Shown in pieces: positions 1 through 53,489 of a DNA stretch of 53,489 bases (the first letter of the stretch is position 1; every line of letters starts with the position of its first letter). Origin of the DNA: Dethiobacter alkaliphilus AHT 1 (GTDB taxonomy: Bacteria; Bacillota; Dethiobacteria; Dethiobacterales; Dethiobacteraceae); NCBI RefSeq assembly GCF_000174415.1, contig NZ_ACJM01000017.1, forward strand, positions 1-53,489. The letters run 5' to 3'. The notes beneath the pieces are model-generated. The model worked only from the letters and a program-made list of their open reading frames with translations, was not told the DNA's origin and searched no databases. The translations under genes and the position numbers were made by a program.

Positions 1-917
<917 letters not shown>

Positions 918-1139
918 GTATATCAGAACCGCTAAGCAGTCTGGTCTTCATTAGAGAAGATTTGAATGGCTCCAATTTGTTTTGAAGCATTGTTGTTCGT
1001 CCGGTTCAGGGTTACCCCTGCCTTGACAAAACGTAAAGTGTTACATCGTAATCGATGTTACTTCGCATGGCATTTCCTGTTTAGTTTTCAAAGAGCAAAA
1101 CTCTCTTTACATCCTTGCCGCTCTCGCGACCGGAACTCT
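918..1139 (-). other. rrn operon leader (pre-16S transcribed spacer)
   Basis: This non-coding stretch sits between the most proximal rrn promoter and the 16S 5' end. It contains a boxA-like antitermination element (annotated separately) followed by the GAAAACTAAACAGG block typical of Firmicutes rrn leaders. No open reading frame with a ribosome binding site was found. The leader should be removed during 16S processing. Confidence 0.85.
1084..1097 (-). promoter_or_regulatory. boxA antitermination element of the rrn leader
   Basis: Read on the minus strand the bases are TGCTCTTTGAAAAC, a close match to the bacterial rrn boxA that recruits NusB/NusE (S10). It lies about 170 nt upstream of the 16S 5' end and downstream of all three promoters, the expected place. 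Confidence 0.85.
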
Positions 1140-1168
1140 ATCTTATCATATTCAAGGCCTTGAATCAA
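1140..1168 (-). promoter_or_regulatory. rrn promoter P3 (sigma-A type)
   Basis: On the minus strand, -35 TTGATT (1163-1168) and -10 TAAGAT (1140-1145) are separated by exactly 17 bp. It is the promoter closest to the 16S gene in a tandem array of three. Confidence 0.6.
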
Positions 1169-1240
1169 GAACCTTTTTTTGGAAGATGTCGTTCCGTGCT
1201 GGAAGCTGACAAGTATGTATCCCGTTGCGACAGGAAGTTA

Positions 1241-1269
1241 ATTATACCATACTGACAACGCCCTTACAA
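1241..1269 (-). promoter_or_regulatory. rrn promoter P2 (sigma-A type)
   Basis: On the minus strand, -35 TTGTAA (1264-1269) and a perfect -10 TATAAT (1241-1246) are 17 bp apart. It is the middle promoter of the tandem rrn array. Confidence 0.8.
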
Positions 1270-1342
1270 GCATCATTTTCTGGTAATTTTCCCGGTTACT
1301 TGTGCAAATAACCTTGTCGCTTGCCGTTGCGGCACGAATCTT

Positions 1343-1371
1343 ATATTACCATGGTTCGCGAAAGTTGTCAA
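1343..1371 (-). promoter_or_regulatory. rrn promoter P1 (sigma-A type)
   Basis: On the minus strand, a perfect -35 TTGACA (1366-1371) and -10 TAATAT (1343-1348) are 17 bp apart. The -35 box begins only 4 bp after the stop codon of the upstream hypothetical gene, with no terminator between, so read-through from that gene into rrn looks possible. Confidence 0.85.
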
Positions 1372-1375
1372 CCGG

Positions 1376-1762
1376 TTAAAGCATAATTTCGCAGGGGTTT
1401 TCGGCACTTGCTGCCAACCGCTTTAAAGCCTCACAAAACTGCGGCCAGCTTTCCGGGTACCCGTTGGTTCCGCGGGTTTGTATGCGACGATTACCCGCCT
1501 GTAAATCCAATGACCAGGTAGCTCCGTCCAGCATACAACAATGCATATAGTGTTCCTCCCACGCAAAGACACCGCTTTGTTCCGCTTCCTTAATAAAGGT
1601 ATCGATTTCTGCAGCAGATATAGTTTTGGTCTTTTCCTGAACCACTTCACCGTTAGTGGACTTAACCCAGTATAGGGTGTCCCCTCGCACATCCAGCTGC
1701 CAGGACGGGCCAAAATAAGAATGCAGGGTAACCAATAACCTAAACTGCGGCACAGTCATCAC
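1376..1762 (-). CDS. hypothetical protein, 128 aa
   Basis: The product is a soluble, mixed-composition protein with no signal peptide or membrane segment. I do not recognise the family. Visible features are a tryptophan-rich pattern (SWQLDV, LYWVK, FAWEEHY, TWSLDL, SWPQF) and three cysteines (one adjacent pair). The central part resembles the small beta-rich proteins in which a backbone strand 'dG.xxxxxR' is followed by a helix with a terminal WPQF. The start codon overlaps the stop of the upstream 3'-phosphoesterase gene (ATGA arrangement), so translation is probably coupled and the two are co-transcribed. An alternative start one codon later (ATG ACT) is equally possible. It is the last gene before the rrn promoters. 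Confidence 0.75.
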   Translation of the reverse strand: MMTVPQFRLLVTLHSYFGPSWQLDVRGDTLYWVKSTNGEVVQEKTKTISAAEIDTFIKEAEQSGVFAWEEHYMHCCMLDGATWSLDLQAGNRRIQTRGTNGYPESWPQFCEALKRLAASAENPCEIML

Positions 1763-2301
1763 TCCTCATCCCAAGAATCACTGCTAAGAGTCCCGTCTTC
1801 CTCTGTGATCTCTTCTATGCTTTTTCCCGAAACCACAGATTTCCGTTCCTTTTCAAGTATATCTTCCTCCGCAGCAAACTCATCCTTCTTTTTTATAAGC
1901 AACCAGGAATCTTCCCCGTATTGCTTGCTCTTGGTTTTAATCAGTGCCCACTGTCCTTTTAGCTTTTCACCATAAAGGGTAAATTCCAGCTTACCATCCG
2001 CCAGCCACGACCGGTGCAAATCTGCAGCGGGATCGGCTCCTGCCGGTTCGTAGTACCCGCTATCCCAGATAATTACCTTCCCTGCTCCGTAATCGTCACC
2101 GGTAATCACACCTTCAAAATCTTTGTAGCTGAACTCATGATCCACAACCCGGATAGCCAGCCGTTTATTAGCCGGGTTCAAACTGGGTCCTTTGGGGATA
2201 GCCCAGGAGACCAATACGCCGTCCATCTCCAGGCGAAAATCCCAGTGCATATGGGTGGCATCATGCTGCTGCACCACAAAGGATAATTTCTTTTTACTCA
2301 T
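1759..2301 (-). CDS. stand-alone LigD-type 3'-phosphoesterase domain protein
   Basis: The 180-aa product is a single DNA ligase D 3'-phosphoesterase (PE) domain, without the ligase or polymerase modules of full LigD. In the family this domain trims 3'-phosphates and 3'-ribonucleotides at DNA ends. The catalytic pattern is intact: H13, H19, D21 and R23 in the block QQHDATHMHWDFRLEMDG, then H55 in DHEFSY. These show the same spacing as H42/H48/D50/R52/H84 of Pseudomonas LigD. Further family blocks are GAGKVIIWD and GKLEFTLYGEKLKGQWALIKT. The last 40 residues are acidic and low in complexity. It overlaps the preceding iron-sulfur gene and the following hypothetical gene by 4 bp each. No Ku or ligase gene is in the window, so its repair partner is unknown. 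Confidence 0.9.
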   Translation of the reverse strand: MSKKKLSFVVQQHDATHMHWDFRLEMDGVLVSWAIPKGPSLNPANKRLAIRVVDHEFSYKDFEGVITGDDYGAGKVIIWDSGYYEPAGADPAADLHRSWLADGKLEFTLYGEKLKGQWALIKTKSKQYGEDSWLLIKKKDEFAAEEDILEKERKSVVSGKSIEEITEEDGTLSSDSWDEE

Positions 2302-2963
2302 TCAACTTCCTCCGCCACCGTCTTATTACCCTTAAGGGATAAAATAGCCTTTTTTATAGGAATCCCGTTGGGACAACTGCACTTGCCGCAGTCTGCGCAT
2401 TTATCTATCCCATTGGCCCTAGCCTGCGCCTGGCGGTCTGTTTCGTCCCGGGGATCCAGGTGAAGTTGGGCCAGCTTTACAAACACATAGGGATCCACAG
2501 AGGAGTTATCGCCTTCTGTATGTTGTGAGCAGGACGATACGCAGCAAAGGCATTCCAGACACTTCATTAAGTTTTTATGCAGCGAGTCCTCCTGCAGTTC
2601 ACCCAACGGTTCAACGGCCCCGCCCTGTGGATACAAGGCCAGATCCTGCAGCTTTTTCATATAGCCGGAGCGATCCACCACCAGGCTGCGCAAAAGAGGC
2701 AGCCCTGTAAGCGGAGAGATTTCCGAGACTGAATCCAGCTTTACCTTGCAGGCCAGCCGGGGCTTGCCGTCAACCATCACGCCGCACAGTCCGCAGTGAT
2801 TGTAGCGGCAGCCGTAGCGAAAGGCCAGTGACCCATCCAGCTCTTCATAGATATATTGCAGTGCCTGCAGTACGGTGGCCCCGGGCGAGTTGGGAACCTG
2901 ATACTCCGTCTGTACCAGATCCTTTCTTTCGGGCACATATTGGTTTATTCTGATAGTCTTCAT
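2298..2963 (-). CDS. succinate dehydrogenase/fumarate reductase-like iron-sulfur subunit
   Basis: The 221-aa protein passes electrons to or from the flavoprotein encoded just upstream. A plant-type [2Fe-2S] site is visible as C52, C57, C60 and C72 (GCRYNHCGLCG ... RLAC). It is followed by a bacterial-ferredoxin-like half with C135, C138, C141 and C145 (CLECLCCVSSC) and C189, C192, C195 and C197 (CADCGKCSCPNG), the places that bind the [4Fe-4S]/[3Fe-4S] clusters in SdhB/FrdB. It is slightly shorter than SdhB (about 240 aa). The start overlaps the flavoprotein stop by 4 bp. No SdhC/SdhD membrane anchor is adjacent, so the physiological electron partner is unclear; a soluble fumarate-reductase-like enzyme is one option. 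Confidence 0.88.
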   Translation of the reverse strand: MKTIRINQYVPERKDLVQTEYQVPNSPGATVLQALQYIYEELDGSLAFRYGCRYNHCGLCGVMVDGKPRLACKVKLDSVSEISPLTGLPLLRSLVVDRSGYMKKLQDLALYPQGGAVEPLGELQEDSLHKNLMKCLECLCCVSSCSQHTEGDNSSVDPYVFVKLAQLHLDPRDETDRQAQARANGIDKCADCGKCSCPNGIPIKKAILSLKGNKTVAEEVE

Positions 2964-4627
2964 TGTTTATGTCCGCACCTTTCTTGGCAGTGCCTGATTT
3001 GACCGGAATCATCCTGCCAGAGGACAATATTTTGCTCCCAGTTGCTGCCGCCGTGTTGGGGAAAGTCGGAGCGCAGATGTGCACCACGTGATTCTTCCCG
3101 CTCCAAAGCGGAGATTAAAACCAGCTTGGCGGTCTGTAGCATAAAATCCAGTTCAACGGCATCACGCAGGTCACCGTTATAGACTTGCTCTTTGCTTACA
3201 GAGAGATCATGCGCTTCTGCCTGGAGTGCATCCACCCCGGCAAGGGCGATTAACAGGCCGTCACGGTCTCGGACCAATCCGGCATGGTGCCACATCAATT
3301 GCTGCAGCCTACGGCTTAAATGGGCCGGGCGGTGGCTGCCCTGAAGCCCGATTAACGGGGAAGGAACGCTGTCTGCAGAGAAAGAGGGTTGTACATGATC
3401 TTTGGCAAACTTAGCTGCCGCCCGGCCGGCGCGCAGGCCAAAGACCATAATTTCTGCCAACGCCGCCGATCCCAGTCGGTTTGCACCATGAACGCCTCCC
3501 ATCACTTCACCCGCCGCATATAATCCGGGCACAGCGGTGGCGCCATCTGCATCGGCCTGAATTCCGCCCATAAAAAAGTGAGCGGTGGGCAGCACTTCCC
3601 AGGGCTTCTCCCAGTCGTAAGCTTTCTTCCCGTATGCAGGCAGCACGTTATCAGTTATACCGGAAGAACGGATGCGATGGCGAATTTCAGCTCCATTATC
3701 CAGCTTCATGTTCGGCGTTAAATCCAGCGTCAACCCACCATGCTCGGCGGTTTGTCCATTACCGATGGGCCTGGCCATGGCCCGTACCACCTCAGCACGG
3801 CTCATACTGTTAATAGCGCCGTCGAGCACCGTGTTTCCTTCACCATCTATAATCCGGCCTGCCGGGCCCGCCACCACCGGTTCTCCGCAGAGCAGGCCCC
3901 GGTAAGCATCGGGGTGGGTAATACCAAAGGGGATGGCCTGTACCTGTTCCATATCCTGCAACCGGGCGCCATGGCGAAGCGCCAGGGCGTAGCCGTCTCC
4001 GCAGGAGCCACGGTTATTGCTGGTCTGGGGATAGAAAAGCCAACTGCCTCCCCCGGTGGCCAATACCACAGCTCCCGCCTGCAGTGTATGCTCCAGACCC
4101 GTTGAAAGCTCCAGTATCCTCACGCCACAAACCATGTTTTCCCGGCGGCAAAGATCCAGCACAAAAGCATCTTCAATCAGGTCAATGGGAAATTTCTGCA
4201 AAGCGGTGCGCAGGATTTGCCCCATGCCCACTCCGCTTCCCGAACTATTGAGCGTCCGGGAACGGGTGTGGCCGCCTGCACGGTTTATTGCCTTACCTTC
4301 CAAATATCCCTCTTCATTGCGGACAAAGGTGTGGCCCAATTCCTCCAAAAAACCCAGTGCGTCCCGGGTTCCGTCCACCAGTGTCTCCACCAGTTGAGGA
4401 TTACACAAACCATCACCCGATTTCAGCAAATCCTCTACAAATGCCTGCCGGTCATCTCCGGGCAGCCCGGCACAGGATGTGATACCCACCGCCATCCTGG
4501 TGTTGCCGTAACCGACGGGCTCTTTGCAAACTAAAGCTGTCTTGGCACCTGCCTGGGCGGCGGCTATGGCGGCCATTACTCCTGCACCGCCACCGCCGGC
4601 AATGATTACGTCATAGCGATTCTTCAT
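2960..4627 (-). CDS. FAD-dependent fumarate reductase/succinate dehydrogenase-like flavoprotein subunit
   Basis: The 555-aa protein has an N-terminal dinucleotide fold (IIAGGGGAGVMAA, residues 9-20). It also has the family substrate-site blocks PTAHFFMGGI (347-356, H350) and HGANRLGSAALAE (380-392, R384), which in FrdA/SdhA bind the dicarboxylate and shuttle the proton. The loop that normally carries the histidine for covalent FAD (SHTxAAxGG) reads GYGNTRMAVG here, with N42 at that place, so FAD is probably bound non-covalently. The C-terminal helical part is present. It heads a tight operon with the iron-sulfur subunit and has its own promoter at 4668-4696. Substrate (fumarate, succinate or a related dicarboxylate) is inferred from the family only. 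Confidence 0.88.
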   Translation of the reverse strand: MKNRYDVIIAGGGGAGVMAAIAAAQAGAKTALVCKEPVGYGNTRMAVGITSCAGLPGDDRQAFVEDLLKSGDGLCNPQLVETLVDGTRDALGFLEELGHTFVRNEEGYLEGKAINRAGGHTRSRTLNSSGSGVGMGQILRTALQKFPIDLIEDAFVLDLCRRENMVCGVRILELSTGLEHTLQAGAVVLATGGGSWLFYPQTSNNRGSCGDGYALALRHGARLQDMEQVQAIPFGITHPDAYRGLLCGEPVVAGPAGRIIDGEGNTVLDGAINSMSRAEVVRAMARPIGNGQTAEHGGLTLDLTPNMKLDNGAEIRHRIRSSGITDNVLPAYGKKAYDWEKPWEVLPTAHFFMGGIQADADGATAVPGLYAAGEVMGGVHGANRLGSAALAEIMVFGLRAGRAAAKFAKDHVQPSFSADSVPSPLIGLQGSHRPAHLSRRLQQLMWHHAGLVRDRDGLLIALAGVDALQAEAHDLSVSKEQVYNGDLRDAVELDFMLQTAKLVLISALEREESRGAHLRSDFPQHGGSNWEQNIVLWQDDSGQIRHCQERCGHKQ

Positions 4628-4667
4628 TATTTCACCCGCATTCTATGTACTGGTTGTCTTAACCTTT

Positions 4668-4696
4668 ATCTTATTACGATTGCAACAGAGGGTCAA
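4668..4696 (-). promoter_or_regulatory. sigma-A promoter for the flavoprotein/iron-sulfur operon
   Basis: On the minus strand, -35 TTGACC (4691-4696) and -10 TAAGAT (4668-4673) are 17 bp apart and about 40 bp upstream of the flavoprotein start. It is divergent from the amidohydrolase promoter 32 bp to the right. Confidence 0.75.
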
Positions 4697-4727
4697 ACCA
4701 TGAGCTTTTGAATATATGAGGATAAAG

Positions 4728-4756
4728 TTGAAATAAGGGCGTTTATGTTTTATTAT
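4728..4756 (+). promoter_or_regulatory. sigma-A promoter for the amidohydrolase gene
   Basis: -35 TTGAAA (4728-4733) and -10 TATTAT (4751-4756) are 17 bp apart. The predicted transcript starts near 4763, which rules out the in-frame ATG at 4745 and supports the start at 4790. Confidence 0.7.
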
Positions 4757-4789
4757 AAAGATATGTCAGAATATTCAGGCGGTGGCTTT

Positions 4790-5626
4790 ATGAAGCATAT
4801 CGACACCCATATTCATATGTATCCGGAAAAACTGATGAATGCCATATATGGCTACTTTCAGCGTCTGGGCTGGGAGTTCCCCTTTAGCGGCAATGTAGAA
4901 GAAACGCTGCTACATCTGCAGGAAAATGAGGTGGAAAAAGCTTTTTTGCTGCTGTATGCCCATAAACCGGGCATGGCTTTGGAGATTAATCGTTGGGCGT
5001 ATGAACTGTGCCGGAAAAACCCACATATTTATCCCTTTGGCTGCTTCTTTCCCGACGATGAAAATCCGGAAGCTAATGTGAGAAAGTGCCTGAGGGACTG
5101 GGGCTTTAGCGGCATGAAGCTGCACTTTAACGTTCAGCCCGCCGAGCCCGATGATCCCCGCTATTTCCCCGTTTACCGGCAAGCCCTGGAGTACGGCCGC
5201 GGTGTTATTATGCATATCGGCTCTTTTCCCGACCAAAGCGGTAACCAGCCGGGGACATATCATTTGCAAAAAGTATTGAAGCGCTTCCCCGGGCTAAAGG
5301 TTATCGTGGCCCATATGGGCTGCTACCGGACAGAAGATTTCTGGCGCCTTATGGACCGCAATCCCGGTGTATATCTGGATACTTCTTTTATTTTGGGCAA
5401 CCCGCAGTTTCCAGACGGGCATACTCTGGTTGCCGACTCCCTGGCGCGCTTCCCGCACCGGATTCTCTACGGGAGTGACTTCCCTCTGATCCGCCACCGG
5501 CTCTCAGACGGCCTGGACTATATAACCCGTCTGCCCTGGGATGAAAAAACAAAGAATAATCTGCTGCGGGAAAATGCCCTCAGATTTTTGACGCAATCGG
5601 ATATTGCCGCCTGCAAGCACCTATAG
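4790..5626 (+). CDS. amidohydrolase family (Amidohydro_2-like) metal-dependent hydrolase, 278 aa
   Basis: The product is a TIM-barrel metallohydrolase of the amidohydrolase-2 type, a family covering decarboxylases and hydrolases of cyclic or aromatic acids. Visible metal-ligand motifs are the N-terminal HIDTHIHMYP (HxH), KLHF, MHIGSF, AHMGCYR and the late YGSDFPLI aspartate. No signal peptide is seen, so it should be cytoplasmic. The start at 4790 is chosen over ATGs at 4745 and 4763 because it follows an AGGCGGTGG-type binding site and the promoter's -10 box lies at 4751-4756. It is transcribed divergently from the flavoprotein operon. The substrate cannot be told from sequence. Confidence 0.85.
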   Translation: MKHIDTHIHMYPEKLMNAIYGYFQRLGWEFPFSGNVEETLLHLQENEVEKAFLLLYAHKPGMALEINRWAYELCRKNPHIYPFGCFFPDDENPEANVRKCLRDWGFSGMKLHFNVQPAEPDDPRYFPVYRQALEYGRGVIMHIGSFPDQSGNQPGTYHLQKVLKRFPGLKVIVAHMGCYRTEDFWRLMDRNPGVYLDTSFILGNPQFPDGHTLVADSLARFPHRILYGSDFPLIRHRLSDGLDYITRLPWDEKTKNNLLRENALRFLTQSDIAACKHL

Positions 5627-5632
5627 TATAAT
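5604..5632 (+). promoter_or_regulatory. sigma-A promoter for the EamA transporter
   Basis: -35 TTGCCG (5604-5609) lies in the end of the amidohydrolase gene and a perfect -10 TATAAT (5627-5632) directly follows its stop codon, with a 17-bp spacer. Confidence 0.75.
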
Positions 5633-5664
5633 AGACCCGTTATTTTACTTAAAGGGGTCATATT

Positions 5665-6582
5665 TTGGAGACAAATAAAATTCGTGCCGTGGTGGCTGTT
5701 TTGGCCACAACTTTTTTTTGGGGTCTTTCGTTTTCCAGTACCAAGGTGCTCTTAACCAGCCTTACCGCTATCCAAATTGCTTTTTTTCGTTTAATACTGG
5801 CATCCGCCGTGCTGGGCCTGGTATTTTTAATGTCCCGCTCCGGCAGGGTTTCCCGCAGTGATTTGCCCCGCATGCTTGCCGGAGGAGTTTTTGGTATCTT
5901 TTTATACTTTATCCTGGAGAATAACGGCCTGCGCTTTACCACAGCAGGCACCGGGTCGCTGATTATTGCCACCATTCCTGTTTTGAATGTTTTGGCCGGC
6001 GTTTTCTTTTTCCGCGAGAAAAACTCCTGGGCTGGATGGGTGGGCGTCACCCTATCTTTTCTTGGTGCCTGGCTTTTGATTCGCTCCGGCAGTGGCGGCG
6101 CATTATCGCTGGCGGATTTGCGGGGCAATTTACTGGTCTTTGGCGCCGCCTGCTCCTGGGTGGTTTTTACCCGCATCAATGAACCGCTGATGCAAAAGTA
6201 TAACAGCCTCACCATCAATCTGTATCAGTCGGTGGCGGGAATGGCGCTCTTAGGGCTGTTTATTGCTCCTGCCGGTGTAAATACCGCCCAGTTCACAGGG
6301 AGCGTCCTTTTTAACCTGGCCTATCTTGGGATCTTCTGCTCGGCGGTGGCCTACTTTTTGTACCTGTATGCCCTGAAAACACTGGGGTCTTCTGCCATCA
6401 CCTGCTTTCTCAACCTGGTGCCGGTATTTGGGGTACTGGGCGGAGCCGTTATTTTAAAAGAGGCGCTGGGAACGGGACAAATCCTGGGAGGACTGGTGGT
6501 CATAACCGGAGTCACCCTGGTCACCATGGCCGGAAAACCTGCGGATAAGCCGAAAACCATTCAGGCCACAACCGAAGTGTAG
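5665..6582 (+). CDS. EamA/DMT family transporter (RhaT-like), 305 aa
   Basis: This inner-membrane protein has about ten hydrophobic segments in two repeated EamA halves (first half ending near residue 145, second starting with RGNLLVFGAACSWVVF). The family exports or imports small metabolites such as amino acids, nucleosides or sugars. Family signatures are TTFFWGLSFSSTKVLL in the first helix and the AIGS-like block LGSSAITCFLNLVPVFG in the second half. The start is TTG, preceded by AAAGGGG with 7-nt spacing. Its own promoter precedes it and a strong intrinsic terminator follows. The substrate is unknown. Confidence 0.88.
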   Translation: METNKIRAVVAVLATTFFWGLSFSSTKVLLTSLTAIQIAFFRLILASAVLGLVFLMSRSGRVSRSDLPRMLAGGVFGIFLYFILENNGLRFTTAGTGSLIIATIPVLNVLAGVFFFREKNSWAGWVGVTLSFLGAWLLIRSGSGGALSLADLRGNLLVFGAACSWVVFTRINEPLMQKYNSLTINLYQSVAGMALLGLFIAPAGVNTAQFTGSVLFNLAYLGIFCSAVAYFLYLYALKTLGSSAITCFLNLVPVFGVLGGAVILKEALGTGQILGGLVVITGVTLVTMAGKPADKPKTIQATTEV

Positions 6583-6588
6583 AAGAAA

Positions 6589-6617
6589 AACACATCCATT
6601 GGCGGATGTGTTTTTTT
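6589..6617 (+). terminator. intrinsic terminator of the EamA transporter gene
   Basis: A 9-bp stem AACACATCC/GGATGTGTT with a 6-nt loop is followed by a run of T. Confidence 0.92.
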
Positions 6618-6683
6618 ATTTGCCGGTCATCTTCGGCCAGGATTTTTAATAATCTGTAACAAATCGCCTGAAGGAGGTTTTTT

Positions 6684-6818
6684 ATGGATTATTCCAAGCG
6701 TTTAAAACAGGGATTCATGTTCGGCCTGGGTTTTTGGACCGCCGGCCTTGTCATCGGCCTGCCGCCGGTGTTGGTAATTTACTTTGTGGCCCGGGCTGTT
6801 TTATTACATATGCTTTAG
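6684..6818 (+). CDS. small membrane peptide, 44 aa
   Basis: This short gene has a near-perfect Shine-Dalgarno AAGGAGG (6671-6677) 6 nt before ATG. The product begins MDYSKRLKQGFMFGLGFWTA, a positively charged N-terminus followed by a glycine-rich hydrophobic helix, a double proline (LPPV), then a second hydrophobic stretch ending LLHML. This looks like one or two short membrane segments. The gene lies downstream of the EamA terminator and converges on yunB with only 2 bp between the two stop codons. No clear promoter was found in the 66 bp upstream. The family is not recognised. Confidence 0.7.
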   Translation: MDYSKRLKQGFMFGLGFWTAGLVIGLPPVLVIYFVARAVLLHML

Positions 6819-6820
6819 CA

Positions 6821-7513
6821 TTACGGCTCCGCAGGCAGCTGCGGCGAAGGAGGCAGGGGGGCAGTCTGGCCGGAGGGGAATTGCAGGTTAATCACCGTAT
6901 CCGGCACTTCTCCGATATAGTTTGCGTCCACAATGGGCACGGTGGTGGAGACCTTTGTCACCTGGGAGACAAAGGGGATAATGATTTCCACCTCCGCATG
7001 AATATCCAGATAAATTTTGTGGCGCACCTGATTTATACCCGCTTCTTCAAACTGGTCTATAATTTCTGTGTTTACAAAACCAATGGGAATGAGGGTAATG
7101 GGGATGCGCGGGCCTACGTTTGCCAACAGATAACTGCCCAACGCCTGGCCCAGCGGTATGTATATTTTTTCTCCTTTGAGGCTGGTGAGAGTTTCCTGTA
7201 CCCGCATGGTGGTTTCGGACATCAGACGGTTTACTTCCATATTGTTGGTCTGGGCCATCACAATGCGGCCTTCCCGGTCCTTCTCCAACAGAATCAGGTC
7301 CTGATAAAGTATATTCCGGGCCACTTTTTCAGATACTGCGCTGTTGATGGCTTCAGTGGCAATAATATCCGCCCGGGCGCTGGCTACAGATAAAATGGTG
7401 GGGCGCAGATTCCTGTCAAAGTACAGGAACATGCGAATTATGCCGAAAATAAAAACGGCAATAAGAAAAAAAATAAATGCTTCTCTGCTGACATAAACTT
7501 TTCGGCTAAGCAC
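6821..7513 (-). CDS. yunB: sporulation protein YunB
   Basis: The 230-aa protein has one N-terminal membrane helix (residues 11-29, AFIFFLIAVFIFGIIRMFL) and an extracytoplasmic domain. The YunB pattern is clear: SVASARADIIATEAINSAV, the block GEKIYIPLGQALGSYLLANVGP, then LDIHAEVEIIIPF and TTVPIVDANYIGEVPDT. In B. subtilis yunB is sporulation-linked and needed for efficient spore formation; its exact role is not known. The start is a GTG with GGGAGGG 6 nt upstream. The C-terminus is proline-rich (TAPLPPSPQLPAEP). The gene stands alone, convergent with the small membrane peptide. Confidence 0.93.
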   Translation of the reverse strand: MLSRKVYVSREAFIFFLIAVFIFGIIRMFLYFDRNLRPTILSVASARADIIATEAINSAVSEKVARNILYQDLILLEKDREGRIVMAQTNNMEVNRLMSETTMRVQETLTSLKGEKIYIPLGQALGSYLLANVGPRIPITLIPIGFVNTEIIDQFEEAGINQVRHKIYLDIHAEVEIIIPFVSQVTKVSTTVPIVDANYIGEVPDTVINLQFPSGQTAPLPPSPQLPAEP

Positions 7514-7610
7514 GCGAATCCCTCCCGTACATTGTATGCAAAAGAGGAAAAAAGGTGACAGTTAGAAAAATTTGCTACTTTATGATAGTATAGGAGGAGA
7601 GGCGAGAGGA

Positions 7611-8183
7611 GTGAGCGCGTTGCACCATAAGCCATTTTATCTGGTTGCCATTCCTGAAGGTGACATTATGGCGGACTTATCCCGCCTGCAAAAATTTATC
7701 TCCAGACGCTTTGGCATGTATTCGGCTCCCTACCCCGATCTTCATCTGACCGTGGGAGTTATTGAACCGCAGAAAAATATCGCCAAGTGCTACCCCATCC
7801 TGGACGAAGTTATTAAGAGGTCCCAACCGTTTTCCGTCCACATTGGTGGTGAGCGTTGTTTTGGCGAACCATATTCCTCGGTGGGCGTTGCCGTTACCTC
7901 GCCCATGCTGGCACGGCTGGCAGGAGAATTGGAGGGTGCCCTGACAAAAGCCGGATACGCTCCCCGGACTTTCTCCGAATGGGATTTCCATATCAGCCTG
8001 GTCACTCCCCTGTTTGCCCGCAGGCACTGGAGTCAGGAAGAATATCTGGAAGCTTGCCGTATTATCGCTGAGCATTCCCCCGCCGGGTGGTGCCGCCTAA
8101 ACCACCTGGAACTCTGGGATCCGGATTTTCCCCCGCTGAAGGTAATTGAGAGATTTAGCTTTGCCAAAGACAGCTCCACTTAA
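7611..8183 (+). CDS. 2'-5' RNA ligase family / 2H phosphoesterase-like protein
   Basis: The protein of about 190 aa has the two HxT/S-phi motifs that define the 2H phosphoesterase superfamily: HLTV in the first half and HISL in the second. Members act on cyclic phosphates or 2'-5' linkages in RNA or nucleotides. No other domain is visible. The start is uncertain. GTG at 7611 has AGGAGG 13 nt upstream, and TTG at 7620 has AGAGGAG 9 nt upstream; an ATG at 7572 lies ahead of both sites and is less likely. It is followed by a bidirectional terminator shared with the PII-like gene. Confidence 0.85.
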   Translation: MSALHHKPFYLVAIPEGDIMADLSRLQKFISRRFGMYSAPYPDLHLTVGVIEPQKNIAKCYPILDEVIKRSQPFSVHIGGERCFGEPYSSVGVAVTSPMLARLAGELEGALTKAGYAPRTFSEWDFHISLVTPLFARRHWSQEEYLEACRIIAEHSPAGWCRLNHLELWDPDFPPLKVIERFSFAKDSST

Positions 8184-8190
8184 TTAAACA

Positions 8191-8215
8191 AAAAACCCGC
8201 CATGTGCGGGTTTTT
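8191..8215. terminator. bidirectional intrinsic terminator
   Basis: A 10-bp perfect stem (AAAAACCCGC/GCGGGTTTTT) with loop CATGT gives a T-run on either strand. It sits between the convergent 2H phosphoesterase and PII-like genes. Confidence 0.93.
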
Positions 8216-8216
8216 C

Positions 8217-8948
8217 TTAGCTTTTTACCTTGGAGTCGCTCATCTTTTCACTGACCATTTTGTTCAGGATGTGATTGATGCCGGCCACCTGCTGTACTTC
8301 CAGTACAAAAGCAATGCCTTTTCCCGGTTGATCCAGTTTTGCTTTTTTAATAATGCCCTGCAACACATCGGAGGTTTGCTCCCGGTTAATTAAAGTCAGA
8401 ACTATTTCTTTTTCCGGCTCAATGGAAATACCAAAAAGCTTAGCCTGTTCATGAATGCCTGTGCCGCGGCCAAAGAGAATGGTACCACCTTCAGCCCCCG
8501 CTTCTTTGGAAGCATCCACCACCAATTCGGCATTATCTTTGTTGACGATGGAGACAATCAGGTCATAAAGAATTGCGTTTTCCACGGGCTCCCCCCCTAC
8601 ATTACTTGGTGTACTGAGCACACACAGATGGCAAATTCCCGCCACCTGCTTAACATTTAGCACAAAGGATACGCCTTTTCCCGGCTTGTCCATACAGCCG
8701 GCCGCCACCACCGCATCCAACACTTGCTGCATATCTTTTTTCTGAATAACTGTAAAGATAATTTCTTTTTCCGGTTCCATGGAAATGCCCAGAAAACGAT
8801 GCAGGCGTTTGGAGGCGGTGCCGCGCCCCATTATGGTGGTTCCTCCTTCAGCGCCTGCTTCTTTGGAGGCTTTAACCACTTTCCTGGCCATCCCTTTGTT
8901 GACGATGGTCATCAGGAGCGCGCAATCCATCTGCGGGCCTAGGCTCAT
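8217..8948 (-). CDS. fused double PII-like (P-II family) signalling protein, 243 aa
   Basis: Two homologous PII-like domains lie in one chain. Both contain a block ending in KEAGAEGGT followed by GRGT, an MEPEKEI or IEPEKEI strand, and a PGKGxxFVLxVxQVAGI end that resembles the PII B-loop. PII proteins are small trimeric sensors of ATP/ADP/2-oxoglutarate or related effectors. The canonical uridylylated T-loop tyrosine is not obvious here. The start at 8948 is chosen because AAGGAG lies 5 nt before it; a longer ORF from 8969 lacks such a site. The gene overlaps the 3' end of the upstream DUF1538 gene by 77 bp in another frame, implying tight coupling. It probably regulates, or is regulated by, those membrane proteins. 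Confidence 0.88.
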   Translation of the reverse strand: MSLGPQMDCALLMTIVNKGMARKVVKASKEAGAEGGTTIMGRGTASKRLHRFLGISMEPEKEIIFTVIQKKDMQQVLDAVVAAGCMDKPGKGVSFVLNVKQVAGICHLCVLSTPSNVGGEPVENAILYDLIVSIVNKDNAELVVDASKEAGAEGGTILFGRGTGIHEQAKLFGISIEPEKEIVLTLINREQTSDVLQGIIKKAKLDQPGKGIAFVLEVQQVAGINHILNKMVSEKMSDSKVKS

Positions 8949-9672
8949 TTTCTCTCTCCTTTCTGCCATACAGCAGTCCTAACACCAGTACCGATAAAAT
9001 AGGGGCCAAAGCCACCAGGGATATCATGCCGAACCCTTCCAAGAGAGGGTCCCGACCCTCCAGGGTGGTGGCCACACCCAAAGCCACCGCGGAAATAAAG
9101 GTTACCGTCATGGGGCCGGTGGCTACACCCCCGGAATCAAAGGCAATGGCGGTAAAGGTGCGGGTGGAAAACCTGGTCATTATCAGCACCGTGGCATAAC
9201 CAATAATAATAAAAGGCCACAAAGACAAGCCAAGCAGGATACGGGTCATGGAGACGGCGATGGAAGCGGCCACCCCCAACGACAAAGTGTAGAGCATAAG
9301 GGTCTGCGGTATATAGCCGCCGGAGGCCTTTTCCACTTCGTAGTTGAGCACCCGGACCGCCGGTTCGGCAAAGGTGGCCACAAAGCCCAGGACAAAGCCA
9401 ATGGGAATCAGTATCCAGTTATATGACAGCGAAGCCAGAGCTGTCCCCATTTTCTGGCCCACCGGCAGAAAGCCCACGTATACGCCCTGCAAAAAAAGGG
9501 ACAGGCCGGCAAAGGCCAAGACCAGGCCGATACCAATTTGTTTTAGTTTATACACAGGCATCTTTAAATAAGTAAGCTGAAAGAAAATAAACAGGACTAA
9601 GAGCGGCAAAAGCGCCGCCGCCACTTCCAGCAGAATGTGACTGAACCCGGCAAAAACCTTAATCTCGCTCAT
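8872..9672 (-). CDS. DUF1538 family membrane protein, copy B
   Basis: This 266-aa integral membrane protein has about seven to eight hydrophobic segments. It is a paralogue of the next gene. Shared landmarks are VGFLPVGQKMGTAL, GFVATFAEPAVRVL, the highly conserved FDSGGVATGPMTVTFI, and EGFGMISLVALAPILSVLVLGLLYG. The acidic AEP and the small-residue GGVxTGPMTV loop could line a transport path, but no function is established. Its C-terminal tail of about 30 residues (after GLLYGRKERE) is hydrophilic and overlaps the PII-like coding region; copy A ends exactly at the YG, so this tail is an extension. The start overlaps the stop of copy A by 4 bp. Confidence 0.88.
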   Translation of the reverse strand: MSEIKVFAGFSHILLEVAAALLPLLVLFIFFQLTYLKMPVYKLKQIGIGLVLAFAGLSLFLQGVYVGFLPVGQKMGTALASLSYNWILIPIGFVLGFVATFAEPAVRVLNYEVEKASGGYIPQTLMLYTLSLGVAASIAVSMTRILLGLSLWPFIIIGYATVLIMTRFSTRTFTAIAFDSGGVATGPMTVTFISAVALGVATTLEGRDPLLEGFGMISLVALAPILSVLVLGLLYGRKERENEPRPADGLRAPDDHRQQRDGQESG

Positions 9673-10367
9673 CCGTAAAACACTCCCAACAAGAGCACCG
9701 CCAGGATTGGGCCAATGGAAGCCAGCGCTACCAGGCCAAAGCCGTCGGATGAAGCGCTTTTGCCGCGCAAAACCGAAGCTACCCCTACTCCCAGGGCCAG
9801 AATAAAGGGCACCGTCATGGGTCCGGTGGTAACCCCGCCGGCATCAAAGGAGATGGGCACAAAATGTGCCGGAGTAAATGCGGCCAGGGCAAAAACCACC
9901 AGATATCCGCCCACTAGCAGATACTGCAGGGGGATGCCCAAAAAAGTTCGCAGCATGGCCAGGCCCACAAAAATGGCAACCCCCAGGGCCACAGTATAGA
10001 TCAGCATATTTTTGGATACGGCGCCGGCGGAAACCAGGTCCACCTGTGTGGCCAGCACCCGGACATCCGGCTCGGCCACGGTAACCACAAAACCTAAAAG
10101 CAAGCCAAAAAAGACCACCAGCCAGACCTTCCCTGTTGCCGGCAAAGCGGCACCGATATGTTCCCCCACCGGGAGCATACCCATCTGCACGCCTAACAGA
10201 AATAAGATGAGTCCGGCCGTTACCATAATGACGCCCACCATGAACTGAATAAACTCCGCCAGAGGGAGCCAGATTAAAGTAAATTGTAAAATGATTACCA
10301 CCACGGTAATGGGAAGCACCGCAAAGAGAACTTCTTTAACCGTTTCGTTAACAGTCTGCATGGGCAC
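9669..10367 (-). CDS. DUF1538 family membrane protein, copy A
   Basis: This 232-aa polytopic membrane protein heads the operon. It carries the same landmarks as copy B: MGMLPVGEHIGAAL, GFVVTVAEPDVRVL, FDAGGVTTGPMTVPFI and DGFGLVALASIGPILAVLLLGVFYG. Two different but homologous membrane subunits next to a PII-like regulator suggest a heteromeric, effector-controlled membrane complex. That is inference; the family has no known activity to my knowledge. The start has an AGGAGGTGCCC binding site directly upstream. Only a weak candidate promoter was seen in the intergenic region. Confidence 0.88.
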   Translation of the reverse strand: MPMQTVNETVKEVLFAVLPITVVVIILQFTLIWLPLAEFIQFMVGVIMVTAGLILFLLGVQMGMLPVGEHIGAALPATGKVWLVVFFGLLLGFVVTVAEPDVRVLATQVDLVSAGAVSKNMLIYTVALGVAIFVGLAMLRTFLGIPLQYLLVGGYLVVFALAAFTPAHFVPISFDAGGVTTGPMTVPFILALGVGVASVLRGKSASSDGFGLVALASIGPILAVLLLGVFYG

Positions 10368-10716
10368 CTCCTGTACTCTTGGTTTCCCTGTATATAATTG
10401 TCCCCAAGAGCTAATAATTCCTGCCGGAAAAGCGGAAATGAAGCATCCTGAGACCGTGTCATCATAATTTGTTAAGACTTTTTTCTTTAAATATCGGGCT
10501 GCCGCTACTCACGGATTATTTAAGTTTTTTTAACAGCTCTTCTTCTCAGATAAACTCTATGGTATTATTCCTTATAATATGGTACTGTCGCCGAGCTTCC
10601 AGGAAACAAACCAGCGTATTTGGCTAAATAGGCGCCCTGAGTTCATTCTTATTCATTCTGCCAAGCCATTTGACGTTTTGCAAAGCAGCTCTCTGCCTGG
10701 CAAACAAATTGCTCGG
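10368..10716. other. intergenic stretch between the DUF1538 operon and PBP1A
   Basis: This 350-bp non-coding stretch lies between divergent genes. It should hold the promoter of the DUF1538 operon on the minus strand, but only a poor match was found (TTATTA-17-TATACA). No known riboswitch core, T-box or terminator was recognised. AT-rich runs and a TATAAT without a -35 box near 10573 are the only notable features. Confidence 0.5.
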
Positions 10717-10745
10717 TTACCGAATTTTGTAGTATATGGTATAAT
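10717..10745 (+). promoter_or_regulatory. extended -10 promoter for PBP1A
   Basis: A perfect -10 TATAAT (10740-10745) is preceded by TGG, giving the extended TGnTATAAT. The -35 position 17 bp upstream (TTACCG, 10717-10722) is poor, consistent with an extended -10 promoter. Confidence 0.65.
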
Positions 10746-10777
10746 CATTTAGAAGTTTCTCTTGAAAGGAGAACCCT

Positions 10778-13456
10778 ATGTCAAACGACCAAAGAAAAAA
10801 TGGTAAAAACAAAATAAAAAAACAGCGCATCCTGCGCCTCTTACTTATTCTGGTTGCAATATTCATTGTGCTGGCAGTGGCCACCGGCTTTACCACCTAT
10901 ACCATAGTAGCCGCCTATATGGAGGACATCCCGGAATTTGATCCGGAACAGATTCTGCCTTCACAAACCTCTTTTATTTATGACAAAGACGGCAATGAAG
11001 TTACGCCGCTTTTGGGGGCGGAAAACCGCATCGCCGTCTCTCTGGATGAAATTTCTGAAGATCTGATTAACGCCTTTATTGCCATTGAAGACGAGCGGTT
11101 TTACGATCATCCCGGCTTTGATGTGCGGGGTATTACCCGCGCAGCGTACCACAACTTCTTTGGCGGCACCGGCACCATCCAGGGTGGCAGTACCATTACC
11201 CAGCAGTTAGTAAAAAACGCCTTTTTAACCACAGATCGCGAAATGAAGCGTAAGGTTCAGGAACTATACATCGCCTATCAAATGGAGCGCAGCTACACCA
11301 AAGAAGAAATTCTGGAATTCTATTTAAATCGTATTTTCTTTGATTTTAACGCCTACGGTGTGGAAGCTGCGGCGCAAACCTATTTTGGCAAGAGCGCTTC
11401 AGATGTAACCCTGGCGGAAGCCGCCATTTTAGCCGGCATCCCCAATTTGCCCGGCAGGTACTCCCCATACCGTAACCTGGAAGAATCTCAAAAAAGGCAG
11501 TCTCTGGTTTTAAACCGCATGGTTGACCTGGAGATGATCACTGCAGCGGAAGCACAGGAAGCGCGGGAGGAAGAACTGGAGCTTGTGGGTCCGCCCAAAC
11601 GCAGCTATTCGTATCAGTGGTTCATCGACTCTGTGGTTCCGCCACCGGATCGCCGGGGAGCAAAGGATAATGTCCTGGCAATCCTGGCCTCTCTTCCCCA
11701 ATATGACGGACTCTCCAGATCAGAACTCTATGATATCATTTATCGCGGCGGCCTGAGAATCTACACCACCTTAGACCCTGAAGCACAAAAGTTTGCAGAA
11801 GAGACAATTAACAATCCCGATCTCTATACCAAACGAGATATCCGTGAAGAAGGCAAGCCGGTGCAGAACCAGGCTGCCATGGTTATCGCCGACCCCAAAA
11901 CCGGTTATGTATCAGCCATTGTTGGCGGCCGGGAATATGATGTCAGCACCAACCAGATAAACCGGGCCATCGAAGGAAGGTTACAGGCCGGCTCCACCAT
12001 TAAACCCATTGTGGCCTTTGCCCCGGCCTTTAATGAAGGCGTTATCAGCCCCGGGACCGTTGTAGACGATGCTCCCAAATCCTGGCCCGGCTCTACCCGG
12101 GATTATCAGCCAAACAATTTTGACCGCCGCTATCAGGGACTGATGACTGTGCGCACAGCACTGCTCCGTTCCCGCAATATCCCTGCCGTAAGCGTACTGC
12201 ACGAACTGGGCTTGAGCACAGGCAAAGATTACGCTCAAAGAATGGGGATTGAATCTTTGTCCGACGAAGGGTTGTCTGTTGCACTGGGTTCGGTAACAAC
12301 AGGTACAAACCCCTATGAAATGGCACAGGCCTTTGCCGTGCTGGCCAATGAAGGTGTGCGCACCGACCTTACCACCGTTACCAGAATTGAGGACAGCAGA
12401 GGTAACGTGCTATATGAATACACACCAACCCATGAAGAAATCCTTTCCCCGCAGGCCGCCTGGCTCACCACCGATGTCCTGGTGGATGCGGTAAGGCACG
12501 GTACCGCCGCAGGCTTTCGCATCGGCCGCACCGTGGCGGCAAAAACCGGCACCAGTGACAATAAACAAAACGTCTGGCTGGCGGCATATACTCCCGACTA
12601 TGTAGCAGTCTTCTGGCAGGGACGGGATCGCTGGGACGACAGGTATGAAGACGGCGGCTTAAGCTCAGGGGCCGATACAAATCCGTTCATGATTCCGATT
12701 ATGAGACATATTCACGAGGATTTGCCCGACAGAGGTTTTGAGCGCCCCGACGGGCTGCGCAGGGTTTCCGTCTCCAACAAAAGCGGCCTGCTGCCCAGTG
12801 ATTATTGTCCTAAAGATACCATTGTCAGTGACTGGTTCCTGCCGAAAAACGTCCCCACTAAAGTGTGTGACCTCCACGTGGAGCTGGAAATCTGCAGCGA
12901 AACCGGACTGTTGGCCAGCGACTACTGCCCGGCCGAACACAGGAAAACAAAAGTCTTCTTTGACCGGCCTGAATTTGAAAGCATTCAGGGACGTCCCAAG
13001 CCTGCCGATGCCGACGACGGCAAAAAACCGCCCAAAGAGGTCTGTGACCAACACACTTACAGGCCCGGCGATGTAAGTAACCTCAGAGGCAGCGGCAGTG
13101 ATGACGGCAAGGTATCACTGTCCTGGGATGAGGCCAAAGATGCTTCCGGTTATCTCATTTTCCGGGAAAGGGGCAGCAACGGGGAATTGGAGCAGATTAC
13201 TTCTAAACCAATAAAAGGCACCTCATATACCGATAAAAAACTTTCCCCCGGTGCCTACACTTACCAGGTTGTTGCCGTAAGCTCTGAAGGGGTAACCTCT
13301 TCTCCCGCCTCAGTCAGTGTCTTGGTAGATGAGCCGAAGCCCGAACCGGAGCCTGACCCGGAACCCGACGACGATGACAACGATGATGATAATGATGACA
13401 ATGACAACGACAATAATGGTAATGAGAATCGAGGCAGAGGCAATAACAACAACTAA
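10778..13456 (+). CDS. ponA: penicillin-binding protein 1A, bifunctional transglycosylase/transpeptidase
   Basis: The 892-aa class A PBP polymerises glycan strands and cross-links peptidoglycan outside the membrane. A basic cytoplasmic tail and one membrane helix (about residues 18-48) come first. The GT51 domain follows, with catalytic E104 (IEDERFYDHPG) and the GGSTITQQL block. The transpeptidase has S406-x-x-K409 (GSTIK), S465-R-N467 and K589-T-G. Downstream are two repeated segments containing SGLLPSDYCP and TGLLASDYCP with cysteines, then a fibronectin type III domain (about residues 763-850). The end is a Pro/Glu then Asp/Asn-rich tail finishing RGRGNNNN. The SD is AAAGGAG. It is monocistronic, with its own promoter and terminator. 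Confidence 0.95.
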   Translation: MSNDQRKNGKNKIKKQRILRLLLILVAIFIVLAVATGFTTYTIVAAYMEDIPEFDPEQILPSQTSFIYDKDGNEVTPLLGAENRIAVSLDEISEDLINAFIAIEDERFYDHPGFDVRGITRAAYHNFFGGTGTIQGGSTITQQLVKNAFLTTDREMKRKVQELYIAYQMERSYTKEEILEFYLNRIFFDFNAYGVEAAAQTYFGKSASDVTLAEAAILAGIPNLPGRYSPYRNLEESQKRQSLVLNRMVDLEMITAAEAQEAREEELELVGPPKRSYSYQWFIDSVVPPPDRRGAKDNVLAILASLPQYDGLSRSELYDIIYRGGLRIYTTLDPEAQKFAEETINNPDLYTKRDIREEGKPVQNQAAMVIADPKTGYVSAIVGGREYDVSTNQINRAIEGRLQAGSTIKPIVAFAPAFNEGVISPGTVVDDAPKSWPGSTRDYQPNNFDRRYQGLMTVRTALLRSRNIPAVSVLHELGLSTGKDYAQRMGIESLSDEGLSVALGSVTTGTNPYEMAQAFAVLANEGVRTDLTTVTRIEDSRGNVLYEYTPTHEEILSPQAAWLTTDVLVDAVRHGTAAGFRIGRTVAAKTGTSDNKQNVWLAAYTPDYVAVFWQGRDRWDDRYEDGGLSSGADTNPFMIPIMRHIHEDLPDRGFERPDGLRRVSVSNKSGLLPSDYCPKDTIVSDWFLPKNVPTKVCDLHVELEICSETGLLASDYCPAEHRKTKVFFDRPEFESIQGRPKPADADDGKKPPKEVCDQHTYRPGDVSNLRGSGSDDGKVSLSWDEAKDASGYLIFRERGSNGELEQITSKPIKGTSYTDKKLSPGAYTYQVVAVSSEGVTSSPASVSVLVDEPKPEPEPDPEPDDDDNDDDNDDNDNDNNGNENRGRGNNNN

Positions 13457-13466
13457 CGGTTAGTTA

Positions 13467-13508
13467 AAGCCCCCGGTCAGTGTAACTGAAACTGATCCGG
13501 GGGCTTTT
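13467..13508. terminator. intrinsic terminator between ponA and mutS2
   Basis: The long stem AAGCCCCCGG/CCGGGGGCTT (13467-13476 with 13497-13506) contains an inner TCAGT/ACTGA pairing. T-runs flank it, so it can serve both convergent genes. Confidence 0.93.
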
Positions 13509-13515
13509 GTGTTTC

Positions 13516-15843
13516 TTATTTTATTTCAATTACCGTGGCACCGGTGCCGCCCTCTGCAGGCTGGCCCATCCGCATGGAGGCCACATGGGGGTGGCCCTTT
13601 AAATAATCCTGTAATCCGGCACGGAGTCGGCCCGTACCCTTACCGTGAATCAGCCGTACTTCCTTCAATCCGGCCAGAGCAGCTTCATCCAGATAAGTTT
13701 CCACTTTCATGGCCGCCTCATCTAAGGTGTGGCCACGCAAATCCAACTCGGGCGGCACATCCCGCCGGCTAACCATGGTTGTGGGCCGGGGGGATTCCTT
13801 TTTCGTTGGCTTCACATAGGACAGGTCGGCGGGCTCCACGGTAATCCGCATCATACCCACCTGCACCTGGATTTGGCTTTGCCCCGCCTTAACCACCGTG
13901 CCACGCTGCCCCAGGCTGTTGACATATACTTCACTGCCTTCTGTCAGCTCCTCGGCGGAAAGCGGTTTAGAGGTGGACTGGGAAACCTGCAGTTCTGTAA
14001 AATCAGTGTCCAGTTTACGAAGCTTTTCCGCTGCGTTTTCCACCTCCTCCTGGAGAGGAGAAGCGGCTGCAGCCATTTTGCGCAGCTGTTTTAAGAGCTG
14101 CTGGGCTTCCCTTTTGGCGGAAATCACCGTTTCCTGGGCATCACGTCTGGCTTTTTCCAGTATTTCGCTTTTGCGCCGGGCCAGGTCCTCTTTTTCCTGT
14201 TGGATTTGCAAAAGCAGTGCTTTTGATTGCTGCCTTTCATCTTCCACCTGGCGGGATACCACTTCAATGCGCTGGCGGTCGGCCACCAAATCGGCCACCA
14301 CCTCCTCCAGACGGGTCTCCTCCTGGGAGAGAAACTCTTTGCCGCGACGGATAATGTCCTGATCCAAACCCAACCTTTGGGCAATGGCAAAGGCGTTGCT
14401 GACACCGGGAACGCCCACCAGAAGCTGATAGGTGGGGCGCAGTGTGGCCACATCAAACTCCACCGATGCGTTTTCCATGCCTTGGGTAACATAGGCAAAA
14501 GTCTTTAACTGACTGTAGTGGGTGGTGCCTACGGTAACCGCTCCGAAGTTATGCAGGTACTCCAGAATGGCCATGGCCAGGCCCGCTCCTTCGGTGGGAT
14601 CGGTGCCGGCACCCACTTCGTCCAACAATACCAGGGAACCGGGGACCAGTTGCCCCAGGATGTCGATGATGTTTTTTAAGTGTCCGGAAAAAGTGGACAA
14701 GGACTGGGTGATATCCTGCTCATCACCGATATCGGCGAAGATGCGGGGAAACACGGCAAGTTCGCTGCCTTCCTCAGCCGGGACATGCAGCCCGCTTTGC
14801 GCCATAATGGAGAAAAGGCCCACAGTCTTTAAGGTAACTGTTTTTCCTCCCGTATTGGGCCCGGTAATAACCAGTGTGCGTAAATTCTCCCCCATTTCCA
14901 GGGAAATGGGTACCACGTCACCGGTCAACAGTGGATGCCGCCCCGAGAGGATATGCAGATAACCCCGGTCGTTTAATTTGGGCTCGCTGGCTTTTTGCGC
15001 CAGGCTCAGCCGTGCTTTGGCTATGATAAAATCCAGTTCCGCATAAAGGGTCAGGGACGTTACCAGCGTTTCCTTTTCACCGCCGGCCCATTGCGACAGC
15101 CTGACCAGGATTCTTTCCCTTTCCTTTTCCTCTTCCCGCCGCAGCACAGTAAGCCGGTTATTGGCCTCCACCGCCCAGAGCGGTTCGATAAACAGCGTGG
15201 CACCGCTGGCAGACTGGTCATGGACCACTCCGGGGACCTGAGACCTGTACTCCTGCCTAATAGGCACCACCAGCCGGTCTCCCCGTACCGTAACCAGGTT
15301 TTCCTGCAAAGCTTTATGATTGCCGGGGTTGCGGACAAAACGGTCAAAGCGCTCCCGCAAGTCCTGCTCTCCCCCATTGATACTGCGTCGCAGGCGCAAC
15401 AGTTCGGCACTGGCCTGATCACGCAGGCGGCCTTCTTCATCCAGGGTATTTTTCAGCTCCTCACGCAGGTTAGGCAGAGCATCCATCTGCCGGGTGAGGC
15501 CGGTCAATACCGGATAGCCCTCTTTTTCCTTAAAGAAGCCTTTTAGCTTTGTCACCGCCTGCAGCAGGCGCCATACACCAAAAAGCTGTTCTTCCCCTAA
15601 CATGCTGCCGCGGGCTGCCACATCCAGAATGCGGCGCAAATCCGGCACCCTCTCCAACCCAATCTGGTTGCGTTTAATTAAGGACACCGCTTCAGTGGTT
15701 TCAGCCTGCCAGCGCCGGGCCAGCTCCAGCTGGGATGTGGGGGTTAAATCCTCGGCCAGCTCCCTGCCCATGGGGGTAACTGTATAATCCATCAGAGCCT
15801 GTCGGATTGCGGCAAACTCCAATAAGCGAATCTCTCTCTCCAT
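13516..15843 (-). CDS. mutS2: MutS2 family ATPase/endonuclease
   Basis: The 775-aa protein is of normal MutS2 length. It has the MutS clamp and ATPase regions with Walker A GPNTGGKT (328-335), the downstream LLDEVGAGTDPTEG Walker B block, a long coiled coil, a KOW-like segment (GSEVYVNSLGQRGTV) and a C-terminal Smr nuclease domain (LDLRGHTLDEA near 700, HGKGTGRLR). MutS2 suppresses recombination in some bacteria and rescues collided ribosomes in B. subtilis. The mpg gene ends 6 bp upstream, so the two are probably co-transcribed. The gene converges on ponA across a shared terminator. Confidence 0.96.
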   Translation of the reverse strand: MEREIRLLEFAAIRQALMDYTVTPMGRELAEDLTPTSQLELARRWQAETTEAVSLIKRNQIGLERVPDLRRILDVAARGSMLGEEQLFGVWRLLQAVTKLKGFFKEKEGYPVLTGLTRQMDALPNLREELKNTLDEEGRLRDQASAELLRLRRSINGGEQDLRERFDRFVRNPGNHKALQENLVTVRGDRLVVPIRQEYRSQVPGVVHDQSASGATLFIEPLWAVEANNRLTVLRREEEKERERILVRLSQWAGGEKETLVTSLTLYAELDFIIAKARLSLAQKASEPKLNDRGYLHILSGRHPLLTGDVVPISLEMGENLRTLVITGPNTGGKTVTLKTVGLFSIMAQSGLHVPAEEGSELAVFPRIFADIGDEQDITQSLSTFSGHLKNIIDILGQLVPGSLVLLDEVGAGTDPTEGAGLAMAILEYLHNFGAVTVGTTHYSQLKTFAYVTQGMENASVEFDVATLRPTYQLLVGVPGVSNAFAIAQRLGLDQDIIRRGKEFLSQEETRLEEVVADLVADRQRIEVVSRQVEDERQQSKALLLQIQQEKEDLARRKSEILEKARRDAQETVISAKREAQQLLKQLRKMAAAASPLQEEVENAAEKLRKLDTDFTELQVSQSTSKPLSAEELTEGSEVYVNSLGQRGTVVKAGQSQIQVQVGMMRITVEPADLSYVKPTKKESPRPTTMVSRRDVPPELDLRGHTLDEAAMKVETYLDEAALAGLKEVRLIHGKGTGRLRAGLQDYLKGHPHVASMRMGQPAEGGTGATVIEIK

Positions 15844-15849
15844 TTACTA

Positions 15850-16449
15850 TCACTTCCTCGATACATAAGGGTTCCCGCTTACATAAAAGCGCAGCGGCAA
15901 ATCCTCTGCCACTGAAATACCTATCCGGGTGGTGGTAATGATTTCCCCGGGTTCTTCTCCGTCATCGGCCAGAAACAAGGGCCCGGCGGTCAAATCCGCC
16001 TCGTTTAACGTTTTATCTATGGCCATGGCCTGGCACAATTTTCCCGGGCCGGAGGTCAATTGCCTTTTTACTTGTGTTTTCCGCCTTTGGGCCATTAATT
16101 CCAGGCCATAGACGGGCTCCAGTGCCCGGACCAGCACCGCTTCTCCCTCTCCCGGAGGCGCGGCGACCACATTAAAACAGTAATGAATCCCGTAAATTAA
16201 ATAAACATAGGCGTACCCCGCCTCACCAAACATAGCCTGGTTGCGGGCTGTCATTCCCCGGCAGGCATGACATGCCGGATCATTATGAAACAGATAGGCT
16301 TCAGTCTCCACAATCCGGCCGGCAGTAATTCCTTGTGCAGATTTATGAACCAAAAGTTTGCCCAGCATCCGTCGGGCCACTTCTTCAGTAGGTTTACGGT
16401 AAAACGTTTTCGATAGGGGTTGTTGGAAAAATTGATCCATAGTACTCAC
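15850..16449 (-). CDS. 3-methyladenine DNA glycosylase, AAG/MPG family
   Basis: The 199-aa enzyme excises alkylated purines and hypoxanthine in base-excision repair. Family landmarks are ARRMLGKLLVH, the catalytic-region ETEAYLFHNDPACHA with Y and E, GMTARNQAMFG, GYAYVYLIYGIHYCFNVV and LTSGPGKLCQAM. Length is typical. The ORF may start at the first methionine or at the second (MDQFF) three codons on; GTGAGTACT precedes the first. It lies directly upstream of mutS2. The divergent coiled-coil gene starts 69 bp away. Confidence 0.95.
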   Translation of the reverse strand: MSTMDQFFQQPLSKTFYRKPTEEVARRMLGKLLVHKSAQGITAGRIVETEAYLFHNDPACHACRGMTARNQAMFGEAGYAYVYLIYGIHYCFNVVAAPPGEGEAVLVRALEPVYGLELMAQRRKTQVKRQLTSGPGKLCQAMAIDKTLNEADLTAGPLFLADDGEEPGEIITTTRIGISVAEDLPLRFYVSGNPYVSRK

Positions 16450-16518
16450 CTTTACTTATAAACTGTATTATCTACGGCACACTAACAACAACGGCAGCAA
16501 AGATTTGAGGTGATAGAT

Positions 16519-16962
16519 ATGACAGTTCAGATGTGGGAACAAAAAGATCTGCAGGAAAACATTGAAAACCTGCACGGGGCCATTAAAGAGCAGCAGCAAC
16601 TGGCCGAACAGGCGCTGCAGCAGACCCTGCAGAAAGCAGCAGCTCTGCAGGCCCAGCTGCAAAAAATCAAGGCCATGCACGCCCAGGTACTGGCCATGCA
16701 GGAGGTGTTGGAGGAGCAGGGCCCGCGCAACAATCCTCAATTCCTGCTGGAAATGGTCAAACAGCTGGCCAACAGCGTACAGGAGCAGCAGGAAGACTCG
16801 CAAAAGCAGGTAACGCAGGCTCTGCAGCTGGCAGTCTCCGCCCTGTCCGAATCACAAGGGGCGCTTTCAGAGAACCGCTGCTTCTCGCAAATGGCCCAGA
16901 TGGTTAAAGAATGTGAAATTATGATGCAGCAAAACCATACTCATCAAAACCACATCCATTAA
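16519..16962 (+). CDS. glutamine-rich coiled-coil protein, 147 aa
   Basis: This soluble protein is almost entirely helical and very rich in Gln, Met, Leu and Ala (ALQQTLQKAAALQAQLQKIK), ending in a histidine-rich tail (HTHQNHIH). No known domain is recognised. Heptad-like spacing suggests a coiled coil; the His tail could bind metal. The start at 16519 is preferred over GTG at 16510 because GAGGTGAT (16507-16514) forms the binding site for it. It lies alone between divergent mpg and convergent polX, and shares a terminator with polX. It may belong to the spore-coat-type or uncharacterised coiled-coil proteins, but that is a guess. Confidence 0.75.
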   Translation: MTVQMWEQKDLQENIENLHGAIKEQQQLAEQALQQTLQKAAALQAQLQKIKAMHAQVLAMQEVLEEQGPRNNPQFLLEMVKQLANSVQEQQEDSQKQVTQALQLAVSALSESQGALSENRCFSQMAQMVKECEIMMQQNHTHQNHIH

Positions 16963-16991
16963 AACCGGCAATTACTGCCGGTTTAATTTTT
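16962..16991. terminator. intrinsic terminator shared by the coiled-coil gene and polX
   Basis: The perfect 9-bp stem AAACCGGCA/TGCCGGTTT (16962-16970, 16976-16984) is followed by AATTTTTTT on the plus strand. It overlaps the stop codon of the polX-like gene. Confidence 0.9.
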
Positions 16992-18522
16992 TTCGTTGCA
17001 ATAAAGGGAGTAGGTCTGAGGCAGAGCGGGTATTTACCACATTTTCCGCAGTAAGCCAGCCCCGGCGGGCGGTGGCAATACCCAGACCTACGTTGGCCAA
17101 CTCCAACTGGCTGTGGGCATCGGTATTAATGGCAATCTTCACCCCTGTCTCTTTTGCCCTGCGGGCATAATCACCGTTGATATCCAGGCGGTCCGGAGAA
17201 GAGTTTATTTCCAGCACTGTGCCGGTGCCGGCAGCAGTACGGATTAACTCCTCCACATCCACATCATAGGGGTCCCGCTTGCCCAGCAGCCGTCCGGTGG
17301 CATGGCCGATAATCTGAACATACTTATTTTGCATGGCACGGCAAATTCGCTGCGTTAATTTCTGCCGGCTCTGCCTGAAACCGCTGTGCACCGAAGCCAC
17401 CACCACATCCAGGCCGGAGAGGACCTCATCCGGAGCATCCACACTGCCGTCATCAAGGATATCGGCTTCAATCCCGGCCAAGATGCGGATATTCGGATAT
17501 TTTTCCTGCAGGGAGGCGATAAACTTTTTCTGTTCCGCCAGCCGCTCCAAAGAAAGGCCGCGGGCAATTTTCAGGGTGCGGGAATGGTCTGTAACGGCAA
17601 GATATTCATAACCCAACTCCGCAGCCGCTTTAACCATTTTTTCCACATCCGCCGTACCGTCGCTCCAGTCGGTATGGACATGCAAATCACCGCGATACTG
17701 ATCTGCAGTTATCAGGGCGGGAAGGGCTCCTTTGGCAGCTGCCGTCAGTTCACCGGCATCTTCCCGCAATTCCGGCGGCACGTACGACATTTCTGCCAGT
17801 TCATATATCTCCTCTTCCTCCATGAAGCTGTGCGGCATGGTTTTTGCTTCCTGGCTAAGCAGGTCATGGCCGGTAACCTTTTCTATGGCGGCGGCCACCT
17901 TCTGCACGTGATTTTTGCTGCCGGTGGTTACCCAATGTGTCAGGCAGAAATCATCCCGGTGGACAAGATACAGAGCCACTGGGATCCCGTAGCTGTGTAT
18001 TGCCCGGCAAAAGTTGCCGTCCCAGCTTAGTTGATGCAGAAAGTCACTTTGCTTAAAAGATTCTCTGGCGGCGGCCAAATCATCTGCCCCCACCACCACA
18101 GCTACCTCTGACACCATTTCCCGGCTGCGGCGCACATCTCCGGTAACTTCCACCCGGCCCACGCCGGAGAGCTCCTTTAGCTGTGGGATAAGCTCCGACA
18201 CTAAGGTCAGAGCCGATGCCAGCATAATTTGCCGATTCTGTTCAAGGGGTGGTAGTTTTCCCGTTTCCAGCCTCTCCAACAAGGGCAGCTTACCGGTCCT
18301 GACTATCTCCTTAATCTTGGCAGCCAGGCCACTACCCACTCCCTCCAGGGATTGCAGCCGGTTTTTACGGATTAACTGTTCAATTTCTTCCGGTGCTGAT
18401 ATTACTGCGCGGGCGGCCCGTTTATAAGCACGGACCCGATAACGGTTTTCGCCCCGCAGGGCAAGGATACGTGCAGCCCGGTCCAGCATCTCTGCCACAT
18501 CACGATTGTGCATAACATTCAC
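16972..18522 (-). CDS. PolX-like protein with degenerate polymerase core and intact PHP domain
   Basis: The 516-aa protein is built like bacterial PolX, but shorter than the usual 570 aa. The N-terminal 8-kDa-type domain has a helix-hairpin-helix (GVGSGLAAKIKEI, 61-73). A second HhH/fingers region of about 60 residues seems missing. The palm motif, normally GSxRRxxExxGDID, reads GDVRRSREMVSEVAV (128-142), and the third aspartate site VDLR reads VALY (182-185). All three catalytic aspartates are thus replaced (E139, A141, A183). The C-terminal PHP domain keeps its metal ligands: H281, H283, H313, E352, H379, H407, D468, H470. It is therefore likely a DNA-binding phosphoesterase or nuclease, not a polymerase. 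Confidence 0.9.
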   Translation of the reverse strand: MNVMHNRDVAEMLDRAARILALRGENRYRVRAYKRAARAVISAPEEIEQLIRKNRLQSLEGVGSGLAAKIKEIVRTGKLPLLERLETGKLPPLEQNRQIMLASALTLVSELIPQLKELSGVGRVEVTGDVRRSREMVSEVAVVVGADDLAAARESFKQSDFLHQLSWDGNFCRAIHSYGIPVALYLVHRDDFCLTHWVTTGSKNHVQKVAAAIEKVTGHDLLSQEAKTMPHSFMEEEEIYELAEMSYVPPELREDAGELTAAAKGALPALITADQYRGDLHVHTDWSDGTADVEKMVKAAAELGYEYLAVTDHSRTLKIARGLSLERLAEQKKFIASLQEKYPNIRILAGIEADILDDGSVDAPDEVLSGLDVVVASVHSGFRQSRQKLTQRICRAMQNKYVQIIGHATGRLLGKRDPYDVDVEELIRTAAGTGTVLEINSSPDRLDINGDYARRAKETGVKIAINTDAHSQLELANVGLGIATARRGWLTAENVVNTRSASDLLPLLQRKKLNRQ

Positions 18523-18581
18523 TCCAGCTGTGAGGTTTCTTCTATCTTACAGATTAACGGCTTTGCAAAAATTAAAGCAGT

Positions 18582-18611
18582 ATTATATTTTACTAGAGAA
18601 TAAAAAAGTAA
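18582..18611 (-). promoter_or_regulatory. candidate promoter for the polX-like gene
   Basis: On the minus strand, -35 TTACTT (18606-18611) and a perfect -10 TATAAT (18582-18587) have an 18-bp spacer. The -35 lies in the tail of the cvpA terminator. Confidence 0.55.
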
Positions 18612-18627
18612 CCGTGTTTTCACACGG
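18602..18627 (-). terminator. intrinsic terminator after cvpA-like gene
   Basis: On the minus strand the hairpin CCGTGT-GAAA-ACACGG is followed by TTACTTTTTT. Confidence 0.85.
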
Positions 18628-18646
18628 CTGTTAGCTTTACTTAAAT

Positions 18647-19204
18647 TCAGAAAGTCACACTAATTTGATTCCCTAACAAGAAACGAACCATCTGGTCGTA
18701 GACCACAGGTAAAATGTCTAATAAAACAGAGGCCACCAGGGACTGCTGCATGGTCTGCTGCCAAAACGGGGTGCTGATGAGCTGCCCTGCCGCCACAATA
18801 ATCAAGATAAGCAATAAGCCTTTGAGCATCCCCATAAGCATGCCGCCGGCGCCGTTGATGGTTCCCAACACCGGCAGACAAAAAATACTGTGCAGCAAAC
18901 CGCCCACCACCCGAAAAACCAGGCGCACCGCAAAAAACAGGATAAAAAACCCCAGTAAACGAAGCAAAATCTCCCCCACCGCAAATCCCAAGGGAGAGGT
19001 TTCGCTAAACCAGGCAGGAAACCACTCGGCCAGTGGGATAAAGTTGTTTAGCCACAGAACAAATTCTCTGCCAAAAAACAAAGCCACCGCATAGGCGGCA
19101 ATTACTGCAGCCACATCAAAGAGCTGACGGATCAATCCCCGGCGCCAGCCCATTGAAATGGAAAAAATAAAAAGCAATATAAGAAGTACATCAAGCCAGT
19201 TCAT
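18647..19204 (-). CDS. CvpA family membrane protein
   Basis: The 185-aa protein has four hydrophobic segments and the CvpA beginning MNWLDVLLILLFIFSISMGWRRGLIRQLFD, with the G-W-RRG motif. CvpA proteins were named from colicin V production and are linked to cell division and envelope maintenance; the molecular activity is unknown. It overlaps the zapA stop by 4 bp and is its operon partner, as in many Firmicutes. A terminator follows. Confidence 0.92.
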   Translation of the reverse strand: MNWLDVLLILLFIFSISMGWRRGLIRQLFDVAAVIAAYAVALFFGREFVLWLNNFIPLAEWFPAWFSETSPLGFAVGEILLRLLGFFILFFAVRLVFRVVGGLLHSIFCLPVLGTINGAGGMLMGMLKGLLLILIIVAAGQLISTPFWQQTMQQSLVASVLLDILPVVYDQMVRFLLGNQISVTF

Positions 19205-19485
19205 CGGCGGTTTCTATGCTCCTGTCGGTTCTTTTGTTCCATACGGGCCTTCATCTCCTGCAGTTCCTTACGGGCCCGAAATAGCTCATCGGCCAGATTA
19301 AGCGAAGTCAGCACCGCCACCTTGTTAATACCAAGACGGGTATTGGCCTGGCCGATTTCCTTCATTTTTTCATCTACATAATGCGCTATGCTCAACATAT
19401 GTTCAGGCGTATTGGGTCCGCGCATCACATATTCTTCTCCGTAAATTTTTACATTTACGCGTGCTTTGTTGTCATCATGGGTCAT
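19201..19485 (-). CDS. zapA: cell division protein ZapA
   Basis: The 94-aa protein matches ZapA. The N-terminal globular part (ARVNVKIYGEEYVMRG) is followed by the typical YVDEKMKEI segment and a long helix (INKVAVLTSLNLADELFRARKEL) ending in a basic coiled coil. ZapA tetramers cross-link FtsZ filaments at the Z-ring. The binding site GGGGAGGT lies 7 nt before the start. It lies downstream of pheT on the same strand, the conserved Firmicutes order. Confidence 0.95.
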   Translation of the reverse strand: MTHDDNKARVNVKIYGEEYVMRGPNTPEHMLSIAHYVDEKMKEIGQANTRLGINKVAVLTSLNLADELFRARKELQEMKARMEQKNRQEHRNRR

Positions 19486-19567
19486 GGCGGTCTACCTCCC
19501 CAGAAATTGCTATTTGGTAAAGAATTCGCCTCCATATGACAAATTTCCTGCCCGCTCTCCTTCTTTC

Positions 19568-21976
19568 TTAACGGCGCAGGCTGGCACCAAACCGGGAAGC
19601 CAACGCTTCTTCTATTTTCTGATGTTCTCGGGACACCACATCATCGCTTAGTGTCCGCGCCGCATCACGGTAGGTGACGGCAAAGGCCAGGCTGCGGCTG
19701 CCTTCAGGGATTTGCGGGCCGCGATACAAGTCAAAGAGGGTAATATCCTCCACAATTGACCCGCCGGCATCACGCATCAGGTCAATTACTTCCGCTGCGC
19801 TCACCGAATCGGGCACCACCACCGCTATATCCCGCAGAACCGCCGGATACCGGGGCAAACTGGTATATTGGGTAATGAGGCTGGCCTTATCCAGCAATTT
19901 TGCCAAGTCCAGCTCGGCCAGGTAAACCGGTTTTTCCAGGTCGTACTCATCCGCCACTTCCGGATGCACCCGGCCAATCCAGCCCAACTCCTCATTGTCC
20001 AGATACAAGAGAGCGGTCTGTCCGGGCTGACACCAGGGAAGCTCTGCTTCTGTAACCTGTACCCCATCAATTCCCAAAACCGACAGCACCGTCTCCACAA
20101 CCCCTTTTACATCAAAGAAATCCACGGATACCGGTTTGTGACGCCAGTGTTCTTTGGGAAATTCTCCGGTCATGGCAATTCCCAGAATGGTCTTTTCTTC
20201 AGGCAACTCAACAAGAGGCAGTTCCTTGGGCAGGTACACCGCTCCCAGTTCAAAAACCTTGATGTTCTGTTCATTTCGGTTACTGTTATAGGACAAGGTA
20301 TCCAGCAGGCCGCCGGTAAGCAGCGTACGCATCACGCTTTGCTCTTCAGACAGAGGATTGGCAATGGTCACCGCTTTTCTCAGCTGACTTTCGGCGGGAA
20401 TCCGCAGTTTATCAGACATCTGCGGACTGACAAAGGAGTAATTGATTACTTCCGCCAGGCCGCAGGAAATCAGCGTTTCCCTCACTTTTTTTATGGCCCG
20501 TTGTTTTTCTGTCCTTCTGCCCTGGGTCATAGTCCCGGAAGGCAGAGTGGTACCGATTTTGTCATAACCGTGAATGCGGGCAACTTCTTCAATTAAGTCC
20601 ACTTCTTCCTGCAAATCGGCCCTACGGGTGGGCGCCGTTACATGAAGCTGAGTACCTTCCTCCACTTTAAAGCCCTGACGCTGAAAAATGGTGGACATCT
20701 CCAGCTGGGAAATTTCCAGACCAATCAACTGCCGCGCCCGGTCGGGGCGCAGCCTGATTTTCTTGGGATATTGCGGCGCAACATATTCGTCCACCACATC
20801 TCCGTTCACCCGTCCTGCATTTAAAAGGTCAATAAGGCGGGCGGCACGACGGATAGCCTGGCCGCAGCCATTAACATCCACCCCTTTTTCAAAACGCTGC
20901 TGTGCTTCCGAATACATGCCCAGACTGCGACCGGTGCGGCGGATAGATACCGGGTTAAAATGGGCGGATTCCAACAGCACTGTATCGGTTGCCGCCGTCA
21001 CTTCCGTGGCCAGGCCACCCATTACCCCGGCCAGCGCCACCGGTTCTTTGGCATCGGCAATAACCAGCATCTCAGAAGTCAGTTCACGCTCCTGATCATC
21101 CAAAGTTACCATGACCTCGCCCTCCCGGGCTTTGCGCACCACAATACTGTGTTCCGCCAGTGTATGGTAGTCAAAGGCATGCAGGGGCTGCCCCCATTCC
21201 CACATAACATAGTTTGTGATATCCACAATGTTACTGATGGGCCGCACTCCGGCCTGCAGCAGGCGGACCTGCATCCACACCGGCGCCATATCTACCCGGA
21301 TATCGGAGAGCACCAGCCCGGCGTAGCGGGCACAGAGGTTTTCATCTTCTATGGAAATTTTGGGCACCGGCTGTGTGGCCTTTTCCACCGGCAGTGACGT
21401 ATCGGGCATCTGCACCGCTTTTCCGGTGAGCGCCGCCACTTCGTGGGCCACACCCAATAAGCCCAGACAGTCGGCCCGGTTTGGCGTCAGTCCCAGCACC
21501 AATACCGGATCGTTTAAGTACAGCGCCTCTTCCAATGACACGCCCACAGGCGTTTCGCCGTCCAACACCAAAATACCGTGGACACCGGGATTTAGCTCCA
21601 GGCCCAACTCCTCTGCGGAGCAAAGCATCCCGTTGGACTCAATGCCCCGCAGTTTGGTGCGCCGGATTTTCAAATCACCGGGCAGCCTGGCGCCGGGTTT
21701 GGCCAGAGGCACTTTGTCCCCCGGAGAGAAATTATTAATGCCCGCCACCACGGTGCTTTCTTCAGTTCCGTCATGAACCTGCACCACAAACAGCTTATCT
21801 GCTTCCGGATGTTTATCCAGAGATTTTACTTCCGCCACCACCACATTGGTGAAAGCCGGTTTCAGCGTGGTTATTTCCTCCACTTCAATCCCGGCGTTAG
21901 TTAACATCTCTGCCAACTCCTGGGCAGAGTGTTCCAAGTCGATAAAATCTTTTAACCATGTATAAGGTACCCGCAC
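19568..21976 (-). CDS. pheT: phenylalanyl-tRNA synthetase beta chain
   Basis: The 802-aa large subunit of the (alpha-beta)2 enzyme charges tRNA-Phe. It shows the N-terminal B1 segment and the EMAP/OB tRNA-binding domain (VVVAEVKSLDKHPEADKL). The B3/B4 editing region, B5 and the catalytic-like core (ISCGLAEVINYSF) follow. The C-terminal ferredoxin-fold anticodon-binding domain is present (SLPRYPAVLRDIAVVV to the end). Length is normal. It follows pheS by 29 bp, in the same T-box-controlled transcript. The start ATG has GGAGGTAGCACC upstream. Confidence 0.98.
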   Translation of the reverse strand: MRVPYTWLKDFIDLEHSAQELAEMLTNAGIEVEEITTLKPAFTNVVVAEVKSLDKHPEADKLFVVQVHDGTEESTVVAGINNFSPGDKVPLAKPGARLPGDLKIRRTKLRGIESNGMLCSAEELGLELNPGVHGILVLDGETPVGVSLEEALYLNDPVLVLGLTPNRADCLGLLGVAHEVAALTGKAVQMPDTSLPVEKATQPVPKISIEDENLCARYAGLVLSDIRVDMAPVWMQVRLLQAGVRPISNIVDITNYVMWEWGQPLHAFDYHTLAEHSIVVRKAREGEVMVTLDDQERELTSEMLVIADAKEPVALAGVMGGLATEVTAATDTVLLESAHFNPVSIRRTGRSLGMYSEAQQRFEKGVDVNGCGQAIRRAARLIDLLNAGRVNGDVVDEYVAPQYPKKIRLRPDRARQLIGLEISQLEMSTIFQRQGFKVEEGTQLHVTAPTRRADLQEEVDLIEEVARIHGYDKIGTTLPSGTMTQGRRTEKQRAIKKVRETLISCGLAEVINYSFVSPQMSDKLRIPAESQLRKAVTIANPLSEEQSVMRTLLTGGLLDTLSYNSNRNEQNIKVFELGAVYLPKELPLVELPEEKTILGIAMTGEFPKEHWRHKPVSVDFFDVKGVVETVLSVLGIDGVQVTEAELPWCQPGQTALLYLDNEELGWIGRVHPEVADEYDLEKPVYLAELDLAKLLDKASLITQYTSLPRYPAVLRDIAVVVPDSVSAAEVIDLMRDAGGSIVEDITLFDLYRGPQIPEGSRSLAFAVTYRDAARTLSDDVVSREHQKIEEALASRFGASLRR

Positions 21977-22005
21977 TGGTGCTACCTCCTTTACCGTTTC
22001 GCTCT

Positions 22006-23031
22006 TTATCTGAATTGCCGCAGCATACGTACATCATTATTAAAAAACAGGCGCAAATCGTCAACACCGTACTTCAGCATAGCTATCCTCTCCACACCCA
22101 TACCAAAGGCATAACCGGTAAACTGTTCCGGATCGTACCCGGACATTTCCAGTACCCGGGGGTGCACCATGCCCGAACCGAGAATCTCAATCCAACCCGT
22201 ATCTTTACAGATCCGGCAGCCGTCCCCTGAGCACAGGAAACAGGAAATATCCACTTCCGCACTGGGCTCAGTGAAGGGGAAAAAGCTGGGCCGCAGGCGA
22301 ACCTGTTGGTGAGGCCCAAACATTTGCTGTGCAAAAAGCAGAAGCGTCCCTTTCAAATCGGACAGAGAAATATTACGGTCAATTACCAGCCCTTCCACCT
22401 GGTGAAACATGGGGGAGTGGGTGGCATCATCATCGCGGCGATAAACTTTCCCGGGAGCAATAATGCGTACCGGCACCTCAGGGGCCACCTTTTCCATGGT
22501 TCTGACCTGCACCGGCGAGGTGTGGGTGCGCAACAGAATATCAGGTCTTATGTAGAAAGAATCCTGCATCTCTCTGGCCGGATGTTCTTTGGGAATATTC
22601 AGCGCTTCAAAGTTATAATAATCGGTCTCAATTTCCGGGCCCTCGGCAATGGTAAAGCCCATACCAAGAAAAATCTCGGCAATTTCATCCATCACCCGGG
22701 TCAAGGGATGCATATGACCCAATTCCTGCGGCCGGCCCGGCAGGGTAACGTCCACCCTCTGGGCCGCCATATCCTTCTGGCGCTCAGCGCTGCGCAGCTC
22801 TTCTTCCCGGGCGGCAAACAGCTCGGTCAGTTCATCACGAATCTGGTTTGCCAAACCGCCCACCACCGGCCGCTCCTCCGGCGGCAGCTTGCCCATGCCA
22901 CGCAAAACAGCGGTCATTTCACCTTTTTTGCCTAAAAAGCGGACCTGGATTTCCTTTAACTCTTTTTCTGTCGCGGCAGCGGCAATCTCCTGCCGGGCGT
23001 TTTCGGCTATAGCCTTTAGCTTGTCCTGCAT
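22006..23031 (-). CDS. pheS: phenylalanyl-tRNA synthetase alpha chain
   Basis: The 341-aa catalytic subunit has an N-terminal coiled coil, then the class II core. Motif 2 ([31 protein letters not shown]) and motif 3 ([10 protein letters not shown]) are visible, as is [13 protein letters not shown]. The start at 23031 (MQDKLKAI) has AAAGGAG 8 nt upstream. A longer ORF from 23079 has no such site and would intrude on the leader. Expression is controlled by the T-box leader immediately upstream. Confidence 0.97.
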
Positions 23032-23151
23032 ATCGTCAACTCCTTTACCAAAAACATCGGATAATAAAACGCGCTGCATTCGGTTAAACTGGCGCTTTGG
23101 GTACTGGTTTTCTTAGCAGCGTTACAAACTGCATAGAGTTATAATTTCCAG

Positions 23152-23392
23152 TATAAAAAAATATCGTCCCTCAAAAGGGACGAAAGCATACTTCCGCGGT
23201 ACCACCCAACTTTAGCAGATTCCTACTCACTCTGATTCTGTAACGGGATTACCCGTACCGACCTACTCAAAAACTTTTCAGCCGGCTGCTCGGGGAGGAA
23301 CTTCCGACCAACCCTACACAGAACGCTCTCAGTCTCGACGTTCCTTCCTGTGGTGCGGTTATTGGCGTACTCGTCCCGTCATCGCCTTTAGC
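23152..23392 (-). ncRNA. T-box leader (tRNA-Phe sensing) of pheST
   Basis: The minus strand carries the invariant T-box sequence GGGTGGTACCGCGG (about 23194-23208). Next comes an intrinsic terminator (CGTCCC-TTTTGA-GGGACG, 23165-23182) with a long T-run to about 23152. Upstream are a Stem I region beginning GATGACGGGACGAGTACG and a GAGCAGCCGGCTGAA element typical of pheS/ileS T-boxes. The likely specifier codon is TTC (23298-23300), matching Phe. Uncharged tRNA-Phe should pair with the specifier and T-box, stabilise the antiterminator and turn on pheST. Confidence 0.93.
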
Positions 23393-23486
23393 ATATTTTT
23401 GATGTCATCATCTGCTTATAAAGCAGGTACGCCGCTACAGAACCCGTCCTTTCAAACAAAACCCAAAATAATTCTGCATTTGCCAT
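23388..23486 (-). CDS. yqzL: YqzL family small protein, 32 aa
   Basis: This 99-bp gene encodes a peptide starting MANAELFWVLFERTGSVAAY and continuing LLYKQM. The pattern W-x-x-F-x-x-T-G-x-V-x-x-YLL-Y/F-K matches the tiny YqzL proteins of Firmicutes, whose function is unknown. The ATG has AAGGAG about 13 nt upstream, a little far, with GGTCAT between. Its stop codon touches the 5' end of the pheS T-box, so it is probably the first gene of that transcript, driven by the promoter at 23527-23555. Confidence 0.8.
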   Translation of the reverse strand: MANAELFWVLFERTGSVAAYLLYKQMMTSKIC

Positions 23487-23526
23487 TTTTATGACCACTC
23501 CTTGCTTCTGGAATGGAACTGTTTTA

Positions 23527-23555
23527 ATTATAGCATAAGGATTTCCCTTACACAA
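23527..23555 (-). promoter_or_regulatory. extended -10 promoter upstream of yqzL and the pheS T-box
   Basis: On the minus strand, -35 TTGTGT (23550-23555) and an extended TGCTATAAT (-10 at 23527-23532) have a 17-bp spacer. The -35 box overlaps the 3' end of the RNA methyltransferase gene. Confidence 0.75.
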
Positions 23556-24342
23556 GCTTCCGACGCTGCCGGGCTGCTTCAAAAAAGATAACAGACATGG
23601 CAATGGCGGCATTTAATGATTCCACCGCTCCTGCCATGGGAATGGAAACTCTGGATTTGGCCGCTTCGGCCATAGCCGGTGAAACACCGGACCCTTCGTT
23701 ACCAATCACAACGGCCACAGGGGTATTCCAGTCATAACGGTCATAGGCTACTTCAGCCCGGGCAGCGGTGGTCACCAGCGAAACCCCGTGTCCGGCAAGG
23801 GCCGAGAGACAATCTTGATGATTTGTTTCCACCACAGAAAGGGCAAAGTACGCCCCCATGGCAGCACGCAGCGCTTTGGGGTTTGTGGCATCCACGGTGC
23901 CGGGCAGCAAAATTGCGCCGTCAGCACCGGCGGCGGCGGCGGAACGCAGCATGGTACCCAAATTCCCCGGATCCTGCACGCCGTCTGCTACCAACAACAG
24001 GGCAGGTTTTTTGACAAACAGATCTGTCAAATCACTTTTGGGGCGCGGCGCCACCGCCAGAATGCCCTGTGGTGAATCGGTAAAAGCGGTACGGTCGAAA
24101 AGCTTCTCTGCGATACTCAGGACGGGAACCTGAGATTCCAGCGCCTGCAGAAACGGGAACTCCTCCGGCGTCAGGCCCTCACGCAGATAAACAACTTCCG
24201 GTAGAACCCGGCGCTCTATGGCGTCCCGGATTAGCTTCTCCCCTTCCAGTGGCACCAGATTTTGCTGGATCCTGATTTTTCGTTTTTCCAGACTGCGATA
24301 CAGTTTAACGTACCGGTTCTGTGTACTGGAAATTACAGTCAC
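23548..24342 (-). CDS. TrmH/SpoU family RNA 2'-O-methyltransferase
   Basis: The 264-aa protein has an N-terminal L30e-like substrate domain (NRYVKLYRSLEKRKIR ... LVPLEGEKLIRDA) and a C-terminal SPOUT knot. The knot has the three SpoU motifs: DPGNLGTMLRSAAAAG, VIGNEGSGVS and IPMAGAVESLNAAIA. It uses S-adenosylmethionine to methylate ribose 2'-O in rRNA or tRNA; the target is not evident. It starts 4 bp after the ktrA stop, so the two may be co-transcribed, and pheS follows with its own promoter. Confidence 0.94.
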   Translation of the reverse strand: MTVISSTQNRYVKLYRSLEKRKIRIQQNLVPLEGEKLIRDAIERRVLPEVVYLREGLTPEEFPFLQALESQVPVLSIAEKLFDRTAFTDSPQGILAVAPRPKSDLTDLFVKKPALLLVADGVQDPGNLGTMLRSAAAAGADGAILLPGTVDATNPKALRAAMGAYFALSVVETNHQDCLSALAGHGVSLVTTAARAEVAYDRYDWNTPVAVVIGNEGSGVSPAMAEAAKSRVSIPMAGAVESLNAAIAMSVIFFEAARQRRKLV

Positions 24343-24346
24343 GGCC

Positions 24347-25000
24347 TCACCTGCTCAGATTCTGGATTTTTTCATTTTCTCCCACCACAATCAACAGGTC
24401 CCCCTCTTTAATGTGATCGTGAGCTGCGGGAGATACATTTATCTTTTTATCTGCACCACGAATGGCCAACACGTTTACACCGTATTTGGCCCGCAAATCC
24501 AGCTCTCTGAGAGATTTATCCACCATATCACCGGGAGCAATAATTTCCACGATGCTGTAGTCGGGAGAAAGCTCAATAAAATCGATAACATTGGTGGCCA
24601 CCAGGTTGTTTGCCACCCGGATGCCCATATCCCGCTCAGGGTAAATAATCCTGTCGGCCCCGATTTTTTGCAATACCTTACCGTGCAGGGAGGTCCTGGC
24701 CTTGGCCACGATATATTTTACATCCATTTCTTTAATCACCAGTGTGGTAAGAATGCTGGCCTGGATGTCCTGACCGATGGAAACAATGACCACGTCAAAA
24801 TTTGTGATACCCAATGAGCGCAGCGCCGTTTCACTGGTACTGTCGGCCACCACTCCATGGGTTACCCGGTCAATTATTGCTTCAATTTTTGATTCACTGG
24901 TATCAATTACTAATACGTCATGACCCATATCATAAAGCGTGGTGGCCACACTGGCCCCAAAACGGCCGATACCAATAACTGCAAACTGTTTCACTTTCAT
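24347..25000 (-). CDS. ktrA: potassium uptake regulator KtrA (RCK protein)
   Basis: The 217-aa cytoplasmic gating ring protein has an N-terminal RCK_N Rossmann fold (AVIGIGRFGASVATTL, acidic end of strand 2 VIDTSESK) binding ATP/ADP/NAD(H). The C-terminal RCK_C (TrkA_C) domain often binds cyclic-di-AMP. It controls the KtrB channel encoded directly upstream. The start at 25000 is preferred over a GTG nine bases earlier because GGAGTG gives proper spacing. Confidence 0.95.
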   Translation of the reverse strand: MKVKQFAVIGIGRFGASVATTLYDMGHDVLVIDTSESKIEAIIDRVTHGVVADSTSETALRSLGITNFDVVIVSIGQDIQASILTTLVIKEMDVKYIVAKARTSLHGKVLQKIGADRIIYPERDMGIRVANNLVATNVIDFIELSPDYSIVEIIAPGDMVDKSLRELDLRAKYGVNVLAIRGADKKINVSPAAHDHIKEGDLLIVVGENEKIQNLSR

Positions 25001-25012
25001 TTGTTTCACTCC

Positions 25013-26356
25013 CTACCCCAGCATTATTCTTTCCGATGTATAGCGAATGGGGGATTTTTTTTGCATTCTGCGGGCCAGTGCAAACATCAGGGTCAGGGGA
25101 CCCAGACGGCCGGCAAACATGGTGATAATTATGATAATCCGGCCCAGCGGAGACAATTCACCGGTTATGCCTGTAGAAAGACCCACCGTACCAAAGGCGG
25201 ACATGGCTTCAAAAAAGACCGGCAGCAATTCGCCTCCCTCGGTAATTAACAGAAGCAGGGTTACCAGAAACACCAACGTAATGGAAATTACGGCAATGGA
25301 TAATGCGCGGCGCAAGATTTCCACCGGGATTTGCTTTTTGAAAATAACCGGATCATCGCTGCCGCGAATGGTGGAGATGACCGCCACCAAAAGTCCGCCG
25401 AAAGTGGTGGTTTTAATGCCGCCCCCGGTGGAGCCCGGCGATGCACCGATAAACATCAGGGCCAGCATGAAAAATAACGTGGGGTGCAGCAGCCCGCCGG
25501 TGGGAACCGAGTTAAAACCGGCTGTCCGGGTGGTGGCTGAAGTAAAGAAAGCATTTAACACTTTTCCCAAAAAGCCCAGCTGCCCTAGTGTCTCCGGATT
25601 GTTGTATTCCATCACAAAAATTATCACTGTTCCCAAAACCAATAAAACAGAGGAAATGATGAGAACCATTTTTGTATGCAAAGTCAGCCTTCGCAGGCGT
25701 CTTTTCTGATAAAACTCCATCACCACGGAAAAGCCCAAACCACCCAGGATAAACAAAGCGGCAATGGTCAACAGGATCACCGGGTCATTGGCAAATGGGG
25801 TCAGGCTTCTCCCCTCTCCGATTAAATCAAACCCGGCATTACTAAAGGCGGAGACGGCATGAAAAACAGAATAAAAAAGGCCTGTCCCCAAACCATATTC
25901 AGGAATAAAGCGGGTACTTAAGAGTAATGCTCCCACTGCTTCCACGGCAAAGGTCAGCAAAATAACAATCTGCACCAGACGCACCAAACCTTCCATGGTA
26001 ATCTGGTTCATGGCTTCCTTTATTACTAATCGCTCCCGCAGGGTAATCTTCTTTCCCAGCAGGATAAACACCACCGTGGCGGCTGTCATAATCCCCAGGC
26101 CGCCGATTTGAATCAGAATCATAATCACGGTCTGGCCGAAAACTGTAAAATATGTACCGGTATCCACCACCACCAGGCCGGTTACACAAACAGCGCTGGT
26201 GGCTGTAAAGAGCGCATCCAGAAACGAGATCTGACCGCTGTGCGTGGCTATGGGCAAAGTAAGCAGGAGGGCACCGATGAATATTACGGCAGCAAAGCCC
26301 ACCACCAAAATCTTGGCCGGCGATACTTTAGGTGCCTGAAAGGGGTTAAGTTGCAC
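25013..26356 (-). CDS. ktrB: Ktr/Trk potassium transporter, membrane subunit KtrB
   Basis: The 447-aa polytopic protein has the four-fold M1-P-M2 repeat of the Trk/Ktr/HKT family. Selectivity-filter-like loops are visible: TSAVCVTGLVV, VSAFSNAGFDL, ATTRTAGFNSV and MSAFGTVGLSTG, each with the conserved glycine. It mediates K+ (often Na+-coupled) uptake, relevant to osmotic or pH adaptation. The start is GTG at 26356 with GGAGGT 7 nt upstream. It is separated from rplT by a terminator and forms an operon with ktrA. Confidence 0.95.
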   Translation of the reverse strand: MQLNPFQAPKVSPAKILVVGFAAVIFIGALLLTLPIATHSGQISFLDALFTATSAVCVTGLVVVDTGTYFTVFGQTVIMILIQIGGLGIMTAATVVFILLGKKITLRERLVIKEAMNQITMEGLVRLVQIVILLTFAVEAVGALLLSTRFIPEYGLGTGLFYSVFHAVSAFSNAGFDLIGEGRSLTPFANDPVILLTIAALFILGGLGFSVVMEFYQKRRLRRLTLHTKMVLIISSVLLVLGTVIIFVMEYNNPETLGQLGFLGKVLNAFFTSATTRTAGFNSVPTGGLLHPTLFFMLALMFIGASPGSTGGGIKTTTFGGLLVAVISTIRGSDDPVIFKKQIPVEILRRALSIAVISITLVFLVTLLLLITEGGELLPVFFEAMSAFGTVGLSTGITGELSPLGRIIIIITMFAGRLGPLTLMFALARRMQKKSPIRYTSERIMLG

Positions 26357-26388
26357 TGTGGCTACCTCCAAACAAGTTTAAAAGGGAA

Positions 26389-26412
26389 AGCCAGAAGCTT
26401 GCGCTTCTGACT
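26389..26412 (-). terminator. intrinsic terminator of the infC-rpmI-rplT operon
   Basis: On the minus strand a 10-bp stem AGTCAGAAGC/GCTTCTGGCT with a GCAA tetraloop is followed by TTCCCTTTT. It lies just after rplT and before ktrB. Confidence 0.85.
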
Positions 26413-26424
26413 TACATTCTAACC

Positions 26425-26778
26425 CTATTGGTTTTCTTTTGCAACTCCAATTAACTGACTGAAGCCTTCCGCATCGTTTACTGCCAAATCGGCCAGCATT
26501 TTACGGTTGATATCAATCCCTGCACGCTTCAAGCCATACATCATGCGGCTGTAGGACATACCGTTTACACGTGCTGCGGCGTTAATCCTGGAAATCCATA
26601 ACTTCCGATAGTCACGCTTGCGCAGACGACGATCGCGATAAGCGTTGGCCAGCGATTTCATAACCGCCTGATTTGCAGTTTTAAACAACTTGCTTTTGGC
26701 GCCAAAATAACCTTTGGCCAGTTTAATAACTCTTTTATGGCGTGCGCGCGTGGCCACACCCCGTTTAACCCTAGGCAT
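26425..26778 (-). CDS. rplT: 50S ribosomal protein L20
   Basis: The 117-aa protein has the L20 sequence throughout ([20 protein letters not shown] ... [18 protein letters not shown]). It binds 23S rRNA early in assembly and in Bacillus represses its own operon by binding the infC leader. It is the last gene of infC-rpmI-rplT. Confidence 0.99.
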
Positions 26779-26830
26779 GGGTAAAACCTCCCTGCATTGT
26801 TATATTTATAAATGTAGATGTAACCTGTTT

Positions 26831-27025
26831 TTAGTAGGGCAGCATTTTGTCCAAACGCTTGGTCTCTGCAGCGCAAACCACGGAGTTTTTGCGCAGACGA
26901 CGCTTACGCTTGGGAGCTTTTTTCTCCAAAATATGGCTATGGTTAGCCCGGCTGCGCTTATACTTGCCGCTGCCGGTTTTCTTAAAGCGCTTTGCTGCAC
27001 CACTGTGTGTTTTCATTTTAGGCAT
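26831..27025 (-). CDS. rpmI: 50S ribosomal protein L35
   Basis: The 64-aa basic protein matches L35 ([34 protein letters not shown] end). It lies between infC and rplT in the universal order. Confidence 0.99.
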
Positions 27026-27037
27026 AGCTGTTCCCTC

Positions 27038-27550
27038 CTAGCTTGTTTTCGGCGTTAGAATCATAATCATGTTTCGCCCTTCCACTTTAGGAACGCGCTC
27101 CACATTGCCCAGGTCCTCTACATCCTTTGCGATGCGCAGAAGCAGCTTCTGCCCCAGCTCCGGGTGGGTAATTTCTCTCCCGCGGAACATGACCGTGGCT
27201 TTCACCTTATCACCGTTTTCCAGAAAACGGCGGGCATTCTTAAGCTTTACCTGGAAATCGTGTTCTTCAATGTTGGGACGAACTTTTACTTCCTTCATTG
27301 TGATGGTTTTCTGATTTTTGCGGGCTTCCTTTTCCCGCTTGCTCTGCTCGAACTTGTATTTCCCAAAATCCATAATGCGGCAGACAGGCGGTTTGGCAGA
27401 AAGCGACACAGCCACAAGATCCAGGTTTTTCTCCCCGGCAATCCGCAGCGCCTCTTTCAAGGGCATAATCCCCAGCTGGTTCCCTTCCTGATCAACAACC
27501 CGTACTTCCCGTGCCCGGATTTGTTCGTTAACAAGTGTGTCCTTACTAAT
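27038..27550 (-). CDS. infC: translation initiation factor IF-3, AUU start codon
   Basis: The 170-aa factor blocks premature 50S joining and proof-reads initiator tRNA. The true N-terminus is ISKDTLVNEQIRAREVRVVD, upstream of the first ATG (27466), which would cut into the conserved N-domain. The start is ATT at 27550, with a perfect GGAGGTGAT (27556-27564) 5 nt before it. AUU starts are the hallmark of infC in E. coli and Bacillus, where IF-3 represses its own non-canonical start. N-domain, linker and C-domain (VKVRPNIEEHDFQVKLKNA) are complete. Confidence 0.97.
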   Translation of the reverse strand: MSKDTLVNEQIRAREVRVVDQEGNQLGIMPLKEALRIAGEKNLDLVAVSLSAKPPVCRIMDFGKYKFEQSKREKEARKNQKTITMKEVKVRPNIEEHDFQVKLKNARRFLENGDKVKATVMFRGREITHPELGQKLLLRIAKDVEDLGNVERVPKVEGRNMIMILTPKTS

Positions 27551-27590
27551 TTTATATCACCTCCAAAATATCATACCAAAAACCAATAAG

Positions 27591-27710
27591 AAAAAGCAGG
27601 TGAGAATCCACCTGCTTTTCATAGCAAAATATACACACATAAACTGTGGTTATTGCTGACCCTTTCGGCTTTGCCTTGGGGTGAGAAGCGGTGGCTTCTG
27701 CTTGACGCAA
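27591..27710 (-). ncRNA. infC operon leader with attenuator terminator
   Basis: The transcribed leader lies between the promoter (27714-27742) and infC. It ends in an intrinsic terminator: GCAGGTG-GATTCT-CACCTGC (27596-27615) followed by TTTTTC. An upstream segment AGAAGCCACC (27690-27699) can pair with GGTGGATTCT of the terminator 5' arm with a single mismatch, forming an antiterminator. In Bacillus, ribosomal protein L20 controls this operon through such a leader. The same logic is likely here, but binding of L20 is inferred. Confidence 0.75.
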
Positions 27711-27713
27711 CTA

Positions 27714-27742
27714 ACTATATCATATTTTTCCTCTTAAGTCAA
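27714..27742 (-). promoter_or_regulatory. sigma-A promoter of the infC operon
   Basis: On the minus strand, -35 TTGACT (27737-27742) and -10 TATAGT (27714-27719) have a 17-bp spacer. The TGA of the -35 box is also the thrS stop codon. Confidence 0.85.
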
Positions 27743-29649
27743 CGCTGCTTGTTGGCGATCTCTGCTGTGATCTTGGCCAGAAAAGCATCCACTTCCATGG
27801 AGCCCACATCTCCTGCAGCACGTTCCCGCACCGAAACTTGGCCGGCTTCCATTTCCTTGTCGCCCACCACCAGCATATAGGGAACTTTCTGTACCTGGGC
27901 TTCCCGGATTTTATAGCCTATTTTTTCATTGCGCACATCGGCCTCGGCACGAACACCGGCTTCTCTAAAGCGCTCCACCAGTGTCTGGGCGTACTGATGA
28001 TGCTTGTCCGTAATGGGCAGCACCACAACCTGCTGCGGCGCCAGCCACACCGGAAAGGCTCCGGCAAAGTGTTCAATCAGTACCGCCATGAAGCGTTCAA
28101 TGGAGCCGTAGATTACCCGGTGAATCACCGCCGGACGGTGCTTTTGACCGTCCTCACCCACATAGTGAATATCAAATTTCTCCGGCATCTGGAAATCCAG
28201 CTGGATAGTGCCGCACTGCCAGGTGCGGCCAATGGAATCCTGCAGGTGGAAGTCAATCTTTGGTCCGTAAAAAGCACCGTCTCCCTCATTTATCACAAAC
28301 TGCATGCCGCGCTCCTCCAGCACCTCACGCAGCGCATTGGTGGCCACATCCCACATCTCATCGGAACCCATGGCTTTTTCCGGCTTGGTGGACAGTTCCA
28401 CATGATAATCAAAGCCAAACACATTATATACCCGGTCGGTAAGCTCAATTACCTTGGCCACCTCTTCTTTAATCTGCGAAGGCAGCATAAAGATATGGGC
28501 GTCATCCTGGGTAAAAGCCCGGACCCGCATCATGCCGTGCAGTGTCCCGGAAAGCTCGTGGCGGTGGACCAGACCCAACTCTCCCATCCGCACCGGCAAA
28601 TCACGGTAGGAATGCATTTTTGTTTTATAAACCAGCATGGATCCCGGACAGTTCATGGGCTTTACCGAAAAATCCTGCTCATCAATTTTGGTAAAGTACA
28701 TATTTTCCTGATAATGGTCCCAGTGGCCGGAGCGTTCCCACAATACCCGGTTGAGAATTATGGGGGTCTTAATCTCATCATAGCCTGCTTTACGGTGCTC
28801 CTCACGCCAAAACTCCTCCAGCGCATTGCGGATAATCATGCCGCGGGGATGCAGCAGAGGAAATCCGGGGCCTTCATCCTGAATGCTAAACAAGTCCAAC
28901 TCCCGGCCCAGTTTGCGATGATCGCGCTTTTTAGCCTCTTCCAACCGGTGCAGATACTCATCCAACTGCGAGCGCTTGGGAAAGGATGTGCCGTAAATCC
29001 GCTGCAGCATCGGATTATTTTCACTGCCCCGCCAGTACGCACCGGCCAGGTTTAAAAGTTTAACCGCCTTTACCCGTCCGGTGGTGGGCAGATGCGGACC
29101 GGCACAAAGATCCACAAACTCGCCGCAGCGGTAACAGCTAATCACCGCATCTTCCGGCAAATCCTGAATCAACTCCACCTTATAATCCTCACCCAGTTTG
29201 TTGAAATACTCCACCGCCTCCTGCCGCTCCAGTTCAAAACGCTCCAGCGGCAGGCTTTCCTTGATAATTTTCTCCATCTCTTTTTCGATTTTCTCCAGAT
29301 CTGCCGGCACAAAAGACTCACTGTAGTCAAAATCGTAATAGAAGCCGTCTTTAATAGCCGGACCGATACCCAGCTTAACACCCTTAAACAGCCGCTTTAC
29401 GGCCAGGGCCAGAATATGGCTGGAGGTGTGACGATACACCTCTGCCCCTTCATCATCGGCAAATGTGAGAAAACGCACCTCTGCATCCTCTGTAAGCGTG
29501 TATGTCAGATCCCTTACCACACCGTTAACCTTAGCCGCCACCGCCTCTTTTTTCAGCCGGCCGCCAAGATCTGCCACCACATCACTTACGGTGGTGCCGT
29601 CGGTATATTCACGTACTGATCCGTCAGGTAATGTAACTTTAGGCAACAT
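27739..29649 (-). CDS. thrS: threonyl-tRNA synthetase
   Basis: The 636-aa class II synthetase has an N-terminal TGS domain (VTLPDGSVREYTDGTTVSDV). The SAD editing domain follows (HTSSHILALAVKRLF, CYRCGEFVDLCAGPHLPTTG). The core has the zinc ligands and motif 2 (VRMGELGLVHRHELSGTLHGM, RAFTQDDAHIF). The C-terminal anticodon-binding domain is present. It charges tRNA-Thr and removes mischarged Ser. Of three adjacent starts (GTG 29655, ATG 29652, ATG 29649) the last has the best distance to GGAG. Unlike pheST and ileS it has no T-box; a plain promoter lies at 29680-29708. Confidence 0.97.
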   Translation of the reverse strand: MLPKVTLPDGSVREYTDGTTVSDVVADLGGRLKKEAVAAKVNGVVRDLTYTLTEDAEVRFLTFADDEGAEVYRHTSSHILALAVKRLFKGVKLGIGPAIKDGFYYDFDYSESFVPADLEKIEKEMEKIIKESLPLERFELERQEAVEYFNKLGEDYKVELIQDLPEDAVISCYRCGEFVDLCAGPHLPTTGRVKAVKLLNLAGAYWRGSENNPMLQRIYGTSFPKRSQLDEYLHRLEEAKKRDHRKLGRELDLFSIQDEGPGFPLLHPRGMIIRNALEEFWREEHRKAGYDEIKTPIILNRVLWERSGHWDHYQENMYFTKIDEQDFSVKPMNCPGSMLVYKTKMHSYRDLPVRMGELGLVHRHELSGTLHGMMRVRAFTQDDAHIFMLPSQIKEEVAKVIELTDRVYNVFGFDYHVELSTKPEKAMGSDEMWDVATNALREVLEERGMQFVINEGDGAFYGPKIDFHLQDSIGRTWQCGTIQLDFQMPEKFDIHYVGEDGQKHRPAVIHRVIYGSIERFMAVLIEHFAGAFPVWLAPQQVVVLPITDKHHQYAQTLVERFREAGVRAEADVRNEKIGYKIREAQVQKVPYMLVVGDKEMEAGQVSVRERAAGDVGSMEVDAFLAKITAEIANKQR

Positions 29650-29679
29650 CATCACTCCATCCTACATATGTCTGCAATC

Positions 29680-29708
29680 ATCATAAAACCTGGAAAACAG
29701 CCTGTCAA
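29680..29708 (-). promoter_or_regulatory. sigma-A promoter of thrS
   Basis: On the minus strand, a perfect -35 TTGACA (29703-29708) and -10 TATGAT (29680-29685) have a 17-bp spacer. The spacing to the start codon (about 30 bp) leaves no room for a T-box. Confidence 0.8.
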
Positions 29709-29710
29709 GT

Positions 29711-30304
29711 TTAGACCAGCCAGAACACCAAAAGGGCCTGCAGCAAACCGATTATAAAACCCAACAGCGCACCCAGCCATTCAATCTGTTTTAGTTCACG
29801 CCGCGCCACGGTAATCACCATCTGTTCCACCTCAGCCAAAGAAAGGGCATTAATCTTATCCTCCACAATGGTGCGCACATTGACCTGCTCCCGCATACGG
29901 GAAAAAAACATCCCGGCCATCCGGGGAAACTGCCGGGCCACCTCTTCGGCCACCAAATCCCGCAATACATTGCTGCAGTACTGGCGCAGTGGGCCTGGGA
30001 ACATTCCCATCCTTTCACCGCACCAATCCTGAACCGCCTCTTTCACCAACCGCTCCACTTCCAGCTGCATCTGAGGCATGTCCACCCGACCTGCCAGCTC
30101 GTCCACAGAGAATAGCTGTGCAGCCACCACTTCTCCCACGTTTTCAGCAATCTGGCCTCTTCTTTTGGGAATCAGGCCCTGCAGCACAATGGGGAACGGA
30201 CCCAGCCGCACAGGCTCCAGCGGGCGAAACAAGAGGCGAATCGCCAGCACATTGGTAATCCAGCCAATAACCGCGCCTGTCAGAGGTAAAAGGACAAAAA
30301 TCAT
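29711..30304 (-). CDS. DUF445 family membrane protein (YheB-like), 197 aa
   Basis: The protein has a hydrophobic N-terminal helix (MIFVLLPLTGAVIGWITNVLA) and a C-terminal one (LLGFIIGLLQALLVFWLV) flanking a helical soluble middle. The N-terminal GWITNxLAIxxLFxP and GPFPxxxQGLIPKRRxxIA blocks are DUF445 signatures. Its function is unknown; relatives are near sporulation or envelope genes. The start at 30304 is chosen because GGAAGGAGAG precedes it; the ORF extends to 30346 without a site. It lies between ytxC and thrS. Confidence 0.88.
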   Translation of the reverse strand: MIFVLLPLTGAVIGWITNVLAIRLLFRPLEPVRLGPFPIVLQGLIPKRRGQIAENVGEVVAAQLFSVDELAGRVDMPQMQLEVERLVKEAVQDWCGERMGMFPGPLRQYCSNVLRDLVAEEVARQFPRMAGMFFSRMREQVNVRTIVEDKINALSLAEVEQMVITVARRELKQIEWLGALLGFIIGLLQALLVFWLV

Positions 30305-30346
30305 TATCTCTCTCCTTCCACCCCTATATTTTACCACGTTCGCCAC

Positions 30347-30376
30347 AAAGAAATAAAGACCGGCTGTCAGCCGGCC
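30347..30376 (-). terminator. intrinsic terminator after ytxC
   Basis: On the minus strand the GGCCGGCT/AGCCGGTC stem (one G-T pair, 3-nt loop) is followed by TTTATTTCTTT. Confidence 0.75.
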
Positions 30377-31271
30377 TATTTCTCCTTTAAAGTCAGGTGT
30401 TTACTTACTTCCTGACACAGTTTGCATCGCTTGCATAGTGTAACCCGGTTTTCAAAAACATGTTTTAAGGTGTCCGCCGCTTTGGGAAACCTGGCATGCA
30501 CATTACGGTGCAGCATCACCCGATGCGGAGCCACGGTTATCAGCATACTTACCAACTGGTCTTCTTCGTCCACAAAGCTGTCGTCCCAGTCCCACTGCAT
30601 ATTATCCTCGGACCACTCAATGGCCTGATAATGTTCATCAAGCAAATTAATCTGTCCGTCCTCATTGGCGGTGACATGGATTAAATCCATCTTGGGCTCC
30701 TGCAGTGCCACAAAATACTTCAGCAATTTGATAAATTCCTGATATTCCTTTTCCAGCAAGAAATCATTTACCGCATTATCCACACATTTTCGCAGCAATT
30801 CCAGCCAAACCCGCAGGCGAAACACAATAAAGCCGTGCAGGTTAAAATATCTGCTGCCCTCCAAAAAACCGCGCATCTGTTCCAACACTTCGCTGTAAAC
30901 CTGGCCGCCACCGTCTTTTACCCGCTCATTTTCATAGTGTTTCTGTGCCAGAGCAAGAATTTCCCGCCGTTCATCACTGGGAAAGTAAAAGTAGTAATGT
31001 GATAAAATATCCGCCAAATATGGCACAGACTGCTCACTCATCACAAATTCCGTTAAATTCTCAGCTAATATCCGCTTAAACAGCAAACCTGCCTCATAAT
31101 CAGTTTCTGCGCCTTTCTTTTCCAGAACACAAAGATAGTGGGGCCAGTCGTTCATCATCTTCTCCCGAATCTGTACCCTACACCCCGTTTTTTTAAAAAA
31201 AACATGCCCTCTTCCAGTCTCTCTAACAGCCCAGGCGTGGTGTATTTTACAGCTATCGCAATCATTGCCAA
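30376..31271 (-). CDS. ytxC: putative sporulation protein YtxC, interrupted by a -1 frameshift
   Basis: The main frame gives a YtxC-like helical protein (about 270 aa) ending in CKRCKLCQ with paired cysteines. It sits upstream of thrS as in Bacillus. Its expected N-terminus, beginning LAMIAIAVKYTTPGLLERLE and running to MFFLKK, lies in another frame, starting at TTG 31271 (or ATG 31265). The two frames join at a T8-A7 tract (31188-31202), where T-TTA-AAA forms a classic -1 slippery heptamer. Without the shift, translation stops soon after (RFGRR stop). The alternative upstream reading of the main frame to 31545 has no family resemblance. Options are a programmed or transcriptional slip, a real mutation, or an assembly error in the homopolymer. 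Confidence 0.8.
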
Positions 31272-31294
31272 CGCTGTCAACTCCCTTCTCCTGT

Positions 31295-31323
31295 ATTATA
31301 TGACTGGAAGAAAAAATGTATAC
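31295..31323 (-). promoter_or_regulatory. candidate promoter of ytxC, possibly sigma-E type
   Basis: On the minus strand CATATAAT (31295-31302) resembles the sigma-E -10 (CATACAnT) and also contains TATAAT. GTATACA (31317-31323) lies 14 bp upstream, the sigma-E spacing, but matches that -35 only partly. No good sigma-A -35 is present. Sporulation control would suit ytxC. Confidence 0.4.
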
Positions 31324-31351
31324 TTTTTCCCCACATCTTACCAAACCTAAG

Positions 31352-31376
31352 AAAGACGTGCTGTGAGCACGTCTTT
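31352..31376. terminator. intrinsic terminator hairpin downstream of the DUF1540 gene
   Basis: The 11-bp perfect stem AAAGACGTGCT/AGCACGTCTTT with a GTG/CAC loop has T-rich sequence on both sides (TTTTT on plus, TTTCTT on minus). Confidence 0.8.
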
Positions 31377-31377
31377 T

Positions 31378-31405
31378 TGGGACACGGGGACAGGTCAACT
31401 GTCCC
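31378..31405. repeat. REP-like short palindromic element
   Basis: The sequence begins TGGGACACGGGGACAGG and folds as GGGACAG-GTCAA-CTGTCCC (31387-31405). It resembles the 'gggacacggggacagg...gtccc' repeats scattered in many clostridial genomes and associated with REP-type (Y1) transposases. Only one copy is seen in this window and no transposase is adjacent. Confidence 0.5.
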
Positions 31406-31417
31406 AAAACTTCTTTC

Positions 31418-31588
31418 CTAGTGCTTGGGACGGAATGTTGCGCAATCAGTTTCTTCCGTATCGGAAGCTGCGGGAGGCTGAATCTCAATATTTGAAGCCA
31501 TGCAATGATCACCGTTATCCCAATACTCGCAACTGTCCACCACACATTTTACCCGTGTAATAGGATTCGATTCTCTTGAAGCGCTCAT
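31418..31588 (-). CDS. DUF1540 domain protein, 56 aa
   Basis: This short gene has a strong AAGGAGGGG site before ATG. The product contains ITRVKCVVDSCEYWDNGDHC, then MASNIEIQP and a final DCATFRPK. It carries four cysteines (C15, C20, C29, C49) in the C-x4-C-x8-C ... C pattern of DUF1540, a small putative metal-binding domain common in spore-forming Firmicutes with no known function. It is followed by a hairpin terminator and lies upstream of ytxC on the same strand. No clear promoter was assigned in the 160 bp to the tRNA-Val gene. Confidence 0.88.
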   Translation of the reverse strand: MSASRESNPITRVKCVVDSCEYWDNGDHCMASNIEIQPPAASDTEETDCATFRPKH

Positions 31589-31695
31589 AAAATCCCCTCC
31601 TTTTCATATTCTGTTCTTATATTTTGCTTCTGTGGGCATCATTATTCCTTCCTTATTCACTATTCACCCTTCCAAAGATTTCTCCAAGAGAAACC

Positions 31696-31724
31696 TTGCT
31701 TTTCACCCCGTTTTCTGGTACAAT
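31696..31724 (+). promoter_or_regulatory. promoter of the tRNA-Val gene
   Basis: -35 TTGCTT (31696-31701) and -10 TACAAT (31719-31724) have a 17-bp spacer. A TGG before the -10 gives an extended element. Confidence 0.75.
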
Positions 31725-31749
31725 AATTCTTGCGTTTAAAAATAAATAT

Positions 31750-31824
31750 GGGTCGTTAGCTCAGGGGGAGAGCACTACCTTGACACGGTAGGGGCCACTG
31801 GTTCAAATCCAGTACGACCCACCA
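31750..31824 (+). tRNA. tRNA-Val (anticodon GAC)
   Basis: The cloverleaf folds fully: acceptor GGGTCGT/ACGACCC, D-arm AGCTCAGGGGGAGAGC, anticodon arm CTACC-TTGACAC-GGTAG and T-arm with GTTCAAATC. The CCA end is encoded. It is the only plus-strand tRNA of the window and has its own promoter and terminator. Confidence 0.97.
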
Positions 31825-31836
31825 TTATTAAAGATA

Positions 31837-31866
31837 AAACCTGTCCGGAAACGGACAGGTTTTTTG
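31837..31866 (+). terminator. intrinsic terminator of tRNA-Val
   Basis: The stem AAACCTGTCC/GGACAGGTTT with loop GGAAAC is followed by TTTTT. Confidence 0.92.
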
Positions 31867-31881
31867 TTTAGCTTTATTATG

Positions 31882-32229
31882 TTAGCGAGCTATTTTCTTA
31901 AGTAATTCAATATCTGTCTCATGGCGCTGCAACGTTTTGACTGTCTCTTCCTGAAACCTCACCGTTGCTGTTTTAAATTCCAGCAAACCGGCAGTCTCCT
32001 CATAAATGTAGTCAACTTTTCTGCTCATTGCAGCCTGAGCATGCTCCAGGCGATCCATGCGGGAATCTTGCTGGTCCATCCGGCCTTCCAGCTTGTCCAT
32101 CTGACCTTCCAGCCGATCCATGCGACCTTCCAGCCGGTCCATCCGGGCATCAAGCTTGTCTATTCGTCCCCCAAGTGAACTTTCCAGTCCATCGATCTTG
32201 TCTAGAATCTGGTTTAAAATCTGTTCCAT
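31882..32229 (-). CDS. heptad-repeat coiled-coil protein, 115 aa
   Basis: The protein is a continuous helix with a run of near-identical 7-residue units (RMDRLEG, QMDKLEG, RMDQQDS, RMDRLEH; about residues 28-62), then a less regular coiled-coil end (LQRHETDIELLKKIAR). Such proteins are common in Firmicutes and of unknown role; they may be structural or adaptor proteins. At the DNA level the repeats are 21 bp long, so copy number may vary between strains. The start at 32229 (MEQIL) follows GGAGGAATCTGT; a longer ORF to 32250 lacks a site. It has its own promoter at 32331-32359. Confidence 0.78.
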   Translation of the reverse strand: MEQILNQILDKIDGLESSLGGRIDKLDARMDRLEGRMDRLEGQMDKLEGRMDQQDSRMDRLEHAQAAMSRKVDYIYEETAGLLEFKTATVRFQEETVKTLQRHETDIELLKKIAR

Positions 32230-32330
32230 ACAGATTCCTCCAAAACACATATTTCCAACAGGGACATTATATCATGCCTTCATTAGATTTTAAACATATT
32301 TATCACCTCCCGAACACCTGTTTGCCTATA

Positions 32331-32359
32331 ATTTAACATGAAATGTATTGTGCTGTCAA
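32331..32359 (-). promoter_or_regulatory. promoter of the heptad-repeat gene
   Basis: On the minus strand, a perfect -35 TTGACA (32354-32359) and -10 TTAAAT (32331-32336) have a 17-bp spacer. Confidence 0.6.
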
Positions 32360-32370
32360 TAGTACTTAAA

Positions 32371-32400
32371 AGAAAAAGAAGCCTTTATGTATAAGGCCTC
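32371..32400 (-). terminator. intrinsic terminator after the c-di-GMP-controlled gene
   Basis: On the minus strand the short GCCTT/AAGGC-type stem (32381-32397, flanking imperfect pairs) is followed by TTCTTTTTCT. Confidence 0.65.
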
Positions 32401-32411
32401 TTAGGTATTCT

Positions 32412-32675
32412 TTAAGCGGGAAGCATGGCGGCAAAACGCTCCAGGCGCCGCTCCATCTTTTCTTTTTTATATGGTTCCCAATATCCTTTTTGCCTGCCCG
32501 CCGCATCTTTTATGTCTTCGTTTAATTGATTGACAATTGCGGCCTTTCCTTGGCGAATCCGTTCTTTTTCCTGAAGCAAATCAATACCTTCGGTTATTTC
32601 TTCCTGCAGTTCCCTGCATTCCTGACGCATCTGCTTCAATAAGCTGTTAAGCTGATAAACATCGGACTGGTACAT
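32412..32675 (-). CDS. small coiled-coil protein under c-di-GMP riboswitch, 87 aa
   Basis: The 87-residue, highly charged helical protein has no signal peptide or membrane segment and no family I recognise. It begins MYQSDVYQLNSLLKQMRQE and ends MERRLERFAAMLPA. The heptad pattern suggests a coiled coil with a possible central turn (KDAAGRQKGYWEPYKKEK). The start has AAGGAGG 5 nt upstream, directly after the expression platform of a cyclic-di-GMP-I riboswitch. It is the only gene between that riboswitch and its own terminator, so its expression should respond to c-di-GMP. A role in the motility-to-sessile switch is plausible but unproven. Confidence 0.8.
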   Translation of the reverse strand: MYQSDVYQLNSLLKQMRQECRELQEEITEGIDLLQEKERIRQGKAAIVNQLNEDIKDAAGRQKGYWEPYKKEKMERRLERFAAMLPA

Positions 32676-32696
32676 ATCGGCCTCCTTTTAGGCAAT

Positions 32697-32721
32697 AAAA
32701 AAACTGCTTACCGAAAAGCAG
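32697..32721 (-). terminator. riboswitch expression-platform terminator
   Basis: On the minus strand CTGCTT-TTCGGT-AAGCAG is followed by seven T. Its 5' arm CTGC also pairs in an alternative hairpin GCAGG-TTCTGAG-CCTGC just upstream, a plausible switch. Confidence 0.85.
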
Positions 32722-32734
32722 GCTCAGAACCTGC

Positions 32735-32815
32735 CCGGCAACCGGCTGTCATCGCTGTAAAAACAGCATTAGACCCTTGGCTTTGCGTCCCTGCCTTTCG
32801 ACAGGTTTGCCTTTT
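32735..32815 (-). ncRNA. cyclic-di-GMP-I (GEMM) riboswitch aptamer
   Basis: On the minus strand the conserved GEMM-I core is present: GGCAAACC, a GAAA tetraloop in TGTCGAAAGGCA, GGGACGCAAAGCCA, then GGGTCTAATGCTG, a variable P3 hairpin ending in CAGCGATGACAGCCGG, and TTGCC closing P1 with GGCAA. The GAAA loop/receptor and the GCAAAGCC ligand-side segment are intact. The aptamer lies before a terminator and the 87-aa coiled-coil gene. Whether c-di-GMP turns expression on or off cannot be told with certainty. Confidence 0.92.
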
Positions 32816-32911
32816 TCAAGCATAAAACTATATATTTTTCACCATAACCTATTCTGTAAAAACAGCTAATATCCTGCCTGTTTCGACAAATTTTTGACCA
32901 AGATTTAGACC

Positions 32912-32937
32912 AAAAAGACCATCCTGTTTGGATGGCC
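32912..32937 (-). terminator. intrinsic terminator of the tRNA cluster
   Basis: On the minus strand GGCCATCC-AAACA-GGATGGTC is followed by TTTTT, just after tRNA-Leu. Confidence 0.9.
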
Positions 32938-32964
32938 TGTAAGCATTGCGCTTTATATTATAAA

Positions 32965-33053
32965 TGGTGCCGGAGACCGGAATCGAACCGGTACGGCCAT
33001 GGTGGGCCGAGGGATTTTAAGTCCCTTGCGTCTGCCTGTTCCGCCACTCCGGC
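32965..33053 (-). tRNA. tRNA-Leu (anticodon TAA)
   Basis: This class II tRNA with a long variable arm has acceptor GCCGGAG/CTCCGGC and an encoded CCA. The anticodon loop in AGGGACTTAAAATCCCT gives TAA. It is the last gene of the cluster and is followed by a terminator. Confidence 0.96.
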
Positions 33054-33075
33054 AAATAGTTCTTTACATAAAAAA

Positions 33076-33150
33076 TGGAGGCGACACCCGGATTTGAACC
33101 GGGGAATAAAGGATTTGCAGTCCTCTGCCTTACCACTTGGCTATGTCGCC
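33076..33150 (-). tRNA. tRNA-Cys (anticodon GCA)
   Basis: Acceptor GGCGACA/TGTCGCC, discriminator T and an encoded CCA are present. The anticodon segment GGACTGCAAATCC reads GCA. It has its own promoter 25 bp upstream. Confidence 0.97.
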
Positions 33151-33176
33151 CCGCCTGTTATTTAGTTGGCATATCC

Positions 33177-33205
33177 ATATTAGCATACGGAAGCCCGGCC
33201 GTCAA
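33177..33205 (-). promoter_or_regulatory. promoter of the tRNA-Cys/tRNA-Leu pair
   Basis: On the minus strand, -35 TTGACG (33200-33205) and extended -10 TGCTAATAT (-10 at 33177-33182) have a 17-bp spacer. A GGCCGT/ACGGCC inverted repeat (33197-33213) is centred on the -35 box. Confidence 0.85.
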
Positions 33206-33221
33206 GTACGGCCAATATTTG

Positions 33222-33249
33222 GATTAATTAAGGCGCACGGTGTGCGCCT
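33222..33249 (-). terminator. hairpin terminator after tRNA-Gly
   Basis: On the minus strand AGGCGCAC-ACC-GTGCGCCT is followed by TAATTAATCC. The stem is strong but the T-run weak, so termination may be partial. Confidence 0.6.
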
Positions 33250-33263
33250 GAGTTAGTTTCTTA

Positions 33264-33338
33264 TGGAGCGGAAGACGGGATTCGAACCCGCGACCCTCGC
33301 CTTGGCAAGGCGATGCTCTACCACTGAGCTACTTCCGC
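33264..33338 (-). tRNA. tRNA-Gly (anticodon GCC)
   Basis: Acceptor GCGGAAG/CTTCCGC, an encoded CCA and the anticodon arm CGCCTTGCCAAGGCG reading GCC are present. It is separated from tRNA-Phe by a single base. Confidence 0.97.
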
Positions 33339-33339
33339 G

Positions 33340-33415
<76 letters not shown>

Positions 33416-33423
33416 AAAATAAA

Positions 33424-33500
33424 TGGCGGAGCTGACGGGAGTCGAACCCGCGATCTCCTGCGTGACAGGCAGGCATGTTAGGCCTCTACACCACAGCTCC
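33424..33500 (-). tRNA. tRNA-Asp (anticodon GTC)
   Basis: Acceptor GGAGCTG/CAGCTCC, discriminator G and an encoded CCA are present. The anticodon arm CTGCCTGTCACGCAG reads GTC. It is the first gene of the cluster. Confidence 0.97.
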
Positions 33501-33537
33501 GCAATCTTTTTGCGCACTCAATCTTGAGCACTTCTAT

Positions 33538-33566
33538 AGTATACACAACGGCATATGAAAAGTCAA
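33538..33566 (-). promoter_or_regulatory. promoter of the tRNA-Asp-Phe-Gly cluster
   Basis: On the minus strand, -35 TTGACT (33561-33566) and -10 TATACT (33538-33543) have a 17-bp spacer, about 40 bp before tRNA-Asp. Confidence 0.88.
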
Positions 33567-33618
33567 CAGCTTCTATGCATGTTTTTTGCTGGAAATAAGA
33601 GTAAATTTGAGCGTAAAT

Positions 33619-34266
33619 TTATTCGGCGTAATTCTTCTTTTCGTCTTCCAGAGTGTAATAAATAAGGCTCTGCAATTCAATGGTCAGATCAGCATTGTGC
33701 ACATGGACTTCCTCCGGGACATGCAGCTTGGTGGGAGCAAAATTGAGAATTGCTGTGATGCCGTTTTCCACCAGTTGATCCACCACATCCTGGGCCGGCT
33801 CAGCGGGTACTGTGATCATGGCTACCTTTACATCATGCTCTTTGATTACTCGCGGCATTTCTTCCATGGACATCACTTTGTGGCCTTCAATTTCTGAGCC
33901 GTGCTCCTTAGGGTTGGCATCAAAGATACCCACCACTTTTACATATGGGTTTTTGGTAATATTGTAACGGGTCAGCGCTTTGCCCAGATGACCCACTCCC
34001 ACAACAACTAACTTGGTCTCTTTGTCCAGGCCAATAATGCGTAGGAGCTTTTCACGCAGATAGGTGGTATTATATCCGGTGCCACGGGTGCCAAAGGCTC
34101 CGAAGTAAGCAAGGTCTTTACGTATCTGCTCTGCGGTAAATCCGGTTTCCTCACTTAGGACACGGGATGAAATGATTTCCACGTCCCTGCGAATCAGGTT
34201 ATCCAATATTCGCAGATAAACCGGCAACCTTTTAATTACTGATTTTGGGGCATTCCGACGAGACAT
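33619..34266 (-). CDS. rex: redox-sensing transcriptional repressor Rex
   Basis: The 215-aa dimeric repressor senses the NADH/NAD+ ratio. It has an N-terminal winged helix (SVIKRLPVYLRILDNL, EQIRKDLAYFGAFGTRGTGY) and a C-terminal Rossmann domain (LVVVGVGHLGKAL, FDANP). The helix for domain swapping is at the end. It releases DNA when NADH is high, derepressing fermentation and respiration genes. A Rex operator lies about 100 bp upstream (34359-34376), suggesting autoregulation. Rex is typical of Gram-positive bacteria. Confidence 0.98.
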   Translation of the reverse strand: MSRRNAPKSVIKRLPVYLRILDNLIRRDVEIISSRVLSEETGFTAEQIRKDLAYFGAFGTRGTGYNTTYLREKLLRIIGLDKETKLVVVGVGHLGKALTRYNITKNPYVKVVGIFDANPKEHGSEIEGHKVMSMEEMPRVIKEHDVKVAMITVPAEPAQDVVDQLVENGITAILNFAPTKLHVPEEVHVHNADLTIELQSLIYYTLEDEKKNYAE

Positions 34267-34358
34267 TCTTTTTCCTCCTCCTTCACGATCCTGCTTCTTT
34301 TTTTTTTATTATTTCACATATAGCATGCAGTACTGGTTGTAAAGAGTGATTACCAAAC

Positions 34359-34376
34359 TTGTTAATATTTTAACAC
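34359..34376. promoter_or_regulatory. Rex operator
   Basis: TTGTTAA-TATT-TTAACAC matches the Rex consensus TTGTTAAnnnnTTAACAA with one mismatch in the last base. It lies between rex and the polyprenyl synthase gene on their common strand. Confidence 0.82.
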
Positions 34377-34418
34377 ATTCCATGGAATAAAAACACAAAA
34401 AATTTTATATTTCGGCAA

Positions 34419-35387
34419 TTAAAACCATCTTTCTACGATGAAGCGGGAAGCTGTGTCTAATGTCTGACGGCATGGGTTCCGGGGCAACGGCTCTAGCGCC
34501 CGCTGAGCAGCCTTTACATATTGCCAGGCGTAATTTTTGACAAATTCTGCGCAACCATGTCGTTCCATTTCGGTTGTTAGAGTTGAGAGTAGTGAATCAT
34601 CTATCTGACGGGATGCAATCTGAGCGGAGAACTCCCTGCCATGAGGTGAAACCTGCAATACATGGAGGATTGGCAGGGTTATGACGCCTTGGCGCAAGTC
34701 TTCGCCCAAAGGCTTGCCAATGGTGTCTTCATTGCCGGTCACATCAAGCAGATCATCGATTAGCTGAAAGGCCATCCCCACATTATAACCGTAGTTTTCC
34801 AGGGCACAGATAGCTTCGGTATCCTGGGGCCGGGCCACAATCCCTCCGCTTTTGGCACAGACCATAAAGAAACGGGCAGTTTTTTTGGCAATACGCTGCA
34901 AATAGTTTTTTATATCTAAATCGGTGCAAAACCGTTGAGCCTGTTGTTGAATTTCTCCTTCACTCATATCGCGCACTAACGCGGACATCTCTTTAATCAG
35001 AGAAATATTGCCGTATTCGGTCAGTAACTCAAACGCCCTGGCAAAAAGATAGTCTCCCGTTAAAACAGCAGTATGATTTCCCCAGGCTTCATTTATGCTG
35101 GGCTTGCCGCGGCGCACTTTTGAAGCATCCACCACATCATCATGAACCAACGTGGCGGAATGGATCAGTTCCAGGGCCACAGCTACCGACAAGTGTTCTT
35201 GCGGCTCTTCTTTCCACAGTGCCAGGGACAGAAAAAAAAGGGCAGGACGGATGCGCTTTCCCGGTGTTTCCAGAAGATATTTGTTGATTTCCTGAACCAC
35301 AGGTTCCTGGGAAGTTAGTATCAAAGACAGTTCCTCTTCCAGTTTTGCCAGAGGACCTGAAATCTGTGAAGTAAAATCCAAAACCAC
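34419..35387 (-). CDS. trans-polyprenyl diphosphate synthase (HepT/IspB-like)
   Basis: The 322-aa enzyme extends allylic diphosphates with isopentenyl diphosphate to make the side chain of a quinone. Both aspartate-rich motifs are present (DDVVD and DDLLD). So are the basic GKRIRPALFF block, KTARFF and FQLIDDLLDVTGN. Menaquinone biosynthesis is likely in a Gram-positive anaerobe. It lies upstream of rex on the same strand, and the Rex operator is between them, so it would be outside the operator's direct control unless co-transcribed. Chain length cannot be told precisely. Confidence 0.93.
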   Translation of the reverse strand: MVLDFTSQISGPLAKLEEELSLILTSQEPVVQEINKYLLETPGKRIRPALFFLSLALWKEEPQEHLSVAVALELIHSATLVHDDVVDASKVRRGKPSINEAWGNHTAVLTGDYLFARAFELLTEYGNISLIKEMSALVRDMSEGEIQQQAQRFCTDLDIKNYLQRIAKKTARFFMVCAKSGGIVARPQDTEAICALENYGYNVGMAFQLIDDLLDVTGNEDTIGKPLGEDLRQGVITLPILHVLQVSPHGREFSAQIASRQIDDSLLSTLTTEMERHGCAEFVKNYAWQYVKAAQRALEPLPRNPCRQTLDTASRFIVERWF

Positions 35388-35488
35388 ACCACCTTTGGTA
35401 ACCGCAATGTTTAGATTTATTCAAGATTTTCTAAAAGAACTCCTTCTTTAGTGCCTGTAGTAATTATATGACTCATAGCAGGGAACAA

Positions 35489-35517
35489 TTGCATTTGCAG
35501 CAATTTTTTGTTATTCT
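35489..35517 (+). promoter_or_regulatory. promoter for the first QueG-like gene
   Basis: -35 TTGCAT (35489-35494) and -10 TATTCT (35512-35517) have a 17-bp spacer, 20 bp before the start codon. Confidence 0.55.
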
Positions 35518-35537
35518 GCAATAAAGGTGGGGTGAAA

Positions 35538-36263
35538 ATGACAAAAAAAGCTGAACAACTAAAAGAAGAAATAATATGTACGCTAAAAAGCGGCGGTGCT
35601 CCCTATGCGGGCATTGCTGATTTAACTAAGGCAGAAAACGGCATGAACCTTCACGTGGAGCCCAGACTAAAGCGTTTTGAGCGGGCTGTGTCCTTCATAA
35701 TACCTTTTCCCCGCTCCGTTATTGAAGAACTGCTGGAGGGGCCCACTCATACATACCTGCACTATTACCGTGCAGTAAACACTTTGATTGATGATTTATC
35801 CATCCGCCTGTGCGCCTTAATTGAGGCGCATGGTTTTGAAGCATTTCCTGTTCCATCTTCTCAGCGAACCGGCAAACACCGACTCGACAGTATTTTCCCG
35901 CACCGGATTGCCGCCTTTTTGGCCGGCATGGGCTGGATTGGCAAAAGCGGCTGCCTGGTAAATCCCACCTTCGGGCCACGGGTCCGTTTGGGAACGGTGC
36001 TGACCACCGCTCCTCTTGTGCCCGATGAACCCCTTGAGGTCCGCTGCGGAGAATGTACCCGCTGCGCCGAGGCCTGTCCTGCCCAGGCCATCAAAGGCAG
36101 GCTGTTTGCTCCGGACATACCGCTTACTGAGCGCCTGGCACCGGAGCGCTGCGACAGCTATCAGAATGAAGTAAGAGATAGGTTTGGTAAGCGTGTCTGT
36201 GGTTTATGCCTGGCGGCCTGTCCGTACGGAAAGCCGCATTCAGCGGCGGGTAATGGCCAGTAA
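35538..36263 (+). CDS. short QueG-like 4Fe-4S double-cluster protein, 241 aa
   Basis: The protein resembles the core of epoxyqueuosine reductase QueG (a cobalamin-dependent enzyme related to reductive dehalogenases), including GWIGKSGCLVNPTFGPRVRLGTVLT. It ends in two ferredoxin-type clusters (CGECTRCAEACP and CGLCLAACPYG) but lacks the C-terminal HEAT repeats of full QueG (about 380 aa). The activity is unknown. The start at 35538 follows AAAGGTGGGG; the ORF from 35508 is longer but unsupported. Its 3' end overlaps the convergent mnmM by 24 bp. Confidence 0.85.
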   Translation: MTKKAEQLKEEIICTLKSGGAPYAGIADLTKAENGMNLHVEPRLKRFERAVSFIIPFPRSVIEELLEGPTHTYLHYYRAVNTLIDDLSIRLCALIEAHGFEAFPVPSSQRTGKHRLDSIFPHRIAAFLAGMGWIGKSGCLVNPTFGPRVRLGTVLTTAPLVPDEPLEVRCGECTRCAEACPAQAIKGRLFAPDIPLTERLAPERCDSYQNEVRDRFGKRVCGLCLAACPYGKPHSAAGNGQ

Positions 36264-36794
36264 CAGCGGCGGCCGGTTAATCTGGTTTATTAGCTGATAT
36301 TCCAGCACAATGTAGTCCCTCTGCGGCAGGGTGGCGGCAAATTTGCGCACCGCCTGGTATTCCTCCGGGCCACCGGCATGGCCGGTGTAGACCACCAGAG
36401 TTATTATGCCGTTTTTGTTTAGTTTTTCCACCGCAACTCCCAGGGCAGCCACTGTTGTTTGGGGCTGAGTGACAACCTCATGGTCGCTGCCGGGCAGATA
36501 CCCCAGGTTAAACATCATGGCGTCAATGCCGCTTTGGACATAATCGTCAAGATTGGCATGGCTGTCGGTATAGAGCTGTACTCTGTCCAAAAGGGCTGCT
36601 TCTGCCAGCCTTTCTTTTGTGGCATCAACGGCCTGCTGTTGAATATCAAAGGCCAGGACGGTGCCGCCTGGACCCACTTGCTGGGCCAGAAACAGCGTAT
36701 CATGCCCGTTGCCGCAGGTGGCATCCACGGCAACGCCGCCGGTAGGCAGCTTTTCTGCAATCAACTCCCGTGCAAAAAGTAACGGTTTTTTCAT
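36240..36794 (-). CDS. mnmM: tRNA U34 methyltransferase MnmM (YtqB family)
   Basis: The 184-aa SAM-dependent methyltransferase has motif I VDATCGNGHDTLFLA, an acidic FDIQ, the characteristic FNLGYLPG and a C-terminal NQINRPPLLLAI. These match the YtqB/MnmM family, which methylates nm5s2U34 to mnm5s2U34 in tRNAs of bacteria that lack the MnmC methylase domain. Length is normal. It converges on the QueG-like gene. The upstream gene (yetF-like) ends with a terminator, so mnmM probably has its own promoter in the short gap. Confidence 0.9.
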   Translation of the reverse strand: MKKPLLFARELIAEKLPTGGVAVDATCGNGHDTLFLAQQVGPGGTVLAFDIQQQAVDATKERLAEAALLDRVQLYTDSHANLDDYVQSGIDAMMFNLGYLPGSDHEVVTQPQTTVAALGVAVEKLNKNGIITLVVYTGHAGGPEEYQAVRKFAATLPQRDYIVLEYQLINQINRPPLLLAITRR

Positions 36795-36813
36795 TATATC
36801 ACCCGGTTTTCTT

Positions 36814-36842
36814 AAAAAGCCTGCCGCTAGTCGGCAGGCTTT
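36814..36842 (-). terminator. intrinsic terminator of the yetF-like gene
   Basis: On the minus strand AAAGCCTGCCG-ACTAG-CGGCAGGCTTT is followed by TTAAG. The stem overlaps the last codons of the gene. Confidence 0.85.
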
Positions 36843-37522
36843 CTTGATGATTCTTTTTCACTGATGTAGAGATTGCCGTCGGTATCCAGGCTGGCAAAAA
36901 GCACATCTTCAATGCGGTCCACCCCTTTTTTCTGCACCTCTTTTAACAGCCATTGTTCATCAAGATGAAGTCCGCGCAGGTTGTTGAAGTGGATATGACC
37001 GTCAAAAACCAGGGGCGTGGGCATACCCTCATACTTGGTGGGCAAACCCAGATCCTGGGGAGTTACCGGACGTTTCTCCGGCCTGAGAATTACACTCAGT
37101 TCTCCGGAAGTTTCCAGCACCGCATATTGGACGTCCGCAATATTGGGAACGTCCTTTACGCGCAGTTGAGTAAGTAAATCGGACATATTATAGCGGAGTT
37201 TGCGCATTTCCTTTTCAATAATCTTGCCGTTGGCAATAACTATACTGGGTCCTCCGTCCACAATGCCGCGGATAGTATGGCTTTTCATACTTAAAAAGGC
37301 AAATAAAATCTCCAGAGCCACCAGCGTAAAAATGGGAATCAGGCCTTCATGGAGGGGCATATCAATTTGTTCCATGGACATGGCCGCCAATTCGGCAATC
37401 ATAATGGCCACCACCAGGTCAAAAGCCGATAGTTGCCCCACTTCCCTTTTGCCCATGATGCGGATGGCAAGCAAAACCGCCAGATATAAAATCGCTGACC
37501 GTGTGAACAAAGCCCATTCCAA
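36827..37522 (-). CDS. DUF421/YetF family membrane protein
   Basis: The protein of about 231 aa has three N-terminal membrane helices (AILYLAVLLAIRIMGKREVGQLSAFDLVVAIMIAELAAM pattern). Two DUF421 beta-rich cytoplasmic repeats follow, with IVDGGPSIVIANGKII and KYEGMPTPLVFDGHI. These proteins are common in spore formers and their activity is unknown. The start is uncertain: TTG at 37522 has AAGGGAG 8 nt upstream, GTG at 37531 is too close to it. Terminator at the end, response regulator gene upstream on the same strand. Confidence 0.88.
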   Translation of the reverse strand: MEWALFTRSAILYLAVLLAIRIMGKREVGQLSAFDLVVAIMIAELAAMSMEQIDMPLHEGLIPIFTLVALEILFAFLSMKSHTIRGIVDGGPSIVIANGKIIEKEMRKLRYNMSDLLTQLRVKDVPNIADVQYAVLETSGELSVILRPEKRPVTPQDLGLPTKYEGMPTPLVFDGHIHFNNLRGLHLDEQWLLKEVQKKGVDRIEDVLFASLDTDGNLYISEKESSRKPAD

Positions 37523-37599
37523 GTAAAGCACTCCCTTAATTTTGGTACTACATTAGCTTTACCAGGAAGAGACTCTTTATGCTGTTTTGCGGCTTTGGG

Positions 37600-37968
37600 T
37601 TACCGTCCCAGCACGCGGTCAATTACCGCCAGCAGCTCATCGGGACGGAAAGGCTTGGCCATATAATCATTGGCGCCCAAATCCATGGCGCGCTGGATAT
37701 CCTCCTCCTGTGCACGGGCACTGAGGACAATTACCGGGATATCCTTCATTTCTTCCTTCTCTTTCATAATCTGCAGGGCATCCAATCCATTAAGCTTGGG
37801 CATCACCAAATCAAGAAGCACCAGCGCCGGTTTTTCTGCTTCAATTTTACGCAAGGCATCTGCTCCGTCTTCGGCCACTTCCACCTCCAGGCCTTCACTG
37901 CGCAGGCAGATGGTAACACCAAGTACAATGTTCTTTTCGTCTTCAACTAACAGAATCTTATTGCTCAT
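37600..37968 (-). CDS. stand-alone response regulator receiver (CheY-like)
   Basis: The 122-aa single receiver domain has phospho-acceptor D52-region [16 protein letters not shown], acidic pair VEDEKN, the conserved Ser in VIVLSARA and Lys in [10 protein letters not shown]. There is no output domain, so signalling goes through a partner or a further phosphorelay. It overlaps the end of the histidine kinase gene by 11 bp and pairs with it. The kinase is disrupted by a frameshift (see that entry), which may leave the regulator unpaired. Confidence 0.93.
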
Positions 37969-39050
37969 GTATTTTTTCCTCCTCCTCTTTTACCGGTAGC
38001 GTAAACTTAAAGCAGGCACCCTTATCCAGGTCACTCTCCACCCAGATACGGCCTCCGTGGGCCTCTACTATCTCTTTGGCAATGGCCAGGCCCAGTCCGG
38101 CGCCTCCGGCACTGCCGTTACCTTTCACCTGTGCGTATTTGTCGAATATTTTTTTATGATTACTCGGTTCAATGCCCACACCGCTGTCACAGACAGAGAT
38201 GAAAACTTTCCTGTCCCTATGCCAGGCAAAGATATTAATATCGCCTTCTTCCGGCGTGTAGCGGATAGCATTACCCACCAGATTGGTAACAATCCAGGTG
38301 GCTTTTGTGGCGTCCACCAAAACGTTGGGCAGATCCTCAGGGATCTCAATATTTAACTTAATACCCTTTTCCTTTAGCTGAAGCTCCAGCGGGCCGATGG
38401 CGGCCGTAACCATTTCACACACCCGGGCGCTCTCCAGCTCCATTTTAATTTCCCCTTCTTCCAGCTTGGACAGGTTTAAAAGGTTGCTGACCAACCGGGT
38501 CAGCCTCTGGGCATCATCACGGATAGCCTGGGTCAGGGCCAGCCCCTCGCCGCTTAGTTCCACCTGTTTTCCCGCCAAAAGCAATTCCGCCGCCATGACG
38601 ATGGAAGTTAGGGGATTGCGAAACTCATGGGAAACGGTGGCCACAAATTGGGTTTTAAGCCTGTCTGCCCGCTCGTAGTGGGTAACATCGGTGACAAGCA
38701 GCACGGTACCCACCAGTTTACCGTCCTCCATCATGGGAGAGACCTCAACCTTGAAATATTGCTCCTTGCCGTTGATGGTTACATTCAGAGTTTTCGGCGC
38801 CCCATCCTGATGCCACTGCCCGCCGGCATCAATTTATTTTTTTTATGGTCCGGTTAATTTTGCGATGGCCAAAAACGTTAATAAAGGGTTGTCCCACCGC
38901 GGCAGCCACATCCACCGCGAAAATCTCTGCGGCACGTTTATTGATGAAGCGGATTGTAGCGTTAGCATCGGTGACAATAGTTCCTTCCGGCAAGCTTTGC
39001 AACACCGCCTCCGCCTGAATTACGGGAAGCTGCCGCTTGGATTTGGACAT
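37958..39050 (-). pseudogene. PAS sensor histidine kinase, interrupted by a frameshift
   Basis: Two frames make one kinase of about 364 aa. The N-terminal PAS start (VLQSLPEGTIVTDANATIRF, ending at 38829) and the rest (from about 38833, [18 protein letters not shown] onwards) join a phospho-acceptor [10 protein letters not shown], an N box [14 protein letters not shown] and G boxes DSGVGI and [13 protein letters not shown]. The junction lies at TAAATTGAT following an A8 run. One A too many (TAAATT instead of TAATT) puts the PAS into a TGA stop. Removing it restores IKKIIDAGG. No transmembrane segment is present. It could be a true mutation, a +1 frameshift at AAT-TGA, or a sequence error. The C-terminal half alone (from 38734) could still start at ATG. 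Confidence 0.82.
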
Positions 39051-39071
39051 CTTCAGACCCCCTCTGACTTA

Positions 39072-39854
39072 TTAACAGGACCCGGGACCATCCCAGGCTG
39101 GGCAGGCATTTATGCAGCGGAAGCAGTTATAGTACATACCCAAAGCCAGCGCCTGATAGTAGTTCCACCAATTAGGGTCACCTAATGCAGCTTGTGCCCC
39201 CTGTGGATTTTCCATCTGTTTGGCCAACCAGATATTGAAATTAGCCAATCCGTATGGTTGGACATGTGTCAGACATTTAAACACATCCACCTTGCCGCTG
39301 TCATGAATGGCCTGCACCGGGCATGCTTTAACACAGGCACAGCAGTCCTCACAGGGCGATTCATCTGTCATTTCATGGTCCGGCACCAACTCCGCTGTGG
39401 TAACAATGGCAGCCAGCCTGACACGCGATCCAAATTCTTTTGTCAACAGCAAACCGCTACGGCCTATTTTTCCCAGACCGGCAGCCACAGCCAGATGCTT
39501 AAGCGATAGGTCTCCCGACATCCCTTTGCGCTCCCGGCTCATTTCGATGGGAAGCATCAGGGGAAGTGTGGCGGCCTGATAATTCATCCGCTCCAGAAAG
39601 CAGCCCGCTTCATAACAATCCCGCTCCAGCTGCCTATAGTGTGAATTGCTGTGTGCCGTGGAGACACGGGGGCTGGGACTTTCAATGGATCCCCGCAGCA
39701 TGCGGCGGCCGATCACTACAACAGAACGGGCGCCGGGCAGAACATCTTCCACAACCCGCGGTGGATGATAGGACGGGATCTCATCAATAGCTGCAATACC
39801 GACCAAGTCAACACCTTGCCTGTACAAAAAGTCCTTAACTTCTCCGGTCATCAT
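39072..39854 (-). CDS. short QueG-like 4Fe-4S double-cluster protein, 260 aa
   Basis: This is a second protein of the QueG-core type, with GLGKIGRSGLLLTKEFGSRVRLAAIVT and two ferredoxin-like clusters (CEDCCACVKACP; CFRCINACPAW). Between the clusters is a longer insert with another cysteine (VFKCLTHVQPYGLANFNIWLAKQ). The HEAT repeats of true epoxyqueuosine reductase are lacking. It may be a redox or corrinoid-linked protein of unknown substrate. It lies just upstream of the kinase/regulator pair and downstream of the MFS gene. Confidence 0.84.
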   Translation of the reverse strand: MMTGEVKDFLYRQGVDLVGIAAIDEIPSYHPPRVVEDVLPGARSVVVIGRRMLRGSIESPSPRVSTAHSNSHYRQLERDCYEAGCFLERMNYQAATLPLMLPIEMSRERKGMSGDLSLKHLAVAAGLGKIGRSGLLLTKEFGSRVRLAAIVTTAELVPDHEMTDESPCEDCCACVKACPVQAIHDSGKVDVFKCLTHVQPYGLANFNIWLAKQMENPQGAQAALGDPNWWNYYQALALGMYYNCFRCINACPAWDGPGSC

Positions 39855-39882
39855 GATACAACATCCCCTTCCTGATCTGATC

Positions 39883-41178
39883 TTACTTTTTTTCTACATA
39901 ACAATTTTTTCCGTATGTTTCTTTGGCAAGTAACGCCCCGATTACCGCCAGGGCCATAAAGGCCAGTCCAAAGCTAAATGCCCAGAAGTAAGCCTGTTGG
40001 GGATAAATTTTTACCCCTTCCCGTAAAACTCCGTCCCACTGCAGGTCCAAAAGAAAGCCCAACAAGGGCTGCATCAGGGCAATCCCCAGAAACCCGCCGA
40101 TATTTACCACCGCAACTGCGGTACCTGCAAATTCAGGGGGATTTACTTCCTTGCCCAGCGTAAAGGTCAGCGTCATACCGCCGCCGGCGACGCCAAATAA
40201 GAAGCAGATGGGGTACAGTGCGGCCACAGGCGGGCGTCCCTGGTTCCAGAAAACAAGCAGTGCCCAGCATAATGTCCCCAAAGCTGCCAGGAATATATAA
40301 GGTGCTTTGCGCCGGGCCAAACGGTCTGAGAAGAAGCCGATAAGGGGTGATCCCACCGCCATGCCGGCACCCACCAACAACATCAGGTTGGCCGCAGCGG
40401 TCCTGCCCATACCATAAACCTGCATCAAATAAGGCACGCCCCACATGCCCTGGAAAGTTATCAGGGTGCCGTAAAGGCCAAAAGCCACCAAAAAAAGCGG
40501 CCAGGTTCGCCAGTTACGGATTACCAGCGTCATCTGCACAAGATTTTCTCTCAGCCGCACACCTATGGGGCGGGTTTCTGCGGCTACAACCACATTTGGC
40601 GGTACATCCCGCACAATAATCCAGGAAGCCACCGCAATCACCAGGGAAAAAGCGCCGATTACCACAAAGGAAAACTGCCAACTGGTGGCGTCAACTAAAA
40701 ACGCCAGCGGAGTAGTGGCCAGCATGGCACCAAAGTTTCCCACCAACAACAGTAATCCGGTGATAAAAGCAAACTCCCGCGGCAAAAACCAGACTGCGTG
40801 GAATTTAAGAATGGAAACAAAAATAATGGAAACGCCAAGCCCTACCAGGAACCTGCCGAAAAAAGCCATGGAAATGGTGGGCGCAGCAGCAAATAAAAGA
40901 GACCCAAGGCCGGCAAACAGCACCCCGATGGTGACAGTGGCCCTGGGGCCCAGTGAATCGGCCATTAAGCCGCTGGGCAGCTGCATAACGGCATAAACAT
41001 AAAAATACATGGCAGCCAGGCTGCCCAGCACCGCGCCGTCACGAATGGCAAATGTTTCCATCAATTGATCGGCCACCACACTGGGGGCTACCCGGTGAAT
41101 ATAAACAATAATATACGCCAGCGCCAGAGCGGCCCACATCAGCCAGCGTCCGGCGCTTTGTCTTGTCTCTTCAGTCAA
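39883..41178 (-). CDS. MFS transporter, 431 aa
   Basis: The protein has about twelve hydrophobic segments and the major facilitator loop motifs GLMADSLGPRATV (between TM2 and TM3) and GFFSDRLARRKAP (between TM8 and TM9). The start is TTG at 41178 with GAGGTG 5 nt upstream, 13 bp after the acyl-CoA ligase stop, so the two are co-transcribed. The ORF reads on to 41286 but overlaps the ligase. The substrate is unknown; an organic acid or fatty-acid-like compound would suit the context (inference). Confidence 0.9.
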   Translation of the reverse strand: MTEETRQSAGRWLMWAALALAYIIVYIHRVAPSVVADQLMETFAIRDGAVLGSLAAMYFYVYAVMQLPSGLMADSLGPRATVTIGVLFAGLGSLLFAAAPTISMAFFGRFLVGLGVSIIFVSILKFHAVWFLPREFAFITGLLLLVGNFGAMLATTPLAFLVDATSWQFSFVVIGAFSLVIAVASWIIVRDVPPNVVVAAETRPIGVRLRENLVQMTLVIRNWRTWPLFLVAFGLYGTLITFQGMWGVPYLMQVYGMGRTAAANLMLLVGAGMAVGSPLIGFFSDRLARRKAPYIFLAALGTLCWALLVFWNQGRPPVAALYPICFLFGVAGGGMTLTFTLGKEVNPPEFAGTAVAVVNIGGFLGIALMQPLLGFLLDLQWDGVLREGVKIYPQQAYFWAFSFGLAFMALAVIGALLAKETYGKNCYVEKK

Positions 41179-41191
41179 AAAAACACCTCGT

Positions 41192-42898
41192 TTAGAACCC
41201 CGACGGACGACTTTTCTCTTCCTCAACCAGCATGCGGCGTAGTGTTTTGCCCACCATGTTTTTGGGCAACTCCCGGCGAAAATCAAGGAGCCGGGGAATC
41301 TTATAAGCCGCCAGCCGTTCCTTGCAATGGGACAGAATATCTGCCTTGGTCAGGTTCGCGTTTTCTTTCAGTACAATGTAAGCCTTCAGTGTTTCGCCAC
41401 GGTAGCGGTCGGGGATGCCCACCACCGCCACATCTTCCACTTCAGGCATTTCCAGAATCACTTCTTCAATGTCCTGCGGGTAAATATTATATCCCCCGGA
41501 AATAATCATATCTTTTTTCCGGTCCACAATAAAAGTATATCCTGATTTATCAAGACGTGCAATATCACCGGTATATAACCAGCCGTCCCGCAGCGTCTCT
41601 TCTGTTTCTTCCGGCTTGTTCCAGTACCCTTTCATCACCTGGGGGCCCCGGATAATCAACTCTCCGGCCACACCCACCGGCATCTCTTTTGTTCCATACT
41701 CCAAATCCACAATTTTACACTCCGTATCCGGCATGGGAACTCCCACACTGCCCGGTTTACGCTCCTTGGTCAACGGGTTACAATGTGTAACCGGCGAGGC
41801 CTCGGTAAGGCCGTATCCCTCCACCAACATGCCGCCTGTAATCTCTTCAAACGCATAGGCTACATCGGGGGAAAGTGCCGCCGCACCACTTACGCTGACG
41901 CGCACCGAAGACAAATCGCGAAACGGTGTATCTTTATGCGAATTAATGGCCACATACATGGCCGGTGCGCCGGGGAAAATGGAGACCCTGTAGCGCTCTA
42001 TGTCTTTTAGGGCATGTTCGGTATAAAACCGGGGATGCAGCACCATGGTGGCCCCCATCTCCAGAGCCACGTTCATCACACAGGTCATACCGTAAACATG
42101 AAAGAAAGGCAGCGCAGCTAAAAAGACTTCCTTTCCCTCTTCGCACCCCACAAACCATTCTTTAATCTGCAGCGCATTGGCTACCAGATTGAAGTGGGTC
42201 AGCATGGCCGCCTTCAGTGTTCCTGTGGTTCCGCCGGTATACTGCAGGACTGCCAAATCGTTTTGCGGATCTATTTCTGCCCGGGGAGCTTTTGGGGCGG
42301 ACTTTTCCAGCAGATCAGAGAAATTAAGCACGCCCGCTTCCGGCTCCACAGTAAGGGACAAGCCTTTGCGGTACTGTCGGTAGCGGTAATTAAATGAGGC
42401 AATATAGGGCATAAAATCCTGCAGCCCGGTATAGATGGCATTCTCAATACCCGCTTCCTCACGGACCGACCGGATCAATGGATGGCGGGTGTCAAGATAA
42501 ATAATGGTCTTACAGCCCACCTCCGTCAACTGCGGCACCAACTCACGGCCCACATTGACCGGATTAATGGGAACCACCACCGCACCCAAATGCAATACGG
42601 CAAAATAGCTAATTATGGTTTGCGGGCAGTTGGGCAGCATCACTGCTACCCGGTCACCTTTTTTAATGCCCAGTTCAGCCAGTGCTGCGGCAAAGCGCTC
42701 CACAGCATCAGCCAGTTCGGCATAAGTCATTTTTTTGCCAAAAAATATTGTGGCCGTTTGATTAGGCCATTGGGAGACGGCGCGCTCCAAAAAAACAGAC
42801 AACGACTGCTCAGGATACTGCAAATTAGCCCTCACATCAGAAGGGTACGACTTCAGCCAGGAAAACGGTTTTGCCTCACGCAACTGCCTCACCCCCAA
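41192..42898 (-). CDS. long-chain fatty-acid-CoA ligase (AMP-forming acyl-CoA synthetase)
   Basis: The 568-aa adenylate-forming enzyme has P-loop YTGGTTGTLKAAMLTH, the A5 block VEGYGLTEASPVTHCNPL, A7/A8 YTGDIARLD and RKKDMIISGGYNIYP, and the A10 lysine in PKNMVGKTLRR. It activates a carboxylic acid to acyl-AMP then acyl-CoA. The chain length preference cannot be told. The start is uncertain (TTG at 42898, or a GTG two codons on). It sits between a DUF169 gene and an MFS transporter on one strand. Confidence 0.92.
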   Translation of the reverse strand: MGVRQLREAKPFSWLKSYPSDVRANLQYPEQSLSVFLERAVSQWPNQTATIFFGKKMTYAELADAVERFAAALAELGIKKGDRVAVMLPNCPQTIISYFAVLHLGAVVVPINPVNVGRELVPQLTEVGCKTIIYLDTRHPLIRSVREEAGIENAIYTGLQDFMPYIASFNYRYRQYRKGLSLTVEPEAGVLNFSDLLEKSAPKAPRAEIDPQNDLAVLQYTGGTTGTLKAAMLTHFNLVANALQIKEWFVGCEEGKEVFLAALPFFHVYGMTCVMNVALEMGATMVLHPRFYTEHALKDIERYRVSIFPGAPAMYVAINSHKDTPFRDLSSVRVSVSGAAALSPDVAYAFEEITGGMLVEGYGLTEASPVTHCNPLTKERKPGSVGVPMPDTECKIVDLEYGTKEMPVGVAGELIIRGPQVMKGYWNKPEETEETLRDGWLYTGDIARLDKSGYTFIVDRKKDMIISGGYNIYPQDIEEVILEMPEVEDVAVVGIPDRYRGETLKAYIVLKENANLTKADILSHCKERLAAYKIPRLLDFRRELPKNMVGKTLRRMLVEEEKSRPSGF

Positions 42899-42965
42899 GC
42901 AAATTCATTACCATTGTATTCGCCCTGAAACTGAAATATCCTGCGCACAGCGGACGTAGAGCGCT

Positions 42966-43748
42966 TTAATCTTCGATGCCAAACTGTTTTGCCACCTCAT
43001 AATACTTTTCCGGATACATGGGCTCGGCACGCATACCCATAAACGGCGTGGGAATCCGGGCAATGCCGCTTTTATGGGTTGTTTCCACCCCAAAAGCAAC
43101 CTCGTCCAGCTTGCAGGCCGGAATGGCAAAGACCAACTCGTCATCGGCGGTATGGGCAAAAACCCTCTCTCCGCCACCGGGTATAATTACTTTGCATTCC
43201 TGGGTTTGATAAGGCACCACGATTTCGCTGCCGCAGGCGCCCCGGCCGGTAAAGCTGGAGTCAATTTTTCCACCATTGCGGTAGAGCGCTCCCTGAACCA
43301 AACGAATGATTTGCGCAGAATTGCCGTACACCAGCACCACGTCGGCGGCAAAATCAGCCTTGGCAAGGGGTGCGGCCACAATTCCTTTCACCGAATCAAG
43401 GGGCAGGCGGGGGGTCATTTCCTGGGTCTTTTTGCCCGCCTCCGCAGTTTCTGCATAATAAGGATAGACGATTTCCCCTTCTTTTACCGCTTCCGGCTCT
43501 TCCTCATAGCCAAATATCATCATGGCCACTATACAGGAATGGTCTTCCCGCCTAAAACCTACTTTCCAGCCCACACGACGGGCCATGGAAATTCCCTGAC
43601 ACAGCGCCCAACGTCCGGCCACATCTTTGGGGAAGCGGGTTTTTGCCGGAAAATCCTCTCCTTCTTTTATTAACTTCACAGCCACCGGATATGTCAGCGG
43701 ACGAATATAATCTTCAACCACCTGTAGGAACTTGTTTTGACAAAGCAT
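42966..43748 (-). CDS. DUF169 family protein, 260 aa
   Basis: The protein shows the DUF169 pattern: YPVAVKLIKEGEDFP near the N-terminus, RWALCQGISMARR with a conserved cysteine, EVVPYQTQECKVIIPGGGERVFA, and the final ELVFAIPACKLDEV...GIARIPTP block. The family is found mainly in anaerobes and has no known activity; conserved cysteines hint at a redox or metal role. The start at 43748 (MLCQNKF) follows AAGGAGTGG. It lies upstream of the acyl-CoA ligase. Confidence 0.87.
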   Translation of the reverse strand: MLCQNKFLQVVEDYIRPLTYPVAVKLIKEGEDFPAKTRFPKDVAGRWALCQGISMARRVGWKVGFRREDHSCIVAMMIFGYEEEPEAVKEGEIVYPYYAETAEAGKKTQEMTPRLPLDSVKGIVAAPLAKADFAADVVLVYGNSAQIIRLVQGALYRNGGKIDSSFTGRGACGSEIVVPYQTQECKVIIPGGGERVFAHTADDELVFAIPACKLDEVAFGVETTHKSGIARIPTPFMGMRAEPMYPEKYYEVAKQFGIED

Positions 43749-43890
43749 ATCTACCACTCCTTCTATGTATTTTTGCTTCAAAGATTATTTCTGTTTTGAG
43801 AGGCAAATTCCCTGCACGTTGTCGAAATATTGGGACTATTTTGCGCACAGCACCAGCTATCGTGCCGCTTCCAACAAAAGCGATAACACT

Positions 43891-45363
<1,473 letters not shown>

Positions 45364-45364
<1 letters not shown>

Positions 45365-46104
45365 CAGGCTTTCCTCCCCAGGGGCCAGATGCGGATGGCC
45401 ACAAAGGCGCCCACCGCACCAATCAGGCTGACGGCCTGCCCCAGTGTGAGAAAACCGGCGTAGGCGCTGACTTCACGGAAATGCTCCACCACAAAACGAT
45501 AAATACTGTAGTATAGGATAAATTCCAAAAACAACTGGCCGTCAAAACGGGTTTTATTTCTCCGCCACATTAACACTGCAAAAATCAACATGGAAGCCAA
45601 AAAAGCATAGAGCTGAGTGGGATGGCGCAGGGCATCATCCACATAAGAGGCGGGAAGAGCCCAGGCAACATCGCTGCGCCGGCCAAAACAGCAGCCGTTT
45701 AACAGGCAGCCGATGCGCACTATGCCATAGCCCAGCATCAAAAACGGCGCCACCAGGTCCGCCACTTTACCCGGCGGCATGTTATGGCGCCGGGAATACC
45801 AAATACCTACGGCGATTCCGGCAATAAGACCGCCGTGAAAAGAAAGCCCGCCGCTGCGGACATGAAACACCGTAATGGGATCCGCCAGATATCTGGGCAG
45901 CTCCAGCAATATATAGAGGATGCGGGAGCCCAGAATGGCAGCAATCATTATCCAGATAACCATCTCAAAGAGCCTGTCTTCAGAGAGTCCCGCCCGTTTT
46001 CCTTCCCGGGTCAGTCCCCACACACCCACAGCAAAGGCAATGGCCAGCATGGCTCCATATCCGTAAACACTCAAACCGCCAACCTCAAACAAAATCGGAT
46101 GCAT
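45364..46104 (-). CDS. lgt: prolipoprotein diacylglyceryl transferase
   Basis: The 246-aa membrane enzyme attaches diacylglycerol to the lipobox cysteine of prolipoproteins, the first step of lipoprotein maturation. Seven hydrophobic segments, the HGGLIAG block and the signature GRxxCxxNGCCFGR (here IGCLLNGCCFGRRSD) are visible. It lies directly after lspA, which carries out the second step, so the lipoprotein pathway is clustered here. Confidence 0.96.
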
Positions 46105-46105
46105 A

Positions 46106-46582
46106 TTAAATTCCTTCCTCCCGGGATGTCCTGATTAAGTCAAAAAGAAGCAGGCCAATACCCACCACAATGGCTATATCGGCCACATTAAACACCGGCC
46201 AGACACGAAAATCGAAAAAATCGATCACAAAACCAAAACGCAGCCGGTCTATCAAATTACCAATGGCCCCGGCCAGCTGAAGAGCCAGAGCCACACGCAT
46301 CAGCCGATATTCTGCAGGCAGTTTGCGCAAAAAGCCAATAATTAAAAGTACCACCGCCACCGTAATAATAACAAATAATCCGGTTCGGTGGGCCAAAATA
46401 CCAAAAGCAGCCCCATAATTCCGCACATATGTAATATGAAACACATTGGGAATTACGGGGACACTTTCGGTCAGGTTCATAGAATTAATCACCAAATACT
46501 TTGTTAGCTGGTCCAGAAAAACCATTACTGCAGTAATTATAAATATTGTCAAATTTAGCACCCCAACTGTTGCATATTTCAC
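46106..46582 (-). CDS. lspA: lipoprotein signal peptidase (signal peptidase II)
   Basis: The 158-aa membrane aspartyl protease cleaves signal peptides ahead of the lipidated cysteine. Four hydrophobic segments are visible, with DQLTKYLV, NYGAAFGI, and the catalytic blocks GAIGNLIDR and FNVADIAIV, each with one active aspartate. The start may be at the first or a later methionine; no clear binding site stands out. It lies 1 bp upstream of lgt, convincingly one operon. Confidence 0.96.
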   Translation of the reverse strand: MKYATVGVLNLTIFIITAVMVFLDQLTKYLVINSMNLTESVPVIPNVFHITYVRNYGAAFGILAHRTGLFVIITVAVVLLIIGFLRKLPAEYRLMRVALALQLAGAIGNLIDRLRFGFVIDFFDFRVWPVFNVADIAIVVGIGLLLFDLIRTSREEGI

Positions 46583-46614
46583 TTTATTTTACCACAGGGG
46601 TGCTGTGGGCACAA

Positions 46615-47226
46615 CTAATCTGGCAGCTGCTCCTCAAATTCATCGTTGGAGATACGGTCCGTATCCTCCACCGCTCCGATGGTTTCATCATTTTCATCCG
46701 CCGTCTCTTCATAAAAAACATGATTCAACTTATTATACTGCGCCACATCCTGCCAGGCATCCTCGCCGTCATAGCCGGTATAATCCTTATCCCCCATATA
46801 GGAGCGGGCAAAGGGCGAATTAAGGTTCAACTCTTCCACCGGCCGGGGATAATCATGGGGAACACCTTCCGACTTCTTTTTACATTGCACGCAAAACTCC
46901 GCATACGGCAACGCATCCAGCCTCTCTTCCGGAATGGGCTTGCCGCAGTTCTCACACATTCCATAGATATCGTTATCCAACTTTTCCAAAGCTTCCTCTA
47001 CTTTATCCAGTACCATTTGATTTTTTTCATGCAGGGAAATATCCTTGGCCCGTTCATAATTTTCGCTCCCCACATCGGCGGGGTGATTGTCAATTACCGA
47101 CAGCTCCTGGGTAGCATCACGCAGTCCTTCGTGTTCCTGCATCCCTTCGGTAAACTCGGTCTGCTCCAGCAAATCCTTTTTCAACTGTTCCAACTGCAGC
47201 CTGTGACGGATTAAATTCTTGTCCAT
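46615..47226 (-). CDS. TraR/DksA-type zinc finger protein, YteA family
   Basis: The 203-aa protein has an N-terminal coiled coil and a C4 zinc finger (CENCGKPIPEERLDALPYAEFCVQCK). The long acidic tail contains the YteA-type blocks RPVEELNLNSPFARSYMGD and YDGEDAWQDVAQYN. DksA-type proteins bind RNA polymerase; YteA members are linked to sporulation in Bacillus with no defined role. It lies between lspA and a DUF5665 gene. Confidence 0.9.
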   Translation of the reverse strand: MDKNLIRHRLQLEQLKKDLLEQTEFTEGMQEHEGLRDATQELSVIDNHPADVGSENYERAKDISLHEKNQMVLDKVEEALEKLDNDIYGMCENCGKPIPEERLDALPYAEFCVQCKKKSEGVPHDYPRPVEELNLNSPFARSYMGDKDYTGYDGEDAWQDVAQYNKLNHVFYEETADENDETIGAVEDTDRISNDEFEEQLPD

Positions 47227-47240
47227 ATTCGTCCCCTTCT

Positions 47241-47543
47241 CTACAATTGATTTTGTACAATCTTTACGATTTCTGCAATGTAATCACCGATAATGGGCAA
47301 ATTCAAAACAACCATACGCTGCATGACAAAAATGATGACGGCGGCAACAACGGTGGCGCCCAAAGCCGCACCCACACCGCGGCCCACGCCACCCAGAAAG
47401 TTCACCCAGAAAAAACGGCGCGGGTTATTTAAAAGCAGCATGTATTCCGCGATATTAAACTTGTCGATCTCCTGCAGCATCCGGCTTACACGCTGATTTA
47501 AACGATTCAGCAGGAATTCGTCATGGCGCGATGGTCCATCCAT
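47241..47543 (-). CDS. DUF5665 family membrane protein, 100 aa
   Basis: This small protein has an amphipathic N-terminus, the RRFFWVNFLGGVGRGVGAALGAT glycine motif and one or two hydrophobic segments (AALGATVVAAVIIFVMQ). DUF5665 proteins are found next to ileS/lspA in Clostridia and have unknown function. A strong site lies before the start (AAGGAGG in the complement at 47549-47555). Confidence 0.85.
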   Translation of the reverse strand: MDGPSRHDEFLLNRLNQRVSRMLQEIDKFNIAEYMLLLNNPRRFFWVNFLGGVGRGVGAALGATVVAAVIIFVMQRMVVLNLPIIGDYIAEIVKIVQNQL

Positions 47544-47627
47544 TTTATCGCCTCCTTCTCCTTAAATTCTCCAATCCGGCAAATAAAATTACAAGCAAAG
47601 CGTTATGATTTCCGGCACAGTAAAAAC

Positions 47628-47661
47628 GAAACCAGCCTGAAGAAATCTCCGGGCTGGTTTC
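47628..47661 (-). terminator. intrinsic terminator after ileS
   Basis: The stem GAAACCAGCC/GGCTGGTTTC has a 14-nt loop. The minus strand continues GTTTTTACTG. Confidence 0.85.
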
Positions 47662-47677
47662 GGTAAAATATTGTTTT

Positions 47678-50425
47678 TTAGAGGACACCGCTGCAGCGGG
47701 GGCAGAGGGTGGGATGCTCCGCGCTATCCCCAACGCCTGGATGAATCATCCAGCAGCGTTCACATTTCTCACCTGCTGCGGTACTTACTTTAACGTCCAG
47801 GCCCTTATTTCCGGTGGGCTCGTGGAGAGTGCAGGCGGAGACGATGAAAATCTCCGGCAGGCGGTCTTTAAACGGCGCCAAAGCCGCAAAAGCTTCTTCA
47901 TCGGGATAAAGATCCAGGGCCGCACTTAAGGAAGCTCCGATGAGCTTTTCCTTGCGGGCCTCTTCCAGGCGCCGGGTTACCACATCGCGGTAGTCCAAAA
48001 GCTTCTGCCAGCGGTTGGCCAGTTCTTCGTCTTTGTACTCCGGACGGCTTTGCGGCCAGTTGGAAAGCTGAACCGATTCTTCTTTTTCTCCCGGCAGATA
48101 GCCCCACACTTCCTCGGAAGTAAACGTAAGGACCGGAGCAATAAGCTTGGTGAGGGTAACCAGAATTTCATGCATCACCGTCTGAGCAGAGCGGCGTCCC
48201 GGTGAGGCGGCCGGCGAGGTATAAAGACGATCCTTTAGCACATCCATATAGAAATTGGACATTTCAATGACACAGAAGTTATGGATGGCATGAAAAACCA
48301 CGTGGAATTCAAAATCATCATAGGCGCCGCTGACCCGCTCCACCAGCACCTGCAAACGGTGCAGGGCATAGCGGTCCAACTCATCTAAAGCATCGTAGCT
48401 TAGCGCATGGGCCTGGGGGTTAAAATCATGGCAGTTACCCAGCATATAACGAATAGTGTTGCGGATTTTCCTATATACTTCCGCCAACTGTTTTAGGATG
48501 TCCTGGGAAACCCGCACATCACTTCTAAAGTCGGTGGAGGACACCCACAGACGCAGGATATCGGCACCGTACTGCTTGATGATGTGCTCCGGCGCCACCA
48601 CGTTGCCCAGGGATTTGGACATTTTTTTCCCTTCACCGTCCACCACCCAGCCGTGGGTCAGGGTGGACTTATAGGGGGCGCGGTCTCTGGTGGCCACCGA
48701 AGTCAGAAGCGAGGACTGGAACCAGCCGCGGTATTGGTCCGAGCCTTCCAGATACAAATCCGCCGGCGAGGTCAAATCCGGGTTTGTTTCCAGCACCGCT
48801 ACGTGGGTGGAGCCGGAATCGAACCAGACATCCATGATGTCACTTTCTTTGCGGAACTCATTGTGGCCACAGCCACAGGTTGTGCCGGCGGGAAGAATTT
48901 CGTTTGCTTCCCGGGCAAACCAGGCATCGGAGCCTTCTTTGGCAAAAAGTTCCGAAACCGCTTTGATGGTTTCTTTATTAATTAATTCTTTATTACATGA
49001 AGTGCAGTAGAAGATGGGAATAGGTACACCCCAGACACGCTGGCGGGAAATGCACCAGTCGTGGCGGTCCACAATCATGTTATGAATCCGTTCTTCTCCC
49101 CAGGCAGGGATCCACTTTACGTCTTTGATGGCCTCCAGCGCTTGTTTTCTGAAACCTTCCACCGAAGCAAACCATTGTTCCGTGGCCCGGAAAAGGACCG
49201 GCTCTTTACAGCGCCAACAGTGGGGGTAGGGGTGCTTTAAGAAGGAGAGGGAAAGCAGTGCACCTTCTTCTTCCAACGCCTGGGATACCCTTTTGTTACC
49301 TTCGTTATAATGCAGTCCGGCAAAAGGTCCTGCCTCCTGGGTGAAACGGCCGGCATGATCCATGGGTGCAAAGATATCCAGGCCGTAGCGCAGCCCCACT
49401 TCATAGTCCTCCTGGCCGTGGCCGGGGGCGGTATGGACACAGCCTGTACCGGCCTCCAGAGTCACATGCTCTCCCAGCACAACCACAGACTCCCGGTCAT
49501 AGAGCGGATGCTTGCAAACAATACCTTCCAGCTCTTTTCCTTTATATTTGGCCACAACTTCATAGCCTGTGATCTCAAAGGTTTCCATCACATCGCCAAA
49601 GAGCTCTTCGGCCAGAATCAAGTCCCCGTGCTTTGGTGTGCGAACCCGCACATAGGTGAAGTCGGGGTGAAGGCTGATGGCCAGGTTGGCGGGAATGGTC
49701 CACGGTGTGGTGGTCCAAATCACAAACCAGACATTCTCCGGGTCGGCAATTTTTCCCTTGGCATCGGTCACATTGAAGCGAACGTAGATTGACGGCGATT
49801 TATGTTCCGCATATTCAATCTCTGCCTCCGCCAGTGCCGTTTCACACTGGGGGCACCAATGAACAGGTTTTAAACCTTTGTAGATGTAGCCTTTATTGGC
49901 CATTTCGCCGAAAACTTCAATCTGCCTGGCCTCAAATTCGGGCTTTAAGGTAACGTAAGGGTTATCCCAGTCACCGCGTACGCCAAGGCGCTTAAACTGC
50001 TCACGCTGTATATCAAGAAAGCGCAGAGCATAATCGCGGCAGTGGCGGCGAAACTCCAGCGGGGTTACTTCGTTGCGTTTTACTTTACCCTTCTTGACCA
50101 CCTGATGCTCGATGGGCAGTCCATGGGTATCCCAACCGGGTACGTAGGGAGAATCAAAACCGCTCATGGACTTATGCTTGACAATGATATCTTTTAACAC
50201 CTTGTTTAAAGCATGCCCCATATGGATATCGCCGTTGGCATAGGGGGGGCCGTCATGCAGCACATACTTTTCCTTACCCTGCCTGCTGTTTCTCACCTTC
50301 TGGTAAATATCCGTTTTTTCCCACTGCTCTAAAAACTCCGGTTCACGTTTGGGCAAACCGGCCCGCATGGGGAAATCTGTTTTAGGCAGATTCAGCGTTT
50401 TGCCATAGTCTTTTTCTTCCATCAT
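47678..50425 (-). CDS. ileS: isoleucyl-tRNA synthetase
   Basis: The 915-aa class I synthetase charges tRNA-Ile and edits Val. It shows the HIGH-type motif NGDIHMGHALNK, the CP1 editing domain (WTTTPWTIPANLAIS) and KMSKS (GKKMSKSLGN). The anticodon-binding domain and a C-terminal zinc site (CERCWMIHPG ... CPRCSG) follow. The class with the C-terminal zinc is the usual bacterial, mupirocin-sensitive type. It is controlled by the T-box leader upstream. Confidence 0.98.
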   Translation of the reverse strand: MMEEKDYGKTLNLPKTDFPMRAGLPKREPEFLEQWEKTDIYQKVRNSRQGKEKYVLHDGPPYANGDIHMGHALNKVLKDIIVKHKSMSGFDSPYVPGWDTHGLPIEHQVVKKGKVKRNEVTPLEFRRHCRDYALRFLDIQREQFKRLGVRGDWDNPYVTLKPEFEARQIEVFGEMANKGYIYKGLKPVHWCPQCETALAEAEIEYAEHKSPSIYVRFNVTDAKGKIADPENVWFVIWTTTPWTIPANLAISLHPDFTYVRVRTPKHGDLILAEELFGDVMETFEITGYEVVAKYKGKELEGIVCKHPLYDRESVVVLGEHVTLEAGTGCVHTAPGHGQEDYEVGLRYGLDIFAPMDHAGRFTQEAGPFAGLHYNEGNKRVSQALEEEGALLSLSFLKHPYPHCWRCKEPVLFRATEQWFASVEGFRKQALEAIKDVKWIPAWGEERIHNMIVDRHDWCISRQRVWGVPIPIFYCTSCNKELINKETIKAVSELFAKEGSDAWFAREANEILPAGTTCGCGHNEFRKESDIMDVWFDSGSTHVAVLETNPDLTSPADLYLEGSDQYRGWFQSSLLTSVATRDRAPYKSTLTHGWVVDGEGKKMSKSLGNVVAPEHIIKQYGADILRLWVSSTDFRSDVRVSQDILKQLAEVYRKIRNTIRYMLGNCHDFNPQAHALSYDALDELDRYALHRLQVLVERVSGAYDDFEFHVVFHAIHNFCVIEMSNFYMDVLKDRLYTSPAASPGRRSAQTVMHEILVTLTKLIAPVLTFTSEEVWGYLPGEKEESVQLSNWPQSRPEYKDEELANRWQKLLDYRDVVTRRLEEARKEKLIGASLSAALDLYPDEEAFAALAPFKDRLPEIFIVSACTLHEPTGNKGLDVKVSTAAGEKCERCWMIHPGVGDSAEHPTLCPRCSGVL

Positions 50426-50446
50426 CCGACCTCCAAATAGTATTTA

Positions 50447-50700
50447 AGAAAAATAAAAACCCGTCCTGCATGAGGACGGGAGTTTTTCCCGCGGTACCAC
50501 CCCGCTAACCGCAACATAAAACGCTGCGGTCACTTCAGTTGATAACGGCCAAAGCCGGCGCCGGCTACTTAATTCACCTGCAACTCCCGGGTGATTTTCG
50601 GCAAAGGGGTGTATCGGGCTTGCACCATCCCCGACTCGCTTACACACCGGACTTTACATACTCGTCCCGTTCATGGTCTTTATGTTTTGTAATTTTTTGT
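50447..50700 (-). ncRNA. T-box leader (tRNA-Ile sensing) of ileS
   Basis: The minus strand holds the T-box sequence GGGGTGGTACCGCGGG (about 50488-50503). Next is an intrinsic terminator CCCGTCC-TCATGCA-GGACGGG (50460-50480) with TTTTTATTTTT. The specifier codon in Stem I is ATC (50593-50595), in GAAAATCACC, matching Ile. Stem I also shows the GATGGTGCAAGCCCGATAC conserved region. Uncharged tRNA-Ile should promote antitermination and ileS expression. Confidence 0.95.
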
Positions 50701-50728
50701 GTCCTAACTAATCGACATAATTTTCTAC

Positions 50729-50758
50729 AGTATAAACAAAAAGGCCATACGCTGTCAA
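50729..50758 (-). promoter_or_regulatory. sigma-A promoter of the ileS leader
   Basis: On the minus strand, a perfect -35 TTGACA (50753-50758) and -10 TATACT (50729-50734) have an 18-bp spacer. The -35 box lies inside the divIVA terminator hairpin. Confidence 0.82.
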
Positions 50759-50773
50759 GCAGTGCGTACAGCC
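50738..50773 (-). terminator. intrinsic terminator after divIVA
   Basis: On the minus strand GGCTGTACGC pairs with GCGTATGGCC (10 bp with two G-T pairs) around an 11-nt loop, followed by TTTTTG. Confidence 0.8.
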
Positions 50774-50791
50774 CGCATTAAATGCAATTTT

Positions 50792-51283
50792 CTAAGCGCC
50801 TCGCCTGGCCTCTTCTTCGGACTGTTCATCCAGGGTGATCCAGTCTTCCATCTCCAGTGCGGCCAGTTGGGCCTCCACCAAAGAACGGAAACGCATTTTG
50901 TAAATTTGCGCCTGCTTATAGACCTCGTCTTGGTCGGCAAGAATCCGGCTTGCCTTATAACGGGCCTCGTCCAGCATCCGGTTGGCATCTTTTTCCGCTT
51001 CCCGGCGAATCAGGTCCGCCTCTTTGGAAGCGTTACGCTTTACCTCTTCCGCCGTTTCCTGAGCAACCACGATGGCGTTATGCAGGGTTTCCTCCAGCTT
51101 ATGATAATGGCTAAGCTTTTCTTTTAACTGAGACATCTGCTCTTTGGCTGAAATATTTTCCTTAATCAGCTCTTCAAAGTCTTTGGCCACACGCTCCAAA
51201 AACTCATCTACTTCACTGGCGGACAGGCCGCGCATAGACCGGCTAAACTCTTTATTTTGGATATCAATCGGTGTTAATGGCAA
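50792..51283 (-). CDS. divIVA: cell division/septum placement protein DivIVA
   Basis: The 163-aa coiled-coil protein senses curved membrane. The N-terminal lipid-binding part (PLTPIDIQNKEFSRSMRGLS followed by ASEVDEFLERV) is complete, then two coiled coils follow. The start is TTG at 51283 with GGGGGTGA 5 nt upstream; an ORF from 51319 has no site. Order ylmH-divIVA-ileS is conserved in Firmicutes. A terminator follows. Confidence 0.95.
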   Translation of the reverse strand: MPLTPIDIQNKEFSRSMRGLSASEVDEFLERVAKDFEELIKENISAKEQMSQLKEKLSHYHKLEETLHNAIVVAQETAEEVKRNASKEADLIRREAEKDANRMLDEARYKASRILADQDEVYKQAQIYKMRFRSLVEAQLAALEMEDWITLDEQSEEEARRGA

Positions 51284-51351
51284 ATCAGTCACCCCCGCAT
51301 AATTTTCCACTCTAACCATAATTTCGTGCTAATTCCCAAAAAATCCTGCTC

Positions 51352-52137
51352 TTAAATACGTTTTTTCAGCAAAAGCTGAATGCGGCCTTTTTTGCTCTGA
51401 CCGCGCACCTCCGCCACCTCCACCCGGCCCCGGCCCGCCAGGGAGATAATATCTCCCTCTTTAACGGTGGCGCTGGCGCTGGTTACCGATTGCCAGTTCA
51501 ATTTTATCTGTCCGGATTTGACCGCCGGTGACAGCTTGCTGCGGGACATGCCAAAGCCGGCACTGGCCACCGAGTCCAGGCGCAGACTGGCCACCGTGGT
51601 TTTGATCTCTCGCACCCGGGGAGGAGTGGGTGCCAGCTCATCTGCAGTGATTTCCTTTACAGAGACGGAATACTTACCCACCTCACCCCAGTTTGTTAAA
51701 AGAAATGACAGGATTTCCGGGTGTACCACCAGTTGGGCTTTTGACTCACCGATTAACAGAATATCACCAAGTTTTTCACGGCGCAGCCCCAAGCCCAGTA
51801 CCGCACCCAGATAGTCCCGATGTGTCAGGCCGTCGGCCTTATGGGCCTCCACCTCTATAAAAGCCAGCGGCACACTTTCTTTATCGGCCTGGCGCTGTGA
51901 GGGATAAACCAGCAGCCGGGCCCGTTCCGCTTCAGGATAGCCGCCCCAGGTCACTGATTTTACATCCTTAAACAGGTGCAGCACCCGGTCGGCGGTGCGC
52001 TGCTGAAAGGGGTCCAAAAAATCGGTACTCTGGGGCTGAGCAGTTTTTTCCAGTAAAGCAATGCGGTCCAAAACCGCACCGGCGGAAATGCGTTCAATAT
52101 CCTGTTCAAAGCGTTGCAGTATCTTTTCTCGTTCCAT
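51352..52137 (-). CDS. ylmH: YlmH family S4-domain RNA-binding protein
   Basis: The 261-aa protein has the YlmH N-terminal region (FLDPFQQRTADRVLH, AFIEVE, HRDYLGAVLGLGLRREKLGDI) and a C-terminal S4 domain (LRLDSVASAGFGMSRSKLSPAVKSG). Relatives bind rRNA or stalled 50S peptidyl-tRNA; it sits in the division cluster in all Firmicutes. The gene lies between yggT and divIVA. Confidence 0.94.
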   Translation of the reverse strand: MEREKILQRFEQDIERISAGAVLDRIALLEKTAQPQSTDFLDPFQQRTADRVLHLFKDVKSVTWGGYPEAERARLLVYPSQRQADKESVPLAFIEVEAHKADGLTHRDYLGAVLGLGLRREKLGDILLIGESKAQLVVHPEILSFLLTNWGEVGKYSVSVKEITADELAPTPPRVREIKTTVASLRLDSVASAGFGMSRSKLSPAVKSGQIKLNWQSVTSASATVKEGDIISLAGRGRVEVAEVRGQSKKGRIQLLLKKRI

Positions 52138-52163
52138 ATGGCCTCCATTGATGCGATTCTGTT

Positions 52164-52475
52164 TTAAAAGAAGGTCAGCAGCCTAACTACCAGTCCCTGT
52201 ACTAGGGGAAGCAAAATCAGCACCAGAATCGGTGATAGGTCCAGATAGGCACCGCCCCCCACACTGACCGGCTTAACCACATTTCTCACCGGCGCCAGCA
52301 CCGGCTCGGTGAAGCGGTAGGAAATCCGTCGCAAAGACAAAATCAGCGGATGGGTATTGCGGCCCAACTGAATAAAGGAAAAAATGATCCGCGCAAACAA
52401 CAGCCAGCGAAAAATTTCAAAAATCCAGCCAACCAACCAGATTAACGTAAAAGTTCCCGTACCAAAAATGGTCAC
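52164..52475 (-). CDS. YggT family membrane protein
   Basis: The protein of about 103 aa has two hydrophobic segments (TFTLIWLVGWIFEIFRWLLFARII; LDLSPILVLILLPLVQGLVV). The YggT RFTEPVLAPVRNV block with a proline-rich loop lies between them. It is tied to division and ion stress in other bacteria; the role is unclear. The start is taken as GTG 52475, 7 bp after the sepF stop, with TAAGGAG very close; the ORF to 52508 overlaps sepF. Confidence 0.85.
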   Translation of the reverse strand: MTIFGTGTFTLIWLVGWIFEIFRWLLFARIIFSFIQLGRNTHPLILSLRRISYRFTEPVLAPVRNVVKPVSVGGGAYLDLSPILVLILLPLVQGLVVRLLTFF

Positions 52476-52482
52476 CAGCTCC

Positions 52483-52905
52483 TTACTCTTCCAGAGTTGC
52501 GGCCACACCGCGATCCGTCAGCTCTTTGCGCACTTCTGCGTTTACCTCCACCTGGGATGGTGCAAAGACAAAAATCTGCTGACTGACCCGCTGCATATTC
52601 CCGTCCAAAGCAAAGGTGGCTCCGGAAATAAAGTCAATGATGCGCTTGGCCTCTTCCTTATCCGTTGCTTCCAGGTTCACCAGTACAGGCTTCCGGCCCT
52701 TAATATGCTCCACAATCTGCTGGGCTTCGGAGAACTCCTGTGGCTTGGTAATTACCAGCCGTAAATTCTTGTTATTATGTAAGTTCAGCACCGCACCTTT
52801 GCGGGCAGGAGGCCGGGCAAACTCCGACTCCTCCACAATTTCCTCTTCTTCCGTTTCTTCAATTAACCCTAAAAACGACAACGCCTTGTCCCATATCTTT
52901 GCCAC
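52483..52905 (-). CDS. sepF: cell division protein SepF
   Basis: The 140-aa protein has an N-terminal membrane-binding helix (MAKIWDKALSFLGLI), an acidic linker and the SepF core (VITKPQEFSEAQQIVEHIKG). The DFISGATFALDGNMQRVSQQIFVFAPS block follows. It polymerises into rings that bundle FtsZ. It lies between yggS and yggT. Confidence 0.96.
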   Translation of the reverse strand: MAKIWDKALSFLGLIEETEEEEIVEESEFARPPARKGAVLNLHNNKNLRLVITKPQEFSEAQQIVEHIKGRKPVLVNLEATDKEEAKRIIDFISGATFALDGNMQRVSQQIFVFAPSQVEVNAEVRKELTDRGVAATLEE

Positions 52906-52922
52906 TTTACTTCCCCCCTGAC

Positions 52923-53489
52923 TTAGTTTCTTTCTCCGAAAATTGCGCTGCCAACGCGCACCAGGTTGGCCCCTTCTTCCACAGCCACCGTATAATCATT
53001 GGACATTCCCATGGATAAATACTTCATGGGAAAACCTTTGTTGCTGCACTCCACAAACAAACGGTTCATTTCCCGGAAGTACGGGCGCGCATCTTCCGGA
53101 TTCTCAGTAAAGGGTGGAATGGTCATCAGCCCCTCAATTTGCAGGTTTTTGCATTGCACTGTTTCTGCGAGAAAATCCTGCAGTTCGGTGGGGGAAATAC
53201 CGCCCTTTTGCCCTTCTCCCCCCACATTGACCTGAATCAGAGCCCTGACCACCGTTTCCTGCTCCTGGGCCTGTTTTTGCAAAGCCTGAACCAGCCGCCA
53301 GCGGTCCACCGAATGAACCAGGGCAAAGTGCCCCACCACTTCTTTGGCCTTATTGGTTTGCAGCCTACCGATAAAATGCCACTGGGCTCCGGGAAAAGCG
53401 GCAACTTTGGGCAGAGCCTCCTGAACGCGGTTTTCACCGAATGTGTTCAGGCCCAACTCCAGCGCCTGGCCCACCACCTCCTGGGAGAC
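52923..53489 (-). CDS. yggS: YggS/PLPBP family PLP-binding protein (5' end outside window)
   Basis: At least 188 residues are visible; the frame runs off the right edge at its N-terminus. Family blocks are LNTFGENRVQEALPKV, WHFIGRLQTNKAKEVVG, IQVNVGGEGQKGGIS and LSMGMSNDYTVAVEEGANLVRVGSAIFG. These proteins bind pyridoxal phosphate and buffer vitamin B6 and amino-acid pools; they are not typical enzymes. The expected length is about 225, so some 40 N-terminal residues, including the PLP lysine region, lie outside. It heads sepF-yggT-ylmH-divIVA. Confidence 0.93.
   Translation of the reverse strand, partial: VSQEVVGQALELGLNTFGENRVQEALPKVAAFPGAQWHFIGRLQTNKAKEVVGHFALVHSVDRWRLVQALQKQAQEQETVVRALIQVNVGGEGQKGGISPTELQDFLAETVQCKNLQIEGLMTIPPFTENPEDARPYFREMNRLFVECSNKGFPMKYLSMGMSNDYTVAVEEGANLVRVGSAIFGERN

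Follow-up and report, generated by a model that had tools for sequence, protein, structure and literature searches.

Which gene is served by the c-di-GMP-I riboswitch on the minus strand of this DNA, and does c-di-GMP switch that gene on or off? The window, meaning the whole stretch of 53,489 nucleotides that was analysed, comes from Dethiobacter alkaliphilus, a motile and spore-forming species. The reading favoured here, with a probability of about 0.4, is a transcriptional c-di-GMP-I riboswitch of the ON type that controls one taxon-restricted small coiled-coil protein. The positions of the relevant features are presented in Table 1.

Table 1. Features of the riboswitch locus and its surroundings in the window.
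Feature	Position	Strand	Description or basis
tRNA cluster Asp-Phe-Gly-Cys-Leu	32968..33500	-	downstream of rex, order kept in relatives
Terminator of tRNA cluster	32916..32938	-	9-bp stem and T-run; separates cluster from riboswitch
c-di-GMP-I (GEMM-I) aptamer	32734..32821	-	cmscan 83.4 bits, E 4.9e-15, full model
Long hairpin L	32708..32741	-	UUGCCG (32741-32736) pairs with CGGUAA (32713-32708) and encloses T
Hairpin T, alternative hairpin	32735-32717	-	GGCAGGUU-CUG-AGCCUGCU
Hairpin S, terminator-like, 6 bp	32721-32704	-	CUGCUU-UUCGGU-AAGCAG; consensus terminator scan
U7 tract, abutted by hairpin S	32703-32697	-	consensus terminator scan
Ribosome binding site AGGAGG	32681..32686	-	sequence; 5 nt 5' of ATG
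Gene for 87-aa orphan coiled-coil/helical protein	32412..32675 (ATG at 32675)	-	ORF, coding statistics
Intrinsic terminator after gene	32376..32402	-	10-bp stem and T-rich tail

The aptamer was identified as RF01051 (c-di-GMP-I, GEMM-I) using Rfam cmscan. The match spans positions 1-87 of the model, which is its full length, over 88 nt, and its score is to be set against a gathering score (the curated cut-off) of 35 bits. The full GEMM-I aptamer claimed in the earlier note is confirmed by this result; the covariance search named there as a check scored the aptamer well above the cut-off rather than failing to find it. The aptamer starts 6 bases past the end coordinate that the note had given. 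The GAAA tetraloop and the receptor-bearing paired hairpins are present, and both domains are aligned in the match. The ligand-contacting bases, presumably G20, A47, and C92 in Vc2 numbering, correspond to positions 32810, 32783, and 32738, respectively. The G at Vc2 position 20 and the A at position 47 are found in 10 of the 10 copies in this genome, the window's copy included. By homology, these bases point to an expected specificity for c-di-GMP and not for cGAMP, and a cGAMP-variant aptamer was ruled out by the G at position 20. The aptamer is an ordinary member of RF01051, and only the gene that it controls is of modest interest.

The expression platform downstream of the aptamer consists of three overlapping hairpins (L, T, and S) and the U7 tract. 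The 7-bp core of hairpin T has a folding energy of -8.1 kcal/mol, and its 3' arm shares bases with the 5' arm of the terminator hairpin S, so that the alternative hairpin overlapping a terminator, as described in the earlier note, is indeed present beside the U7 tract. Hairpin S (-6.1 kcal/mol) is weaker than most terminators of the sister riboswitches. Of the automatic terminator tables for those riboswitches, one picks an incorrect stem for part of its entries and the other often merges double hairpins, which makes its values of 0.0 artefacts; the cases relied on are named ones that were checked by eye.

The aptamer 3' strand UUGCCG contains the ligand-binding C, and in the predicted free fold this strand is paired with CGGUAA. 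The pairing takes up the ligand-contacting C. Hairpin L cannot coexist with the ligand-bound aptamer, and the platform is predicted to be mutually exclusive with ligand binding. In predicted folding, the probability of hairpin L is 0.98 without the ligand constraint and 0.01 with it. An extension of L (C77-G118) that reaches the U-tract passes through mismatches and has a probability of 0.52 in the free state and near 0 in the bound state. Hairpin T forms directly once transcribed in stepwise folding and has a predicted probability of about 0.98-0.99 in both the free and the bound states once the U-tract has been transcribed. With the aptamer held, hairpin T is favoured over S by about 3.6 kcal/mol, and the predicted probability of S is 0.01-0.05 in transcripts ending at the U-tract.

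These predicted energies lean toward an ON switch, in that L is lost on binding, T persists, and S hardly forms. Without ligand, the aptamer strand UUGCCG would pair with CGGUAA beside the U7 tract to give one long hairpin, which would extend imperfectly to the U-tract and cause transcription to terminate or stall. With c-di-GMP bound, UUGCCG would be held in the aptamer and the short upper hairpin T alone would remain. Hairpin T would then block the weak terminator S, and read-through into the gene would follow, as in the pilM architecture. In the pilM ON switch, the aptamer strand is part of the terminator, and the aptamer fold cannot form alongside it (PMC9262584). The pilM cGAMP riboswitch of Geobacter metallireducens has the same long hairpin, built with the aptamer 3' strand and exclusive of the aptamer (PMC9262584). 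The window's riboswitch differs in its ligand base, a G, for which c-di-GMP and not cGAMP is expected, and in the base of its hairpin, which lies 4 nt from the U-tract.

This spacing counts against the ON reading, since the strong part of L stops 4 nt short of the U-tract and is followed by mismatches, which is a poor geometry for a terminator. The nearest paralogue, C7:61582 of the same genome, carries a strong terminator of the S type, and its predicted response is OFF. By analogy, the class-I riboswitches tested in C. difficile, which are OFF switches (PMC6200980), also speak for the opposite sign. No consensus sigma-A promoter was found upstream on the minus strand. If transcription is continued for 10 nt beyond the U-tract, S is preferred in the model of the bound state (0.81), though this preference comes too late for termination at the U7 tract.

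The locus may instead be an OFF switch of the Cd1 type, a reading considered somewhat less likely than the ON switch. Hairpin L would serve as the antiterminator; c-di-GMP would hold the aptamer strand, S would form at the U7 tract, and transcription would stop. The protein would thus be made at low c-di-GMP, like motility proteins. Hairpin S alone offers a perfect stem directly against the U7 tract, and the paralogue C7:61582, which aligns with the window's riboswitch through the platform, has predicted probabilities for S of 0.00 in the free state and 1.00 in the bound state. The flgB riboswitch of the same genome is also predicted to be OFF, and so are the class-I switches of C. difficile known to be (PMC6200980, PMC11477304). 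In Cd1 itself (C. difficile flgB, OFF; PMC9262584, PMC6200980), an S hairpin is likewise compatible with the bound aptamer, and the aptamer strand pairs with parts of the terminator in the alternative fold, but the S hairpin of the window is predicted to form in neither state. It is weak, and with ligand bound in the model its probability stays low, since T forms earlier and is the stronger of the two. For the sign of regulation, the energies lean toward ON and homology leans toward OFF. Loss of the UUGCCG/CGGUAA pairing on ligand binding is the safest prediction of the folding models, and it is common to both readings.

A real aptamer could also be joined to a degenerate and barely responsive platform, with the gene approximately constitutive or not expressed. 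The S arm is shorter than that of the paralogue C7:61582, and for about 630 nt after this paralogue no ORF of 60 aa or more is led by an RBS. In C. difficile, no coding sequence is detectable after five of the class-I riboswitches, and Bc1 of B. thuringiensis is unresponsive (PMC11218506). The missing consensus promoter at the window's locus fits this account as well. The aptamer is intact, however, and so is the ORF, with its strong ribosome binding site, its coding statistics, and its own terminator, and a degenerate platform is considered unlikely.

The 87-codon ORF has a codon score of 0.46 bits per codon, compared with 0.43 +/- 0.13 for the trusted genes of the window. Control windows from wrong frames or from the opposite strand all scored lower. 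Together with the strong ribosome binding site, the coding statistics support the ORF as a real gene. The small gene with a strong ribosome binding site and its own terminator, as claimed in the earlier note, was found as described. A chance open frame in a non-coding or leader RNA, to which the lack of a homologue in all genome and sequence sets searched might point, is very improbable given a codon score at the level of real genes and unmatched by wrong-frame windows, an AGGAGG at 5 nt, and shuffled copies that remain open in 0.4% of cases.

The 87-aa protein was modelled from its single sequence as one helix of residues 2-84 with a pLDDT of 88, and no hydrophobic stretch is visible. It is, according to this model, a soluble and all-helical orphan. 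No relatives were detected within the same genome at E up to 10, in the genus, or in 20 genomes of the order, 98 of the class, and 398 of the phylum. None was found in the contigs of 84,980 GTDB species, in a search sensitive to close relatives only, or in viral contigs, phages, and plasmids, where a single chance match in phages appeared. Searches of Pfam, NCBIfam, PHROGs, and PDB returned only chance coiled-coil matches, those to families all below the cut-off. The arrangement claimed in the earlier note, a c-di-GMP-I riboswitch before an uncharacterised helical gene, is supported. The potential new c-di-GMP effector output suggested there is a candidate reading: the protein has no family match or found relative, so comparison of genomes lends the pairing of riboswitch and gene no support. 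A FlgN flagellar chaperone (PF05130) was rejected: there was no match at E up to 1, and FlgN-type genes are already present in the flagellar cluster of this genome. As a best guess, the character of the sequence and the other nine riboswitch targets weakly suggest that the protein is a soluble coiled-coil adaptor with a part in motility or surface control. Under the ON reading, the protein would most likely be a soluble helical adaptor that works by binding a partner through coiled-coil contact.

The riboswitch and gene are located just beyond the tRNA cluster. In relatives, the rex-tRNA(Asp-Phe-Gly-Cys-Leu) order is kept upstream and the content after the tRNAs differs each time, so the riboswitch and gene occupy a variable stretch. 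The proposed check for the same riboswitch/gene pair in related genomes turned up a conserved rex-tRNA segment without the pair. An integrase-like gene lies directly after tRNA-Leu in one relative (G006:C72), at the place of the window's riboswitch and gene. The end of the tRNA cluster may be an insertion hot spot; no attachment-site repeat of tRNA-Leu was found within the window. No sigma-A-type promoter was found on the minus strand in the interval from the tRNA terminator to the aptamer, and a sigma-28 promoter was rejected, the best site being no better than shuffles (p 0.32).

On the other side of the gene, the minus strand encodes a 115-aa protein with MDRLEGR-type heptad repeats (32229-31882) and sigma-A-like promoters of its own. 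Unlike its riboswitch-led neighbour, this protein has relatives, and 6 other genomes of the order contain matches. An operon shared with the neighbouring 115/122-aa coiled-coil gene is unlikely, since a terminator and the sigma-A-like promoters lie between. Also on the minus strand of the window, T-box leaders that exceed the gathering score were found at two places, 50683-50469 and 23391-23173.

The genome contains ten c-di-GMP-I riboswitches. Their targets include an HD-domain gene followed by CheW and a receptor-like gene, a transglutaminase-domain protein, a CWB2/CAP surface protein, a chemoreceptor, and flgB-flgC. Two GGDEF diguanylate cyclase genes are also riboswitch-led (G000:C30:1764-1847 and G000:C1:102217-102302), which suggests feedback on c-di-GMP synthesis. 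The closest relative of the window's riboswitch (G000:C7:61582-61666) has an intact aptamer and a strong terminator. Downstream of the riboswitch at G000:C5:37784-37870, uvrB (of uvrB-uvrA) begins after 342 nt with two terminators between, and this riboswitch probably does not control uvrBA. Across the order, c-di-GMP-I riboswitches are present in 19 of 20 genomes, often before flgB-flgC-fliE. Repeatedly within the family, at nine listed loci, they precede genes with a TasA/CalY-like N-terminus (a MAWFTD-type motif, named by eye), and the products are possibly biofilm matrix proteins. Tandem aptamers were observed at G014:C36:19914-20171, where the copies are nearly identical and lie upstream of flgB, and at G015:C27:33317-33639.

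The window's riboswitch shares with the RF01051 class the whole aptamer, the ligand-binding bases, the position before a gene, and a platform of overlapping terminator and antiterminator. The aptamer shows no difference from the class; in the platform, the S stem is unusually weak and its competitor, hairpin T, is strong. In C. difficile, class-I riboswitches lie upstream of small hypothetical proteins, including CD1424, CD1981.2, CD2309, and others (PMC11477304, PMC6200980), with the same aptamer followed by a short uncharacterised gene. Some of these are described as 58-aa proteins, whereas that of the window is an 87-aa helical protein, a distinction drawn from the descriptions. A class-I switch before a small hypothetical protein is thus already known, and the particular gene is new. 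A class-I ON switch that arose in a Firmicute when one hairpin of an OFF-type platform became stronger and another weaker, and that drives a lineage-specific coiled-coil protein would be a new kind of c-di-GMP output; this fuller proposal is regarded as quite unlikely.

Riboswitch targets provide an unbiased listing of what c-di-GMP controls. Here, a soda-lake bacterium devotes one of its ten switches to a gene without relatives in the genomes searched, and riboswitch control ties that gene to the control of motility or surface lifestyle without any homology. The sister platforms within one genome, C7:61582 predicted to be OFF and the window's leaning toward ON, could be used to test how few changes are needed to reverse the response of a riboswitch.
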